Under the pieces are notes generated by a model. The model ran no database searches, was not told where the DNA came from, and was given only the letters and a program-made list of their open reading frames with translations. Made by a program: the position numbers and the translations under genes. From Collinsella sp. An307 (GTDB lineage Bacteria > Actinomycetota > Coriobacteriia > Coriobacteriales > Coriobacteriaceae), in the NCBI RefSeq assembly GCF_002161805.1, contig NZ_NFIP01000012.1:1-47179 (forward strand): 47,179 nt of DNA, in the 5' to 3' direction. How positions within the stretch are numbered: position 1 is the stretch's first letter; the number at the start of each line of letters is the position of its first letter. Below are positions 1 through 47,179 of the stretch, one piece after another.

Positions 1-81
1 TTCCGGTCGGAGCGGGCGTCGGCGGCGCTGGGCTGGAGGACGCCGGACGAGAACCGCAGGCTGCTCGGCTACGCGGTGTAG
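1..81 (+). pseudogene. Transposase C-terminal fragment (cut by window edge)
   Basis: Frame 1 encodes 26 residues ending LGWRTPDENRRLLGYAV and a TAG stop. The LGWRTPDE stretch resembles the C-terminal R-x-LGWxTPxE motif seen in IS30-like and related DDE transposases. It is partial only because the window begins inside it, so nothing can be said about whether the full gene is intact. The identical fragment occurs on the minus strand at the right end. Confidence 0.6.
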
Positions 82-108
82 GATGTACAGGAAAACGTCC
101 GCAGTCCC
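1..108 (+). mobile_element. End of an insertion sequence (left copy)
   Basis: Bases 1-108 are the exact reverse complement of 47071-47178, and the match stops abruptly at 108. The segment holds the last codons of a transposase (stop at 79-81) and a 27-nt tail that ends in a probable terminal inverted repeat (GGGACTGCGGACG read inward from the other strand). The element is cut by the window edge, so its length and the other end are unknown. The family cannot be fixed from the fragment; the tail is compatible with IS30-like or other DDE transposases. Confidence 0.75.
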
Positions 109-148
109 GGGCGTTACAAGTGCACACGGAGCGTGACAGATGCACACA
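109..148 (+). repeat. Two 20-nt repeat units next to the IS end
   Basis: Two adjacent 20-nt units (109-128 and 129-148) fit the pattern RGCGT-N5-RTGCACAC and begin exactly where the IS homology ends. They are degenerate relatives of the array at 47009-47068 (unit AGCGTGCAGACTGCACATGG). The rest of the interval to 300 shows no gene or clear structure. Confidence 0.5.
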
Positions 149-300
149 CTGTTCTTTGGATGCGCGTTCGAAGGCTTAGAACGGACGACTTGCGGTGCCG
201 AATGCGACCATCAAGGACAACAATCGGAATCATGTATCGAGAATGTCATACAGTTGCTGCAAGAACAAGTGTTGCTAGAATTCGCTACATGAATTGATAC

Positions 301-331
301 AAAAAGGACCCGGCACGACCGGGTCCTTTTT
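301..331 (-). terminator. Bidirectional rho-independent terminator
   Basis: A perfect 13-bp stem (301-313 with 319-331, core GGACCCGG/CCGGGTCC) has a 5-nt loop. It is flanked by A5 on the left and T5 on the right, so it can work on either strand. It lies 37 nt beyond the stop of the penicillin-binding protein gene and would terminate it. Confidence 0.85.
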
Positions 332-367
332 GCGTGGATGTCGAAATCGCTGGCGCTGCGATGCAGC

Positions 368-2590
368 CTACGGTTGAGATTGCCCTTCCGGTGCGGGATC
401 AGGCGTCGGCGTCTCAGGCTGCTCCGGTTCCGGGTCAGGCTCGGGTTTCGGTTCGGGCGTCGGGGTTGGCACGGGCTCCGGCTCCGGCGTAGGCGTGGTC
501 GGGCTGGTGGGTGAGCTCGGGGTTGTCGCGGGCTGCTCGGGCGAAGCCGGCGACTCGGGGGACTCAGCGGGCTCGGTGGACTCTGCCGGAGACTCACTCT
601 GCTGCGTCGTAGCGCTCGAACGCATGCCTACGAGCGACTTGCCCTCGCACTTCCACACAGAGTCATCCTTGTAGTTGATCTGCTGGTCGGTCGTGGGGAA
701 CTCAGCACGCGGCACGCCCTCAAGAATGGCGTTCAGGGTGTTGCGCGCCATCGGCAGCGTAAAGTCGTTACCCAGGGCCTCGCGTCCGCCAACGTAGATG
801 GGGATGGAGCCCGAGGTGTAACCGGTCCAAACGGCGATGGCGTACTGCGGGGTGTAACCGCAGAACCAAAGGTCGGCCGTATCGGAGGTGGTACCCGTCT
901 TGCCGGCGAGCGGCTGGTTGACCGAGAGGCGCGCCGCGGTGCCGGTGGCGCCGCTGTGGTTGATAACGCCCTCGAGGACCTCGGTAAGGACCTGCGTCAC
1001 GCTGGTGTCGAGCACCTGCTCGGGCGCATCCTGATGCTCGTAGACAACCTCGCCGTCACGGTTCTCGATCTTGGTGATGGCAACGGCATCGCGGTGGTAG
1101 CCGCCCGTGGCAAAGGTAGAGTAGGCCTCGGCCATCTCGAGCGTGGAGATGCTGGAGACGCCGAGTGTGAGCGTGGCGACGTCCTGCATGTCGGCGGTAA
1201 TGCCGAGGTCATGCGCGGTGTCGATGATGTTCTGGTTGCCCACGGCCTTGGCGACCTGCACGTAGCCCGTGTTGGACGAGAGCTCGGTGGCGCGGGCGAG
1301 CGTGATGGTGCCGTAGCTCTGATTGCCGTAGTTCTGGACGGGATGCGGCTTGTCCAGGCCCTCGGTAAGCGTGTAGGGCGAGTTGCAGTTGATGCGAATG
1401 TTGGGGTTCATGCCCTGCTTAAGGGCGGTTGCAAGCGTGAAGGTCTTGAACGAGGAGCCCACCTGGCGGCCGGTGATGGCGTGGTTGGTGTGATGCTCGT
1501 CGGCGTAGTAGTCCTTGCCGCCCACCATGGCGCGGATGTAGCCCGTGCCATTCTCAATGATGGTCATACCGGCCTCGAGGCCGTCGAGGTTGTAGCGGTT
1601 GAGCTGGTCGACGACCGCGGTCTCGGCAGCAGCCTGGATGTTGGGGTCGATGGTGGTGTAGACGGTAAGGCCGCCAGAGAAGATGGCGTCGTAGCTGAAC
1701 TCCTCATTCAAGAGAGAACGCACATAGTCGACAAAGTAGGGCTGACCCAGGACCTCGACGCCGGTGGAGGAGTTCTCGGTCACGTTCAAGGTGATGGGCT
1801 CGGCCTGCGCGGCGTCGTGCTCCTCTTGGGAGATCTTGCCGTTGGAGAGCATGCGGTCGAGGACGGTGTTGCGGCGCTGGAGGGCAAGGTCGGGGTTGAC
1901 GGTGGGGTCGTAGCGCGACGGCGAGTTGGGCAGGCCCACCAGAAGCGCCGCCTCGGCAAGCGTGAGGTCGAGGGCGCTCTTGGAGAAATACGTCTCGGCC
2001 GCCTCCTGGATGCCGTAGGCGCCGTGACCGTAGTTGATGGTGTTGAGATACATCATGAGGATCTCTTCTTTGGAGTAGATCTCCTCCATCTTAAGGGCGA
2101 GATAGGCCTCGCGGACCTTGCGCTCGAGCGTGTCGTCAAACTGCTCGTCGGAGAGGATGGTGTTGCGCACGAGCTGCTGGGTGATGGTCGAGGCACCCTC
2201 GTGGCCGCCGGTGAGCTGCACCACCACGGCGCGCATGATGCCGTAGAGGTCGACGCCGTTGTGCTCGTAGAAGCGCTCGTCCTCGGTGGCCACGGTGCCG
2301 TCGAGGACATAGGTGGACACCTGATCGATGTTCACCGAGGTGCGGTTCTGCGTGTAGAGGCTCGCGATGGTGTTGCCCTGGGCGTCGAGAATCGTCGTCG
2401 GCTCGCTCGTGAGGTACAGGTCGGTGTTGGTGTAGTCGGGCAGGTCCTCCAGCCAGCGACTCACGTTGCCGAGCATGCCGACGCCGAACGCTATGCCGGT
2501 GATGAGCAGAAAACCGATGAACGATGCCACGATGGCAGGGACGAGGTGCGTCTTTGCGCTCGTTCTCATATGACGCTCACGTGGACCCAT
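368..2590 (-). CDS. Class A penicillin-binding protein (transglycosylase/transpeptidase)
   Basis: A bifunctional peptidoglycan synthase of 740 residues that polymerises glycan strands from lipid II and cross-links stem peptides outside the membrane. A single N-terminal membrane anchor spans about residues 17-40. The GT51 domain shows EDERFYEHNG (catalytic Glu about 103), GASTITQQ (about 132), ERKVREA and the LNTINYGHGAYGIQ block. The transpeptidase domain shows SSFK (Ser about 379), SSN (about 438) and KTGT (about 564). The C-terminal tail of some 75 residues is Pro/Glu/Ser/Thr-rich and probably disordered. I chose ATG 2590 because AGGAGG sits just upstream; an in-frame ATG 96 nt earlier lacks such a site. 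It diverges from the U32 gene and is followed by a strong terminator. The assignment to PBP1a-like enzymes is secure; the exact ortholog is not. Confidence 0.95.
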   Translation of the reverse strand: MGPRERHMRTSAKTHLVPAIVASFIGFLLITGIAFGVGMLGNVSRWLEDLPDYTNTDLYLTSEPTTILDAQGNTIASLYTQNRTSVNIDQVSTYVLDGTVATEDERFYEHNGVDLYGIMRAVVVQLTGGHEGASTITQQLVRNTILSDEQFDDTLERKVREAYLALKMEEIYSKEEILMMYLNTINYGHGAYGIQEAAETYFSKSALDLTLAEAALLVGLPNSPSRYDPTVNPDLALQRRNTVLDRMLSNGKISQEEHDAAQAEPITLNVTENSSTGVEVLGQPYFVDYVRSLLNEEFSYDAIFSGGLTVYTTIDPNIQAAAETAVVDQLNRYNLDGLEAGMTIIENGTGYIRAMVGGKDYYADEHHTNHAITGRQVGSSFKTFTLATALKQGMNPNIRINCNSPYTLTEGLDKPHPVQNYGNQSYGTITLARATELSSNTGYVQVAKAVGNQNIIDTAHDLGITADMQDVATLTLGVSSISTLEMAEAYSTFATGGYHRDAVAITKIENRDGEVVYEHQDAPEQVLDTSVTQVLTEVLEGVINHSGATGTAARLSVNQPLAGKTGTTSDTADLWFCGYTPQYAIAVWTGYTSGSIPIYVGGREALGNDFTLPMARNTLNAILEGVPRAEFPTTDQQINYKDDSVWKCEGKSLVGMRSSATTQQSESPAESTEPAESPESPASPEQPATTPSSPTSPTTPTPEPEPVPTPTPEPKPEPDPEPEQPETPTPDPAPEGQSQP

Positions 2591-2769
2591 AGAGACCTCC
2601 TGGAGTTTCCCCCTAATGGCGCGGGCACCTTGCCCGCTTGCCGTAGCGGATTGCGACATACATATGTACTGAACACAATAGCGCAACGCACCTGCGGTCG
2701 GTCTCGTGTATTCTTCTTGCAGGCATTTTTTCAGACTGCGTGCATAAGACGACGAGGGGAGGGCGTACC

Positions 2770-4884
2770 GTGGACGAGGTTTTGGCTGCGAAGGGGACTG
2801 CGCCGACGCGGCTGCCGGAGCTGCTAGCGCCCGCGGGCTCTGCCGAGGCGCTGCTCGCCGCCATCGCTGCCGGGGCAGATGCCGTGTACACCGGCCTCGC
2901 CGAGCCCGGACTCGATGCGCGTGCCGCAGCCCCCGGACTCACCTGGGAGGAACTCGAGCGTGCCTGCGCCTACGGCGCGGCGCATGGCGTCTTGGTATAC
3001 GTGACGCTGAATGCGCTCGTGCGCTCGGGCGAGGAGGGCCGCGTTCTTGCTGCGGCGCGCCGGGCACAGGACGCGGGGGCCTCCGCCCTCATCGTTGCGG
3101 ACCTCGGCCTTGCGCGCCTGCTCGCTGAGGAGCTCCCCGGCATGGAGCTCCACCTTTCTACGCAGGCGGGGGCCCAGGCGGCGCCGGCGGTCGCCTTTGC
3201 CGCGCGCGAGCTTGGCTGCGCGCGCGTCACGGTTGCGCGCGAGCTCTCGGTAGCAGAGATTGTCGACATCGTCTCCACGGGCGTTGCGTGCGAGGTGTTC
3301 TGCCACGGCGCGATCTGCATTAGCTATTCGGGGGCGTGCTCGCTTTCCGCCGCGGCACGCGGGCGCTCGGCGATGCGGGGCGATTGCACCCAGCCTTGCC
3401 GGCAATCATGGCGCCTCGTCGACGGTGCGGGGGAGGACTGCGCGCAGGCCGCGGGAGACAAGCTTCTCTGCCCCAAGGACTTTCTGGGCCTCAGGATGCT
3501 ACCCGAGCTCATCCGCGCTGGTGTCTCCGCCCTCAAGATCGAGGGGCGCATGAAGAACCCCGATTACGTCTTCAACGTGGTGGGCGCCTACCACGCGGCG
3601 CTCGATGCGCTCGCCGCGGGGGAGCCGTTTGACGCAGACGCCCTTGTGCGGCGCGCGGGTACCTCGTTCAACCGCGGATTCACCGACGTCTATCTGCGCG
3701 GCGACGCCGCAGGGACGGGCCGCGACCTTATGAGTTTCGAGCGCTCCTGCAACCAGGGTATCGAGGTGGGCGTAGTCGTCGCGCGCGCCCGCCATGAGGT
3801 GACCGTTGAGCTCACGGGTCCCGTGCGCCCGGGCGACACGCTCGAGATCCATACGATTCTTCCGGCGGACGCCGGCGCGGGCGTGCCGCGTCGCTTCCCG
3901 CTCATCCCCTGTACGGTTTCCGGCGAGCCGAGTGAGCGCGTCACGCTGCGCTGCAAGCGGCGCGTGGAGGTGGGAAGCGCCGTCTTCCTTACGGCGAGCG
4001 CCGCGGTGCTCGAGGCATCCGCGCGTGCCGTCGATGCGCTGCGGGGCGAGGTCCTAGGCGCTGCCTCCTGTGCAGCGGGCGACGGACCGCGCCGCCTGCC
4101 GCCCCGTGCCGGCGAGCCGCCGCTTGCTACCTCGCCAGAAAACGGAATCCCTCCCCGTGCCGGGGCGGACCCGGCGCAATCATGTGAAGTGCTCGGCGCC
4201 CCCGTTTCAAGCCCGGTGTTTGTCGCAAGCCCCGACGCGGCGTCGTCACTGCTAGCTGCGAGTGCCGCCGAGGTCGCGGTCGAGGCCTGGCGCCTTCTGG
4301 ATGACGCGCACGCGTGGGAGCCGCTGCTGCCACGCCTGACGGTGCTGCTCGATGCGTGCTGCCGCGCGTCTGACCTCTCGCGCACCCGCCGCCTTATGAG
4401 CACCGCTCGGCGGGTCATCTGCCGGAACCTCACGCAGCTCGCCCTCGCCCGTGAAGCAGGCGTTGCCTTCGACGCCGCTGCGCCGCTCTATGCGGAGAAC
4501 CCCGCAGCGGTTCGGACGCTTCAGTCGTGGGGAGCCAAGCGCGTCTGGCTGCCCGACGAGCTGCCGGCCGATGATGCACGCCGTCTCGGGGAAACGATGT
4601 CCGCGGTACCGCTCGGCACGCTTGCGCCTGGCGAGCGCGAGCTCATGGTTATGGAACATTGCATCCTTACGGCCGAGGGGCCGTGCGACCACCGGTGCGC
4701 CGCGTGCGGCCGCCGCCGCGAGCCGCGTTTTCTTTTGGGAAAGAACGGAGACCGCTTTGCCGTGCGCACCGATGCACTCGGCCGCTCGCGCGTGCTTTCC
4801 TGCAGCGGTGACGCACCTCGGGTGGTATCCGCACGTTCGGCGTCGGACCCGTGCCCGCGAGGGGAGGACCGATGCAGCTGCTAG
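2770..4884 (+). CDS. Peptidase U32 family protein (RlhA/TrhP-like)
   Basis: A protein of 704 residues with the U32 signature. LPELLAPAGSAEALLAAI opens the TIM-like domain. A Cys-bearing block follows (EVFCHGAICISYSGACSLS, then GDCTQPCRQSW), and then the family motif ALKIEGRMKNPDYV. Members such as RlhA and TrhP are Fe-S proteins needed for hydroxylation of a base in 23S rRNA or tRNA, and others are annotated as collagenase-like proteases. The length and the FNRGFTDVYLRG segment favour the RlhA-like branch, but the substrate is an inference. A low-complexity linker around residues 440-475 repeats PPRAG. Start: GTG 2770 follows a GAGGGGAGGG site; an in-frame ATG at 2740 has none. Its last 13 nt overlap the next gene, indicating coupled translation. 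Confidence 0.85.
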   Translation: MDEVLAAKGTAPTRLPELLAPAGSAEALLAAIAAGADAVYTGLAEPGLDARAAAPGLTWEELERACAYGAAHGVLVYVTLNALVRSGEEGRVLAAARRAQDAGASALIVADLGLARLLAEELPGMELHLSTQAGAQAAPAVAFAARELGCARVTVARELSVAEIVDIVSTGVACEVFCHGAICISYSGACSLSAAARGRSAMRGDCTQPCRQSWRLVDGAGEDCAQAAGDKLLCPKDFLGLRMLPELIRAGVSALKIEGRMKNPDYVFNVVGAYHAALDALAAGEPFDADALVRRAGTSFNRGFTDVYLRGDAAGTGRDLMSFERSCNQGIEVGVVVARARHEVTVELTGPVRPGDTLEIHTILPADAGAGVPRRFPLIPCTVSGEPSERVTLRCKRRVEVGSAVFLTASAAVLEASARAVDALRGEVLGAASCAAGDGPRRLPPRAGEPPLATSPENGIPPRAGADPAQSCEVLGAPVSSPVFVASPDAASSLLAASAAEVAVEAWRLLDDAHAWEPLLPRLTVLLDACCRASDLSRTRRLMSTARRVICRNLTQLALAREAGVAFDAAAPLYAENPAAVRTLQSWGAKRVWLPDELPADDARRLGETMSAVPLGTLAPGERELMVMEHCILTAEGPCDHRCAACGRRREPRFLLGKNGDRFAVRTDALGRSRVLSCSGDAPRVVSARSASDPCPRGEDRCSC

Positions 4885-6488
4885 CCGCCCTTGCCGGGCC
4901 CCGGCGCGCGCTTTCCTCGCTCGCTCGGCGGATCGATCCCGAGACGGCGGTCGCTGCGGCCCTCGTCTGCCTGCTCGCCCTCGCCCTCGTGCCCATGGTC
5001 GCCATTTCCGCCTTTGATCATAGCTATGCGGACGATTGGCATTACGGCGTCGACGCGCATCTGGCGCTCGAGGCCGGCAGGGGCGTCGCAGGTGCCATCG
5101 CTGCGGCGGCTGCCGAGGTGGCCGATACGTTCTTCTCATGGCAGGGGACCTACTCGGCTATCTTTCTCATGGCCCTGCAACCCGGCGTGTGGAGTGAGGA
5201 GCTCTATGGCGTCGGTGCGGTCGCGATTATGGTGGCGCTCGTGGCCTCGACGTTCTTTGCGTCGTCGGTGCTCGTGCACGATGTGCTTGGCGGCGGGCGC
5301 TCAGCGGCCGTTGCCGCAGCGTCAGCCGCTCTTCTGCTGCAGACGCAGCTCATGCCCAGCCCCGTCGAGGGCATCTGGTGGTACAACGCCGCCATCTACT
5401 ACACCTTCTACCACGCGCTCATGCTCGCAGCGGTGGGGCTCGGTATCCGCTTGCTTCGCGGCGGCACCCGGGTGCGCACCTACACGCCTGTGGGAACGGC
5501 GTTGCGCTCCCTTCTTTTGGTTGCGCTTGCGTTTGGTATTGCGGGCGGGAACTTTGTGACCGCACTGGTTGCGGGCCTTCTGCTCGCCGCGGCCGTTGTG
5601 GCGGGGGTGCGCCGCGGCAATCGCCGGGGCTTTCTGCTCCTGCCGGCGCTTGCGGTCTTTGTGGCCGGGTTTGCCGCTTCGATGGCGGCACCGGGAAACG
5701 CCATCCGGCAGGAGACGCAGTTTGCGGGCGATGCGCTCGGCGTCGTGCCCACGCTTATCAAGAGCGGGCTTGCGGCGGGGGAGTACCTCGTCCTTTGGAC
5801 AAACGGCTTTCTGCTACTCATGCTAGCTCTCGTGCTGCCTTTGCTCGTTCGCGCGGCGCGCCGCTCGACGTGCTCGTTTCGTTATCCGGGTGCGGCGCTT
5901 ATGGGGTCGTTTGCCCTGTTTGCGGCGAGCTTCACCCCTACGTTCTACTCCATGGGCTACGTTGGCCCGGGGCGTGTGCAGAATATCCGCTACGACCTCT
6001 TTGTGATTCTTGTGCTGGTGTGCGCCACCTGGCTTGCGGGCTGGTGGATCCATCGGCGCGAGCAAGGCACAGGGGCGGGGGAGGCGTCCGATGGCGCGGA
6101 GGCGGCTCCGACAGAATCTCTCGCGCGCGCCGCGGCGACGCCGGTGTCCCTCGCATACGGACGCTTTGCCGCAGTGGTTCTTGTGGTGCTTGTGCTCTCG
6201 GTCACGGCCCTCGTCCTCGACGAACGCCATATCGACGACCTCGTCTCGCTCTCTGCCGCACGCTCGCTCGTGACAGGCGAGGCGGTTGAGTACGATGCGC
6301 AGATCCGGGAGCGTATCGAGCGCATCGAGGAGTCACCCGATGCGGAGGTGGAGGTTCCCTTCATCACGACGGCGCCCAAGGTGCTTTTTATGGGGGACAT
6401 CCGCGACAACATGGATACCTATATCAACTATCGCTTTGCGCAGTGGTGGAGCAAGGACGCGATAACGGGGTATCATGCAAGTCTCTAG
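4872..6488 (+). CDS. Polytopic membrane protein, DUF6056/GT-C-like
   Basis: A 538-residue protein with about ten hydrophobic segments. An early luminal-type loop holds ISAFDHSYADDWHYG, whose acidic pair after the first helix resembles the catalytic Asp position of GT-C glycosyltransferases and the DUF6056 family. The C-terminal 80 residues are soluble. A role in transferring sugars to a cell-surface polymer is possible but not shown. Start ATG 4872 has GAGGGGAGG at the right distance and overlaps the upstream U32 gene by 13 nt; an in-frame GTG at 4851 is less likely. tyrS follows after 84 nt and appears to have its own promoter. Confidence 0.7.
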   Translation: MQLLAALAGPRRALSSLARRIDPETAVAAALVCLLALALVPMVAISAFDHSYADDWHYGVDAHLALEAGRGVAGAIAAAAAEVADTFFSWQGTYSAIFLMALQPGVWSEELYGVGAVAIMVALVASTFFASSVLVHDVLGGGRSAAVAAASAALLLQTQLMPSPVEGIWWYNAAIYYTFYHALMLAAVGLGIRLLRGGTRVRTYTPVGTALRSLLLVALAFGIAGGNFVTALVAGLLLAAAVVAGVRRGNRRGFLLLPALAVFVAGFAASMAAPGNAIRQETQFAGDALGVVPTLIKSGLAAGEYLVLWTNGFLLLMLALVLPLLVRAARRSTCSFRYPGAALMGSFALFAASFTPTFYSMGYVGPGRVQNIRYDLFVILVLVCATWLAGWWIHRREQGTGAGEASDGAEAAPTESLARAAATPVSLAYGRFAAVVLVVLVLSVTALVLDERHIDDLVSLSAARSLVTGEAVEYDAQIRERIERIEESPDAEVEVPFITTAPKVLFMGDIRDNMDTYINYRFAQWWSKDAITGYHASL

Positions 6489-6572
6489 TCGGCTACACTA
6501 GAAAAGTTATGCAATAAAACCGAGCACCGCCGCGTCAGCGTGGCGAGGGTGCTAGACAGCAGGAGGAACACT

Positions 6573-7787
6573 ATGCTCTCTGTTGACGAGCAGATGCGCA
6601 TCATCACCTCAGGCGCGGCGCAGATCGTACCCGAGGCGGACCTTAGGAAGAAGCTCGAGCGCGGCGTGCCCTTGAACATCAAGCTCGGCGTCGACCCCAC
6701 CTCGCCCGACCTGCACCTGGGCCACGCGGTGCCTCTGCGCAAGATGCGCCAGTTCCAGGACCTCGGCCACAAGGTCACGCTCATCATTGGCAACGGTACG
6801 GCCATGATCGGCGACCCCTCGGGCAAGAACACCACGCGCCCGCAGCTCACGCAGGAAGAGGTCGAGGCCAACGCTGCGACCTACGTTGCGCAGGCCATGA
6901 AGATCCTGGACCCCGAGAAGACGACCATCGTCCACAACGGTGACTGGATTTTGTCGCTCGACCTGAAAGGCATGCTCGAGCTCTGCAGCAAGTTCACCGT
7001 GGCGCGCATCTTGGAGCGCGACGACTTCACCAAGCGTTACCAGAGCCAGACGCCGATTGCCCTGCACGAGTTCCTCTACCCGGTGATGCAGGCGTTTGAC
7101 TCGGTGAAGATCAAGGCCGACGTGGAGATGGGCGGCACCGACCAGCTCTTCAACCTGCTTGCCGGCCGCGAGCTCATGGAGAAGATGGACATGGAGCCGC
7201 AGGTCGCGCTCACCATGCCGCTTCTTGAGGGCACCGACGGCGTGCGTAAGATGTCCAAGTCCTACGGCAACTACGTGGGCCTCACCGACGAGCCGGCGGA
7301 CGCCTTTGGCAAGATCATGTCCATTCCGGACGAGATGATCGGCAAGTACTACCGCCTCGCCTCGACGCTCTCTGTCGACGAGGTCGACGCTATCGACGCC
7401 GCCCTTGCCGACGGCTCGGCCGACCCCTACGAGCTCAAGCGTGCCCTTGCGGTGAACATCGTCGACGCCTACCACGGGGCGGGCGCGGGCGAGGCCGCGA
7501 AGGCGGAGTTCGACCGCGTCTTTAAGGAGGACAAGCTCCCCGAGGACATCGCCGAGGTTCATGTTGACCTTACGCCGAACGACCAGGGCCTCGTATACCT
7601 TGCGGCCGTGCTTAAGGACGCCGGTCTCGCGCCCTCTGCGGGCGAGGCGCGTCGTCTGATTGACGGCGGCGGCGTCAAGATCGACCAGAAGGCGGTTGCG
7701 CCCAAGAGCTACAACGTCGACCCCACTCTTCTGCACGAGGGCTGCGTCCTGCAGGTGGGTAAGCGCAAGTACGCGCGCCTGGTGTAG
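6573..7787 (+). CDS. tyrS: Tyrosyl-tRNA synthetase
   Basis: This cytoplasmic class I synthetase of 404 residues charges tRNA-Tyr. HLGH lies at residues 48-51 (in TSPDLHLGHAVPLRKM) and KMSKS at 226-230. The tyrosine pocket contains GGTDQLFNLLAGRELM, and an S4 RNA-binding domain closes the C-terminus (PSAGEARRLIDGGGVKID). The length and the wording of the HIGH region match the TyrZ-like second type of bacterial TyrRS. Start ATG 6573 follows a consensus AGGAGG. A possible -10 (TACACT, 6494-6499) lies in the short gap upstream. I see no T-box leader: the gap is too short. Two long hairpins follow before the convergent membrane-protein gene. Confidence 0.97.
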   Translation: MLSVDEQMRIITSGAAQIVPEADLRKKLERGVPLNIKLGVDPTSPDLHLGHAVPLRKMRQFQDLGHKVTLIIGNGTAMIGDPSGKNTTRPQLTQEEVEANAATYVAQAMKILDPEKTTIVHNGDWILSLDLKGMLELCSKFTVARILERDDFTKRYQSQTPIALHEFLYPVMQAFDSVKIKADVEMGGTDQLFNLLAGRELMEKMDMEPQVALTMPLLEGTDGVRKMSKSYGNYVGLTDEPADAFGKIMSIPDEMIGKYYRLASTLSVDEVDAIDAALADGSADPYELKRALAVNIVDAYHGAGAGEAAKAEFDRVFKEDKLPEDIAEVHVDLTPNDQGLVYLAAVLKDAGLAPSAGEARRLIDGGGVKIDQKAVAPKSYNVDPTLLHEGCVLQVGKRKYARLV

Positions 7788-7847
7788 GACCGGCTGCGCG
7801 CTTCTGCGCCGCCCCGCACCCGCTCGCGCAATCCACCCGTTTCACCA

Positions 7848-7902
7848 AAACCGTGTTTACCAGCTCTCCAGACGCTCCAGGAGCTGGTAAACACGGTTTC
7901 TT
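7848..7902 (+). terminator. Long-stem terminator after tyrS
   Basis: A perfect 19-bp inverted repeat (7848-7866 with 7881-7899, core CCGTGTTTACCAGCTC) has a 14-nt loop. It ends in GGTTTCTTTG, a weak T-tract. It lies 60 nt downstream of the tyrS stop and is the likely terminator for plus-strand transcripts. Confidence 0.7.
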
Positions 7903-8006
7903 TGATGGGAGAGCGCCTCTGCGCCGTGTTTGCCAGCGCTTGGCGGCCGGCGGGGCGTTGCGGTGCGCATCACGCGCTCAAGCTCGTTCTCCCCGGGTCC
8001 CGATAA

Positions 8007-8068
8007 ACAAAAGAAACCACGCCCTGTGCGCGTCCCGTTAGGTCCACGTGCACAGGGCGTGGTTTCTT
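8007..8068 (-). terminator. Long-stem terminator after the 8093-8494 gene
   Basis: A perfect 19-bp inverted repeat (8011-8029 with 8050-8068, core AAACCACGCCCTGTGC) has a 20-nt loop. On the minus strand the stem is followed by a T-rich stretch (TTTCTTTTGTTT), which fits termination of the minus-strand membrane-protein gene that ends at 8093. Confidence 0.75.
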
Positions 8069-8092
8069 ATAAAAAAGCGGAGCGTCTGCCGT

Positions 8093-8494
8093 TTAGAGGT
8101 CGGCCTCCTTGCGGCACATGCCGTCGAGGATGGCGGCGATGAGCGCGAGCACGCCGACCACCGCTGCCATAACGGGGATCTCCTGACCCATGCCAGCGAA
8201 GACGCCCGTGGCAATGGCGAGCAGCAACACCAAGATGGCAATAAGGCGGTGGTTGCCGAGGCGGCTCGGCTGGTTGGCCCCGTGGATACCCATGACCGCG
8301 CAGAAGAAGGTGAGCACGGCGCAGACGAGGTAGAGCACACCGTCGAGGTAGACGACGAGCACGCCGAGGACGCCCGCCTCGGCCTCAGCAAGATCGGCGC
8401 CAAAGAGCGCGATGGCGCCCAGGGCAGCCGCACCAAGAGCGGCGAGAACTTGCAACAGGCTCACGATCTTGAGGGCTTTGCGGTTGGTGGACAT
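8093..8494 (-). CDS. Small four-helix membrane protein
   Basis: A 133-residue protein of unknown function with four predicted transmembrane helices (about residues 10-32, 44-70, 82-100 and 106-124) and a basic loop GIHGANQPSRLGNHR between helices 2 and 3. It has the same size and topology as the 14000-14407 product, including a similar F-x3-VMG motif at the end of helix 2, so the two may be distant paralogs. ATG 8494 has a perfect AAGGAGGT. Upstream lie a -10 (TATACT, minus strand 8593-8588) and a LysR-type palindrome at 8611-8631 that overlaps the -35 region. It is divergent from the solute-binding-protein gene. Confidence 0.75.
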   Translation of the reverse strand: MSTNRKALKIVSLLQVLAALGAAALGAIALFGADLAEAEAGVLGVLVVYLDGVLYLVCAVLTFFCAVMGIHGANQPSRLGNHRLIAILVLLLAIATGVFAGMGQEIPVMAAVVGVLALIAAILDGMCRKEADL

Positions 8495-8610
8495 GGTTGA
8501 CCTCCTTGATGGCGCCGTGGCGCCGAGCGATGTTCGAACGGTATTGTCCCGGCGTGAAAACGCCTGTCCGATTTCGGGCAGCCCTAAAGTATAGGGCGAA
8601 AGGTCTTTCA

Positions 8611-8631
8611 GCTATCAACTATTTGTTGACC
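8611..8631. promoter_or_regulatory. Candidate LysR-type operator, site 3
   Basis: The core is TCAA-N7-TTGA (8615-8618 and 8626-8629). Over its first 18 positions (GCTATCAACTATTTGTTGA region) it matches the site at 14554-14575 with only two or three differences. It lies between divergent genes: 128 nt upstream of the 8494 start and 94 nt upstream of the solute-binding-protein start. The likely binder is the LysR protein encoded at 12815-13750. This is inferred from shared sequence and placement. Confidence 0.55.
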
Positions 8632-8715
8632 CATCGTGTTTCGAATGCATTTCCTCCCAGTTCAGACCATACTTGACTAGTTTGGACAAAACGTATTCGT
8701 TCCAGGGGAGGAAGG

Positions 8716-9582
8716 ATGCAAGACATCACGAGGAGGGGCTTCGTCGGCCTTGCGCTCTCAAGTGCGGCGCTCACGGTCGGCGCCCTCGCCGGCTGCACCC
8801 CGAGCACGTCTCAGGCGGGCAGTGCCGGCAGCGCGACGTCGGCTACGGCGGTAGCAAGCACAGACACGCTGCGCGTTGGTGTGCGCGGCGACGTCGTGGG
8901 CTTTGGGTACCTGAATGAGAGGACCGGCAAGTACTACGGTCTTGAGGTGGACATCGCCGAGGAGCTCGCGAAGCGTCTGGGTTACCGGGACGTCGCCTAT
9001 ACGACGGTGCTGCCCGAGAACCGCAAGGAGCTGCTGCTCGAGGGCAAGATCGATGCGCTGGTGGCGTGCTACTCCATTGCCGACACGCGCCGGGAGAACT
9101 TCGACTTCTCGCCCGCCTATTACGACGACGCTGTGATCGCCGTCGTCCAGAACTCCAGTCAGATCACCACGATCGACGACCTCAAGGGCGCCACGTTCGG
9201 CACGATGGGCGGCGCCAACGCCGCGCCGCTGCTCTCCATCAAGCTCTACGAGATCGGCTTCTCGAACGGGGAGTCCGTCGAGACGAACGAGGACAACTCC
9301 AACGCGCTCTTCGACACATGGCGTCTTATCCAGTACCCCTCGTATCAGGAGCTCTCCGACGCGCTCGAGATCGGCGAGGTCGATGCCATGGTGCTCGACG
9401 GCGCCATCGCCAAGACCTATATGAACGACGAGCGCTCGGTGCTCGACGGCTTTACCGTCGACGAGGTTTCCTACGGCGTCGCCACCCAGAAGGGGTCGGC
9501 GCTCTCGCCGCGCGTTGCCGAGACCATCCAGGGCATGCTCGACGACGGCACGATCGACGCGCTCATCGATAAGTGGGACTAG
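8716..9582 (+). CDS. Amino-acid-type extracellular solute-binding lipoprotein (SBP family 3)
   Basis: A 288-residue lipoprotein. The signal peptide carries an RR pair (DITRRGFVGLALSS) and a lipobox LAGC, followed by a Ser/Ala linker. The mature part has the family 3 fold: GLEVDIAEELAKRLG, then GKIDALVACYSIADTRRENFDFSPAYY, then the second lobe with DDLKGATFGTMGG and a closing IDALIDKW. Proteins of this family bind polar amino acids or similar small ligands for ABC importers. Here no permease or ATPase follows; the next gene, 10 nt away, encodes an MscS channel with Cache-like sensor regions. The protein may therefore deliver or sense a ligand for that channel. Start ATG 8716 follows GGGGAGGAAGG. 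Confidence 0.85.
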   Translation: MQDITRRGFVGLALSSAALTVGALAGCTPSTSQAGSAGSATSATAVASTDTLRVGVRGDVVGFGYLNERTGKYYGLEVDIAEELAKRLGYRDVAYTTVLPENRKELLLEGKIDALVACYSIADTRRENFDFSPAYYDDAVIAVVQNSSQITTIDDLKGATFGTMGGANAAPLLSIKLYEIGFSNGESVETNEDNSNALFDTWRLIQYPSYQELSDALEIGEVDAMVLDGAIAKTYMNDERSVLDGFTVDEVSYGVATQKGSALSPRVAETIQGMLDDGTIDALIDKWD

Positions 9583-9592
9583 GGGGCAGAAG

Positions 9593-12500
9593 ATGAGAAT
9601 GTCCAAGGGACTCACCGTACGGATCGGCGTTCTTATCGCCGTTGTCCTTGCCAGCATGGTCGCCATGGGCGTGCTGCTCACCGGCATGCAGGGCCAACTT
9701 ACGCGCTCGAGCTATGCCGAGGAGATCGAGTACGAGGAGGCATCGCTGCCCGAGCTTCTCGAGCAGGCGGATGCCGAGACCGTGGAGAACACGGCCCAGT
9801 TCGACGCCATCTACCAATCGAAGGCGGCGAGCGTTGCCTTCATGGCGCAAAACGACGCCGGCTTTGAGGCGACCGATGCCAAGATGGCGGAGTACCGTGA
9901 GCTGCTCGCGGTCGACAACGTCATGGTCGTCACGCGCACGGGCGAGATCGTTGCGCGCGCGACCGACACCCCCGCCGACTTCACCCGCATGCGCTTCAAC
10001 CGTCTGCGCGACACCTTTGACACCAACGAGCCTTCCGAGGCGGTCGAGATCGAGTATCCGGAAGAGGAGTGGCTGGACCGCTACTACGCGGCGCGTATCG
10101 ATGACGAGACCATGGTCGTGATCGAGCAGAACCCCGCCGAGCTCCGCGACCTCGTGGAGAGCACGGGTTCGCTTGCGAGCGTGCTCGGTTCCATCTCGCT
10201 CGGCCAAGACGGCTACGTCTTTGCGGTCTCTGCCAAAGACTATGTGATCGAGTACCACCCCGACGAGGGCCTCGTGGGGGCCGATGCTATCGATGCTGGC
10301 CTCAGCGTGGAGAATCTCGAGGACGGCACCCTTGCGAACATGACGCTCGACGGCGAGGCGCTCTTCTGCGGCGTCACCAAGATCGGCGACATGTACTATA
10401 TCTCCGCCGTGCCCGAGGCCGACATGGCTGCTTCGAGCGCTATCACCGTGGGCGTCATCCTCTTTGCGTTCTTTGTCGTCATCGCTGCCGTGACGCTTTA
10501 CGGTATCTTCGTGCTGCGCGATGACGAGCGCCGCGGTCACCGCGATGAGGACTGCCGTCGTGTGGGGCCCGTGCGCCTGAACCGCGCGATCGCCGGCCGT
10601 GCGCTCGTGCTCGCAATCGTGGGCTTCCTCGGCATCCTCGTTATCTCGTTCTACATGCAGACGCTCTTTGCGCTCTCCTCGCAGTCGCTCACGCTCTCCG
10701 AGCGCGCCGAGTCCATCGCCGAGAGCATCGAGCGCAGCCAGGCGAGCGCCGCGGAACTCGAGGACCAGTACGGTGAGCGTTATCTCTCCAAGGCCGAGGT
10801 CGCGGCCTACATCATCGACCAGAACCCCGAGCTCGCCACGCGCGAGAAACTCGGCGAGCTGGCGGATGCGCTGCAGATCCAGTACATCTTTACCTTCAAC
10901 GACCAGGGCGTCATGACGGCGACCAACTCGAGCTACACTAACTTCGTGCTGTCCGAGGACCCCGCCGACCAGTCCTTCGAGTTCCGCAAGCTCCTGCAGG
11001 GCGTGGACCATGTGGTGCAAGACGCCATGCCCGACGAGATCTCCGGCGAGCTGCGCCAGTACATCGGTGTCACCACCCATGACGCCACCGGTCAGCTCAC
11101 GGGCTTTGTCCAGCTCGGCATTCGTCCCACGCGCTTGGAGAACCTGCTCGAGAGCGTGCAGATCGACCACGTGCTCGACGGCGTGCAGGTGGGAGCCGAT
11201 GGCTTTGCCTTTGCCGTCTCCAAGGTAGACGGCACCATCGCCTATTATCCCGACCAGAACACCACCGGCAAGGACGCCGCCGCCTGCGGCATCACCGAGA
11301 ACCAGCTGCGGGACGGCTTCAGCGACTACATCACGGTGAACGGCGATCGCTACTACGCGTCGGTCGCCGAGACGAGTGACTACTACGTGTTCGTCGTGGC
11401 AGGGGAGGGCGCGCTCATGAACGAGCGCGGGCCGCTCACCATCGCCACCGGGGCCATCGCGCTCGTGTGCCTCATCGTGGTGTTCGCCCTCATCTCCGTC
11501 GCGCCGTCCGGGCGCCCCGCCGCGCCGTCCGCTACATCGGACGGTGACGAGGACACCGGCGTCGTCGAGGTCAACATCGGTGGGCGTCGGGTACGCTCCG
11601 ACAGCGCCGTGAGCCGTTGGCTCGGCCGCTCGTTCGATTGGGACGGCCTCTCGCCCGAGCGCAAGGTCGGCTGCGTGCTGCGCTGGTTTGCCGCCGTCGC
11701 CGTGGTCGTGGTGTGCGGCGCGGTCATCTTCAAGGACAGCATCTTCGACAAGCGGTCGCTCTTCGCCTACATCCTGGGTGGCACGTGGGAGCACGGGCTC
11801 AACATCTTCGCTATCACGGCGAGCATCATGTTCGCCTGCGTGCTTGCCACGGTGGCCGCCGCGCTCCAGAAGATCCTGCAGTTCGTCTCGCGCGTGCTCG
11901 ACGCGCGCGGCGTGACCATGTGCCGCCTCATCTCGAGCGTGGTCAAGTACGCGAGCGTCATCGGTATGCTCTACTGGTGCTTAGCGCTCATCGGCGTGGA
12001 CACGGCCACGCTCCTCGCCTCGGCAGGACTGCTCACCTTTGCCGTCTCGCTCGGTGCGAAGGACATCGTGACCGATATCATCTCCGGCCTCTTCATCATC
12101 TTCGAGGGTGAGTTCCGTGTGGGCGACATCATCCAGGTCGGCGGCCAGCGCGGCACGGTCATGGAGATCGGCGTCCGCACGACCAAGATCAACGACGGCT
12201 CCGGCAACATTCTGGTGCTGCGCAACTCGAGCATCTCCAACGTGGTCAACATGACCAAGGAGCACAGCTACGCCGCCATCGAGGTGGGCATCGAGTACGG
12301 CGAGAGCCTGGAGCGCGTCGAGGCGATTCTCTCGCGCGAGCTCCCCGAGATGAAGAAGCGCCTGCCGGCCATCATCGAGGGCCCGTTCTACAAGGGCGTC
12401 TCCATGCTCGCGGACAACTCGGTCAACATCAAGATCGTGGCGGAGTGCGCCGAGAGCGACCGCGGCGGTCTTACGAGCGACCTTCTGCGCGAGATGAAGC

Positions 12501-12691
12501 TGCTCTTCGATGTGTATGACATCTCGATTCCCTATCCGCAGGTCGTGGTGAACCAGCCCATCGAGTTCAAGCGCGCGACCATGGCCGACCGCATTGCGGC
12601 GAAGGAGTTCAACGCCGAGCAGCGCGAGGCTCTGAAGGACCTGGCGGACGAGGACGAGGACTTCGACGAGTCCAACGATTCGCGCCGCTAA
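9593..12691 (+). CDS. Large MscS-family channel with two Cache-like sensor regions
   Basis: A protein of 1032 residues. TM1 (about 8-30) is followed by an extracellular region of some 250 residues with a dCache-like motif (LGQDGYVFAVS, then IEYHPDEGLVG). TM2 (about 283-306) and TM3 (about 337-360) flank a basic cytoplasmic loop. A second extracellular region of about 250 residues repeats the motif (VGADGFAFAVS, then IAYYPDQNTTG), and TM4 is about 613-636. The C-terminal third is a classic MscS module: two helices, then the Gly/Ala-rich pore helix LLASAGLLTFAVSLGAKDIV, the beta domain (GDIIQVGGQRGTVMEIGVRTT) and an acidic tail. The MscS family opens under membrane tension; a ligand-controlled version is inferred from the Cache-like regions. 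The start is ATG 9593 (or 9599), 10 nt after the solute-binding-protein stop. Confidence 0.85.
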   Translation: MRMSKGLTVRIGVLIAVVLASMVAMGVLLTGMQGQLTRSSYAEEIEYEEASLPELLEQADAETVENTAQFDAIYQSKAASVAFMAQNDAGFEATDAKMAEYRELLAVDNVMVVTRTGEIVARATDTPADFTRMRFNRLRDTFDTNEPSEAVEIEYPEEEWLDRYYAARIDDETMVVIEQNPAELRDLVESTGSLASVLGSISLGQDGYVFAVSAKDYVIEYHPDEGLVGADAIDAGLSVENLEDGTLANMTLDGEALFCGVTKIGDMYYISAVPEADMAASSAITVGVILFAFFVVIAAVTLYGIFVLRDDERRGHRDEDCRRVGPVRLNRAIAGRALVLAIVGFLGILVISFYMQTLFALSSQSLTLSERAESIAESIERSQASAAELEDQYGERYLSKAEVAAYIIDQNPELATREKLGELADALQIQYIFTFNDQGVMTATNSSYTNFVLSEDPADQSFEFRKLLQGVDHVVQDAMPDEISGELRQYIGVTTHDATGQLTGFVQLGIRPTRLENLLESVQIDHVLDGVQVGADGFAFAVSKVDGTIAYYPDQNTTGKDAAACGITENQLRDGFSDYITVNGDRYYASVAETSDYYVFVVAGEGALMNERGPLTIATGAIALVCLIVVFALISVAPSGRPAAPSATSDGDEDTGVVEVNIGGRRVRSDSAVSRWLGRSFDWDGLSPERKVGCVLRWFAAVAVVVVCGAVIFKDSIFDKRSLFAYILGGTWEHGLNIFAITASIMFACVLATVAAALQKILQFVSRVLDARGVTMCRLISSVVKYASVIGMLYWCLALIGVDTATLLASAGLLTFAVSLGAKDIVTDIISGLFIIFEGEFRVGDIIQVGGQRGTVMEIGVRTTKINDGSGNILVLRNSSISNVVNMTKEHSYAAIEVGIEYGESLERVEAILSRELPEMKKRLPAIIEGPFYKGVSMLADNSVNIKIVAECAESDRGGLTSDLLREMKLLFDVYDISIPYPQVVVNQPIEFKRATMADRIAAKEFNAEQREALKDLADEDEDFDESNDSRR

Positions 12692-12731
12692 GGGACGCGC
12701 ATAGCCAGCACCAATAGGAGGCTGTGAACGC

Positions 12732-12770
12732 AACCGGCCCGGGGACAGAGATGCCCTCGGGCCGGTTTTT
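12732..12770 (+). terminator. Terminator of the SBP-MscS operon
   Basis: A GC-rich stem of 10 bp plus 3 bp (AACCGGCCCG with CGGGCCGGTT, one bulge) is followed by T5. It lies 40 nt after the channel-gene stop and before the convergent LysR gene. Confidence 0.85.
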
Positions 12771-12814
12771 CATGACGGGCGCGTGCGACGCAGCCACCTC
12801 GGTTGAGGTGGCGT

Positions 12815-13750
12815 TTAGGAGCTGAACATCTTCTTGACGAGGGGAAATTCGTTGCGGATGAAATGGATGAAGCTCTCGAGCTGCTCGTTGTCGCGCTCTT
12901 TGAGCGCCACCGCGCAGATGGGGATGCGAGGCGCGTCCGCCGGATCGACGCGGTGCATGATGGCGAGCGGCTTGACGTCGAGTGCCTTCAAATACACGCC
13001 GAGCACGTATCCGTTGCGGTCCTCGAGCAGGTCGGCAACGCCGTCGTCGGTGTTCACCTCGACGGTGGGGGAGGCAAGGCCCGCGCGACGGCACGATACG
13101 AGGATGGTGTCGTTGAACTCGTCGATACTGCGGTTGTAGAGGACGGGATAAGGCTCCAGATCCGCAAAGCTGAGCAGGCGCTTGCGGCGCAGGGGATGGT
13201 CCTTCCCCATGAACACGCCCACGGACACCTTGCCGAGCGGCCGGCAGATGCAGCGCGGGTCGTTGAAGGTGCCGACGGTTATCATCGCGTCGATCATGCC
13301 CGATTTAAGGTCGGCGAAGGCTTCGGTGCCAAGCGAGCGAAAGAGGGTCACCTTGGTGCTCGACATATGGGTGAAGATGCGCGAGAAGGCGTTGCGCATC
13401 ATGTTCTCCTTGGCAAAGGGCGGCGTGATCAAAGCGAGGCGAAGCCCCGAGGCGGCCGCGTCCTCCTCGCGCTCCAGATAGGTGTCGGCCGCGCGTACGA
13501 CGGCGTCGAAGCTTGCGATCGCCTCGTGGGCGGGGCGCACCAGGGCCTCGCCGAACGGCGTGAGGACCGCGCCCGAGCCGCCGCGATCGAACAGCGGGCT
13601 GCCGAGTTCGTCCTCGAGCTCGATGAGCGCCTTGGAGACGGCTTGGACCGATACGTTCTCGGAGCGCGCCGCCCCCGAGAAGCTCCCGGAACAGGCAGAA
13701 AGGTAGAAGTAACGCAGCTGGCGTATGTTCAACGTAAGGCTCCGTCGCAT
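12815..13750 (-). CDS. LysR-family transcriptional regulator
   Basis: A 311-residue protein with an N-terminal winged helix-turn-helix (IRQLRYFYLSACSGSFSGAA, then VSVQAVSKALIELEDELGSPLF) and the two-lobed LysR effector domain (GLRLALITPPFAKENM, AMITVGTF, VGVFMGKDHPL). LysR proteins bind T-N11-A-like palindromes near -65 and respond to a small ligand. A palindrome (13858-13878) lies 118 nt upstream of its own start, with near-copies at 14555-14575 and 8611-8631, so it probably autoregulates and controls those genes. ATG 13750 opens the conserved domain. The in-frame stretch upstream is basic and has no domain. A small hairpin (12793-12812) follows the stop. Confidence 0.92.
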   Translation of the reverse strand: MRRSLTLNIRQLRYFYLSACSGSFSGAARSENVSVQAVSKALIELEDELGSPLFDRGGSGAVLTPFGEALVRPAHEAIASFDAVVRAADTYLEREEDAAASGLRLALITPPFAKENMMRNAFSRIFTHMSSTKVTLFRSLGTEAFADLKSGMIDAMITVGTFNDPRCICRPLGKVSVGVFMGKDHPLRRKRLLSFADLEPYPVLYNRSIDEFNDTILVSCRRAGLASPTVEVNTDDGVADLLEDRNGYVLGVYLKALDVKPLAIMHRVDPADAPRIPICAVALKERDNEQLESFIHFIRNEFPLVKKMFSS

Positions 13751-13857
13751 AATGGGCCCCAGAGATGCCGCGCCCGGTGCGGCGCGCGGGGCCGGTGTGG
13801 CTGGTTTGATACAAGCATACTGCCTTCGTGCGCGCTGCGGCCGTGGGCGAAGGCGGG

Positions 13858-13878
13858 CTTTCAACCAACGTTTGAGAG
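13858..13878. promoter_or_regulatory. Candidate LysR-type operator, site 1 (autoregulatory)
   Basis: CTTTCAA-N7-TTGAGAG is an imperfect palindrome (6 of 7 arm positions) with a T-N11-A-like core. The preceding GGCGGG and the flanking bases are shared with the site at 14555-14575. A possible minus-strand -10 (TATGCT, 13819-13814) lies about 51 nt from the palindrome centre, close to the 49-nt distance seen for the 14407 gene promoter. It lies upstream of the LysR gene itself. Confidence 0.65.
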
Positions 13879-13922
13879 TCGTGCAAACGGCGGCAGCGGG
13901 TATTTCCGTGAAGCGCGCGGCA

Positions 13923-13956
13923 CAAAAAACGCCCGGCACCGCAGGGGTGCCGGGCG
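13923..13956 (-). terminator. Terminator of the 14000-14407 gene
   Basis: An 11-bp stem (CGCCCGGCACC with GGTGCCGGGCG) has a 5-nt loop and, read on the minus strand, ends in T6. It lies 44 nt past the stop of the membrane-protein gene. Confidence 0.9.
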
Positions 13957-13999
13957 AGTCTGGATACTAGCGAGCGATTCCAGGGACCGATGGTGCGGT

Positions 14000-14407
14000 C
14001 TACTCGACGCCCTTCTCGAGCATAGCGCGGTAGGAGAAGATAAGGCCGGAGAGCGCCACCGCGGCGAAGATGAGGTTGGGCCAGATCTCGCCACCCTCGC
14101 CGGAGGTGAAGGTGAGGCCCACCACGGAGAGGTTCAGGATGATGTCGATGCCGCACATCCAAGAGAACGGCTTGAGCAGGTTCTCGTGCTTGGCGGCGCG
14201 CATGCCGACGACGCCGAAGATGAACTGGACGAGGCCGATGACAAAGAGGATGATGCCAAACATCTGGGCGATCTGAACGCCGTCCTCGATGTCGAGCTCG
14301 ACGCTCGGGGCGCCGAAGTACATGAGGGCGGCAGCGGCCATGGCGATGATGCCAAACAGCACAAAGACAAAGCCAATGCCCTGCACGCCGCGACAGTTCT
14401 TAGACAT
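14000..14407 (-). CDS. Small four-helix membrane protein (possible paralog)
   Basis: A 135-residue membrane protein of unknown function with four hydrophobic helices (about residues 10-30, 45-70, 82-102 and 108-127). An acidic loop (SVELDIEDGVQ) follows helix 1 and a basic one (GMRAAKHENLLK) follows helix 2. Size and layout match the 8093-8494 product. ATG 14407 is preceded by GAAAGGAACC. Its promoter is near consensus (TTGACA-N17-TATACT) with a LysR-type palindrome just upstream of the -35, a typical position for activation. It has its own terminator, so it is probably monocistronic. Confidence 0.75.
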   Translation of the reverse strand: MSKNCRGVQGIGFVFVLFGIIAMAAAALMYFGAPSVELDIEDGVQIAQMFGIILFVIGLVQFIFGVVGMRAAKHENLLKPFSWMCGIDIILNLSVVGLTFTSGEGGEIWPNLIFAAVALSGLIFSYRAMLEKGVE

Positions 14408-14512
14408 AACGTGGTTCCTTTCGATAGGAGCGCCGCAGGCTGGCGGCGCGCGGACCTGCGGCAATGGTGATCTTCCGTGATCTTCCGCTACGGTCCCGTG
14501 ACAAACCGGGAA

Positions 14513-14541
14513 AGTATAGGAAGGGGCGCATACCCTGTCAA
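14513..14541 (-). promoter_or_regulatory. Sigma-70-type promoter for the 14407 gene
   Basis: On the minus strand, TTGACA (14541-14536) and TATACT (14518-14513) are separated by 17 nt. The start point would be near 14506, putting the palindrome centre (14565) at about -59. Confidence 0.75.
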
Positions 14542-14554
14542 AGCGACGGGCGGG

Positions 14555-14575
14555 CTTTCAACCATTTCTTGAGAG
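14555..14575. promoter_or_regulatory. Candidate LysR-type operator, site 2
   Basis: CTTTCAA-N7-TTGAGAG has arms identical to site 1 and is preceded by the same GGCGGG. It lies between divergent genes, at about -59 of the minus-strand promoter and about -70 relative to a start expected after the plus-strand TATAAT at 14623. One bound regulator could control both directions. Confidence 0.7.
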
Positions 14576-14622
14576 TTACGGAAGATTGGCTGAGACAATA
14601 TCGATTACCTGCGGAAATACGC

Positions 14623-14628
14623 TATAAT
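14623..14628 (+). promoter_or_regulatory. -10 element for the CmpB-lipase operon
   Basis: A perfect TATAAT lies 63 nt before the 14692 start. The -35 region at normal distance (about ATCGAT) is poor, which fits a promoter that depends on an activator such as the LysR protein bound at 14555-14575. Confidence 0.55.
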
Positions 14629-14691
14629 TCATAAACTTGTGTTGAATGGGGGCGCATGCCTGCCCCGTTAGTTTGAAGCGAGGGACGCGCC

Positions 14692-16029
14692 ATGGGCAAA
14701 TCCGAGAAATCGTCGATTGAGACCGCGATGCAGCAGGACGGCGCGCCGAGCGCTCCTGAGGTTCCCGCCGCCGAGCGCAAGATCCCGCTCATCGTGAAGG
14801 TCTACGGCTTTTTGTGCATGGCAGACGGCATCGTTACCGTGCCGATGGTCTTCCTGTTCCTTGGCATACTCTGGTGGGCCATGTCGGCGCGGCCCGACCT
14901 CATCTCGATCGGTAGCGATCCGACGCCGCCGATGATTCTCGTGGCAATCTCTATCGTGGTGTCGCTCGGCAACGGGATTGCACTTATCATCTTTGGCCAT
15001 TCGCTTCTTAAGAACCGCCGCCGTAACGCCGCGCGCTGGTCGCACGCGCTCATCGCCACCACGCTCGTCCAGATCATCCTGCGTATCATGCTCGAGGGTA
15101 TCGGCACCAACCTCATCGCCGACGCCATCCAGCTTGCGATTGTCCTTACCCTCTCCGTCACGGTTGATCCGCAGCTGCGCCACGAGCGCCATATGAAGCA
15201 GGTCATGCGCGACCTTACTGACCGCGAGGCGGCGCGCGCCGGCATGCTCGGCCGCGACCTCGAGGGCAAGGGCTACATCGAGCTCAACTTCTTCAACCTG
15301 TTCTGGGTCTTCACCGTCTGCTGCGTGCTCGGCCTCATTATCGAGACCATCTATCACATGGTCGTGGTCGACCCGGGCGTGTACCAAGACCGCGCGGGCA
15401 TGCTCTTCGGCCCGTTCTCGCCCATCTACGGTTTTGGCGCCGTGCTCATGACGGTCGCCCTGAACCGCTTCTACAAGGCTAACCCTGTCATCATCTTTGT
15501 GGTTTCCGCCGTGATCGGCGGCCTCTTTGAGGCGGCGGTCAGCTGGTTCATGCAGACCGGCTTTGGCGCGGTTGCCTGGGACTACTCCGGCTCCACCATC
15601 TTTGGGCTCTTCCCCGACCCGGTGGCGGTCATATTCCAGGGGCGCACCTCAACACTCTTTATGTGCATGTGGGGCGCGCTCGGGTTTGTGTGGATCAAGT
15701 TCTGCCTGCCGTGGCTTCTCAAGTTCATCAACATCATCCCCTGGAAGGTCCGCTACAGCTTCACCACGCTCTGCGCGATTCTTATGCTTGTGAACGGCGT
15801 CATGACGCTGCAGGCGCTCGACTGCTGGTTTGAGCGACTCTCGGGCACCGCGGGCACCACGCCCGTGGAGGAGTTCTACGCCAAGAACTTCGATAACGCC
15901 TACATGCAGCACCGCTTTGAGAGCATGACCATCACGCCCGAGAACTCCGGTCGTGTGGACAGCTCTGCCATGGCGGATGCCGTGGCAGAGCCCGCTGCCG
16001 CTGGCTCGTCTGAGGCGGGTGCGGCATGA
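14692..16029 (+). CDS. CmpB-type putative ABC-transporter membrane protein
   Basis: A 445-residue protein with about eight to nine hydrophobic segments. The second half carries the PF06541-like (ABC_trans_CmpB) pattern: FWVFTVCCVLGLIIETIYHM, FGPFSPIYGFGAVL, GGLFEAAVSWFMQ and WGALGFVWIKFCLP. Proteins with this domain are annotated as putative transporter permeases but their substrate is unknown and no ATPase lies nearby. The N-terminal half has a separate four-helix region ending in a charged stretch (RHERHMKQVMRDLTDREAAR). The Shine-Dalgarno (GAGGGA) is modest. The stop overlaps the next start as ATGA, so the lipase-like protein is translationally coupled. It ends in TGA, one of only four in the window. 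Confidence 0.75.
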   Translation: MGKSEKSSIETAMQQDGAPSAPEVPAAERKIPLIVKVYGFLCMADGIVTVPMVFLFLGILWWAMSARPDLISIGSDPTPPMILVAISIVVSLGNGIALIIFGHSLLKNRRRNAARWSHALIATTLVQIILRIMLEGIGTNLIADAIQLAIVLTLSVTVDPQLRHERHMKQVMRDLTDREAARAGMLGRDLEGKGYIELNFFNLFWVFTVCCVLGLIIETIYHMVVVDPGVYQDRAGMLFGPFSPIYGFGAVLMTVALNRFYKANPVIIFVVSAVIGGLFEAAVSWFMQTGFGAVAWDYSGSTIFGLFPDPVAVIFQGRTSTLFMCMWGALGFVWIKFCLPWLLKFINIIPWKVRYSFTTLCAILMLVNGVMTLQALDCWFERLSGTAGTTPVEEFYAKNFDNAYMQHRFESMTITPENSGRVDSSAMADAVAEPAAAGSSEAGAA

Positions 16030-17330
16030 CGGAGCGCAAGCGCCCGTGCTGGGGCCTGAGGATTCTTGCCGCGCTTGGCGTGGTGCTCGTCGCATGCGGC
16101 ATTGCGCTTGCCGTCGCGGTGCACCATCGCCAGGAGCAGGAGCGCTTGGGGCTCGGCGTGGTTTCCGAGCCCTCGGCGCCGCAGGAGCTCGCGGACTCGT
16201 CCGCGCGCACGGGCGCCTTCACCGCTGATATTGAGTTCACCACCATGGCAACAGGCGCTGCGACCGTCTCCACCGAGGTGGTGTGGGACGATGCATGGTT
16301 CTTCCAGGACCCCACGGTCTACAACCACGAGCTCGCCACCACCTGCGCGGTGCTCTCCGCCGTTGCCAATTCGGAGTCGGGCTACTATCAGGCCGGCTCC
16401 GGCGGTCGCGCCTACATGGAGGAGGCGCTTGCCGCGCTCGGGTTCGAGGACATCTCGACCGCATCCTACCAATACCGCAGCGAGATCTTTGACGAGATCG
16501 TCGATGCGCTAACCGGTACCGACGATGTCGTGGCCTACTCGGTGGCGACCAAGCGCCTCGTTGCGGAGGACGGGCGCGAGAAGACGCTCTTTCTTGTCTC
16601 CGTGCGCGGCAGCTACGGTTCCGAGTGGCTGAGCGACCTCAACATGGACTTCGACAAGAACTACGCCAACGTCGAGCACGAGGGCTTCATGCGCTCCGCC
16701 AACGAGATCGTGGAGGACCTTGCCGCGCGCATTACCGACGAGGCCGAGCTTGACGGCACCGATGACATCGCGCTGTTGTTCTGCGGCCACTCCCGCGGTG
16801 CCGCGACGGCAAACATCGCCGCCGCCTACGCCGACGAGATGACAACGAGTTTGCGCTCGTTCGCCCCGCTCGAGAGCATCTATTGCTATACCTTCGCCAC
16901 GCCCGAGGTGACGCTCTATGAAGATGTGGACGACCCGCTGTTCGATAACATCTTCAACATCCTGAACCCGAGTGACATGGTGCCGCGCATGCCGCTTGCA
17001 GCGTGGGGGTACGCGCGCTATGGCCACGACCTCATGCTCCCCGGTTATGGCGACGAGGGCTTTGACGCGGCGCATGAGGCGATGTGCGCGACGTTTAAGG
17101 AGAACACGGGGGTCGAGAGCCCCTATGTACCCGAGGACCGCGAGCGCGTCGACAAGCTGATTGCTGACCTTGCGCGCGAGGTGCCCACGGTAGACGATCT
17201 GTTCTCGCTGGGCGGCGTGGCGTCGCTCGTGCACGACCTTCTTGCCGACATCAACCCCATGCAGGTGCTCTACGGACACTATCCGAGCGTCTACATCGCC
17301 TGGATGCAATCGCTCGATACGCTGGAGTAG
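16026..17330 (+). CDS. Membrane-anchored lipase-like alpha/beta hydrolase (class 3 type)
   Basis: A 434-residue protein with an N-terminal membrane anchor (about residues 12-32, LAALGVVLVACGIALAV) and an extracellular domain. The nucleophile elbow GHSRG (about residue 257) follows LLFC, and ILNPSDMVPRMP supplies a plausible catalytic Asp region. A His in GHDLML or GHYPSVY could complete the triad. The pattern matches lipase class 3 proteins acting on acylglycerols or related esters; the actual substrate is unknown. It starts in an ATGA overlap with the CmpB-type gene, and the pair is probably controlled by the LysR site at 14555-14575. Confidence 0.75.
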   Translation: MTERKRPCWGLRILAALGVVLVACGIALAVAVHHRQEQERLGLGVVSEPSAPQELADSSARTGAFTADIEFTTMATGAATVSTEVVWDDAWFFQDPTVYNHELATTCAVLSAVANSESGYYQAGSGGRAYMEEALAALGFEDISTASYQYRSEIFDEIVDALTGTDDVVAYSVATKRLVAEDGREKTLFLVSVRGSYGSEWLSDLNMDFDKNYANVEHEGFMRSANEIVEDLAARITDEAELDGTDDIALLFCGHSRGAATANIAAAYADEMTTSLRSFAPLESIYCYTFATPEVTLYEDVDDPLFDNIFNILNPSDMVPRMPLAAWGYARYGHDLMLPGYGDEGFDAAHEAMCATFKENTGVESPYVPEDRERVDKLIADLAREVPTVDDLFSLGGVASLVHDLLADINPMQVLYGHYPSVYIAWMQSLDTLE

Positions 17331-17472
17331 CACCCTCGCTCCGTGCGCCCGTGCTCGACCGTGTGCTCCGTGCGCCCGTCTGCGCCTGTGCGGGGTTGCC
17401 TCCTTGCGACCGCGTGTGCCCGTGTGCCATTTGGGTACCATGGCAACAACGGATGTCGACGGAGGGAGCGTC

Positions 17473-19296
17473 ATGGCGGGTACGGCAGAACTTGCGAACA
17501 TGATCGATGCAGCCGAGGGTCGCCGTCAGGTGGACACGCTCTTTACCCATGCGCAGATTGTCGATGTGTATGGCCAGCGCGTGGTGTCGGGGCGCGTCGC
17601 GGTGGCGGATGGCGTCATCGTGGGCGTGCTTTTTGATGACCGCGATGCGGACGTGCCCGATCCCGCCGCCGTGGCCGTCGTCGACTGCGAAGGCCGCTAC
17701 CTCACGCCCGGCCTTATCGACGGGCACCTGCATATAGAGAGCTCCAACGTCCGTCCCTCCGAGTACGCCAAGATGGCGCTCGCCCGCGGTGCCACGACCG
17801 CGATTGCCGACAGTCACGAGATTGCCAACGTCGCCGGTCTCGACGGTCTGGAGTTCATGATCGAGGACGCCCGTCGTGCGCCGCTCGATATCAAGTTCAT
17901 GATGCCCTCGTGCGTGCCGGCACTTCCCGACGAGCAGGCCGGTGCCTCCATCACCGCAGCCGATATGCAGGCATTTATGGCGGCGCACCCCGGTGACATC
18001 TTTGGATTGGGCGAGATGATGAACATGCCGGGTGTCTTTGCGGCGGATGCCGAGACGCTCGCTCGCATCGACGCCGCTGACCGCACGGTTTCCGGCCTTG
18101 TTGACGGCCATGCGCCGCTTGTTACCGGATGCGACCTCAACGCATATGCCGCCGCGGGCATTATCGCCGATCACGAGTGCACCGGCCCCGCCGAGGCGCT
18201 CGACAAGCTCTCGCGCGGCATGTACATCATGCTGCGTGAAGGGACCTGCAGCCACGACCTCGACGCGCTCGCGCCGCTTGTGACGGAAAACCCCGCCCGT
18301 GCCCGCCGGTGCTGCTTTGCGACCGATGACCGCGCGCCGTCGGACGCGCTTGCGGAGGGCATGATCGATAACGCCTGCCGTCGCGCCGTCGCCGCGGGGA
18401 TCGATCCGGTGGTGGCGCTTACGATGGCGACGCTCTCACCGGCGGAGTGCTTCTGCCTCGACCACGGACACGCGCCCGCGCGCGAGTGCCGCGGTGCCAT
18501 CGCGCCCGGCAAGCGGGCGGATGTGCTTTTGTGGGACGAGCTCACCTTCGCGCGCCCGCCGCATGCGGTCTTTACCTCAGGCCGGCTCGTGGCGGAGGAG
18601 GGGCGCTATCTTGGCGAGGTCGCGCCTGCGACCGAACGTGTCTGCGAGCTGGAGCAGAAGCTCCGCGGTTCGGTGCGTCTGCCCGAGCTCTCGCTCGACG
18701 TCTTTTCCTATCCCTTCCAGCCGGGCGAGGTCGTGATCGACGCCATCCCCGGCAAGGCTATCACCGGTTCCGCACGTCCCGAGACAGCCGACGGACTCCG
18801 CCGCATCATGCTCATTGAGCGCTACGGCCGCGGTGCCGCAGCGCAAAAGGCTGGTGCGGACGGTGCGGGGCCTGCGGGAGAGGGCCTTGTGGGCAAGCAC
18901 ATCGGCCGCGGCTGGGTGCGCGGCTTCACTATAACGGGCGGCGCCATCGCCTCGACGGTGGGGCACGACTCCCATAACGTTTGCGTAGTGGGCGACAACC
19001 CCGCCGACATGCTCGCCGCGGTGCGCGCCGTCGGCCAAGGCGGGTTTGTGCTCGTGCGGGACGGCGAGGTTGTGGCCAAGCTCGACTTGCCGCTCGGCGG
19101 CCTCATGAGCGATCGGCCGGCAGAGGAGGTCGCCGAGGCTCACGACGCCTTTGTGACCGCCGCTCGCCGCGCCGGGCTGGAGCCGCCGCTCGACCCCATT
19201 ATGGGCATGATCTTCTTGCCGCTCCCGGTTATCCCCGAGCTGCGTATCCGCCCTGAAGGCCTCTTTGACACGGTGCGCTACGCATACGTCTCGTAG
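17473..19296 (+). CDS. ade: Adenine deaminase
   Basis: A 607-residue metal-dependent amidohydrolase that converts adenine to hypoxanthine and ammonia in purine salvage. The metal-binding HxH lies in TPGLIDGHLHIESSNVRPSEYA; DSHEIANVAG, IADHECTGPAEAL and CFATDDRAPSDAL are typical of the family, and the C-terminal half has GGAIASTVGHDSHNV. Length fits (family about 580-600). ATG 17473 has GGAGGGAG upstream; an in-frame ATG at 17440 lacks one. The 142-nt gap before it holds a 15-nt direct repeat (GCTCCGTGCGCCCGT at 17338 and 17365) and no obvious promoter. Confidence 0.95.
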   Translation: MAGTAELANMIDAAEGRRQVDTLFTHAQIVDVYGQRVVSGRVAVADGVIVGVLFDDRDADVPDPAAVAVVDCEGRYLTPGLIDGHLHIESSNVRPSEYAKMALARGATTAIADSHEIANVAGLDGLEFMIEDARRAPLDIKFMMPSCVPALPDEQAGASITAADMQAFMAAHPGDIFGLGEMMNMPGVFAADAETLARIDAADRTVSGLVDGHAPLVTGCDLNAYAAAGIIADHECTGPAEALDKLSRGMYIMLREGTCSHDLDALAPLVTENPARARRCCFATDDRAPSDALAEGMIDNACRRAVAAGIDPVVALTMATLSPAECFCLDHGHAPARECRGAIAPGKRADVLLWDELTFARPPHAVFTSGRLVAEEGRYLGEVAPATERVCELEQKLRGSVRLPELSLDVFSYPFQPGEVVIDAIPGKAITGSARPETADGLRRIMLIERYGRGAAAQKAGADGAGPAGEGLVGKHIGRGWVRGFTITGGAIASTVGHDSHNVCVVGDNPADMLAAVRAVGQGGFVLVRDGEVVAKLDLPLGGLMSDRPAEEVAEAHDAFVTAARRAGLEPPLDPIMGMIFLPLPVIPELRIRPEGLFDTVRYAYVS

Positions 19297-19310
19297 CCAC
19301 CCGCGTGCCT

Positions 19311-19326
19311 ATTTCGGGACGGGGTC
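19311..19326 (+). repeat. REP-like fragment
   Basis: ATTTCGGGACGGGGTC, followed by GAAGCATGCA, resembles 41241-41256 (ATTTGGGGACGGGGTC, then AAAATGTGCA). It lies in the 57-nt gap between convergent genes. Short words of this kind, with GGGGACGGGGTC, occur as halves of dispersed intergenic palindromes in many bacteria. Only one arm is present here. Confidence 0.35.
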
Positions 19327-19353
19327 GAAGCATGCAGTCCTGTTAGCGATGTG

Positions 19354-20199
19354 TCACAGCGCCGTGCTAAATAGCATATCCATGATGAAGCGCCCTACGC
19401 CTGCCTCGTCGTTGCTGCCGCAGACCGCGTCCGCCGCCTCGCGGACCTCGGCCTCAGCATTTGCCACAACAACTCCCGTTCCCGCCGCCTGGACCATGGA
19501 GAGGTCGTTCAGGTTGTCCCCAAAGGCGACCGCGTCCTCAACGGGCTCGCCCAAGTGCCGGCAAAGCCAGCGCAGTGCCCCTCCCTTTGAGGCTCCGGTC
19601 TCCATGACCTCGATGTTCATGGGGTAGGAGCGGGTGATGTCGATCCCCTCGACCTTGCGCAGGGCACGCAGCAGCTCGTCACGGTCGCGCGTGTCGTGCC
19701 AGTACATGGAAACGCGCTCGAGGTCCTGCACGCGCGCGAGTGTCTCGGGCGCCTCCTCGTCCACCGGCGTGCGCGTGTCACGCATGGACTGCGCCATATA
19801 CGGGTCGCCGGCAAACTCGTCGATACGCTCAAAGAGGTCACGGCGCAGGTAGCAGTGTCCGTCCGCAAAGATATCGAACGTGACGTCGCGCCCGCGCGAA
19901 AGCTCCCAACATGCGAGTGCGTGCTCGCGCGTGAGCGGGGCGGAGTGGATGGTCCGCGCCCCGGAGAGGCGGTCCGCACCCGCCCCGAGTTCAGAGACCG
20001 TGGCACCGTTGGCGCTCACCGCAAAGTGCACGGCCGAGTGGTCGAGAATCTCGCGCGGAATACCCGCGAGCGGCCTGCCGGAGCAGGGGACAAACTCCCA
20101 CCCGCGTTCGGCAAGTGCATCGAGCGCGCGCCAGCAGAGCTCGTCTACGCGCTTTTCTGAGTCCAGGAAGGTCCCGTCCAGGTCAGAGAAGAAGATCAT
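19354..20199 (-). CDS. HAD-superfamily hydrolase, Cof type
   Basis: A 281-residue cytoplasmic phosphatase-like protein. Motif I is SDLDGTFLD (nucleophile Asp6, Asp8), motif II is in VPCSGRPLAG, Lys of motif III lies in SKGGALRWL and motif IV is FGDNLNDLSMV. The order and cap placement fit the Cof/type IIB group, which dephosphorylates sugar phosphates or other small metabolites. The substrate is not predictable. It begins 15 nt after the citrate synthase stop, so the two are probably cotranscribed. It ends in TGA. Confidence 0.9.
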   Translation of the reverse strand: MIFFSDLDGTFLDSEKRVDELCWRALDALAERGWEFVPCSGRPLAGIPREILDHSAVHFAVSANGATVSELGAGADRLSGARTIHSAPLTREHALACWELSRGRDVTFDIFADGHCYLRRDLFERIDEFAGDPYMAQSMRDTRTPVDEEAPETLARVQDLERVSMYWHDTRDRDELLRALRKVEGIDITRSYPMNIEVMETGASKGGALRWLCRHLGEPVEDAVAFGDNLNDLSMVQAAGTGVVVANAEAEVREAADAVCGSNDEAGVGRFIMDMLFSTAL

Positions 20200-20214
20200 C
20201 GGGCAGCCTTAGCC

Positions 20215-21624
20215 TTAGCGTTCAGCGAGCGGCACGTAGGTAACATCGTCCAGAACCGCGTTGTACGCGGGACGGATGATGCGGTGGGCGCCGTAGAGCT
20301 CCTCCATGCGGTGCGCGGCCCAGCCGGCCATGCGCGCCACGGCAAAGAGCGGCGTGAAGAGAATCTCGGGTACGCCGAGGATGCTGTAAATAAAGCCCGT
20401 GTACAGGTCGATGTTGGCGCAGATGGGTTTGGTCATGCCGCGCACATCGCGCATGACCGCCGGCGCAATGCGCTCGATACGTTCGATAAGCGCAAACTCC
20501 TCGCCAAGACCCTTCTCTTCGGCGAGCGAACGCGCGTAGCGCTTGCAGATTTGGGCGCGCGGGTCGGAAAGCGTGTAGATGGCGTGCCCCATGCCGTAGA
20601 TGAGACCGGAGTGGTCGAAGGCCTCGCCCATCAGGATCTTTGCCAGGTAGGCGGCGACTTCGTCGTCATCGTCCCAGTTCGTTACGTGCGCGCGAATGTC
20701 GGCGTGCATCTGGGTGACCTTGGCGTTGGCGCCGCCGTGGCGCGGGCCCTTGAGCGAACCGATGGCGGCGGCGTAGGCGGAGTAGGCGTCGGTCGCGGAA
20801 GACGACAGCACGCGACAGCTGAAGGTCGAGTTGTTACCGCCGCCGTGCTCGGCGTGGAGCATGAGCATAACGTCGAGGAGCATGGCCTCCTCGTGGGTGA
20901 AGTCATCCCTGCCGCGCAGCACCTCGAGAATCGCCTCGGCCATCGAAGCGGAGGCGTTGGGCTCGGGCACTTGAACGCGCACGCCGGAGTCCATCGCCTC
21001 GTGTGTGATATGGGCGATGGCGGCGATGCGCGGAAGACGCGCGAGCAGAGACAGCGCGACGTCCACCTCGTGCGGGGCGGTAATGTCGTCGGGCGTCTCG
21101 TCAAAGGCGTAGAGCATGAGCACCGCGCGCTGCAGCACATTCATGATGCTGTTTGACTTTGTGGCGAGCGGGAACTCAGAGATGTACTCGTCCTCAAGCA
21201 AGCGGAGGCTGCCAATGCGCGCGCCGATGCTCTCGAGCTCGTCGGCACGCGGGAGCTCGCCGGTGAGCAGGAGGTAGGCGACCTCCTCGTAGCCAAAGCG
21301 GTCCTCTGCCTGGGCGTGGTCGATAATCTCGGCGATATCGTAGCCGCGAATGGTGAGCTTGCCCTCGTCGGGGATGAACTTGCCGTTTTCCTTGCGGTAA
21401 CCGTGCACATCGGCGATGCGCGTGAGGCCAGCGACCACACCGGAGCCGTCGGCGTTGCGCAGGCCGCGCTTGACGTCGTGCTCGCGATAGAGCTCCTCGT
21501 CATAGGGCATCATGGAGGCGCCGGTGTAGAGGCGCGTCGACGCAGGGGAGATGCGCCTCGACTTAGCGAAGTTCTGGAGATGGCGCTGAGCCGGCGCGAT
21601 ATGGTTATAGAACTGGTCGATCAC
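20215..21624 (-). CDS. gltA: Citrate synthase
   Basis: A 469-residue enzyme that condenses oxaloacetate with acetyl-CoA to citrate. The active-site His regions are LHAEHGGGNNSTFSC and YGMGHAIYTLSDPR, and the catalytic Asp region is CANIDLYTGFIYSILG. LTIRGYDIAEI lies near the N-terminus as in the family. It is slightly longer than average because of an N-terminal extension before the first conserved block. The start is GTG 21624 with GGGGG upstream. No other cycle enzyme is in the window, so it probably serves glutamate or citrate synthesis. The HAD gene follows. Confidence 0.93.
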   Translation of the reverse strand: MIDQFYNHIAPAQRHLQNFAKSRRISPASTRLYTGASMMPYDEELYREHDVKRGLRNADGSGVVAGLTRIADVHGYRKENGKFIPDEGKLTIRGYDIAEIIDHAQAEDRFGYEEVAYLLLTGELPRADELESIGARIGSLRLLEDEYISEFPLATKSNSIMNVLQRAVLMLYAFDETPDDITAPHEVDVALSLLARLPRIAAIAHITHEAMDSGVRVQVPEPNASASMAEAILEVLRGRDDFTHEEAMLLDVMLMLHAEHGGGNNSTFSCRVLSSSATDAYSAYAAAIGSLKGPRHGGANAKVTQMHADIRAHVTNWDDDDEVAAYLAKILMGEAFDHSGLIYGMGHAIYTLSDPRAQICKRYARSLAEEKGLGEEFALIERIERIAPAVMRDVRGMTKPICANIDLYTGFIYSILGVPEILFTPLFAVARMAGWAAHRMEELYGAHRIIRPAYNAVLDDVTYVPLAER

Positions 21625-21695
21625 GGTGCCCCCAATCTAATCGGTTCGCAAGGCGGGCATGTTGCCGCTAAGCCGGCGGCAGCCGGCGGTGCCGC

Positions 21696-21983
21696 TTAGA
21701 GGCGGTACATGAAGTTGAAAACGTCTTCGCGCTGCACCTGGACGCTCACGCCGATCTTCTCACCAGCGGCGGCGAGTTCCTGCGAGAGCTCGGTGAAGTC
21801 GAGCGAGCAGGAGCTCGTGTCGGCGAGCATCGTCATGGTGAAGATGTCCTCGATAACGCTCTGGGTGATGTCGCGGATGTCGACGTTGGTCTCGCCGAGC
21901 ACGCGGGTGATGGCGGCGAGGATGCCCGGGCGGTTCTTGCCGAGGACGGTGATGACGACGCGGGTGGGGGAGAGCTCTGCCAT
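21696..21983 (-). CDS. ACT-domain protein (UPF0237 type)
   Basis: A 95-residue protein made of one to two ACT-like folds. VVITVLGKNRPGILAAITRVLGETNVDIRDITQS is the family core, and IEDIFTMTMLAD follows. UPF0237 proteins are thought to be small regulatory ligand-binding proteins; the ligand is unknown. In many genomes the partner gene encodes a UPF0210/DUF711 protein, which I do not see here; citrate synthase follows after 72 nt instead. ATG 21983 has an AAAGGA site; an in-frame upstream ATG is less likely. A minus-strand TACAAT (22051-22046) is a possible -10. Confidence 0.85.
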   Translation of the reverse strand: MAELSPTRVVITVLGKNRPGILAAITRVLGETNVDIRDITQSVIEDIFTMTMLADTSSCSLDFTELSQELAAAGEKIGVSVQVQREDVFNFMYRL

Positions 21984-22145
21984 GAGCGGTCCTTTCTGTC
22001 GGTGGCGCCCTGTGCGGCGGCGCGGTATTTCGAAGCAGTTTACCCATTGTATCGGTCGAACATTTCCGACGCGTGTACGCAAACACGTCCGTTCATGGAA
22101 GTCTCATGGCGCAACACGCTTTTGGGCAGGCAATCTGCGGGTGTG

Positions 22146-22151
22146 GTATCC
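22146..22151 (+). promoter_or_regulatory. Extended -10 promoter for rpmE
   Basis: TGGTATCCT forms an extended -10 (TATCCT at 22146-22151). The -35 is unclear. The start point would lie near 22158, giving a leader of about 78 nt with two hairpins. Confidence 0.4.
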
Positions 22152-22168
22152 TAGGCAAGTTGTGTTTT

Positions 22169-22227
22169 GCCTTGGTCGGAAACCAAGGCGCCTTATCGTT
22201 TCGGTTTCAAGCCGAAACACGAAAGGA
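22169..22227 (+). ncRNA. Candidate L31 autoregulatory leader
   Basis: Two stems lie between the promoter and rpmE. The first is GCCTTGGT with ACCAAGGC (22169-22176 and 22182-22189). The second is GTTTCGG with CCGAAAC (22198-22204 and 22212-22218), which ends at the start of the GAAAGGAG ribosome-binding site. Ribosomal-protein leaders of this layout, bound by the protein itself, are known for L31 in several phyla. That this one works the same way is an inference from position and structure. Confidence 0.45.
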
Positions 22228-22235
22228 GTCCCCTG

Positions 22236-22676
22236 ATGAAGCCTGGTATTCATCCCGAGTACATGGAGTGCACGGTGCGCTGCTCCTGCGGCAACACCTT
22301 TGTGACCCGTGCCACCGTGCCCGAGATCCGCGTCGAGCTCTGCAACGAGTGCCACCCGTTCTACACCGGCCAGCAGAAGTTCGTCGACACCGGTGGACGC
22401 GTTCAGCGCTTCGCCGACAAGTTCGGTGGTGCCGCTCAGGCCGCTCTCGAGCGCGAGGCTGCCAAGAAGGCCGCCCGTGCCGCCGCTGCCGAGGAGGCCG
22501 CTGCCAAGAAGGCCGCCGAGCGCGAGGCCAAGGCCGCCGAGAAGGCCAAGCGTGCCGCTGAGTTTGAGAAGAAGGCCGCTGCCGAGGCCGCCAAGAAGGC
22601 CGCTGAGGCTCCTGCCGAGGAGGCCGTCGAGGCTCCCGCTGAGGCTGCCGCCGAGACCGAGGCTGCCGCTGAGTAA
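22236..22676 (+). CDS. rpmE: 50S ribosomal protein L31 with long Ala/Glu/Lys tail
   Basis: A large-subunit ribosomal protein of 146 residues. The first 66 are an ordinary zinc-binding L31: Cys16, Cys18, Cys36 and Cys39 in VRCSCGNTF and [20 protein letters not shown]. From about residue 67 to the end it carries an 80-residue extension rich in Ala, Glu and Lys with helix-forming heptad-like repeats ([20 protein letters not shown]). Typical L31 has about 70 residues, so the tail doubles the protein. The start ATG 22236 follows GAAAGGAG, and an intrinsic terminator follows. It is monocistronic. Confidence 0.95.
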
Positions 22677-22700
22677 CCGTTGCGGTTCATAGATTTGTGA

Positions 22701-22733
22701 AGGCCCTGTCGTGTTGCGCGACAGGGCCTTTTT
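22701..22733 (+). terminator. rpmE terminator
   Basis: A perfect 11-bp stem (AGGCCCTGTCG with CGACAGGGCCT) has a 7-nt loop and is followed by T5. It lies 25 nt after the rpmE stop. Confidence 0.95.
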
Positions 22734-22800
22734 GCTATCAAGAGGTATGGCAAAGACCGTACCAGCGCATTTGCTGATTTGCTAACTTTGAGAATCAAAA

Positions 22801-22812
22801 ACAAACGTTTGT
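22801..22812. promoter_or_regulatory. Candidate LacI-type operator upstream of the PTS genes
   Basis: ACAAACGTTTGT is a perfect 12-bp palindrome with the central CG common in LacI/GalR-family operators. It lies in an AT-rich stretch 415 nt upstream of the PTS IIA start and just after the rpmE terminator. No LacI-type regulator is in the window, so a factor encoded elsewhere would have to bind it. A -10-like TATAAA at 22877-22882 is a possible promoter for the PTS transcript. Confidence 0.4.
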
Positions 22813-23120
22813 CAACTAAAGATAGGCGGATGGAAGCCATTTTGGCGACTCGTTCGTACAAATTGGCGCCTGACCTTATAAAACAAACGCCGAATTATTT
22901 TTCGAAGAAGTGCCGTTCACGGATTAGTCGGCCCGCTTGTCTGAAATATGTAGACGTTGCGAAGATGGCAGCATAACATCGTAATGTCACTACGTCTGTG
23001 GCGAGAGGGCGTGACTCCGATCCAAGGCACTTCCCCGTTTTGGTTAAGAGCACTTTCTTTCACCGGAGACGGACGCGCTCAGTAAGGTCTGCGCTAGGTG
23101 CAGATGGCCGAATTGAGCGA

Positions 23121-23182
23121 GGGCCGCCTTTTCAGCGCCGTGTGGGGTGCCGACCCCAGGGGGTGGCGCGGCGGTCCGCTTT
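23121..23182 (+). promoter_or_regulatory. Hairpin-rich leader, possible attenuator, before the PTS genes
   Basis: The long untranslated stretch 22813-23226 holds no convincing gene. Near its end, GGGCCGCC (23121-23128) pairs with GGCGGTCC (23170-23177) across a loop that itself folds (GCCGACCCC with GGGGTGGC), followed by GCTTTTCGG. This resembles a weak intrinsic terminator 45 nt before the first gene and could attenuate transcription. I see no clear BglG-type antiterminator site. The role is an inference. Confidence 0.35.
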
Positions 23183-23226
23183 TCGGATAGGGGAGACGGC
23201 GAGGCAAACGGAAGGAGATGAAAGAA

Positions 23227-23556
23227 ATGGCAGAAGAGGATACAAGCATGGAGATGATCTCGTTCGGGATCGTTGCTGCGGCCGGTCAGGCTCGTAGCAT
23301 GGCCATGGAGGCTATCAAGACCGCGCGCGAGGGCGACATCGCTCAGGCTCGTGAGCTCCTCGAGGAGTCCCGCAAGGCGGGTCTCGAGGCTCATGACGAG
23401 CAGACGAAGCTGCTCTCCCGCGAGGCTGGCGGCGACCACGTCCCCGTAGACGTGCTGCTCGTCCACTCGCAGGACCACCTGATGACCTCGATGCTTTGCC
23501 AGGACCTGGCAGAGGAGCTCATCAACCTGTACGAGGCTGTGGGAAAGCTTTCCTAA
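23227..23556 (+). CDS. PTS lactose/cellobiose-family IIA component
   Basis: A 109-residue cytoplasmic phosphocarrier. It carries the family helix GQARSMAMEAIKTAREGDIAQARELLEESRKAG and the phosphorylated His in LLVHSQDHLMTSM, one helix before the end. It passes phosphate from HPr to IIB. It is first in the operon IIA-IIB-membrane protein-IIC. GGAAGGAG lies 9 nt before ATG 23227; the ATG at 23218 abuts that site too closely. Because the operon ends near a GH1 phospho-glycosidase, the sugar is probably cellobiose or another beta-glucoside, but lactose cannot be excluded. Confidence 0.92.
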   Translation: MAEEDTSMEMISFGIVAAAGQARSMAMEAIKTAREGDIAQARELLEESRKAGLEAHDEQTKLLSREAGGDHVPVDVLLVHSQDHLMTSMLCQDLAEELINLYEAVGKLS

Positions 23557-23619
23557 GGTAGCTGACCATCGGTCAAAAGGGGTGCGCCGCACCCCCGTCA
23601 ATGAAGAGGGAGATTCAAG

Positions 23620-23922
23620 ATGAAGGTTTTGCTCGTTTGCGCTGCCGGTATGTCCACCAGCATGCTTATGAAGAAGATGGACGAGTACGCTGCTGCCAAT
23701 GGCATTGATCTCGAGATCAACGCCATGAGCTTCAGCGAGCTCAAGAACCCCGCTGACGCTGGCTATGAGGTCATCCTCATCGGCCCGCAGATCGCCTATC
23801 AGAAGGATAAGGTCATCAAGAAGGCCCAGGGCCTGCCGGTCGACGTCATCCCCATGGCGAACTACGGCCGCCAGAACTGCCCGGCCATCTTCGAGCAGCT
23901 GAACGGCCTTCTCGGCAAGTAA
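23620..23922 (+). CDS. PTS lactose/cellobiose-family IIB component
   Basis: A 100-residue cytoplasmic domain protein that passes phosphate from IIA to the incoming sugar. The active Cys7 lies in LLVCAAGMSTS, the P-loop of this family, and VILIGPQIAYQKDKV and IPMANYGRQN match the fold. Start ATG 23620 follows AGAGGGAG. It sits 63 nt after the IIA stop; the gap has no terminator, so the genes form one operon. Confidence 0.92.
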   Translation: MKVLLVCAAGMSTSMLMKKMDEYAAANGIDLEINAMSFSELKNPADAGYEVILIGPQIAYQKDKVIKKAQGLPVDVIPMANYGRQNCPAIFEQLNGLLGK

Positions 23923-23970
23923 GCGCTTCGATTGAACCTTGTGCAGATAAAGGCTACGGAGAGGTAAGAC

Positions 23971-24525
23971 GTGTCGAGAAAGCAGGATAGAAAGAAGCGT
24001 CGTCAGCGTGCCCTTGAGGATGTCCGCCTGAAGGAGCACCCCGAGCACACGACGAAGTTCTACTACGATGAGCAGCTGGTGCGCGGCGCCCGCGTGACCC
24101 GTTTCATGTTTGTGCGCTACACCTCGGCGTTCATCTTCTTCCTGAATCTTTCTTGGTTCATTCTTATCCTCTCGGTCGGTTCCTGGGGCTGCATCGTTCC
24201 TCTGTTCAACGCCCTCACCGCCGGCATCGCTCTTGTTGAGTGCATGGTTAGCGTGGCGCGCGATTACGAGGAACTCAAGTACGGCGAGAAGCTCTACCTC
24301 GTCTCGGTCGTGCTTACCGCCCTGGTTGCCGTGTTCACCCTCGTGATGGGACGGGAGTTGTTCTTCCCGTTCCTGACGCTTCCGGTGTACGGCGCCGTCT
24401 TTTGCCTTGTCAGCATCGCTGCAGAGCTTTTGGTCCTGCGTCGCCTCAAGAAGATGCGCGACCATACCGACAAGCGCTATGAGCGCTATGCCCGGGTCTC
24501 TGCAGAGGCATCCAATGTTTCCTGA
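23971..24525 (+). CDS. Membrane protein of unknown function inside the PTS operon
   Basis: A 184-residue protein with a basic N-terminus (SRKQDRKKRRQR) and four hydrophobic helices (about residues 50-70, 72-92, 108-128 and 134-156), ending in a basic tail. No known domain is recognisable. GTG 23971 has GGAGAGG upstream. It lies between IIB and IIC, which is an unusual place in lactose/cellobiose-family operons. It could assist or regulate the IIC permease, but nothing in the sequence proves that. It ends in TGA, and the IIC gene follows after 17 nt. Confidence 0.75.
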   Translation: MSRKQDRKKRRQRALEDVRLKEHPEHTTKFYYDEQLVRGARVTRFMFVRYTSAFIFFLNLSWFILILSVGSWGCIVPLFNALTAGIALVECMVSVARDYEELKYGEKLYLVSVVLTALVAVFTLVMGRELFFPFLTLPVYGAVFCLVSIAAELLVLRRLKKMRDHTDKRYERYARVSAEASNVS

Positions 24526-24542
24526 GAGGATGTGACTTTACA

Positions 24543-25886
24543 TTGTTCGAATTCCTTGAGAAGTATGTCATGGGCCCGATGACCACGATGGCCCAGTTCC
24601 GCATGGTCCGCGCCATTACCCAGGCCGGTATGTCCACCGTTGGTATCACCATCGTCGGTTCGATGTTCCTGGTTATCAACGTCCTGCCCCAGGCCTTCCC
24701 GGTCCTCGAGGGCATCTGGGACGTGTCGTTCAACCAGGTCACGAACATTTACATGCTCGCCAACTACGCAACGATCAGCTCCATCTCGCTCTACTTCCTG
24801 ATCGCCATTGCGTTCGAGTATGCGCGCATCCTGTCCGAAGAGGACGAGATTGGCATCAAGCCGATCAACGCCGTGCAGATCGCGCTGTTCTCTTACCTCA
24901 TGCTCATCCCGCAGCTTGAGATGGTCGACGGCGTCATCTCCCTCATGAGCAATCCTGAGGCTGGCGTCTTCAACGGTATGGCCACTGCCGCCGGTACCCT
25001 TGGCCGCTTCGGCTCCGCTGCGCTCTTCGTGACGTTCATCGTCTCGTTCTACTCCGTGCGCATCTACGCCATCTGCGTCCAGAAGCACATCGTCATCAAG
25101 CTTCCCGATGTCGTCCCCGCTGGCGTTGCGAACTCCTTCACCTCGCTCGTCCCGGTCGCGTTCGTCGCCATCGTGAACATGCTCATCCAGGGCGTGCTCT
25201 TCGCCTTCGGCACCAACATCTTCGACATCATCGCCATCCCCTTCGGCTTCATCACCTACATCTGCGACACGCTGCCTGGCCTCATCGTCATCCAGCTCCT
25301 CATCCACCTGCTCTGGGTCGTGGGTATTCACGGTGCCTCCATCATCGGCTCCTTCTACTCCGCGATTGCTCTTGCGAACATGGCTGAGAACGCCGCCGGT
25401 GGCCACATGTTCCTCGCTGGCGACCCGTTCAACCCGTTCGTCTACGCTGGTGGTTCGGGCGCTACGCTCTGCCTCGCCTTCATGCTCTGCTTCATCGCTA
25501 AGTCCGAGCAGCTGAAGGCCATCGGTAAGGCCGAGATCGTCCCGGCTCTCTTCAACATCAATGAGCCCATCCTCTTCGGTCTGCCGATCGTCTACAACCC
25601 CAACGTCATCGTTCCGTTCATCGCGGCTCCCGTTGTCTGCGTCATCCTCGCTTACTTCGAGTTCCAGGTCGGCCTCATCAGCCCCATCATCGCCTCTGCG
25701 CCTTGGTGCACGCCTGGCCCGCTGAACGCGTTCCTCGGCACTGGTGGTCACTTGCTTTCCGCCGCTATCTCGGTCGTGAACATCCTCGTTGCCGGTGCCA
25801 TCTGGTTCCCGTTCTTCAAGCGCTATGACAACAACCTCTACAAGGAGGAGCAGGAGAAGCTCGCTGCCGAGCAGGCTGCTGCGTAA
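24543..25886 (+). CDS. PTS lactose/cellobiose-family IIC permease
   Basis: A 447-residue membrane permease with about ten helices that moves the sugar while IIB phosphorylates it. Family blocks are visible: LWVVGIHGASIIGSFYSAI, AGGSGATLCLAFMLCF and NEPILFGLPIVYNPNVIVPFI. The N-terminus (FEFLEKYVMGPMTTMAQFRMVRAI) fits the family only if translation begins at the rare TTG 24543; no ATG lies before it in frame. The likely ribosome-binding site GAGAGG is 13 nt away, which is distant, so coupling to the preceding gene may matter. A strong terminator follows. Confidence 0.9.
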   Translation: MFEFLEKYVMGPMTTMAQFRMVRAITQAGMSTVGITIVGSMFLVINVLPQAFPVLEGIWDVSFNQVTNIYMLANYATISSISLYFLIAIAFEYARILSEEDEIGIKPINAVQIALFSYLMLIPQLEMVDGVISLMSNPEAGVFNGMATAAGTLGRFGSAALFVTFIVSFYSVRIYAICVQKHIVIKLPDVVPAGVANSFTSLVPVAFVAIVNMLIQGVLFAFGTNIFDIIAIPFGFITYICDTLPGLIVIQLLIHLLWVVGIHGASIIGSFYSAIALANMAENAAGGHMFLAGDPFNPFVYAGGSGATLCLAFMLCFIAKSEQLKAIGKAEIVPALFNINEPILFGLPIVYNPNVIVPFIAAPVVCVILAYFEFQVGLISPIIASAPWCTPGPLNAFLGTGGHLLSAAISVVNILVAGAIWFPFFKRYDNNLYKEEQEKLAAEQAAA

Positions 25887-25947
25887 GCGCTTCCGTCCCG
25901 TAACGGGCCATCGTAGGATTCAGCGCATGCTGAGCCCCTCACGATGA

Positions 25948-27525
<1,578 letters not shown>

Positions 27526-27556
27526 CGGCCCCTACGCTCCCGCGCTCTAGCAATCC

Positions 27557-27594
27557 GAAGATGGCTCGGGTCCTCCCGGGCCATCTTCTTGTTT
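27557..27594 (+). terminator. Terminator of the GH1 gene
   Basis: A 14-bp stem (GAAGATGGC-T-CGGG with CCCG-G-GCCATCTTC, one wobble pair) has a 4-nt loop and ends TTGTTT. It lies 31 nt past the stop and upstream of secA. Confidence 0.9.
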
Positions 27595-27721
27595 GTGCGT
27601 GGTTTATCCGTGCGTACACGCAACCTTCGCAACCGAGAGCCGCTTTAGGGATAGAGTAATCGCGTGTGAATCTGACCGTCGGCCGCTCAGCGTGCCGGCG
27701 TATGCGTGAAAAGGACCGCCC

Positions 27722-30631
<2,910 letters not shown>

Positions 30632-30636
30632 GCGCC

Positions 30637-31773
30637 ATGGCGGACGCTAGCGAGAAGGCCGTCGTCACGCCCGAGGAGCTCGACGCTCTGGAGGCGCGTC
30701 TCGACGAGGTCGAGAAGTACCTGCACCTGGACGAGAAGCGCGGCCGCGTGGCCGAGCTCGAGCGCGAGAGCGCCGCGCCCGGCTTTTGGGACGACGGCGA
30801 CCGCGCACGCACCCTCATGGCCGAGCTCTCCTCCGCGCGCGACGACGTGAACGCGGTCGAGGGTGCCCGCACCGCCCTCGGCGATGCCCGTACCGCCCTT
30901 GAGTTTGCCTCCGAGTCCGAGCCGGAGGAGGCGGCGGAGTTTGAGGCGGAGGCTACGGTCTCTGCCCGCTCGCTCGCACACGTCATCGACGAGCTCGAGC
31001 TCTCGAGCTGGTTCACCGGTGAGTTTGACCACGGTGACGCGATTCTCACCATCAAGCCCGGCCAGGGCGGTCTTGAGGCGCAGGACTGGACCTTCATGCT
31101 CTTCAAGATGTACATGAAGTACTGCGCCCGCCGAGGCTGGAAAGTCACGGTAAACGACTGCCCCGCGGCCGAGGTCATCGGCATCGACCGCGCCACCATC
31201 ACCGTCGAGGGCAAGGACGCCTTTGGCATGCTCCGCGCCGAGGCGGGCGTGCACCGCTTGGTGCGCATCAGCCCCACCGACGCCAAGAAGCGCCGTCAGA
31301 CCACGTTCGCCGGTGTCGAGGTCATCCCGGTGTTGCCGGACGACATCGACATCGAGATCGCGCCCGACGACATTCGCGTGGACGTGTACCACGCGAGCGG
31401 CCCCGGCGGCCAGGGCGTCAACACCACCGACTCCGCCGTGCGCGTGACGCACCTGCCCACGGGCATTGTGGTCACCTGCCAAAACGAGCGCAGCCAGATT
31501 CAGAACAAAGCTGCGTGCATGCAGATCCTCAAAGCGCGCCTCTACGAGCTCGAGCTCCAAAAGCGCGAGGACCAGCTGGATGAGATTCGCGGTCCCAAGA
31601 CCGAGATTGGCTTTGGCAACCAGATCCGCTCCTACGTGCTCTATCCCTACCAGATGGTGAAGGACCTGCGCACCGGCGTGGAGACGGGCAATGTCGAGAG
31701 CGTGCTTGACGAGGGCGACCTCGACCCGTTCATCATTGGCTACCACCGCTGGGCCACCGGTAACGCCGAGTAG
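30637..31773 (+). CDS. prfB: Peptide chain release factor 2, with a non-standard SPT tripeptide
   Basis: A 378-residue protein that releases finished polypeptides at stop codons. The N-terminal helical domain ([20 protein letters not shown]) and the C-terminal [23 protein letters not shown] are those of RF2. The catalytic GGQ is residues 257-259 (SGPGGQGVN). The stop-recognition loop, normally Ser-Pro-Phe in RF2, reads Ser-Pro-Thr at 212-214 ([16 protein letters not shown]); the DNA is agc-ccc-acc (31270-31278). RF1 has a Thr at the matching position. No in-frame TGA or programmed frameshift occurs near the start, unlike many prfB genes. ATG 30637 follows secA closely. A terminator follows. 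Confidence 0.93.
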
Positions 31774-31812
31774 GGCTTTTCGGGGCACGTCTTTTTGCTG
31801 TTCAGCTTTGGA

Positions 31813-31839
31813 GGCACGGTCCAAAAGACCGTGCCTTTT
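31813..31839 (+). terminator. secA-prfB operon terminator
   Basis: A perfect 9-bp stem (GGCACGGTC with GACCGTGCC) has a 5-nt loop and is followed by TTTT. It lies 40 nt after the prfB stop. Confidence 0.9.
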
Positions 31840-31987
31840 CGCTTTGCACCGATCTGGCGCACCCTACAGCTCGGTTGTGTGGTAGGCAAAAACGGCCGCT
31901 CCGGACAGTTCGCGTCTAAAGTGGGCATCATAATTGCGGAGAGGGGAGTTTAGCCCCCTTTATTTCGGCCCTCCGCTGCGGTTTTTC

Positions 31988-32053
31988 ATGCGATATTCCG
32001 GCTGTACGCGCCCCTTCCTGAATTTGATGCCCATTTCGGGCATGAGATCGCAT
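31988..32053. other. Hairpin-rich element in the prfB-YitT gap
   Basis: The 464-nt gap 31840-32303 has no convincing gene. Within it, ATGCGAT (31988-31994) pairs with ATCGCAT (32047-32053), enclosing a perfect ATGCCC-N5-GGGCAT hairpin (32027-32043). An earlier stem (GCGGAG 31936-31941 with CTCCGC 31971-31976) precedes a T5. The layout suggests a structured RNA or repeat element; its function is unknown. Confidence 0.3.
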
Positions 32054-32210
32054 TTAGGGCGGCACAGAGGTTCTTGCGTGATTCAGCAGCCACCGCTTAC
32101 CTCCATACGGGCGAACCGGTCGGTCCTACCCCAAGCTCGGACGGTATCCCAGCGGCCCTGCGGGACGGCGCCCCCCTGCGGGACTGCGACGGGCGCCGCG
32201 GCGTCCGTGC

Positions 32211-32216
32211 TACAAT
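32211..32216 (+). promoter_or_regulatory. -10 element for the YitT gene
   Basis: TACAAT is a near-consensus -10, 88 nt before the start of the YitT gene. The -35 is poor. A GGCGCCC/GGGCGCC inverted repeat (32167-32173 and 32191-32197) spans the -35 region and could be an operator. Confidence 0.4.
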
Positions 32217-32303
32217 ACCTCCGGCATATTAAACGACCATGCGCCTGTTAGGGTACGGCGGCGCGCCGCGGCAAGCGGCGACCGTGCGCAGAAAGGACGG
32301 GCC

Positions 32304-33197
32304 ATGGTGTCCCGCAGTATCTCCGATCTCATCCGCTCGCAGTTTGTGCGTGACCTGCCGCTCGTGATATTTGGCTGCGCAATCGCGGCGCTCGCAACGG
32401 ACATGTTTCTCATCCCGCACGGCCTCGCCGCGGGTGGCGTGACCGGTATCGCGACCATCATCAACGAGCTCGCGGCGCGCCAGGGCATAAACCTGCCCGT
32501 CGGTATCCAGACCATCGTTATGAATGCCGCCATCATGCTTCTGGTGGTGCGCTCGGGCGGGGCGCTCTACGCCATTCAGACGGCAACGGGCTTTGTGTTC
32601 TTTGGTATCTTCTGCGACCTCTTCGCGCCCTTTGTGGTGCCGCTCGCGCACACCGAGCTTTTGGTGCCCGCGCTTTGGGGCGGTATCATCTTGGGTCTGG
32701 GCCTTGGCCTCTCCTTCCGTTGCGGCGTGTCGACGGGCGGCTCGGATACCGTCGCGCAGATCATCGCTCGCAAGTTCTCGCTGCCGCTCGGTTCGACCGT
32801 CATGGTGATCGATTGCCTCATCTGTGCGGCATCGGCCCCGGTCTTCTCGGTGGACAACGCCCTCGCCGCGGCGCTCTCCATGGTGGTGACCGGCCTTGTG
32901 CTCGATCGCGTGGTCGACGGCGGCAACAGCCAGCGCGCCGCCTTCATCATCTCCGAGCGCTACGAGGCGATCGCGCACGACATCCTCCACGGCCTCGAGC
33001 GCGGCGTCACCCGTATTCAGGCACGCGGCGAGTGGACGGGCGAGGAGCGCCCCATGCTCTTCGTGATCCTTGACAAGCGCGAGATCCAGATGCTCAAGGC
33101 CGTCGTCGCCGAGCACGACAAGAACGCCATCATGGTCATCTCCGACGTGAACGAGGCGCTCGGCGAGGGCTTTGGCGAACTGGGCCAGGGCGTATAG
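32304..33197 (+). CDS. YitT-family membrane protein (DUF161/DUF2179)
   Basis: A 297-residue protein with five to six transmembrane helices (first about residues 17-38) and a C-terminal cytoplasmic DUF2179-like domain from about 210 (AAFIISERYEAIAHDILHGLERGVTRI). The membrane part shows FLIPHGLAAGGVTGIATI and SFRCGVSTGGSDTVAQII, both typical of YitT proteins. The family is widespread, and its substrate and exact role are unsettled. The start ATG follows AGAAAGGACG. It seems to be monocistronic; no terminator is obvious before the convergent gene at 33360. Confidence 0.88.
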   Translation: MVSRSISDLIRSQFVRDLPLVIFGCAIAALATDMFLIPHGLAAGGVTGIATIINELAARQGINLPVGIQTIVMNAAIMLLVVRSGGALYAIQTATGFVFFGIFCDLFAPFVVPLAHTELLVPALWGGIILGLGLGLSFRCGVSTGGSDTVAQIIARKFSLPLGSTVMVIDCLICAASAPVFSVDNALAAALSMVVTGLVLDRVVDGGNSQRAAFIISERYEAIAHDILHGLERGVTRIQARGEWTGEERPMLFVILDKREIQMLKAVVAEHDKNAIMVISDVNEALGEGFGELGQGV

Positions 33198-33359
33198 ACG
33201 GCCTATGAATGGCGCGCTCGCCCAAGCTAGCTTACGATTTGTCGGTTGCACTCGGGTTGCTTAGAGCTATTGAGAGCCACTTAGAACTGCCCAGAGGTAT
33301 CTCGGCTCTTCCTCTCTGCGATGCTCGAAGATGCGGGGGAAACGCGTTCGGCCGCCAGT

Positions 33360-33992
33360 TCAAAATCGCGCCTTCCAATAGGCGCTCGCGAGCTCGTGAT
33401 ATAGAGGCGAGTCGTAGGGGAGGTCGAGCTTGCGGCAGACGATGGGCCCCATGTCCTCGTAGATGACGGGGTCGGTGCTCAGTCCGATGAGTGTTCCCAC
33501 GTAGCGTTGCCCGTTGTATTCAAAGTTCCGGCTCTCGACCATAGGGTCAAAGGCTACGCTCAGCAACGTGATGAGCCCGAATGCGGCTATCGCAGCTAAC
33601 CACAGGACCCCGCGACGCACTACGCGCCCCGCGCTCGGAGGGGCGCCATTGACCGAACGTCCCGTTACGATAATGGTGCGTGCCAGCATGAAGGCGGTAA
33701 TCCAACCAGGCATGTAGATTGATATCGCGCGGAAGAACATCGTTCCGCAGTAACCCGCCGCATCAATGACGGCGCTGATGCAGATTCCAAGCACAAAGAT
33801 GCCGCCGAACCCCAGGACAGCTGCGAGGAGACGCTCCTCGCTAAGGAACGGCATTGTTATTGCTGAAAAGGCAACGCAGAGCAGAAATGCGAGCCAAAGC
33901 ACGGTGGGCCTCCTATAGATCCGGGCAGTTGCACGCGAGGATTCCTGCACCGCACCGATAACGGCATCAGCGGCATTTTGGAACACACCCAT
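33360..33992 (-). CDS. Membrane protein of unknown function, probably 5'-damaged
   Basis: A 210-residue reading with four hydrophobic segments (about residues 30-50, 58-78, 88-108 and 126-146) and a soluble C-terminus. No ribosome-binding site precedes ATG 33992. The same frame stays open upstream to 34121 with plausible protein sequence (VVEDYAPTGAVPNYWTGWGG) but no start codon, and then hits TAA. An out-of-frame ATG at 34129 (MRKHNF) would join this frame if one base were added near 34120-34124. So it may be a gene with a frameshift near its start, a degraded gene, or a sequence error. The region is lower in GC than its neighbours. It ends in TGA. Confidence 0.55.
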   Translation of the reverse strand: MGVFQNAADAVIGAVQESSRATARIYRRPTVLWLAFLLCVAFSAITMPFLSEERLLAAVLGFGGIFVLGICISAVIDAAGYCGTMFFRAISIYMPGWITAFMLARTIIVTGRSVNGAPPSAGRVVRRGVLWLAAIAAFGLITLLSVAFDPMVESRNFEYNGQRYVGTLIGLSTDPVIYEDMGPIVCRKLDLPYDSPLYHELASAYWKARF

Positions 33993-34183
33993 ATCAGGTG
34001 GATTGCCAAGCGATGCAAAAGCTGAGGCAAACCTAGGTGCAAGGTCGCCGCCCCATCCGGTCCAATAATTGGGGACAGCTCCTGTTGGGGCATAGTCCTC
34101 TACAACTGCCTGAAGTTGTGCTTACGCATACGATTATCTTGAAATGAGGGTAGCGAATTCGCGGCGCGCGTTTTTACCCAGAG

Positions 34184-34215
34184 TTCTTCCAAAAAAAAAA
34201 CAGCCGAATTATACT
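34184..34215 (+). promoter_or_regulatory. Promoter with an A10 tract in the spacer
   Basis: TATACT (34210-34215) is a good -10. A -35-like TTCTTC (34184-34189) lies 20 nt away, and the spacer contains ten A residues in a row (34191-34200). Loss of three A would bring the spacing to 17 nt. Such a homopolymer is rare in this GC-rich sequence and could change promoter spacing by slippage. Confidence 0.4.
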
Positions 34216-34297
34216 GAGAGTGACTGCCGGGATGTTCGTGCGACGGACGTCTGCGTTTTGCCGGCGCGAGCATCTACCTCTGGGTTGGGAGGAAGGA

Positions 34298-35698
34298 ATG
34301 GGGCTGCCAACGAGAAGGACGTTTCTGATGGGTTTGGCGGCGACCGGCGGAATTGCCCTGCAGGGATGCTCGGCACCTGTGACCGGCGGCAGCGAATCTG
34401 CCGACCTAGCAGGTTCCGAGGGCAATTCGAATGCCGGTCCTATGGATCTGCAAGTCGCCTGGGATACGCTACTGCTCTACGAGGGCATTACAACGGATGA
34501 TACGGAGCAACCGCTTTCGGTCCTGCGGTCAAATTTTGTCTTTAGCGCAAGCAACATGCTCGCAATCGGTGACAGGGTCTATGTCGGTGCGGGCGGTACG
34601 GTGTTTGGATTCACTCCGGAAACCGGGGAGGTCGCTCACCAGTTTTCCGTCGTAGACAGCGATGAGGAAGATCCCGTAGGGGACATCATGAGCATTGCTG
34701 CATCACAGGATGTGATGTATGCGGCAACGTCGGGAGGCTATGTCGTTGCGTTCGATGTCGCCTCGGGCGCGCAGCTGTGGGCGACGCTTTGCTGCTCGAC
34801 ACGTTCGCCGGGCATTACGTCATGGGGCGGTGGCGAGACGCTGTACTTTTCCGATGCTCCTTGGCGTTGTACGAGCTTGGCGATGGGCAGCACTGCGATT
34901 GTTGTCGGCTATTCGAGCTATCAGTTGGAAAACATGTCGTTGCTTGCCTGTGTTGAGGCGTCTACGGGTGTGGCGCGCTGGACCCGCCAGCTCGAGGGCC
35001 GCTTGGATACGGCCGGCGGTCTTGGGTATCCCGTTGCGGTGGATGCGGGCCTTCTCCTGCCCATGCCGGATGGCTCTGGTCTCGGTCTGCTGGGCATGCA
35101 GACGGGCGAGACGCTCGATTTTCTTGAGACGGACAGCCCCATCTACATGGGCCTTACCATGAGCGATGAGGGAGGGCTGCCGTGTTATTTCCAGTCCAAG
35201 CTTGGTACGCTCTATAAGGTGGACGTGGAGAACGGTGCGCTTGTGGCAGCGATTGCGCAAGACGCTTGCACGGATTCTGTCAAACGTGTTCCCTCGGGCG
35301 CGCGACCGCTTCTGGCGGACGGGCGTGTGATTGTGAACGCGGCAACGCAGGATGAAGATGCGAAGCGCTTCGACGGGGATTACAACCCGTCAGCAGGGGA
35401 GTGTGTGGTCTTTGATGCTGAGACGCTTGAGGTGCTAGAGCGTCATGATGCGCCGGAAATCGAGTCGACGCCCGTGCGTATGGGCGAGGGGATGTACTAC
35501 CTTGGCCGCGCCGGCATCTATTACGCAGCACTAGAGGGCGGCGTGCCGGGCGAGCCAGAGCTTGTAATTGATGCCGAGGGGCGTGACCGCGACGTATGGG
35601 AGCAGCAGCTACTTGCGGCGGACGGCATGCTCTACTTTGTGGGTGGGCCCTACGGCGAGCGGTGGCTGTACGCTATCGGCCCTGCGGATGAGGTCTAA
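34298..35698 (+). CDS. PQQ-like beta-propeller lipoprotein
   Basis: A 466-residue exported protein. The N-terminus has a twin-Arg signal (TRRTFLMGLAATGG) and a lipobox LQGC, then a Ser/Gly-rich linker. The mature part has repeated beta-propeller blades such as RVYVGAGGTVFGFTPETGEV, MYAATSGGYVVAFDVASGAQLW and LLACVEASTGVARW, as in PQQ-repeat proteins. Such proteins often serve as scaffolds or binding proteins at the cell surface; no catalytic motif is visible. ATG 34298 follows GGGAGGAAGGA; an in-frame start at 34220 has none. The promoter spacer contains an A10 tract. Confidence 0.8.
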   Translation: MGLPTRRTFLMGLAATGGIALQGCSAPVTGGSESADLAGSEGNSNAGPMDLQVAWDTLLLYEGITTDDTEQPLSVLRSNFVFSASNMLAIGDRVYVGAGGTVFGFTPETGEVAHQFSVVDSDEEDPVGDIMSIAASQDVMYAATSGGYVVAFDVASGAQLWATLCCSTRSPGITSWGGGETLYFSDAPWRCTSLAMGSTAIVVGYSSYQLENMSLLACVEASTGVARWTRQLEGRLDTAGGLGYPVAVDAGLLLPMPDGSGLGLLGMQTGETLDFLETDSPIYMGLTMSDEGGLPCYFQSKLGTLYKVDVENGALVAAIAQDACTDSVKRVPSGARPLLADGRVIVNAATQDEDAKRFDGDYNPSAGECVVFDAETLEVLERHDAPEIESTPVRMGEGMYYLGRAGIYYAALEGGVPGEPELVIDAEGRDRDVWEQQLLAADGMLYFVGGPYGERWLYAIGPADEV

Positions 35699-35797
35699 GA
35701 GAAGGCAAGGGGCTGCAAAAAGGGGGAGGTACCGCGGTTAAGGGGAAACCTCGGGACGTATATTGGAGCTGTCACGGAGAAAGAAAAGCGTTTTAAG

Positions 35798-35968
35798 GTG
35801 TTCGACGTGGTCGCGATTGTCTGCGGGCTTATCGGTGGGGAAGTAGTGGCGATGCTCTTTGCCCCAAACGGCCCCACGATCTCGCGCGTTATTGCTTGGC
35901 TAATCGGTGCGGTTGTTGTTACCGCGCTGATAGTCGTTGTCGGATCGTTGCTTCGTCGCAAGTCGTAG
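35798..35968 (+). CDS. Small two-helix membrane protein
   Basis: An uncertain small gene of 56 residues. It encodes two hydrophobic helices (VVAIVCGLIGGEVVAMLF and VIAWLIGAVVVTALIVVV) joined by APNGPTISR and ends LLRRKS. The pattern of hydrophobic and basic ends is what a real small membrane protein would show. GTG 35798 is the first usable start in frame, but the GGAGAAAG site is too distant; the open frame continues upstream without ATG. It could be part of the PQQ lipoprotein operon (the stop of that gene is 100 nt before) or a remnant. Confidence 0.45.
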   Translation: MFDVVAIVCGLIGGEVVAMLFAPNGPTISRVIAWLIGAVVVTALIVVVGSLLRRKS

Positions 35969-36014
35969 GCCAAGGTCGCATAAGACAAGCCGAGCCCGTA
36001 GCTGTGGTGGCTCA

Positions 36015-36037
36015 GTGAACGCGTCTCTTGTGCCGCC
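36015..36037 (+). repeat. Direct repeat, left copy
   Basis: This 23-nt stretch begins GTGAACGCG, then CTCTTG and CCGCC, and matches 36592-36614 at 20 of 23 positions. The two copies flank the four-helix membrane gene at 36067-36462. Possible origins are a duplication or a mobile-element footprint. Confidence 0.4.
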
Positions 36038-36066
36038 GGTCTCTCGCGCCGCTGCCCCGAGCATTT

Positions 36067-36462
36067 CTATCGTTTGGCGCGCGTCCAGTACACCGCTGAG
36101 AGGCCGAGGACGATGCCAAAGGCCAGTGCGCACATTTGGCCGAGCAACATGCCGGAAGCAATGTAGAACACGCATAGGGCGGCCGATAAAACGGCAAGCA
36201 CCGCGCCGACCACTTGACGTGCACGCTCCGGGAGTCGACCGACCACCAAGACGGTGAGGGCGAGGACGAGCGCGGCGCCAAGGAGATTTGTGGCCAGAAT
36301 CGCCTCGAGGCTGTACGCCTCGTTTGGTGGCTGGAAGTACCAGACGGTCCACCGCACCGCCACCGGCTCGGTGGCATAGGGCACGGCAAGGCAGACGTAT
36401 CCCCAAGAAAGCGCAATGACAAAGGCCTGAGCGCTTCGCTCAAGTGAGGTCGGGAGCTTCAC
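36067..36462 (-). CDS. Four-helix membrane protein of unknown function
   Basis: A 131-residue membrane protein with four hydrophobic segments (about residues 12-28, 52-74, 86-104 and 107-125) and an extracytoplasmic-type loop holding WYFQPPNEAY. No domain is recognised. The start is GTG 36462 with a GGGAGG site 4 nt away. It is flanked by a 23-nt direct repeat (36015-36037 and 36592-36614), which hints at insertion or duplication. It is monocistronic; no terminator is clear. Confidence 0.7.
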   Translation of the reverse strand: MKLPTSLERSAQAFVIALSWGYVCLAVPYATEPVAVRWTVWYFQPPNEAYSLEAILATNLLGAALVLALTVLVVGRLPERARQVVGAVLAVLSAALCVFYIASGMLLGQMCALAFGIVLGLSAVYWTRAKR

Positions 36463-36591
36463 GGTGCCTCCCTACAGTCGCAACGTAACCTTATCCGGCT
36501 CCTACCCAGCGCGATAGAAGCCATGCAACGGTCCATCGGATAATTCGGCGAGTGCGGGGGGTCACCGGCAAACGGTTGCCGTGACGGTTCT

Positions 36592-36614
36592 GTGAACGCG
36601 CCTCTTGCACCGCC
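36592..36614 (+). repeat. Direct repeat, right copy
   Basis: This is the second copy of the 23-nt repeat at 36015-36037 (20 of 23 positions equal). Just upstream lies a hairpin with arms GTCA-CGGCAA and TTGCCG-TGAC (36561-36585) whose function is unknown. Confidence 0.4.
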
Positions 36615-36681
36615 TGCGCACCATGCATGATGAAACGTTATATCGCGTGCTGCGACCATTAAATGTTGGTCGATATGGGAT

Positions 36682-36696
36682 GTGTTTACTAAACAC
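36682..36696. promoter_or_regulatory. Palindromic operator at the transketolase promoter
   Basis: GTGTTTA-C-TAAACAC is a perfect 15-bp palindrome. It overlaps the likely -35 region of the -10 TATGAT at 36711-36716, so a bound protein would block or tune transcription of the transketolase operon. It does not match a motif I can name. Confidence 0.55.
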
Positions 36697-36710
36697 GGCG
36701 TCTGAGCTGC

Positions 36711-36716
36711 TATGAT
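36711..36716 (+). promoter_or_regulatory. -10 of the transketolase operon
   Basis: TATGAT lies 43 nt before the first start codon. TTTACT or TACTAA inside the upstream palindrome would serve as a -35 at 18-20 nt. Confidence 0.5.
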
Positions 36717-36758
36717 GAGTTGGCTTTTGCCCCAGACCTAACCCAGAGAGGGATGTTC

Positions 36759-37658
36759 ATGGCAACAGATGCACTGAGACAGGCCAGCGCGCGGAGCGAC
36801 GCGGAGATTGCGCTCATCGCCAACCGCATGCGGCACGACATCATCGAGATGCTGGGGGCTGCGGGCTCCGGCCATCCGGGCGGCTCGCTCTCGGCGACCG
36901 ACATTATGGCGACGCTGTTCTACTCCGGTCTCTTCGGTATGGATCCGACCGACCCCGAGAACCCCGAGCGTGACCGCTTCATCCTCTCCAAGGGCCACGC
37001 GGCGCCGGCGCTCTACGCGCTCTTCGTCCAACTCGGCTACCTTCCGCACGACGAGATCACGACGCTTCGTCAGGTGGGCAGCCGCCTGCAGGGCCATCCC
37101 GACCGTCACGCCTGCCCGGGCGTGGAGGTCTGCACGGGTTCGCTCGGCCAGGGCTTATCGATTGGCTCCGGCATTGCGCTCGGCTTCAAGCTCGACGCTG
37201 AGCGTGGCGGCTCCGAGCCGCGCCGCGTCTTTGTGCTCCTTGGCGACGGCGAGATGCAGGAGGGCGAGAACTGGGAGGCCGCGATGTTTGCGGGCAACCA
37301 GGAGCTCGACAACCTCGTTGCTATCGTTGACCTCAACAACCTGCAGATCGACGGCCATGTGACCGATGTCAATAACATCGAGCCCGTGGCGGACAAGTTC
37401 CGCGCCTTTGGTTGGGAGGCCATCGCCGCCGACGGCCACGACATCGCGTCTGTCCGCGCGGCGCTTGAGGCAGCGGTTGCGGTGAGCGGCAAACCCGCTG
37501 TCATTGTCGCCAAGACCATCAAGGGCAAGGGCGTCTCGTTCATGGAGGACCAGGTGAGCTGGCACGGCAACGCCCCCTCGCCCGAGCAGACCGAGGTTGC
37601 CCTCGCCGAGATCGATGCCGCGTACGAGGCGCTCCTTGCAGCGCAGAAGGAGGCCTAA
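36759..37658 (+). CDS. Transketolase N-terminal subunit
   Basis: A 299-residue cytoplasmic protein that forms half of a split transketolase. The thiamine-diphosphate site is LLGDGEMQEGENWEAA, with LNNLQIDG further on, and the first domain shows GHPGGSLSATDI and SKGHAAPALYAL. Transketolase moves two-carbon units between sugar phosphates in the pentose-phosphate pathway. ATG 36759 has GAGAGGG at 7 nt; the ATG at 36753 is too close. It ends 3 nt before the C-terminal subunit gene, so both are made together. Confidence 0.93.
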   Translation: MATDALRQASARSDAEIALIANRMRHDIIEMLGAAGSGHPGGSLSATDIMATLFYSGLFGMDPTDPENPERDRFILSKGHAAPALYALFVQLGYLPHDEITTLRQVGSRLQGHPDRHACPGVEVCTGSLGQGLSIGSGIALGFKLDAERGGSEPRRVFVLLGDGEMQEGENWEAAMFAGNQELDNLVAIVDLNNLQIDGHVTDVNNIEPVADKFRAFGWEAIAADGHDIASVRAALEAAVAVSGKPAVIVAKTIKGKGVSFMEDQVSWHGNAPSPEQTEVALAEIDAAYEALLAAQKEA

Positions 37659-37661
37659 GAC

Positions 37662-38588
37662 ATGGCTAAGGCAACCCGCGCCGCTTTTGGCGAGACGCTT
37701 ATCAAACTCGTTGACGAGGGTCAGGACATCATGGCCGTGGACGCGGACCTCTGCGGCTCCACCACCACCGGCGCTTTTGGCAAGGCGTATCCCGATCGAC
37801 TCGTTGATGTGGGCATCGCCGAGCAGAACATGATTGGAGTGGCGTCCGGTCTCGCGCTTACCGGCCGCACGGTCTTTACCGGCTCGTTTGCCGTCTTTGG
37901 CACGGGCCGCTGCTGGGAGCAGATTCGCAACACCGTCTGCGACTCGGATCTCGACGTCAAGATCTGCCCCACGCACGCCGGCATCACCGTTGGTCCCGAC
38001 GGCGCCACCCATCAGGCGCTCGAGGACATCGCACTCATGCGCGTGCTTCCCGGCATGCGCGTGCTCGTGCCCGCCGACTATGCGAGCGCCTGCGCGGCGA
38101 TTCGCGTGGCCGCAACGACGCCCGGCCCCTTCTACGTGCGCCTGGGCCGCGAGCCCCTGCCCGAGATTTACGAGGACGGTTTCACCTGCGACGTGGCCTT
38201 TGCCAACGTGGTGCGTGAGGGCGCCGACATCGCCATCATGGCATGCGGCGTTGAGGTGGCACACGCCCTGAAGGCAGCCGAAGAGCTCGCCGTTGAGGGT
38301 ATCAATGCTGAGGTTGTCGACGTTATGAGCATCCGCCCGCTCGACGAGGAGACCATTATCGCCTCCGCTTCCAAGTGCGGGCGCGTTCTCACCGTGGAGG
38401 AGCACAGCATCTATGGCGGTATGGGTTCCGCCGTGGCCGAGCTTCTTTCTGAGAAGTGCCCCGTGCCGGTCACCCGTATGGGTATGACGGGCTTTGGCCA
38501 GTCGGGCACCGCCGCCGAGCTTCTTTCCTACTACGGCCTCGACGCCGCGGCGATTGCCGCCCGCGTGCGCGAGCTTTTGGGTAAGTAG
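37662..38588 (+). CDS. Transketolase C-terminal subunit
   Basis: A 308-residue partner that supplies the pyrimidine-binding and C-terminal domains. DVGIAEQNMIGVASGLALTGRTVFTGSF has the conserved Glu that activates thiamine diphosphate, and ITVGPDGATHQALEDIALMR and FYVRLGREPLPEIY follow as in the family. GGAGG at the end of the preceding gene is its ribosome-binding site. The split form occurs in many Firmicutes and Actinomycetota. No clear T-tract terminator follows, but a 13-bp perfect stem lies at 38664-38703. Confidence 0.93.
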   Translation: MAKATRAAFGETLIKLVDEGQDIMAVDADLCGSTTTGAFGKAYPDRLVDVGIAEQNMIGVASGLALTGRTVFTGSFAVFGTGRCWEQIRNTVCDSDLDVKICPTHAGITVGPDGATHQALEDIALMRVLPGMRVLVPADYASACAAIRVAATTPGPFYVRLGREPLPEIYEDGFTCDVAFANVVREGADIAIMACGVEVAHALKAAEELAVEGINAEVVDVMSIRPLDEETIIASASKCGRVLTVEEHSIYGGMGSAVAELLSEKCPVPVTRMGMTGFGQSGTAAELLSYYGLDAAAIAARVRELLGK

Positions 38589-38663
38589 ACGCGGCGCATT
38601 TTCAGCCTCCCGGGGTGTCAGCCCCTGGAGCTGGTGCGTTGTCCAACGAAACGTATTTCCGGT

Positions 38664-38703
38664 ATCTGCGCCGGCGTGGCACGATCGCCTCGCCGGCGCA
38701 GAT
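38664..38703. terminator. Perfect 13-bp inverted repeat after the transketolase genes
   Basis: ATCTGCGCCGGCG (38664-38676) pairs exactly with CGCCGGCGCAGAT (38691-38703) across a 14-nt loop. It has no T-tract, so it may be a factor-dependent terminator, a processing site or a binding site. A smaller stem (CTCC-GGGG with CCCC-GGAG) lies at 38607-38630. Confidence 0.45.
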
Positions 38704-38753
38704 GCCTGTTTGCAGGCGTCTGCCTTGTCCGCGCCCGTCAGCAACCCTCGCCG

Positions 38754-38929
38754 AGATTGTGTATACCGAAACTGTCTACCCGACCGTCTCGTCCAAATTG
38801 TGTATACCTAAACTTTGGCAATGCGACATGGGGAATAACGAAGTTGCAGGTAGAGACGGTGACACTAGAATCGGTGCGGTGAAATACCTGAGTTTCACTA
38901 TACACAATCTGTTTCAGTGCACACAATTT
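38754..38929. repeat. Four copies of a 20-nt motif, two direct and two inverted
   Basis: The motif ARATTGTGTATACCKAAACT occurs at 38754-38773 and 38795-38814 (plus), and as its complement at 38891-38910 and 38910-38929 (last copy diverged in the centre). Plus copies are 41 nt apart and minus copies 19 nt, near whole helical turns. An 8-nt inverted repeat (ACCGTCTC 38783-38790 with GAGACGGT 38853-38860) lies between. The cluster is 150 nt upstream of ftsE. It is more regular than chance. Confidence 0.65.
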
Positions 38930-39001
38930 TGCGGCGCGGGCGCATCGGCGGGGGCAAACCCGCTCAACCGACGCGTGACGCCGCCTTTCGGTCTGTGCCG
39001 C

Positions 39002-39032
39002 TTGTGTGCAGGCGCTAACGCGCTGGTAAAAT
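39002..39032 (+). promoter_or_regulatory. Candidate ftsEX promoter
   Basis: TTGTGT (39002-39007) and TAAAAT (39027-39032) are 19 nt apart. The leader is about 37 nt to the GTG start of ftsE. Confidence 0.4.
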
Positions 39033-39074
39033 AGTCCCGTATGTAATTCAAACGCACGACTTGAAGGAGCGCTT

Positions 39075-40226
39075 GTGGCCAACCACTTCCGCAAACCCGA
39101 AGAGGGGCAGGACGAGGTCAGCACGCCGTCAGCGGAACCCGTCGCAGCTTCGCACTTCGCACTTTCAACCGATTCCGACGCCGTGGCAGATACCGCCGCC
39201 GGGGCGCCGACCGCGCCCGCCGATGCGGCCGATTCCGGTTTTTCCGCTCAACCCGCGGTTAACCCCATGGTCGGCGGCGCCGCTGCGCCGAGCCCGGATG
39301 ACACGGGGGCTTTTCTCGCCAGCGCCGGCGTGAGCATTCCCGCTGCGCTGAACGTGCCTGAGATGTCCGCCATCCCCGAGGTGACGGCCGAGCCCGAGCC
39401 CGAGATCACGCCCGACCAGGCCGAGGAGATCGCCGATCTCAACGAGGCTCTCGACGACCCCAACTTCACCACGGTCTTTGCACCGGTGGAGTCTGCGCGC
39501 AAGCAGGCGCGTGAGGCCGGTGTCGAGCCCGTGATCCTTTTTGAGCACGTCACCAAGGTCTATCCCGCGCAGCCCAACAAGCCCGCGCTCGATGACGTCA
39601 ACATCGAGATCTATCCGGGCGAGTTCGTCTTCCTCGTCGGTCACTCCGGCTCCGGTAAGACGACCCTTCTGCGCACCATGACGCGCGACGTCAAGCCCAC
39701 CTCGGGCCGCGTGCTCGTGGCGGGTCAGGACCTCATGCGCCTGAAGAATCGCAGGGTTCCGTTCTTCCGTCGCCAGATCGGCACGGTGTTCCAGGACTTC
39801 AAGCTGCTGCCCGGCAAGACGGTCTACGAGAACGTTGCCTTCGTGCTGCAGTGCATCGGCAAGCCGCGCGGCGTCATCCGCACGCAGGTTCCCGAGGTGC
39901 TGCGCCTCGTGGGCCTCGCCGACCAGATGGACTCCATGCCCGACCAGCTCTCCGGCGGCGAGCAGCAGCGCGTCTCCGTGGCGCGCGCCATGGTCAACCG
40001 CCCGCCGCTGCTCATCTGCGACGAGCCCACCGGTAACCTCGACCCGGCGATCTCGCTCGGCATCATGAAGCTGCTCGAGCGCATTAACCGCACGGGCACC
40101 ACGGTCATCGTGGCGACGCACGACCGCGAAATGGTCGACTCCATGCGCCGTCGCGTTATTTCGCTCGAGGCGGGCCACGTGGTCCGCGACCAAGAGAGGG
40201 GAGGCTACGGCAACTATGGCGCCTAG
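39075..40226 (+). CDS. ftsE: Cell-division ATP-binding protein FtsE with long N-terminal extension
   Basis: A 383-residue ABC ATPase that works with FtsX at the division site. The ATPase spans about residues 152-375: Walker A GHSGSGKTT (about 189), signature LSGGEQQR, Walker B LLICDEPTGNLDP and the H-loop ATHDREMV. FtsE is normally about 230 residues; here some 150 residues precede the domain, rich in Ala, Pro, Glu and Asp and probably disordered (PEVTAEPEPEITPDQAEEI). GTG 39075 has GAAGGAG upstream, and the open frame supports the extension. Its end overlaps ftsX by 11 nt. Confidence 0.93.
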   Translation: MANHFRKPEEGQDEVSTPSAEPVAASHFALSTDSDAVADTAAGAPTAPADAADSGFSAQPAVNPMVGGAAAPSPDDTGAFLASAGVSIPAALNVPEMSAIPEVTAEPEPEITPDQAEEIADLNEALDDPNFTTVFAPVESARKQAREAGVEPVILFEHVTKVYPAQPNKPALDDVNIEIYPGEFVFLVGHSGSGKTTLLRTMTRDVKPTSGRVLVAGQDLMRLKNRRVPFFRRQIGTVFQDFKLLPGKTVYENVAFVLQCIGKPRGVIRTQVPEVLRLVGLADQMDSMPDQLSGGEQQRVSVARAMVNRPPLLICDEPTGNLDPAISLGIMKLLERINRTGTTVIVATHDREMVDSMRRRVISLEAGHVVRDQERGGYGNYGA

Positions 40227-41166
40227 CAATCTCGGCTATTCCCTGCGCGAGGCGGGGAGCCATTTCTTCCGCAACTGGACCTCTTCGCTCGGTGCGGTCT
40301 TCACTATCTTCCTGTCGCTTTTCATCATCGGCCTCTTCATCATCGGCTCTGCGATGATCACCTCGGTCATCGGCGACATCGAGCAGACGGTCACCATCAC
40401 CGCCTTTGTTTCCGACGAGGCTTCTGACGAGGACATCCAGGCGTTCCGTGACGAGCTCGAGACGTGGGATAACGTCGCCCACATCGACTTCAAGACCAAG
40501 GAGGACGCGCTCGAGGATTACCGCGCGACCATGTCCGACCACGCCGAGGCCACCATCAGTGCGCTCGACGGCGAGAACCCGCTGCCGCGCTCCTTTGTTA
40601 TCCAGATGGAGGACTCCTCGCAGGTGGCGGACACCGCGGAGCGTATCAAGAACGACGAGCTCTTCCGCAAAATCGTCGATGACGACGACCCCGAGGTCGA
40701 CGACGTCGATGCCGACGTTAACGCCGGCGTGATCTGGGGCCAGGAGGAGGTCAGCGTGCTCTTTGAGGTGACGGGCTACATCCGCATCGCCGCCGTGGTG
40801 CTCGTAGCGCTTCTCACCTTTATCGCGTTCATCTTCATCAACAACACGATTCGCCTGTCCATCACCGCACGTCGCCGTGAGATTGCCATCATGCGTCTCG
40901 TGGGTGCGTCGAACGGCTTCATCCGCGGGCCTTTCATCACCGAGGGCGTCATCCAGGCAATCCTGGGCGCGCTGCTCGCGGTGGGTGCACTCGAGCTCAT
41001 GCGCAACATTCTTGTGCCGACGGCACAGGCGGCGCTCGGCTCGCTTTTCAACATCACCATCCCGCTCGACATCTACCTGGTTACCTACGCGGCGCTCGCA
41101 CTCGTGGGCGTGGTCATTGGCCTCTTTGGTTCTGCCATTGCCATGCGCCGCTACCTCAAGGTGTAG
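40216..41166 (+). CDS. ftsX: Cell-division membrane protein FtsX
   Basis: A 316-residue membrane partner of FtsE that controls peptidoglycan hydrolases from outside the cell. TM1 is about residues 22-44 (LGAVFTIFLSLFIIGLFI), then a 130-residue extracellular domain with DEDIQAFRDELETWDNVAHIDF, then three helices near 190-215, 240-260 and 290-310 (FMKAA-like blocks FIFINNTIRLSITARRREIAIMRLVG). The start ATG 40216 overlaps ftsE by 11 nt. A terminator follows after 31 nt. Confidence 0.95.
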   Translation: MAPSNLGYSLREAGSHFFRNWTSSLGAVFTIFLSLFIIGLFIIGSAMITSVIGDIEQTVTITAFVSDEASDEDIQAFRDELETWDNVAHIDFKTKEDALEDYRATMSDHAEATISALDGENPLPRSFVIQMEDSSQVADTAERIKNDELFRKIVDDDDPEVDDVDADVNAGVIWGQEEVSVLFEVTGYIRIAAVVLVALLTFIAFIFINNTIRLSITARRREIAIMRLVGASNGFIRGPFITEGVIQAILGALLAVGALELMRNILVPTAQAALGSLFNITIPLDIYLVTYAALALVGVVIGLFGSAIAMRRYLKV

Positions 41167-41196
41167 CAGAGCTCGCACGCTAACAGGTTACGTTTA

Positions 41197-41227
41197 GGGG
41201 TCGGGGGCTGCGCTCCCGGCCCCTTTT
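41197..41227 (+). terminator. ftsEX operon terminator
   Basis: GGGG-T-CGGG pairs with CCCG-G-CCCC (one wobble) around a short loop and is followed by TTTT. Confidence 0.8.
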
Positions 41228-41240
41228 GCAGCTTTGGCAC

Positions 41241-41256
41241 ATTTGGGGACGGGGTC
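41241..41256 (+). repeat. REP-like fragment
   Basis: ATTTGGGGACGGGGTC followed by AAAATGTGCA resembles 19311-19326. The 72-nt stretch to the rnr start otherwise holds nothing I can name. Confidence 0.35.
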
Positions 41257-41328
41257 AAAATGTGCATCTTTGCCAGTGGGCTGTTTGCTGGCTTTACCCC
41301 ATAAGACCCGTTGGAGGGGAGGTGCGCC

Positions 41329-43503
41329 GTGGGGCGCCAACGTCGACATAGATCTCATCGCGGGCCGGCGCGCAGCGTTCGTCGCCCGAGCCTTACCGGC
41401 ACCGTAATCCTGCGCGAGCACGGTGCACTGGTGGAGACGGCCGAGGGCTCGTTCAGATTGGCGGGCCGCTCTCTGCGCGAGGTAATGGGCGGCGACACGG
41501 TGGCCGTGAGCTTGCACCGCGGCCAGCGCGGCGAGCGCCGTGCCGTGGTAGAGGGCGTGATCGAGCGCGCCGCGGTAACGGTGGTGGGCACCTATGCCAC
41601 CGCGGGCCCGCTCGGGGCGATCCGCCCGCTCGACACGCGTCTGCATGCGGACTTCTTCGTCTTGCCCGGCGACCTCTCTGCGCAAGATGCGCATGTTGCG
41701 GAGGGCGACGTGGTCCTCGCGCGCATTGTCTCTTATCCCACCCGCTACGAATCCGGCGTGGTGACCATCGAGCGGAGGCTCGGCGGCGCGGATGCTCCCG
41801 ACCTCGGCGTTCAGTGCATTATGGCGCGCTACGACCTTGTGGAAGGCTATCCCGAGGCTGCGGAGCGCGAGGCCGAGGGGCTTGCGCTCGACGTGGAGGC
41901 GGCGCTTGCAGATCCGCTGCGCCGCGATTTGCGCGACCGTTTTGTCCTCACCATCGACCCGGTCGACGCGCGAGACTTTGACGACGCCATCTCGCTCGCG
42001 CGTACGACAGACGGCGGCTACGCCCTCGGAGTGCACATTGCCGACGTGTCCCACTACGTTGCCTGGGACGGTTCGATCGACCTCGAGGCGCGCCGCCGCG
42101 GGACCTCGGTCTATCTTGCTGATCGCGTGCTGCCGATGCTGCCCGAGCGCCTCTCGAACGAGCTCTGCTCGCTTGTGGCGGGCGAGGACCGCTTAGCGTT
42201 CACGGTGGATATGGAGCTCGACCGAGCGGGGCGTCCGCGTCGCGTGCGCATGTATCCGAGCGTCATTCGCTCGCGCGTCCGTTTGTCCTACGACCAGGCA
42301 GATGCGCTGTTGGAGGGCGCCGCTGCGAGCCGGGACGACGAAGCGGGCCAGGGCGCCGCTACGGACCGGGACGCCGCTACGGACCGGGACGCCGCTGCAC
42401 ACCGCCCGGAGCCGCCGTGCCCGCACGGCGGCCTGTCGCTGTCGGAGCAGATTACCCGCGCTGCGGCCGAGGGCGTGGACCTTGCCGCGTTTCTCGCCTT
42501 GGCGCACGAGCTCGCCCAGAAGCGCACAGCAATTCGCCTCGCGCGCGGCGCCATCGACTTCGACACCGTCGAGGTGCATGCGCTCATGGGCGAGGGCGAC
42601 GTGCCGCAGGCGCTCGTCTCGCGCGAGCGCACCGCTGCGACCTCGCTCATCGAGGAGGCGATGCTGCTTGCCAACGAGTGCGTGGCGGAGCGCCTGGCCG
42701 TCCTGGATACGCCGTGCGCCTATCGCGTGCACGAGCCGCCTTCGCCCGACCATCTCCACGCCGCGGCGGAGACCTTAAACGAGCTCGGTGTGATTGACCG
42801 CGCCGGGGCCCGCCGGATCGAGGCGGGCGACCAGGCCGCCATGCGGGCCGCGCTTGCGCATGCGGAGCGCACCGGAGCGGGCGAGATTGCCAACGCGCTT
42901 CTCCTCCGCGCCATGCAGCGCGCCCTCTACAAGCCCGCTAACGAGGGGCACTATGCCCTCGGTGCTCCCGCGTACTGCCACTTCACAAGTCCCATTCGCC
43001 GCTACCCGGACCTCATCGTCCACCGGGTCCTCAAGCAGGTTCTGGCAGCGGAGCAGCTCGGCGCTCGTGAGGCCCGCTCGCGTGCCGCGCATCTTACCGG
43101 TAGCGGGCGCGACGCGCTCGAACACGTGCTGCCACAAATATGCCGGGGCGCGAGCGACCGCGAGCGCATGGCGGACGCCGCCGCGCACGCCTCGCAAAAG
43201 GTCATGGTGGCAACCTACTACGCCTCGCGCGTGGGCGAGCGCGCCGCGGGGCGCATCGTCTGGATGGACCAGATGGGCCTTTTTGTGCGCCTCGACGACA
43301 CGCATGCAGAGGGGCTCGTCCGCCTCTCCTCCGTGGGCGACGAGTGGTTCGATTTTGACGAGCGAACTCTCTCCATCACCGGTGCCTCGACGGGTCGCGT
43401 GGTACGCGTGGGCGACCGCGTCATCGTAGAGGTCGCTTCCACCAACGTGCTGCGCGGCCACCTCGATCTCAAGCTCGTGCACGTCGTGCGTGCGCTACAC
43501 TAG
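41329..43503 (+). CDS. rnr: Ribonuclease R
   Basis: A 724-residue 3'-to-5' exoribonuclease used in RNA turnover and, with SmpB-tmRNA, in removing defective messages. The catalytic Asp cluster is DPVDARDFDDAISL, the CHFTSPIRRYPDLIVHR block is conserved and an S1 domain closes the protein (AAGRIVWMDQMGLFVRLDD). The N-terminus is basic. About residues 331-365 are a low-complexity insertion encoded by an 18-bp tandem repeat. GTG 41329 lies after GGAGGGGAGGTG; the TTG upstream overlaps that site. A TPR-like gene and smpB follow. Confidence 0.93.
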   Translation: MGRQRRHRSHRGPARSVRRPSLTGTVILREHGALVETAEGSFRLAGRSLREVMGGDTVAVSLHRGQRGERRAVVEGVIERAAVTVVGTYATAGPLGAIRPLDTRLHADFFVLPGDLSAQDAHVAEGDVVLARIVSYPTRYESGVVTIERRLGGADAPDLGVQCIMARYDLVEGYPEAAEREAEGLALDVEAALADPLRRDLRDRFVLTIDPVDARDFDDAISLARTTDGGYALGVHIADVSHYVAWDGSIDLEARRRGTSVYLADRVLPMLPERLSNELCSLVAGEDRLAFTVDMELDRAGRPRRVRMYPSVIRSRVRLSYDQADALLEGAAASRDDEAGQGAATDRDAATDRDAAAHRPEPPCPHGGLSLSEQITRAAAEGVDLAAFLALAHELAQKRTAIRLARGAIDFDTVEVHALMGEGDVPQALVSRERTAATSLIEEAMLLANECVAERLAVLDTPCAYRVHEPPSPDHLHAAAETLNELGVIDRAGARRIEAGDQAAMRAALAHAERTGAGEIANALLLRAMQRALYKPANEGHYALGAPAYCHFTSPIRRYPDLIVHRVLKQVLAAEQLGAREARSRAAHLTGSGRDALEHVLPQICRGASDRERMADAAAHASQKVMVATYYASRVGERAAGRIVWMDQMGLFVRLDDTHAEGLVRLSSVGDEWFDFDERTLSITGASTGRVVRVGDRVIVEVASTNVLRGHLDLKLVHVVRALH
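42319..42390 (+). repeat. 18-bp tandem repeat inside rnr
   Basis: GCCGCTACGGACCGGGAC occurs at 42355-42372 and 42373-42390, with a diverged copy at 42319-42336 and a partial one from 42391. Each unit codes for six residues (AATDRD), so copy number can change without a frameshift. It lies in a loop within the catalytic half. Confidence 0.85.
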
Positions 43504-43533
43504 GGGCCTGACCGAATGGGAGGACATGCGAAC

Positions 43534-44469
43534 ATGGACCAGATGAGGGACCTTCCCTTTACGCTCGACGACCTCGCCCATGCCGAGAACTTCCTCGCGC
43601 AGGGCGACATCGACCGCGCTCTGCCGTACCTGCAGGACCTGCGCGATGCTGCCGAGGATTACATAGCAAGCGCCTGCGTTACCACCGACGAGGTGCAGTA
43701 CTTTAGCTTTGCCGACGAGTTCGAGTGGCTTGCGTACCGCCGCGTCGAGCGCGACCCGCGCCGCCTCGTGCCGGCGCCGCTGCCCTTCGACCGCCTCTAC
43801 GCCGCCCTCGGCTTTGCCTATATCCGCCAAAACGAGTTCACCCTCGCGCGTGACGCCCTTATGCAGGCGGTCCGCTGGGACCCCATGAACTGCGTGCACC
43901 GGCTGAACCTCGCCGGCGTCTTCCGCACGCTCGGCAATGCGCAGGAGTGGGCGTCGCTCTCGCACTCGGTTATCGAGCGGGCGAGCGACCCGGTCTCGGC
44001 TGCACGCGCCTACGTGAACCTCGCCCTCTTCTTTATGGACGAGGAGAACGCCGCCGCTGCCGAGGGCTGCGTGCGCGCCGCGCGTCGCCTGGCCGAGGAC
44101 GACGCCCTTGTTGCGCAGGCGGCGGACCGCATGGCTGCAGAGCATCCCGAGGCTGCCGAGCTCACGGATGCCGAGGCCGCGGGCGCCCTGGAGGGCGCGG
44201 GCGTTCCCGCTGAGCCCAATGCCGAGATGGCGGTCTGTCTTATCATGTGCGCGACCGATGCGGCCGCCCAGGGCAAGACCGACGAGGCCACGCGCTTCAC
44301 CATCCGTGCGCGCGACCTGGTGGGTGCACCTGCTGCCAAGGCCCTCATCCAGCTTGTGCGCGAGGCCGATGCCGAGCTCCGCGCGGAGCGCGAGGGTGCC
44401 GCGCCTGCTGGCGCAGCCGGCGTTTCCGCGACCGTTGGCGCTGCGGAGGAGGGGAACCAGGATGCCTAG
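43534..44469 (+). CDS. TPR-like protein between rnr and smpB
   Basis: A 311-residue soluble protein rich in paired helices. Segments such as LYAALGFAYIRQNEFTLARDALMQAVRWDP, then LNLAGVFRTLG, then ARAYVNLALFFMDEENAAAAEGCVRAARR, are spaced like tetratricopeptide repeats, which usually bind proteins. The function is unknown. It sits in an operon with rnr (30 nt before) and smpB (8-nt overlap), which suggests a link to RNA or trans-translation quality control. ATG 43534 is chosen for its GGGAGG site at 9 nt over ATG 43516. The C-terminus is Ala/Glu-rich. Confidence 0.75.
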   Translation: MDQMRDLPFTLDDLAHAENFLAQGDIDRALPYLQDLRDAAEDYIASACVTTDEVQYFSFADEFEWLAYRRVERDPRRLVPAPLPFDRLYAALGFAYIRQNEFTLARDALMQAVRWDPMNCVHRLNLAGVFRTLGNAQEWASLSHSVIERASDPVSAARAYVNLALFFMDEENAAAAEGCVRAARRLAEDDALVAQAADRMAAEHPEAAELTDAEAAGALEGAGVPAEPNAEMAVCLIMCATDAAAQGKTDEATRFTIRARDLVGAPAAKALIQLVREADAELRAEREGAAPAGAAGVSATVGAAEEGNQDA

Positions 44470-44932
44470 CCGCCGCGAGCGCAAGACCATCGCCAAGAAC
44501 CGCTCCGCGCATCACGAGTACGCCATTGAGGAGACGTTTGAGTGCGGTGTGGTGCTGACGGGCACCGAGGTGAAGAGCCTGCGCGAGCGCGCCTGCCAGA
44601 TCACCGACACCTTTGCCCTCATCCGCGAGGGGGAGTGCTGGCTCGTTGGCGTGCACATTCACCCCTATAGCCACGGGTCCATCTTCAACCGCGACCCCGA
44701 CCGGCGCCGCAAGCTTTTGCTCCACCGTCGCCAGATCGATTACCTTGACGGCAAGCTCCGCAACCGCGGCTACGCCCTCGTGCCGCTCGAGCTCTACTTT
44801 GATACCAACGGCCGCGTCAAGCTCACGCTCGGCCTCGGCCGCGGCAAGAAGCTCTACGATAAGCGCGAGGACATGGCGCGCCGCGACGTCGACCGCGAGA
44901 TTGCGCGCGCCCTCAAGGAGCGCAGCCGCTAA
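44462..44932 (+). CDS. smpB: SsrA-binding protein SmpB
   Basis: A 156-residue protein that binds tmRNA and delivers it to stalled ribosomes. The conserved blocks are HHEYAIEETFECGVVLTGTEVKSLRE, then FALIREGECWLVGVHI and DPDRRRKLLLHRRQI, with the basic C-terminal tail ALKERSR. Length is normal. It overlaps the upstream gene by 8 nt. The tmRNA gene ssrA, often close by, is not in the window that I can see. Confidence 0.96.
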   Translation: MPSRRERKTIAKNRSAHHEYAIEETFECGVVLTGTEVKSLRERACQITDTFALIREGECWLVGVHIHPYSHGSIFNRDPDRRRKLLLHRRQIDYLDGKLRNRGYALVPLELYFDTNGRVKLTLGLGRGKKLYDKREDMARRDVDREIARALKERSR

Positions 44933-44950
44933 CGGGAAGGGACGTGCCGT

Positions 44951-45850
44951 ATGGGAGGATGTTCGGTTCTTGTTTTGCTGAGCGCCCTGCTTGCAGTGGG
45001 TGCGGCGTTTCTCGCCATCTTTCTGGGCGCCCTCGGCCTCTTTCTTGTGGCGGTCGTCCTCACGATCGTGTTTGCCGTGCGCACGCCCCGACGCCGCGCC
45101 GCCGGCAAAAAGCTCGGACCGCTTATCGCCATCCCCATCGTGCTCTACGTCATCAGCGTGCCGGTATTGGCGCTTTCGCTCTCGCAGGTTATCGTGCCCG
45201 CCGCGGTGGACTACACCACGGCAAGTTACGTAGACGCCTGCGACGCGGTGCGCCATGACAACCCCGACGAGCTTAAGCGCTGCCTCTCGGCAACCACCTT
45301 CCGCTTTGATGAGGATAGGGGCGACACGCCCGAGAACCTGCTTGCGCTCGCGTTTGAGTACCGCGCGGCGCGCGTCGTGGGGCCGCTTCTGGACATGCTC
45401 GATAAGCTCGGCCTATCGATAGACGTAAACGCGCCGCTCGACCGCACCGATGCCGCGGGAGATGCCTATCGCTCGCAGTACCCGCTGCTTTGGGTGTGCG
45501 AGGAGGGCAATGCCGAGCTCGAGTCGGTGCAAGCCCTTGTCGAGCGCGGTGCGGATATCAACGTGCGTGACGACGCCACGGGCTGGACGCCTCTTATGTG
45601 GGCATGCTCGGGTGCCTTTGAGGGCTACTGGGACGCGTATGAGGGGGACGACGCCGCTCGCCTTGCTCAGACGGAGGAAGCAATCGACTACCTGCTCGAT
45701 ATGGGGGCGGACCCGGGCATCGTAAGTGTGGAGGGCGACACGGCGTGGTCGCTTTTTGAGGTCTACGTGGGGGACCGCACGATCGGGGACCTTTCTGAAG
45801 ACGCTGCTGCCGAGGCTCTCTCTACCTACGAGTCCCGCCTCAATCCGTAA
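44951..45850 (+). CDS. Membrane-anchored ankyrin-repeat protein
   Basis: A 299-residue protein with three N-terminal helices (about residues 5-25, 28-44 and 56-80) and a soluble part carrying ankyrin-like repeats: LLWVCEEGNAELESVQALVERGADINVRDD, then TPLMWACSGA, then IDYLLDMGADPG. Ankyrin repeats bind other proteins. The partner is unknown. The gene starts 18 nt after smpB with GAAGGGA upstream, so it may be at the end of the rnr-smpB operon. Other explanations are open. Confidence 0.75.
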   Translation: MGGCSVLVLLSALLAVGAAFLAIFLGALGLFLVAVVLTIVFAVRTPRRRAAGKKLGPLIAIPIVLYVISVPVLALSLSQVIVPAAVDYTTASYVDACDAVRHDNPDELKRCLSATTFRFDEDRGDTPENLLALAFEYRAARVVGPLLDMLDKLGLSIDVNAPLDRTDAAGDAYRSQYPLLWVCEEGNAELESVQALVERGADINVRDDATGWTPLMWACSGAFEGYWDAYEGDDAARLAQTEEAIDYLLDMGADPGIVSVEGDTAWSLFEVYVGDRTIGDLSEDAAAEALSTYESRLNP

Positions 45851-45926
45851 TCTCCGTCTCATCTGCCGGGCCTGGCTCCGCGCGGGTATAAGGGTCTCAA
45901 CAACCCTTCGATGAGGGGAGAGCCTC

Positions 45927-46430
45927 ATGGATATGACCGCGTTTTTCAAGATGAGCTACGGACTCTACGTGGTGTCCGCCCAGGCAGATGGCGAGCGTGC
46001 CGGCTGCCTCATCAACACGGCGGTGCAGGTCACCGCAGAGCCACCGCGCATTTCGGTCGCCGTCAACAAAGAGAACGTCACCGCAGGGGTCATCGCCCGC
46101 GCGGGTGCCTTTACGGTCACCGTGGTCGACAAGACGGCGGACATGCCCTATATCGGCAACTTTGGATTCCGCACGAGTGACGGGTACGACAAGTTCGAGA
46201 AGTACGGTTGCGAGGTCTCGGCGGTCGGTAGCCCCTATGCGCCCGAGCACGCCTGCGCGGTCTTTGCCTGCCGCTTGGTCGATACAGTCGACGTGGGGAC
46301 GCATTTCCTCTTTATCGGCGAGGTCGTGGATGCGGAGCGCCTCTCTGAGGAGGAGCCGCTCACCTACAGCTACTACCACAGCGTGCTCAAGGGCAAGACG
46401 CCGCCCAAGGCAAGCTCGTATCAGGGGTAG
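45927..46430 (+). CDS. Flavin reductase-like FMN-binding protein
   Basis: A 167-residue protein with the flavin-reductase (ferric reductase-like) fold: GLYVVSAQADGERAGCLINTAVQVTAEPPRISVAVNKEN near the start and HFLFIGEVVDAE later. These proteins bind FMN and reduce flavin or pass electrons to a partner. Because a rubredoxin gene lies downstream in the same direction, an electron-transfer pair like the fused high-molecular-weight rubredoxin (Hrb) of some anaerobes is plausible. ATG 45927 has GAGGGGAGAG upstream. It ends in TAG 181 nt before the rubredoxin start. Confidence 0.85.
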   Translation: MDMTAFFKMSYGLYVVSAQADGERAGCLINTAVQVTAEPPRISVAVNKENVTAGVIARAGAFTVTVVDKTADMPYIGNFGFRTSDGYDKFEKYGCEVSAVGSPYAPEHACAVFACRLVDTVDVGTHFLFIGEVVDAERLSEEEPLTYSYYHSVLKGKTPPKASSYQG

Positions 46431-46547
46431 GGAAGGGCCGCTTCTGCAAGCTCGACGGTTGCGGCGTGCGCGTCTGTCGGCGCCCCTCCGCAAATGGTTC
46501 TTAATTTGTAGCAATTATGAGTTCCGCCGTTTGCCATATGCGAGTGA

Positions 46548-46574
46548 TTGAGAACAGAGCGGCGTGGTTATACT
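46548..46574 (+). promoter_or_regulatory. Candidate promoter of the rubredoxin gene
   Basis: TTGAGA (46548-46553) and TATACT (46569-46574) are 15 nt apart. The spacing is short, so strength is uncertain. The rubredoxin gene may also be read from upstream, since no terminator is seen after the flavin-reductase gene. Confidence 0.45.
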
Positions 46575-46611
46575 AGCGATACCATTCATCGCCTGTGAAA
46601 GGACGGTTGTC

Positions 46612-46755
46612 ATGAGTGACGAGAAGAAGACCTACAAGTTCGTCTGCGTTGTCTGTGGCTATGAGGTCGAGGTCGATACGCCCGAGCTCCCCGAGGACTA
46701 CGTCTGCCCCGTCTGCGGCGTCGGTCCCGATCAGTTCGAGCTGGTCGAGGAGTAA
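46612..46755 (+). CDS. Short rubredoxin
   Basis: A 47-residue electron-transfer protein with one iron bound by four Cys: Cys12, Cys15 (CVVCGY), Cys32 and Cys35 (CPVCG). The 16-residue gap between pairs is shorter than the about 29 of classic rubredoxins; the GxxxxGxxPGTxFExLP loop is missing, as in the rubredoxin domain of rubrerythrin. Start ATG follows AAAGGA. The neighbouring flavin reductase is the likely electron donor or partner. A terminator follows. Confidence 0.85.
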
Positions 46756-46797
46756 TTCCAGCTGCATCATCGTCGCGCAACCACAAGCGTGACCCCC

Positions 46798-46833
46798 AAA
46801 GGCACCCTGGCATTGCGTCCGGGGTGCCTTTTT
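46798..46833 (+). terminator. Rubredoxin terminator
   Basis: AAAGGCACCC pairs with GGGTGCCTTT around a 14-nt loop, followed by T-rich sequence. It lies 43 nt after the stop. Confidence 0.85.
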
Positions 46834-46920
46834 GGTGTGTGGTGGCGCCCGCTTGGTCACCCAGCCTTTCGCGCACAGCAAATGCCGCTGGATGGATCAC
46901 GCTACCATGGCGCGCTCATG

Positions 46921-47068
46921 TGCATTTCGCACGCTCTGTGTGCATATTTCACACCCTATGTGCATCTAGCACACTTTGTGTGCATCCAGCACGCCATAAG
47001 GCCCTTAAAGCGTGCGGACTGCACATGGAGCGTGCAGACTGCACATGGGGCGTGCGGATTGCACGCGA
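46921..47068. repeat. Array of seven 20-nt dyad units (four plus, three inverted)
   Basis: Units start every 20 nt at 46921, 46941, 46961 and 46981 (pattern TGCAT-N3-GCAC). After an 8-nt linker, three more units at 47009, 47029 and 47049 (AGCGTGCAGACTGCACATGG type) are the reverse complement of the same motif. Each unit carries a dyad TGTGC-N5-GCAC. The array runs to the IS end at 47071. Diverged units occur at 109-148 next to the left IS end. The unit length of 20 nt is about two helical turns, which suits a protein-binding array; the function is unknown. Confidence 0.75.
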
Positions 47069-47070
47069 AG

Positions 47071-47179
47071 GGGACTGCGGACGTTTTCCTGTACATCCTA
47101 CACCGCGTAGCCGAGCAGCCTGCGGTTCTCGTCCGGCGTCCTCCAGCCCAGCGCCGCCGACGCCCGCTCCGACCGGAAC
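47071..47179 (-). mobile_element. End of an insertion sequence (right copy, inverted)
   Basis: Bases 47071-47178 are the exact reverse complement of 1-108. The probable terminal repeat (GGGACTGCGGACG) starts at 47071. The rest of the element lies outside the window. Confidence 0.75.
47098..47179 (-). pseudogene. Transposase C-terminal fragment (cut by window edge)
   Basis: On the minus strand this is the same transposase tail as at 1-81, ending in TAG at 47100-47098. It is partial because of the window edge, so intactness is unknown. Confidence 0.6.

Follow-up and report, generated by a model that had tools for sequence, protein, structure and literature searches.

MscS channels are textbook tension valves, and the locus analysed here raises the question of what a solute-binding protein (SBP) could be doing beside one of them. 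The sequence examined, hereafter the window, is a single contig of 47,179 nt from Collinsella sp. An307, a Coriobacteriia genome of 2.2 Mb. On its plus strand, the gene for an SBP family 3 lipoprotein of 288 residues (8716..9582; SBP_bac_3, PF00497, Pfam match 5.9e-24) is followed after an intergenic gap of 10 nt by a gene of 1032 residues (9593..12691, plus strand), which Pfam, hydropathy and AlphaFold2 describe as tandem TM-dCache-TM halves joined to an MscS channel. The coordinates and sizes are exactly those given in a preliminary description of this DNA. Judging from relatives, the ATG at 9599 may be an alternative start of the channel gene.

The preliminary description had also stated that a terminator closes the pair and that no ABC permease follows it, and both statements hold in the window. 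The intrinsic terminator (12732..12772, plus strand), identified by folding energy, is a GC-rich stem-loop whose hairpin (12732-12767; -28.7 kcal/mol, z -4.5) is directly followed by U5; a simple terminator scan overlooked this hairpin because its upper stem is imperfect. No ABC permease gene adjoins the pair, and no BPD_transp_1 gene was found on the contig. One candidate ABC partner, an ABC_trans_CmpB gene at 14692-16029, was rejected, as it is separated from the pair by the terminator and by two genes on the opposite strand, and its family is not one of amino-acid permeases.

To what ligand would such a lipoprotein respond? Its N-terminus is twin-arginine-like (ITRRGF) and carries a conserved L-A-G-C lipobox at residues 24-27 (LAG/C27; 8785..8796, plus strand), the Cys of which is kept in 48 of the 48 aligned lipoprotein relatives. 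Six further residues (R57, R103, S120, R125, Y210 and D228) are invariant in the same 48 sequences, among them the alpha-carboxyl Arg (R125) and the alpha-amino Asp (D228) that, along with the Venus-flytrap family sequence, place the protein in SBP family 3. A family-specific insert of about 15 residues is found near residues 182-204. Among solved structures, the best relative is the Campylobacter protein PEB1a (2v25, 'major cell-binding factor'), an Asp/Glu-binding protein; a lysine of PEB1a is aligned with R57. In GlnH, aspartate is contacted by Arg147, Ser164, Arg169, Trp232 and Asp250 (PMC6069109), which by alignment and spacing correspond to R103, S120, R125, Y210 and D228 of the lipoprotein; PEB1a, too, has Tyr opposite Trp232. 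Altogether 6 of the 7 residues of the PEB1a/GlnH aspartate/glutamate pocket are kept, the seventh being Cys118 in place of Thr. Since the corresponding GlnH Thr162, which belongs with Arg147 and Trp232 to the side-chain pocket, touches the ligand side chain (PMC6069109), the exact ligand may differ. These conserved pocket residues support the amino-acid-type ligand proposed earlier and make an acidic amino acid the likely, if putative, ligand, with an analogue also possible. Elsewhere in the genome, the gene of a paralogous lipoprotein (33% identical) is directly followed by two permeases and encodes an identical pocket but with Thr, indicating that an uptake SBP of similar type is encoded separately.

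The channel gene encodes eight TM segments predicted from hydropathy (residues 11-29, 284-302, 337-355, 616-634, 695-713, 738-756, 783-801 and 804-822). From the N-terminus, TM1-ectodomain-TM2 and TM3-ectodomain-TM4 precede a single additional helix and the three helices of MscS. In this topology the two ectodomains face outward, while the MscS cytoplasmic domain lies inside the cell. The TM-dCache-TM halves are a tandem duplication, 26% identical across 300 residues (E 1e-19), and the two sensor-region motifs quoted in the preliminary description are both present. The MscS channel core spans approximately residues 734-988 (11792..12556, plus strand) and is assigned from PDB and NCBIfam matches. 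Specifically, PDB MscS entries match at 1e-34 to 1e-21, the best at 2.3e-34 over residues 775-987, and the NCBIfam MscS model matches at 8e-39. MS_channel_2nd (PF00924) matches at 2.7e-16, consistent with the C-terminal MscS channel initially described, and both the TM3-beta domain sequence and the C-terminal cytoplasmic domain of the family are found. A full-length AlphaFold2 model built with nine sequences has a mean pLDDT of 55.6, with the pore modelled poorly at about 30-35. The same genome encodes an ordinary MscS in a 301-aa frame; the fused channel is therefore not the sole safety valve and is probably specialised.

The first ectodomain (residues 34-284; 9692..10444, plus strand), delimited by AlphaFold2 and structure comparison, resembles the dCache domains of chemoreceptors, with Z scores of 14.6 for the tandem Cache of PscC (208 residues aligned, rmsd 8.0), 13.6 for Mlp24 and 13.5 for PctA. 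The second (approximately residues 358-612; 10664..11428, plus strand), supported by Pfam, AlphaFold2 and Foldseek, is matched by Foldseek to Mlp37 (3.5e-11) and PctA (3.2e-10), and compares with Mlp24 at Z 11.8 over 222 residues (VIA) and at Z 14 and 2.6 A for single lobes. Both are predicted to consist of a long N-terminal helix and, following it, two PAS-like modules. Model confidence lies mostly at pLDDT 65-87 for the ectodomains in the full-length model and averages 72 for the second ectodomain modelled alone. The rmsd falls from 7-8 A across both lobes to 2.6-3.4 A per single lobe, so that the modelled inter-lobe angle is unreliable. At the sequence level, Pfam dCache_1 matches the second ectodomain of the window channel with 2.2e-7 and 33.5 bits against a curated cut-off of 45, and is found in 11 of 12 channel relatives at E<=0.01 (best 7.8e-13). 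Searching the PDB with sequence profiles of the ectodomains returned nothing meaningful, the best match (0.011) being an unrelated protein, and a comparison of structures was required instead. The matches of both regions to dCache structures, together with dCache_1 in the relatives, agree with the Cache fold suggested at the outset.

To follow the inheritance of the two genes, we searched 396 Coriobacteriia genomes with the channel and, in reverse, with the lipoprotein, and inspected neighbourhoods of roughly 10-19 kb around the channels. Channel matches at E<=1e-40 occur in 64 of the 396 genomes, some distant relatives and plain MscS among them; beyond the order, 396 sampled genomes from the phylum yielded no such channel. 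Each of the 45 intact channels, which are about 50-89% identical to the window channel and come from four families of Coriobacteriia, has a lipoprotein homologue immediately upstream, mostly at a gap of 6-25 nt. The outer neighbours of the pair vary between families, and the pairing is therefore more than mere synteny. None of the 45 neighbourhoods matches the amino-acid ABC permease query, so the relatives show no detected permease context of the kind that the preliminary description had named as weakening its proposal. Conversely, the lipoprotein was found at E<=1e-45 in 54 of the 396 genomes, in all but two of them beside a channel. One exception (G041) is a truncated copy that carries a stop codon, and its genome has no channel match; the other (G376) is a fragment at a contig end. 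A truncated channel without lipoprotein was also found (L114/L033). The pairing is thus near-obligatory across the Coriobacteriia relatives and exceeds what chance would give, and gain and loss of the two genes are near-perfectly correlated, with one counter-example (G045, L086) in which the lipoprotein frame is broken by two stops and the channel is intact. An apparent SBP-channel gene fusion, a 1288-aa open frame in one relative (L072), proved to be an artefact, the SBP being a separate gene in another frame. SBP distances correlate with ectodomain distances at r 0.83 and 0.84 and with pore distances at r 0.71; this closer agreement with the ectodomains is suggestive only, the pore also being more conserved. 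More distant channel relatives (25-34% identity) have tandem ectodomains and MscS with no adjacent SBP, showing that this type of channel in principle needs none.

Several known systems share parts of this arrangement, GlnH-GlnX-PknG being the closest and LuxP-LuxQ and GluR0 also near, and none has the lipoprotein-dCache-MscS layout. LuxP-LuxQ is the paradigm of an SBP acting in trans on a PAS/Cache-type ectodomain; its SBP belongs to a different family and binds a different ligand, its ectodomain is single and its output is a histidine kinase. The pair described here likewise combines a separate SBP with a Cache-type ectodomain, on which the lipoprotein would presumably dock. On the channel side, the MscS relatives MscK, YbiO, MscCG and the cyclic-nucleotide-gated bCNG channels have the same pore family, and some carry large extra N-terminal domains; bCNG channels are gated by ligand and MscCG mediates glutamate efflux. 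To our knowledge, none of MscS, MscK, YbiO, MscCG and bCNG has Cache ectodomains or an SBP partner.

For GlnH-GlnX-PknG of Actinobacteria, a role in transmembrane signalling has been proposed in place of one in import (PMC6069109, PMC9769921). As there, an SBP family 3 lipoprotein of acidic type is encoded with a membrane protein of four TM helices and two ectodomains; unlike GlnX, whose ectodomains are four-helix bundles (PMC9769921, PMC6069109), the ectodomains here match dCache, and the output is an MscS pore in the same chain instead of the kinase PknG. No kinase domain was found in the Pfam-scanned flanking genes of the pair, which the terminator closes. GluR0 and other prokaryotic glutamate receptors similarly couple the family 3 SBP fold with an ion channel, but they do so in cis, with the SBP joined to a potassium-channel-like pore in one chain (PMC2950845). 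In the present pair, the SBP is a lipoprotein with a gene of its own, and the pore is of the MscS type. Tandem dCache_1 domains are present on calcium channels in the alpha2delta subunits (PMC9901441), which differ in being separate animal subunits of an unrelated channel and in having no SBP. In part of the text of the 2016 Cache survey, ion channels appear solely through alpha2delta-type subunits (PMC4822843). We found no description of a Cache-MscS fusion, or of any cooperation between an SBP and MscS, in the open-licence papers searched, which is weak evidence of absence. The lipoprotein-dCache-MscS arrangement appears to be a new combination built of known modules.

Taken together, these observations favour a single functional unit in which the lipoprotein, on sensing an external acidic amino acid, sets the gating of the MscS-type channel by way of the dCache domains, a reading to which we assign a probability of roughly 0.6. 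In such a unit, the lipid-anchored SBP would capture and close on an acidic amino acid outside the cytoplasm, either aspartate, glutamate or a near analogue of these. The channel, heptameric if it is like MscS, would present two dCache ectodomains on four extra TM helices per subunit, and the liganded lipoprotein would dock on this dCache region in the manner of LuxP on LuxQ or, as proposed, GlnH on GlnX. The four sensor helices would then relay the change to the MscS helices and pore, either setting the tension threshold for opening or opening the pore outright. The architecture, the near-obligatory pairing, the dCache folds and the conserved amino-acid pocket are observed, and a functional link between lipoprotein and channel is well supported; we infer the docking, the coupling to the pore, the identity of the ligand, the sign of the effect and the conducted solutes. 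Tension may stay the main trigger, with the ligand merely tuning it. The stricter version, a two-component ligand-gated channel in which the external amino acid bound to the lipoprotein opens or closes the MscS pore through the tandem dCache region, is more tentative, with slightly less than an even chance of being right.

Alternatively, the channel could be an efflux valve with feedback, exporting glutamate or aspartate as MscCG does while the lipoprotein reads the outside level and closes or opens it. MscS-type glutamate exporters are established (MscCG, PMC6110860; the MscS of Bacillus methanolicus, PMC12541555) and by analogy point to glutamate efflux, and the pocket of the lipoprotein is of the acidic amino-acid type; however, no one gene family recurs beside all pairs, no glutamate synthesis or export gene was found among the neighbours scanned, and we consider this explanation unlikely. 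The neighbours hint at another role, an osmotic channel belonging to a larger osmoregulation locus that also has an aquaporin and a small four-TM protein, where the lipoprotein would mainly report outside solute or nutrient status. A class I W/Y-type tRNA synthetase lies upstream of the pair in the window, as does, divergent to the pair, a small four-TM protein (8093..8494, minus strand) that has no Pfam match reaching the cut-off and is a possible accessory given its recurrence near the channel; downstream are LysR and a second member of the small four-TM family, identified by family match (14000..14407, minus strand). Of the 19 genomes in the bacterial family that have the channel, 13 carry this protein family close to it, at 1-5 copies per genome. 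In genera from two families, the pair has a divergent AqpZ-like gene next to it, and another, co-directional, independently adjoins a distant homologue (L068), which points to osmotic control. Against this, an aquaporin adjoins just 5 of the 45 pairs and is absent from the window, the single MIP gene of the An307 genome being on a different contig. As a separate explanation this is quite unlikely; it largely overlaps the single functional unit proposed above and is compatible with it, and osmotic control and glutamate efflux are not mutually exclusive.

The division of labour between the two proteins could also be different. The dCache domains may bind a ligand of their own, with the lipoprotein merely concentrating or delivering it or providing an independent input beside it. 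Direct ligand binding is usual for dCache domains, and the distant relatives that have no SBP retain the tandem ectodomains. The conserved amino-acid motif of dCache_1AA, presumably R-x-W-Y plus D, is however not apparent by eye in the second ectodomain, where Q460, S461 and Y/F462 stand at the R, W and Y positions in a by-eye alignment and D481 is mostly kept; we regard this division as improbable. Finally, the lipoprotein might be an orphan uptake SBP serving an ABC transporter encoded elsewhere and accidentally co-transcribed with the channel. Orphan SBPs with distant permeases are known, and fold and pocket match those of uptake SBPs, but linkage in 45 of 45 cases despite varying outer neighbours, near-perfect co-occurrence and a separate paralogue already beside permeases make an accidental pairing highly improbable.

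We thus favour the lipoprotein and the channel as one sensing unit, predicted to represent a conserved MscS sub-family that has a pair of external sensor domains and comes with a dedicated lipoprotein for binding an amino acid. The pair offers a clean test case of a Cache ectodomain driving a pore. If the proposal is true, ion channels would join transport, kinases and chemotaxis as outputs of separate bacterial solute-binding proteins, and bacteria would gate MscS-type channels also by nutrients, beyond membrane stretch alone. The logic of the pair would then parallel that of glutamate receptors, in a bacterial system conserved in part of the Coriobacteriia, to which common gut bacteria belong.

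The channel gene is accompanied in the window by two genes, at 8093-8494 (- strand) and 14000-14407 (- strand), for a small protein with four transmembrane segments, whose family has no Pfam match above cut-off and has further members at L063:6555-7001, L079:6214-6612 and L104:5969-6403 (L-numbers denote loci read around channel or lipoprotein homologues in Coriobacteriia genomes). Within the window's bacterial family, 13 of the 19 channel-bearing genomes carry such a gene near the channel, frequently on both sides of it, though no genome has more than 1-5 copies. The small protein is a possible channel accessory. An AqpZ-like aquaporin gene adjoins the pair at L028 (aquaporin gene 4193-4906, - strand) and the distant channel homologue at L068 (aquaporin gene 10164-10919, - strand); two arrangements occur, one divergent and the other co-directional with TetR upstream and GGDEF downstream. 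Such a gene also adjoins the pair at L075, L090, L092, L115 and L116.

Elsewhere in the window, an ABC_trans_CmpB membrane protein gene (14692-16029, + strand) overlaps a class 3 lipase-like gene (16026-17330, + strand) by 4 nt. The predicted gene at 4872-6488 (+ strand), whose 538-residue product lacks a Pfam or NCBIfam match, is apparently conserved among relatives, with an equal-length gene in L026 and L034.

In the window's own genome, a lipoprotein paralogue is grouped with two BPD permeases (region L071:3808-6951, - strand), followed by a cytidylate-kinase-like gene and not directly by an ATPase gene. Copies of the pair at L086, L114, L117, L118 and L124 are in decay, with stops in the lipoprotein gene, truncated or split channels, or a truncated lipoprotein gene without a channel.

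Distant tandem-ectodomain MscS channels of Coriobacteriia (25-34% identity; L063, L064, L066 and L069) have no adjoining solute-binding protein gene at these four loci. The lipoprotein-paired channels are one branch within a wider tandem-ectodomain MscS family.

Follow-up and report, generated by a model that had tools for sequence, protein, structure and literature searches.

Introduction

Tagged REPs and RAYTs have been defined in previous works (PMC3733652, PMC2817692), and REPs have been described as targets of five families of insertion sequences (IS), with experimental demonstration for IS1397 and ISKpn1, both from the IS3 family (Tobes and Pareja, 2006; PMC1525189). Another intergenic repeat used by mobile DNA is the neisserial dRS3, with sequence ATTCCC-N8-GGGAAT, which is described in almost 700 copies (PMC3898611).

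In this work, we analyzed a stretch of 47,179 nucleotides (hereafter, the window) corresponding to contig C4 of the 2.2-Mb genome of Collinsella sp. An307 (G000, 17 contigs), in which a preliminary description had noticed an array of short dyads running into an IS end. The array is a constrained, phased and extragenic repeat, with a turnover that proceeds by units, and is a hotspot for IS insertion. No such repeat was found by title in the literature on Coriobacteriia and Collinsella that we searched, and papers outside this search may exist; this family of Coriobacteriia has apparently not been described before.

Results

The window array and its flanking insertions

The array at the right end of the window is composed of seven units, four forward and then three inverted. 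The forward arm (46919..46998, + strand) contains four 20-nt units of the form TGTGCA-N4-NNAC-N6, recognized by a PWM unit scan and by TRF (period 20), with starts at 46919, 46939, 46959 and 46979. The inverted arm kept on C4 (47006..47065, - strand) comprises three 20-nt units (47006-47025, 47026-47045 and 47046-47065), and two further units lie past the IS, on contig C1. A 15-nt centre (46995..47009), read from the sequence, is placed between two hexamers, GCACGC in the innermost forward unit and GCGTGC in its inverted counterpart, and overlaps the outer bases of both units. The preliminary description of seven units placed strictly every 20 nt was correct as to the four forward and three inverted units and their 20-nt steps in each arm, but not at the centre, where the step is 27 nt; likewise, the array spans 46919-47065 and not 46921-47068, and the TGTGC-N5-GCAC motif ascribed to every unit is absent from unit 2 (TGTGC-N5-TCAC) and from unit 7, which begins with C. 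With up to one mismatch allowed, TGTGCANNNNGCAC had 13 matches in the window versus 4.0 expected, a number reached by 0 of 100 shuffles, and a three-unit pattern yielded 15+11 matches in G000 versus 0+0 for a reversed-pattern control.

Upstream of the array lies a rubredoxin-like gene (46612..46755, + strand), whose convergent partner, located on contig C1, had no Pfam match. Downstream, the left copy of an AAG target duplication (47068..47070; the right copy is at the start of contig C1) precedes the end of an IS3-family element (47071..47179, - strand; family assigned from related copies), which displays the inverted repeat GGGACTGCGGAC, holds the last codons of the transposase and runs off the contig. 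At the opposite contig end (1..108, + strand) is the terminal part of another copy of this IS, followed by its GGG target duplication (109..111), the partner of which is at the end of contig C5; the repetition of the IS accounts for the breaks at the two ends of C4. Two inverted units of another array adjoin this left copy (109..146, - strand), the first one cut at the IS, and the forward arm and two inverted units of the same array are on C5. Previously taken as diverged, these units are regular members of the family, belonging to an array shared with C5.

Consensus, geometry and genomic setting of the repeat family

The units were found by a unit-pair search of G000 and by reading of stretches, and a profile scan of 15 arrays (G000, G006 and G007) gave the consensus TGTGCA-N4-[GT][CA]AC-GCYYYR. 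Counted genome-wide, as the preliminary description had proposed, the family occupies eight array loci in G000. Four of the arrays are unbroken and free of IS (C11, C12, C13 and C14), and the other four are split at contig ends by an IS, namely C5 end/C4 start, C4 end/C1 start (the window array), C3 end/C6 end, and the degenerate C15 end/C1 end. A remnant was also found at the C16 locus, which has nine units in G006.

The geometry of the arrays is highly regular. In the 14 arrays with a recognized centre (122 units from G000, G006 and G007), every forward unit stands before every inverted unit; steps within arms are of 20 nt in 93 of 94 cases, the remaining one being of 18 nt, and the step over the centre is of 27 nt in 13 arrays and 26 nt in one. 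Seven of these arrays, with 60 units in total, are from G000, where GTGC-N5-GCAC is present in 36 of the 60 units and GTGC...AC in 59. The dyad is broken in 24 of the 60, which weakens the notion of a strictly symmetric dimer site. The C3/C6 array holds a 36-bp perfect inverted repeat built of two units, which suggests an inverted duplication.

According to the reading of ORFs and stop codons, six of the eight G000 arrays are located between convergent genes and two between tandem genes, and the proteins encoded at their flanks are unrelated (rubredoxin, penicillin-binding protein, Usp, AraC, TrkA, histidine kinase, RecF, ABC transporter). A plasmid or phage origin was discarded: no match to the array was obtained in a plasmid collection, and a viral collection gave two pattern matches, neither of them used, one being an unrelated repeat. 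The other, on viral contig IMGVR_UViG_3300045020_000229 (L161, ~7540-7660), is a short 20-nt-phased run of TGTGCATTTTGCAC that resembles the array units and differs in its spacers. A pattern match in Eisenbacteria (L060) was treated as chance. Separately, GAAGTAATGAACCCG repeats in both orientations were observed at the C13 end and the C5 start of G000, perhaps representing another array family.

Distribution and turnover of units

Within the genus, three of the nine genomes (G000, G006 and G007) contain the three-unit pattern, which is present in 3 of 65 genomes of the family, again the same three, and in 1 of 396 genomes sampled over the phylum, G000 itself; the two-unit pattern was absent from the other six genomes of the genus. 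As far as these genome sequences were searched, the arrays appear restricted to a small clade of gut bacteria.

Comparison among the three species revealed which parts of the repeat are stable. The ortholog of the window array, on contig C44 of G007, lacks the IS and has more inverted units. In a unit-by-unit alignment of five orthologous array pairs, 38 unit pairs aligned and 11 units were present on one side only. The aligned pairs differ by 1.1% at positions 2-6, 13 and 14, by 12.5% at core positions 7-10, and by 11.3% at the spacer plus position 1; only pairs with at least 14/20 identities were taken, which biases these values towards conservation, and the contrast between positions is not due to this selection alone. 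At the C14 locus, no array is present in G006 and a single unit remains in G007, and at the C12 locus all three genomes carry arrays (C25 in G006), with few units shared by G000 and G006. From the orthologous alignment and these two loci, it follows that GTGCA/AC is kept as whole units are gained and lost. The preliminary description held that the idea of a system would weaken if the units were found only in this place and varied freely; they occupy eight loci and are found in three species, and their GTGCA/AC positions are near-invariant. On contig C15 of G002 (L126, L134), the site of the C14 array is occupied by a different, long and near-perfect palindrome (TGGGGACGGGTGCGTTTTTCTCAGTTTTGGG...).

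We also considered local homogenization and discarded it: the similarity among units of one array does not exceed that between arrays (0.491 versus 0.484 expected, p 0.20), a result that we kept despite counting G006_C25 as independent of its orthologue, G000 C12, as their units differ. The number of distinct cores was 41, versus 56-60 when columns were shuffled independently, a low diversity that may indicate either that the units are related genome-wide or that the columns are jointly constrained.

Family and insertion sites of the IS

In G000, 14 contig ends carry the IS, seven with the left end (GGGACTGCGGAC) and seven with the right end (GGGAC[TC]GCGGAC), and they pair into seven insertions. 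Target duplications of 3 bp are typical of the IS3 family, and equal 3-bp duplications were identified at all seven joined sites (AAG, GGG, ATC, CTT, ATA, AAT and CTC), in agreement with that family. The G000 copies are cut at contig ends, so the family was assigned through related copies, whose transposases display rve plus HTH_21 domains; the IS3 model NF033516 (cut-off 160) scored 185.6 bits for the G001 copy with GGGACCGC ends and 228.9 bits for a sibling in G004, and no IS30 model was among the profile matches listed for these two transposases. By these sequence features, the element is assigned to the IS3 family and not to IS30, the family with which its target choice had initially been compared.

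Mapping of the insertions placed three of the seven in arrays, namely AAG (in the right-hand array of the window), GGG and ATC. With the arrays taken as 1.6 kb, the probability of at least three of seven by chance is 1e-8 when the whole genome is considered, and 5e-6 if intergenic DNA is assumed to total 300 kb. The insertion point within the unit differs, being at positions 16-18 in two cases and at 7-9 in one. The CTT insertion (C16 end/C13 start) lies inside a long inverted repeat with 31-nt arms (score 25) that is unrelated to the TGTGCA arrays, and the three remaining insertions score 6, 7 and 8, values within the background, for which positions drawn at random in the window gave a 95th percentile of 10. 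In G007, the IS end had no match.

Copies with GGGACYGC ends were identified in G006 (C20), G001 (C41) and G002 (C14 and C5), and all four are flanked by direct repeats (scores 12-18; background 95th percentile, 10) and by inverted repeats (13-18; 95th percentile, 12), those of G002 having been scored near the IS only. None of the six flanks of sibling copies with GGGGATGC ends exceeded the direct-repeat background (scores 6-8), and two of these copies are near hairpins (inverted scores 15 and 11). The scoring covered copies with terminal repeats and a locus, leaving out six lower IS-end match rows, of which five had no terminal repeat and the sixth, at a contig start, had no locus.

Of the four related copies outside G000, one is located at the TGTGCA family and three at repeats of unrelated sequence. 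The first, on G006 C20 (L157), is inside a TGTGCA array whose orthologous locus in G000 (C15 end/C1 end) is split by an unrelated IS that starts with GGCTTATAGGACAAAATG and has an 8-bp duplication, GCATATCA. One degenerate array locus was therefore entered by two IS types in two species. The G001 C41 copy adjoins an array of a GTATAC family; the pattern used gave 26 forward matches in G001 and 6 in G003, and the remaining seven genomes of the genus had no match. The units of this family, GGTATACRCAA, alternate in orientation with 19/23-nt steps and, in several copies, border a conserved segment of ~90 nt; the loci are on contigs C17, C32, C41, C42, C44, C49, C64, C65, C73 and C78 of G001, and C3, C8, C9 and C21 of G003 (those fetched, L172-L181).

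The preference of the IS for arrays, proposed in the preliminary description, was thus supported by the three insertions in G000, by the orthologous G007 array without IS, and by the related copies at repeat arrays elsewhere. The similarity between unit and IS end, offered then as the basis of targeting, was seen in one window unit, and was ruled out as the cause because, in G001 and G002, non-TGTGCA repeats are the sites of copies whose ends are almost identical.

Discussion

We propose that the window array is probably a lineage-specific extragenic repeat array of the REP/BIME or NIME kind, with units putatively read by a protein, which serves as a landing site for an IS3-family element. The units constitute arrowheads aimed at a centre of constant length (15 nt), mostly in the spaces that separate convergent genes, and their near-invariant GTGCA/AC could be read by a putative sequence-specific DNA-binding protein, either a host factor or the transposase, with successive dimers along the array. 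The number of units may be altered through slippage or unequal exchange. By analogy with IS1397 and ISKpn1, which use palindromic units, the IS3-family transposase, or the unit-reading protein, could steer insertion to the arrays, which would thus represent safe targets outside genes. Against array targeting, four of the seven IS copies in G000 are outside the TGTGCA arrays, and the enrichment in arrays may partly reflect the survival of insertions in harmless convergent spaces.

An RNA element is a tentative and rather doubtful alternative, according to which the array is transcribed from the convergent genes and forms one long hairpin that ends transcription or protects 3' ends, with pairing as the constraint. 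Its setting between convergent genes in six of eight cases is consistent with this function, as is the predicted fold of the window array (-85.7 kcal/mol versus -52.8 +/- 3.7 for shuffled sequences, z -8.9), and long hairpins were modelled for all 14 centred arrays; this and the comparison of arms left out the degenerate C15/C1-end array, in which no centre was found. However, partner units of the two arms are barely more alike at the core than expected by chance (0.46 versus 0.37, p 0.02), and the excess is gone without the innermost pair (p 0.31), which indicates little compensatory pairing. Furthermore, two arrays lie between tandem genes, the constant bases are identical across arrays when pairing alone would permit any complementary letters, and no Rfam family exceeded its gathering score, the two matches to MIR4239 being far below it and ignored.

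It also seems unlikely that the arrays are non-autonomous elements of the REPIN type, produced by a RAYT-like tyrosine transposase of the genus, with a recognition sequence that has drifted and left each lineage with its own unit. A RAYT-like gene does follow the same 393-aa gene in G000, G006, G007 and apparently G001 (L170 on C10, L168 on C22, L165 on C18 and L166 on C31, respectively); it matches NCBIfam REP_Tyr_transpos with 63 bits in G007, the one copy scored and below the cut-off of 80, and PF01797 matches of similar strength are also present in G002 and G003. Moreover, the genomes with RAYT-like genes are those with some array family (TGTGCA in G000, G006 and G007; GTATAC in G001 and G003; other repeats in G002), but this correlation is confounded by descent, and unknown arrays were sought in genomes other than G004, G005 and G008. 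RAYT-made REPINs have a RAYT gene with cognate repeats beside it, and neither the four loci named above have array units nearby nor was any unit pair found within ~1.5 kb of ten Y1_Tnp loci; in addition, no GTAG or CGTC tag occupies a constant unit position. As a candidate array maker, the RAYT-like gene is a lead at most.

We regard as similarly improbable a broader proposal, in which one IS3 subgroup would follow the unrelated array families of sister lineages (TGTGCA, GTATAC, and others in G002) whatever their sequence. Its transposase would read an architecture, such as dyads in phase, hairpins able to extrude or a host protein bound to all arrays, and not a motif, and the arrays would be written by a vertically inherited RAYT-like enzyme with a drifting recognition site.

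That the units form an operator array, binding one transcription factor that controls the flanking genes, is very unlikely: the sequence-specific near-invariance of GTGCA/AC and the regular phasing would fit such a role, but most arrays are found where the 3' ends of convergent genes meet, the flanking genes are unrelated, and arrays are missing at some orthologous loci. Finally, hardly any probability remains for the arrays as IS debris (end fragments or target-site copies), as suggested by a GGACTGC common to the IS end and one unit, which is refuted by the three arrays of G007, where no IS-end match was found, and opposed by the C11-C14 arrays of G000, without IS.

Returning to the reading of a lineage-specific extragenic array, its resemblance to REP/BIME elements includes the extragenic and species-specific location, downstream of genes, the presence of units in opposite orientations, and a quick turnover, but in contrast to those described, the Collinsella arrays are low-copy, no RAYT with flanking units was found, and all forward units precede all inverted ones, as opposed to an alternating order (PMC2817692, PMC3733652). 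REPs carry a GTAG or CGTC tag by an imperfect palindrome and often exceed 100 copies; here, CGTC is present in some cores only, and the 60 units of G000 belong to seven centred arrays, with extragenic units in opposite orientation as in BIMEs. With the neisserial dRS3/NIME, as described, the family shares units of 20 bp with conserved ends and a variable middle, intergenic clusters, and use by mobile DNA (PMC3898611). It differs in having ~60 units in eight arrays, an unrelated sequence, no RS elements between units, and a fixed arrowhead plus centre (PMC3898611); the Collinsella consensus does not correspond to the dRS3 motif with RS elements that defines those repeats.

Another parallel concerns the IS. 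In the cases described, IS1397 and ISKpn1 in palindromic units of E. coli and Klebsiella, and ISPsy8 and ISPpu9/10 in Pseudomonas REPs, are likewise found in intergenic palindromic repeats, the first two belonging, as does the Collinsella element, to the IS3 family, and related elements are at different repeats in different species (PMC1525189). Unlike IS1397 and ISKpn1, the target in Collinsella is a phased multi-unit array and not a REP palindrome, the preference is deduced from positions, and the insertion point within the unit varies (PMC1525189). The landing of IS in repeats is known from other bacteria; in Collinsella, it is linked to repeats that differ entirely from one sister lineage to the next. 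Since sister species have orthologous, empty and collapsed array sites, unit turnover can be measured, and the presence of one IS subgroup at repeats of unrelated sequence constitutes a natural experiment on whether transposases that target REPs recognize sequence or architecture.
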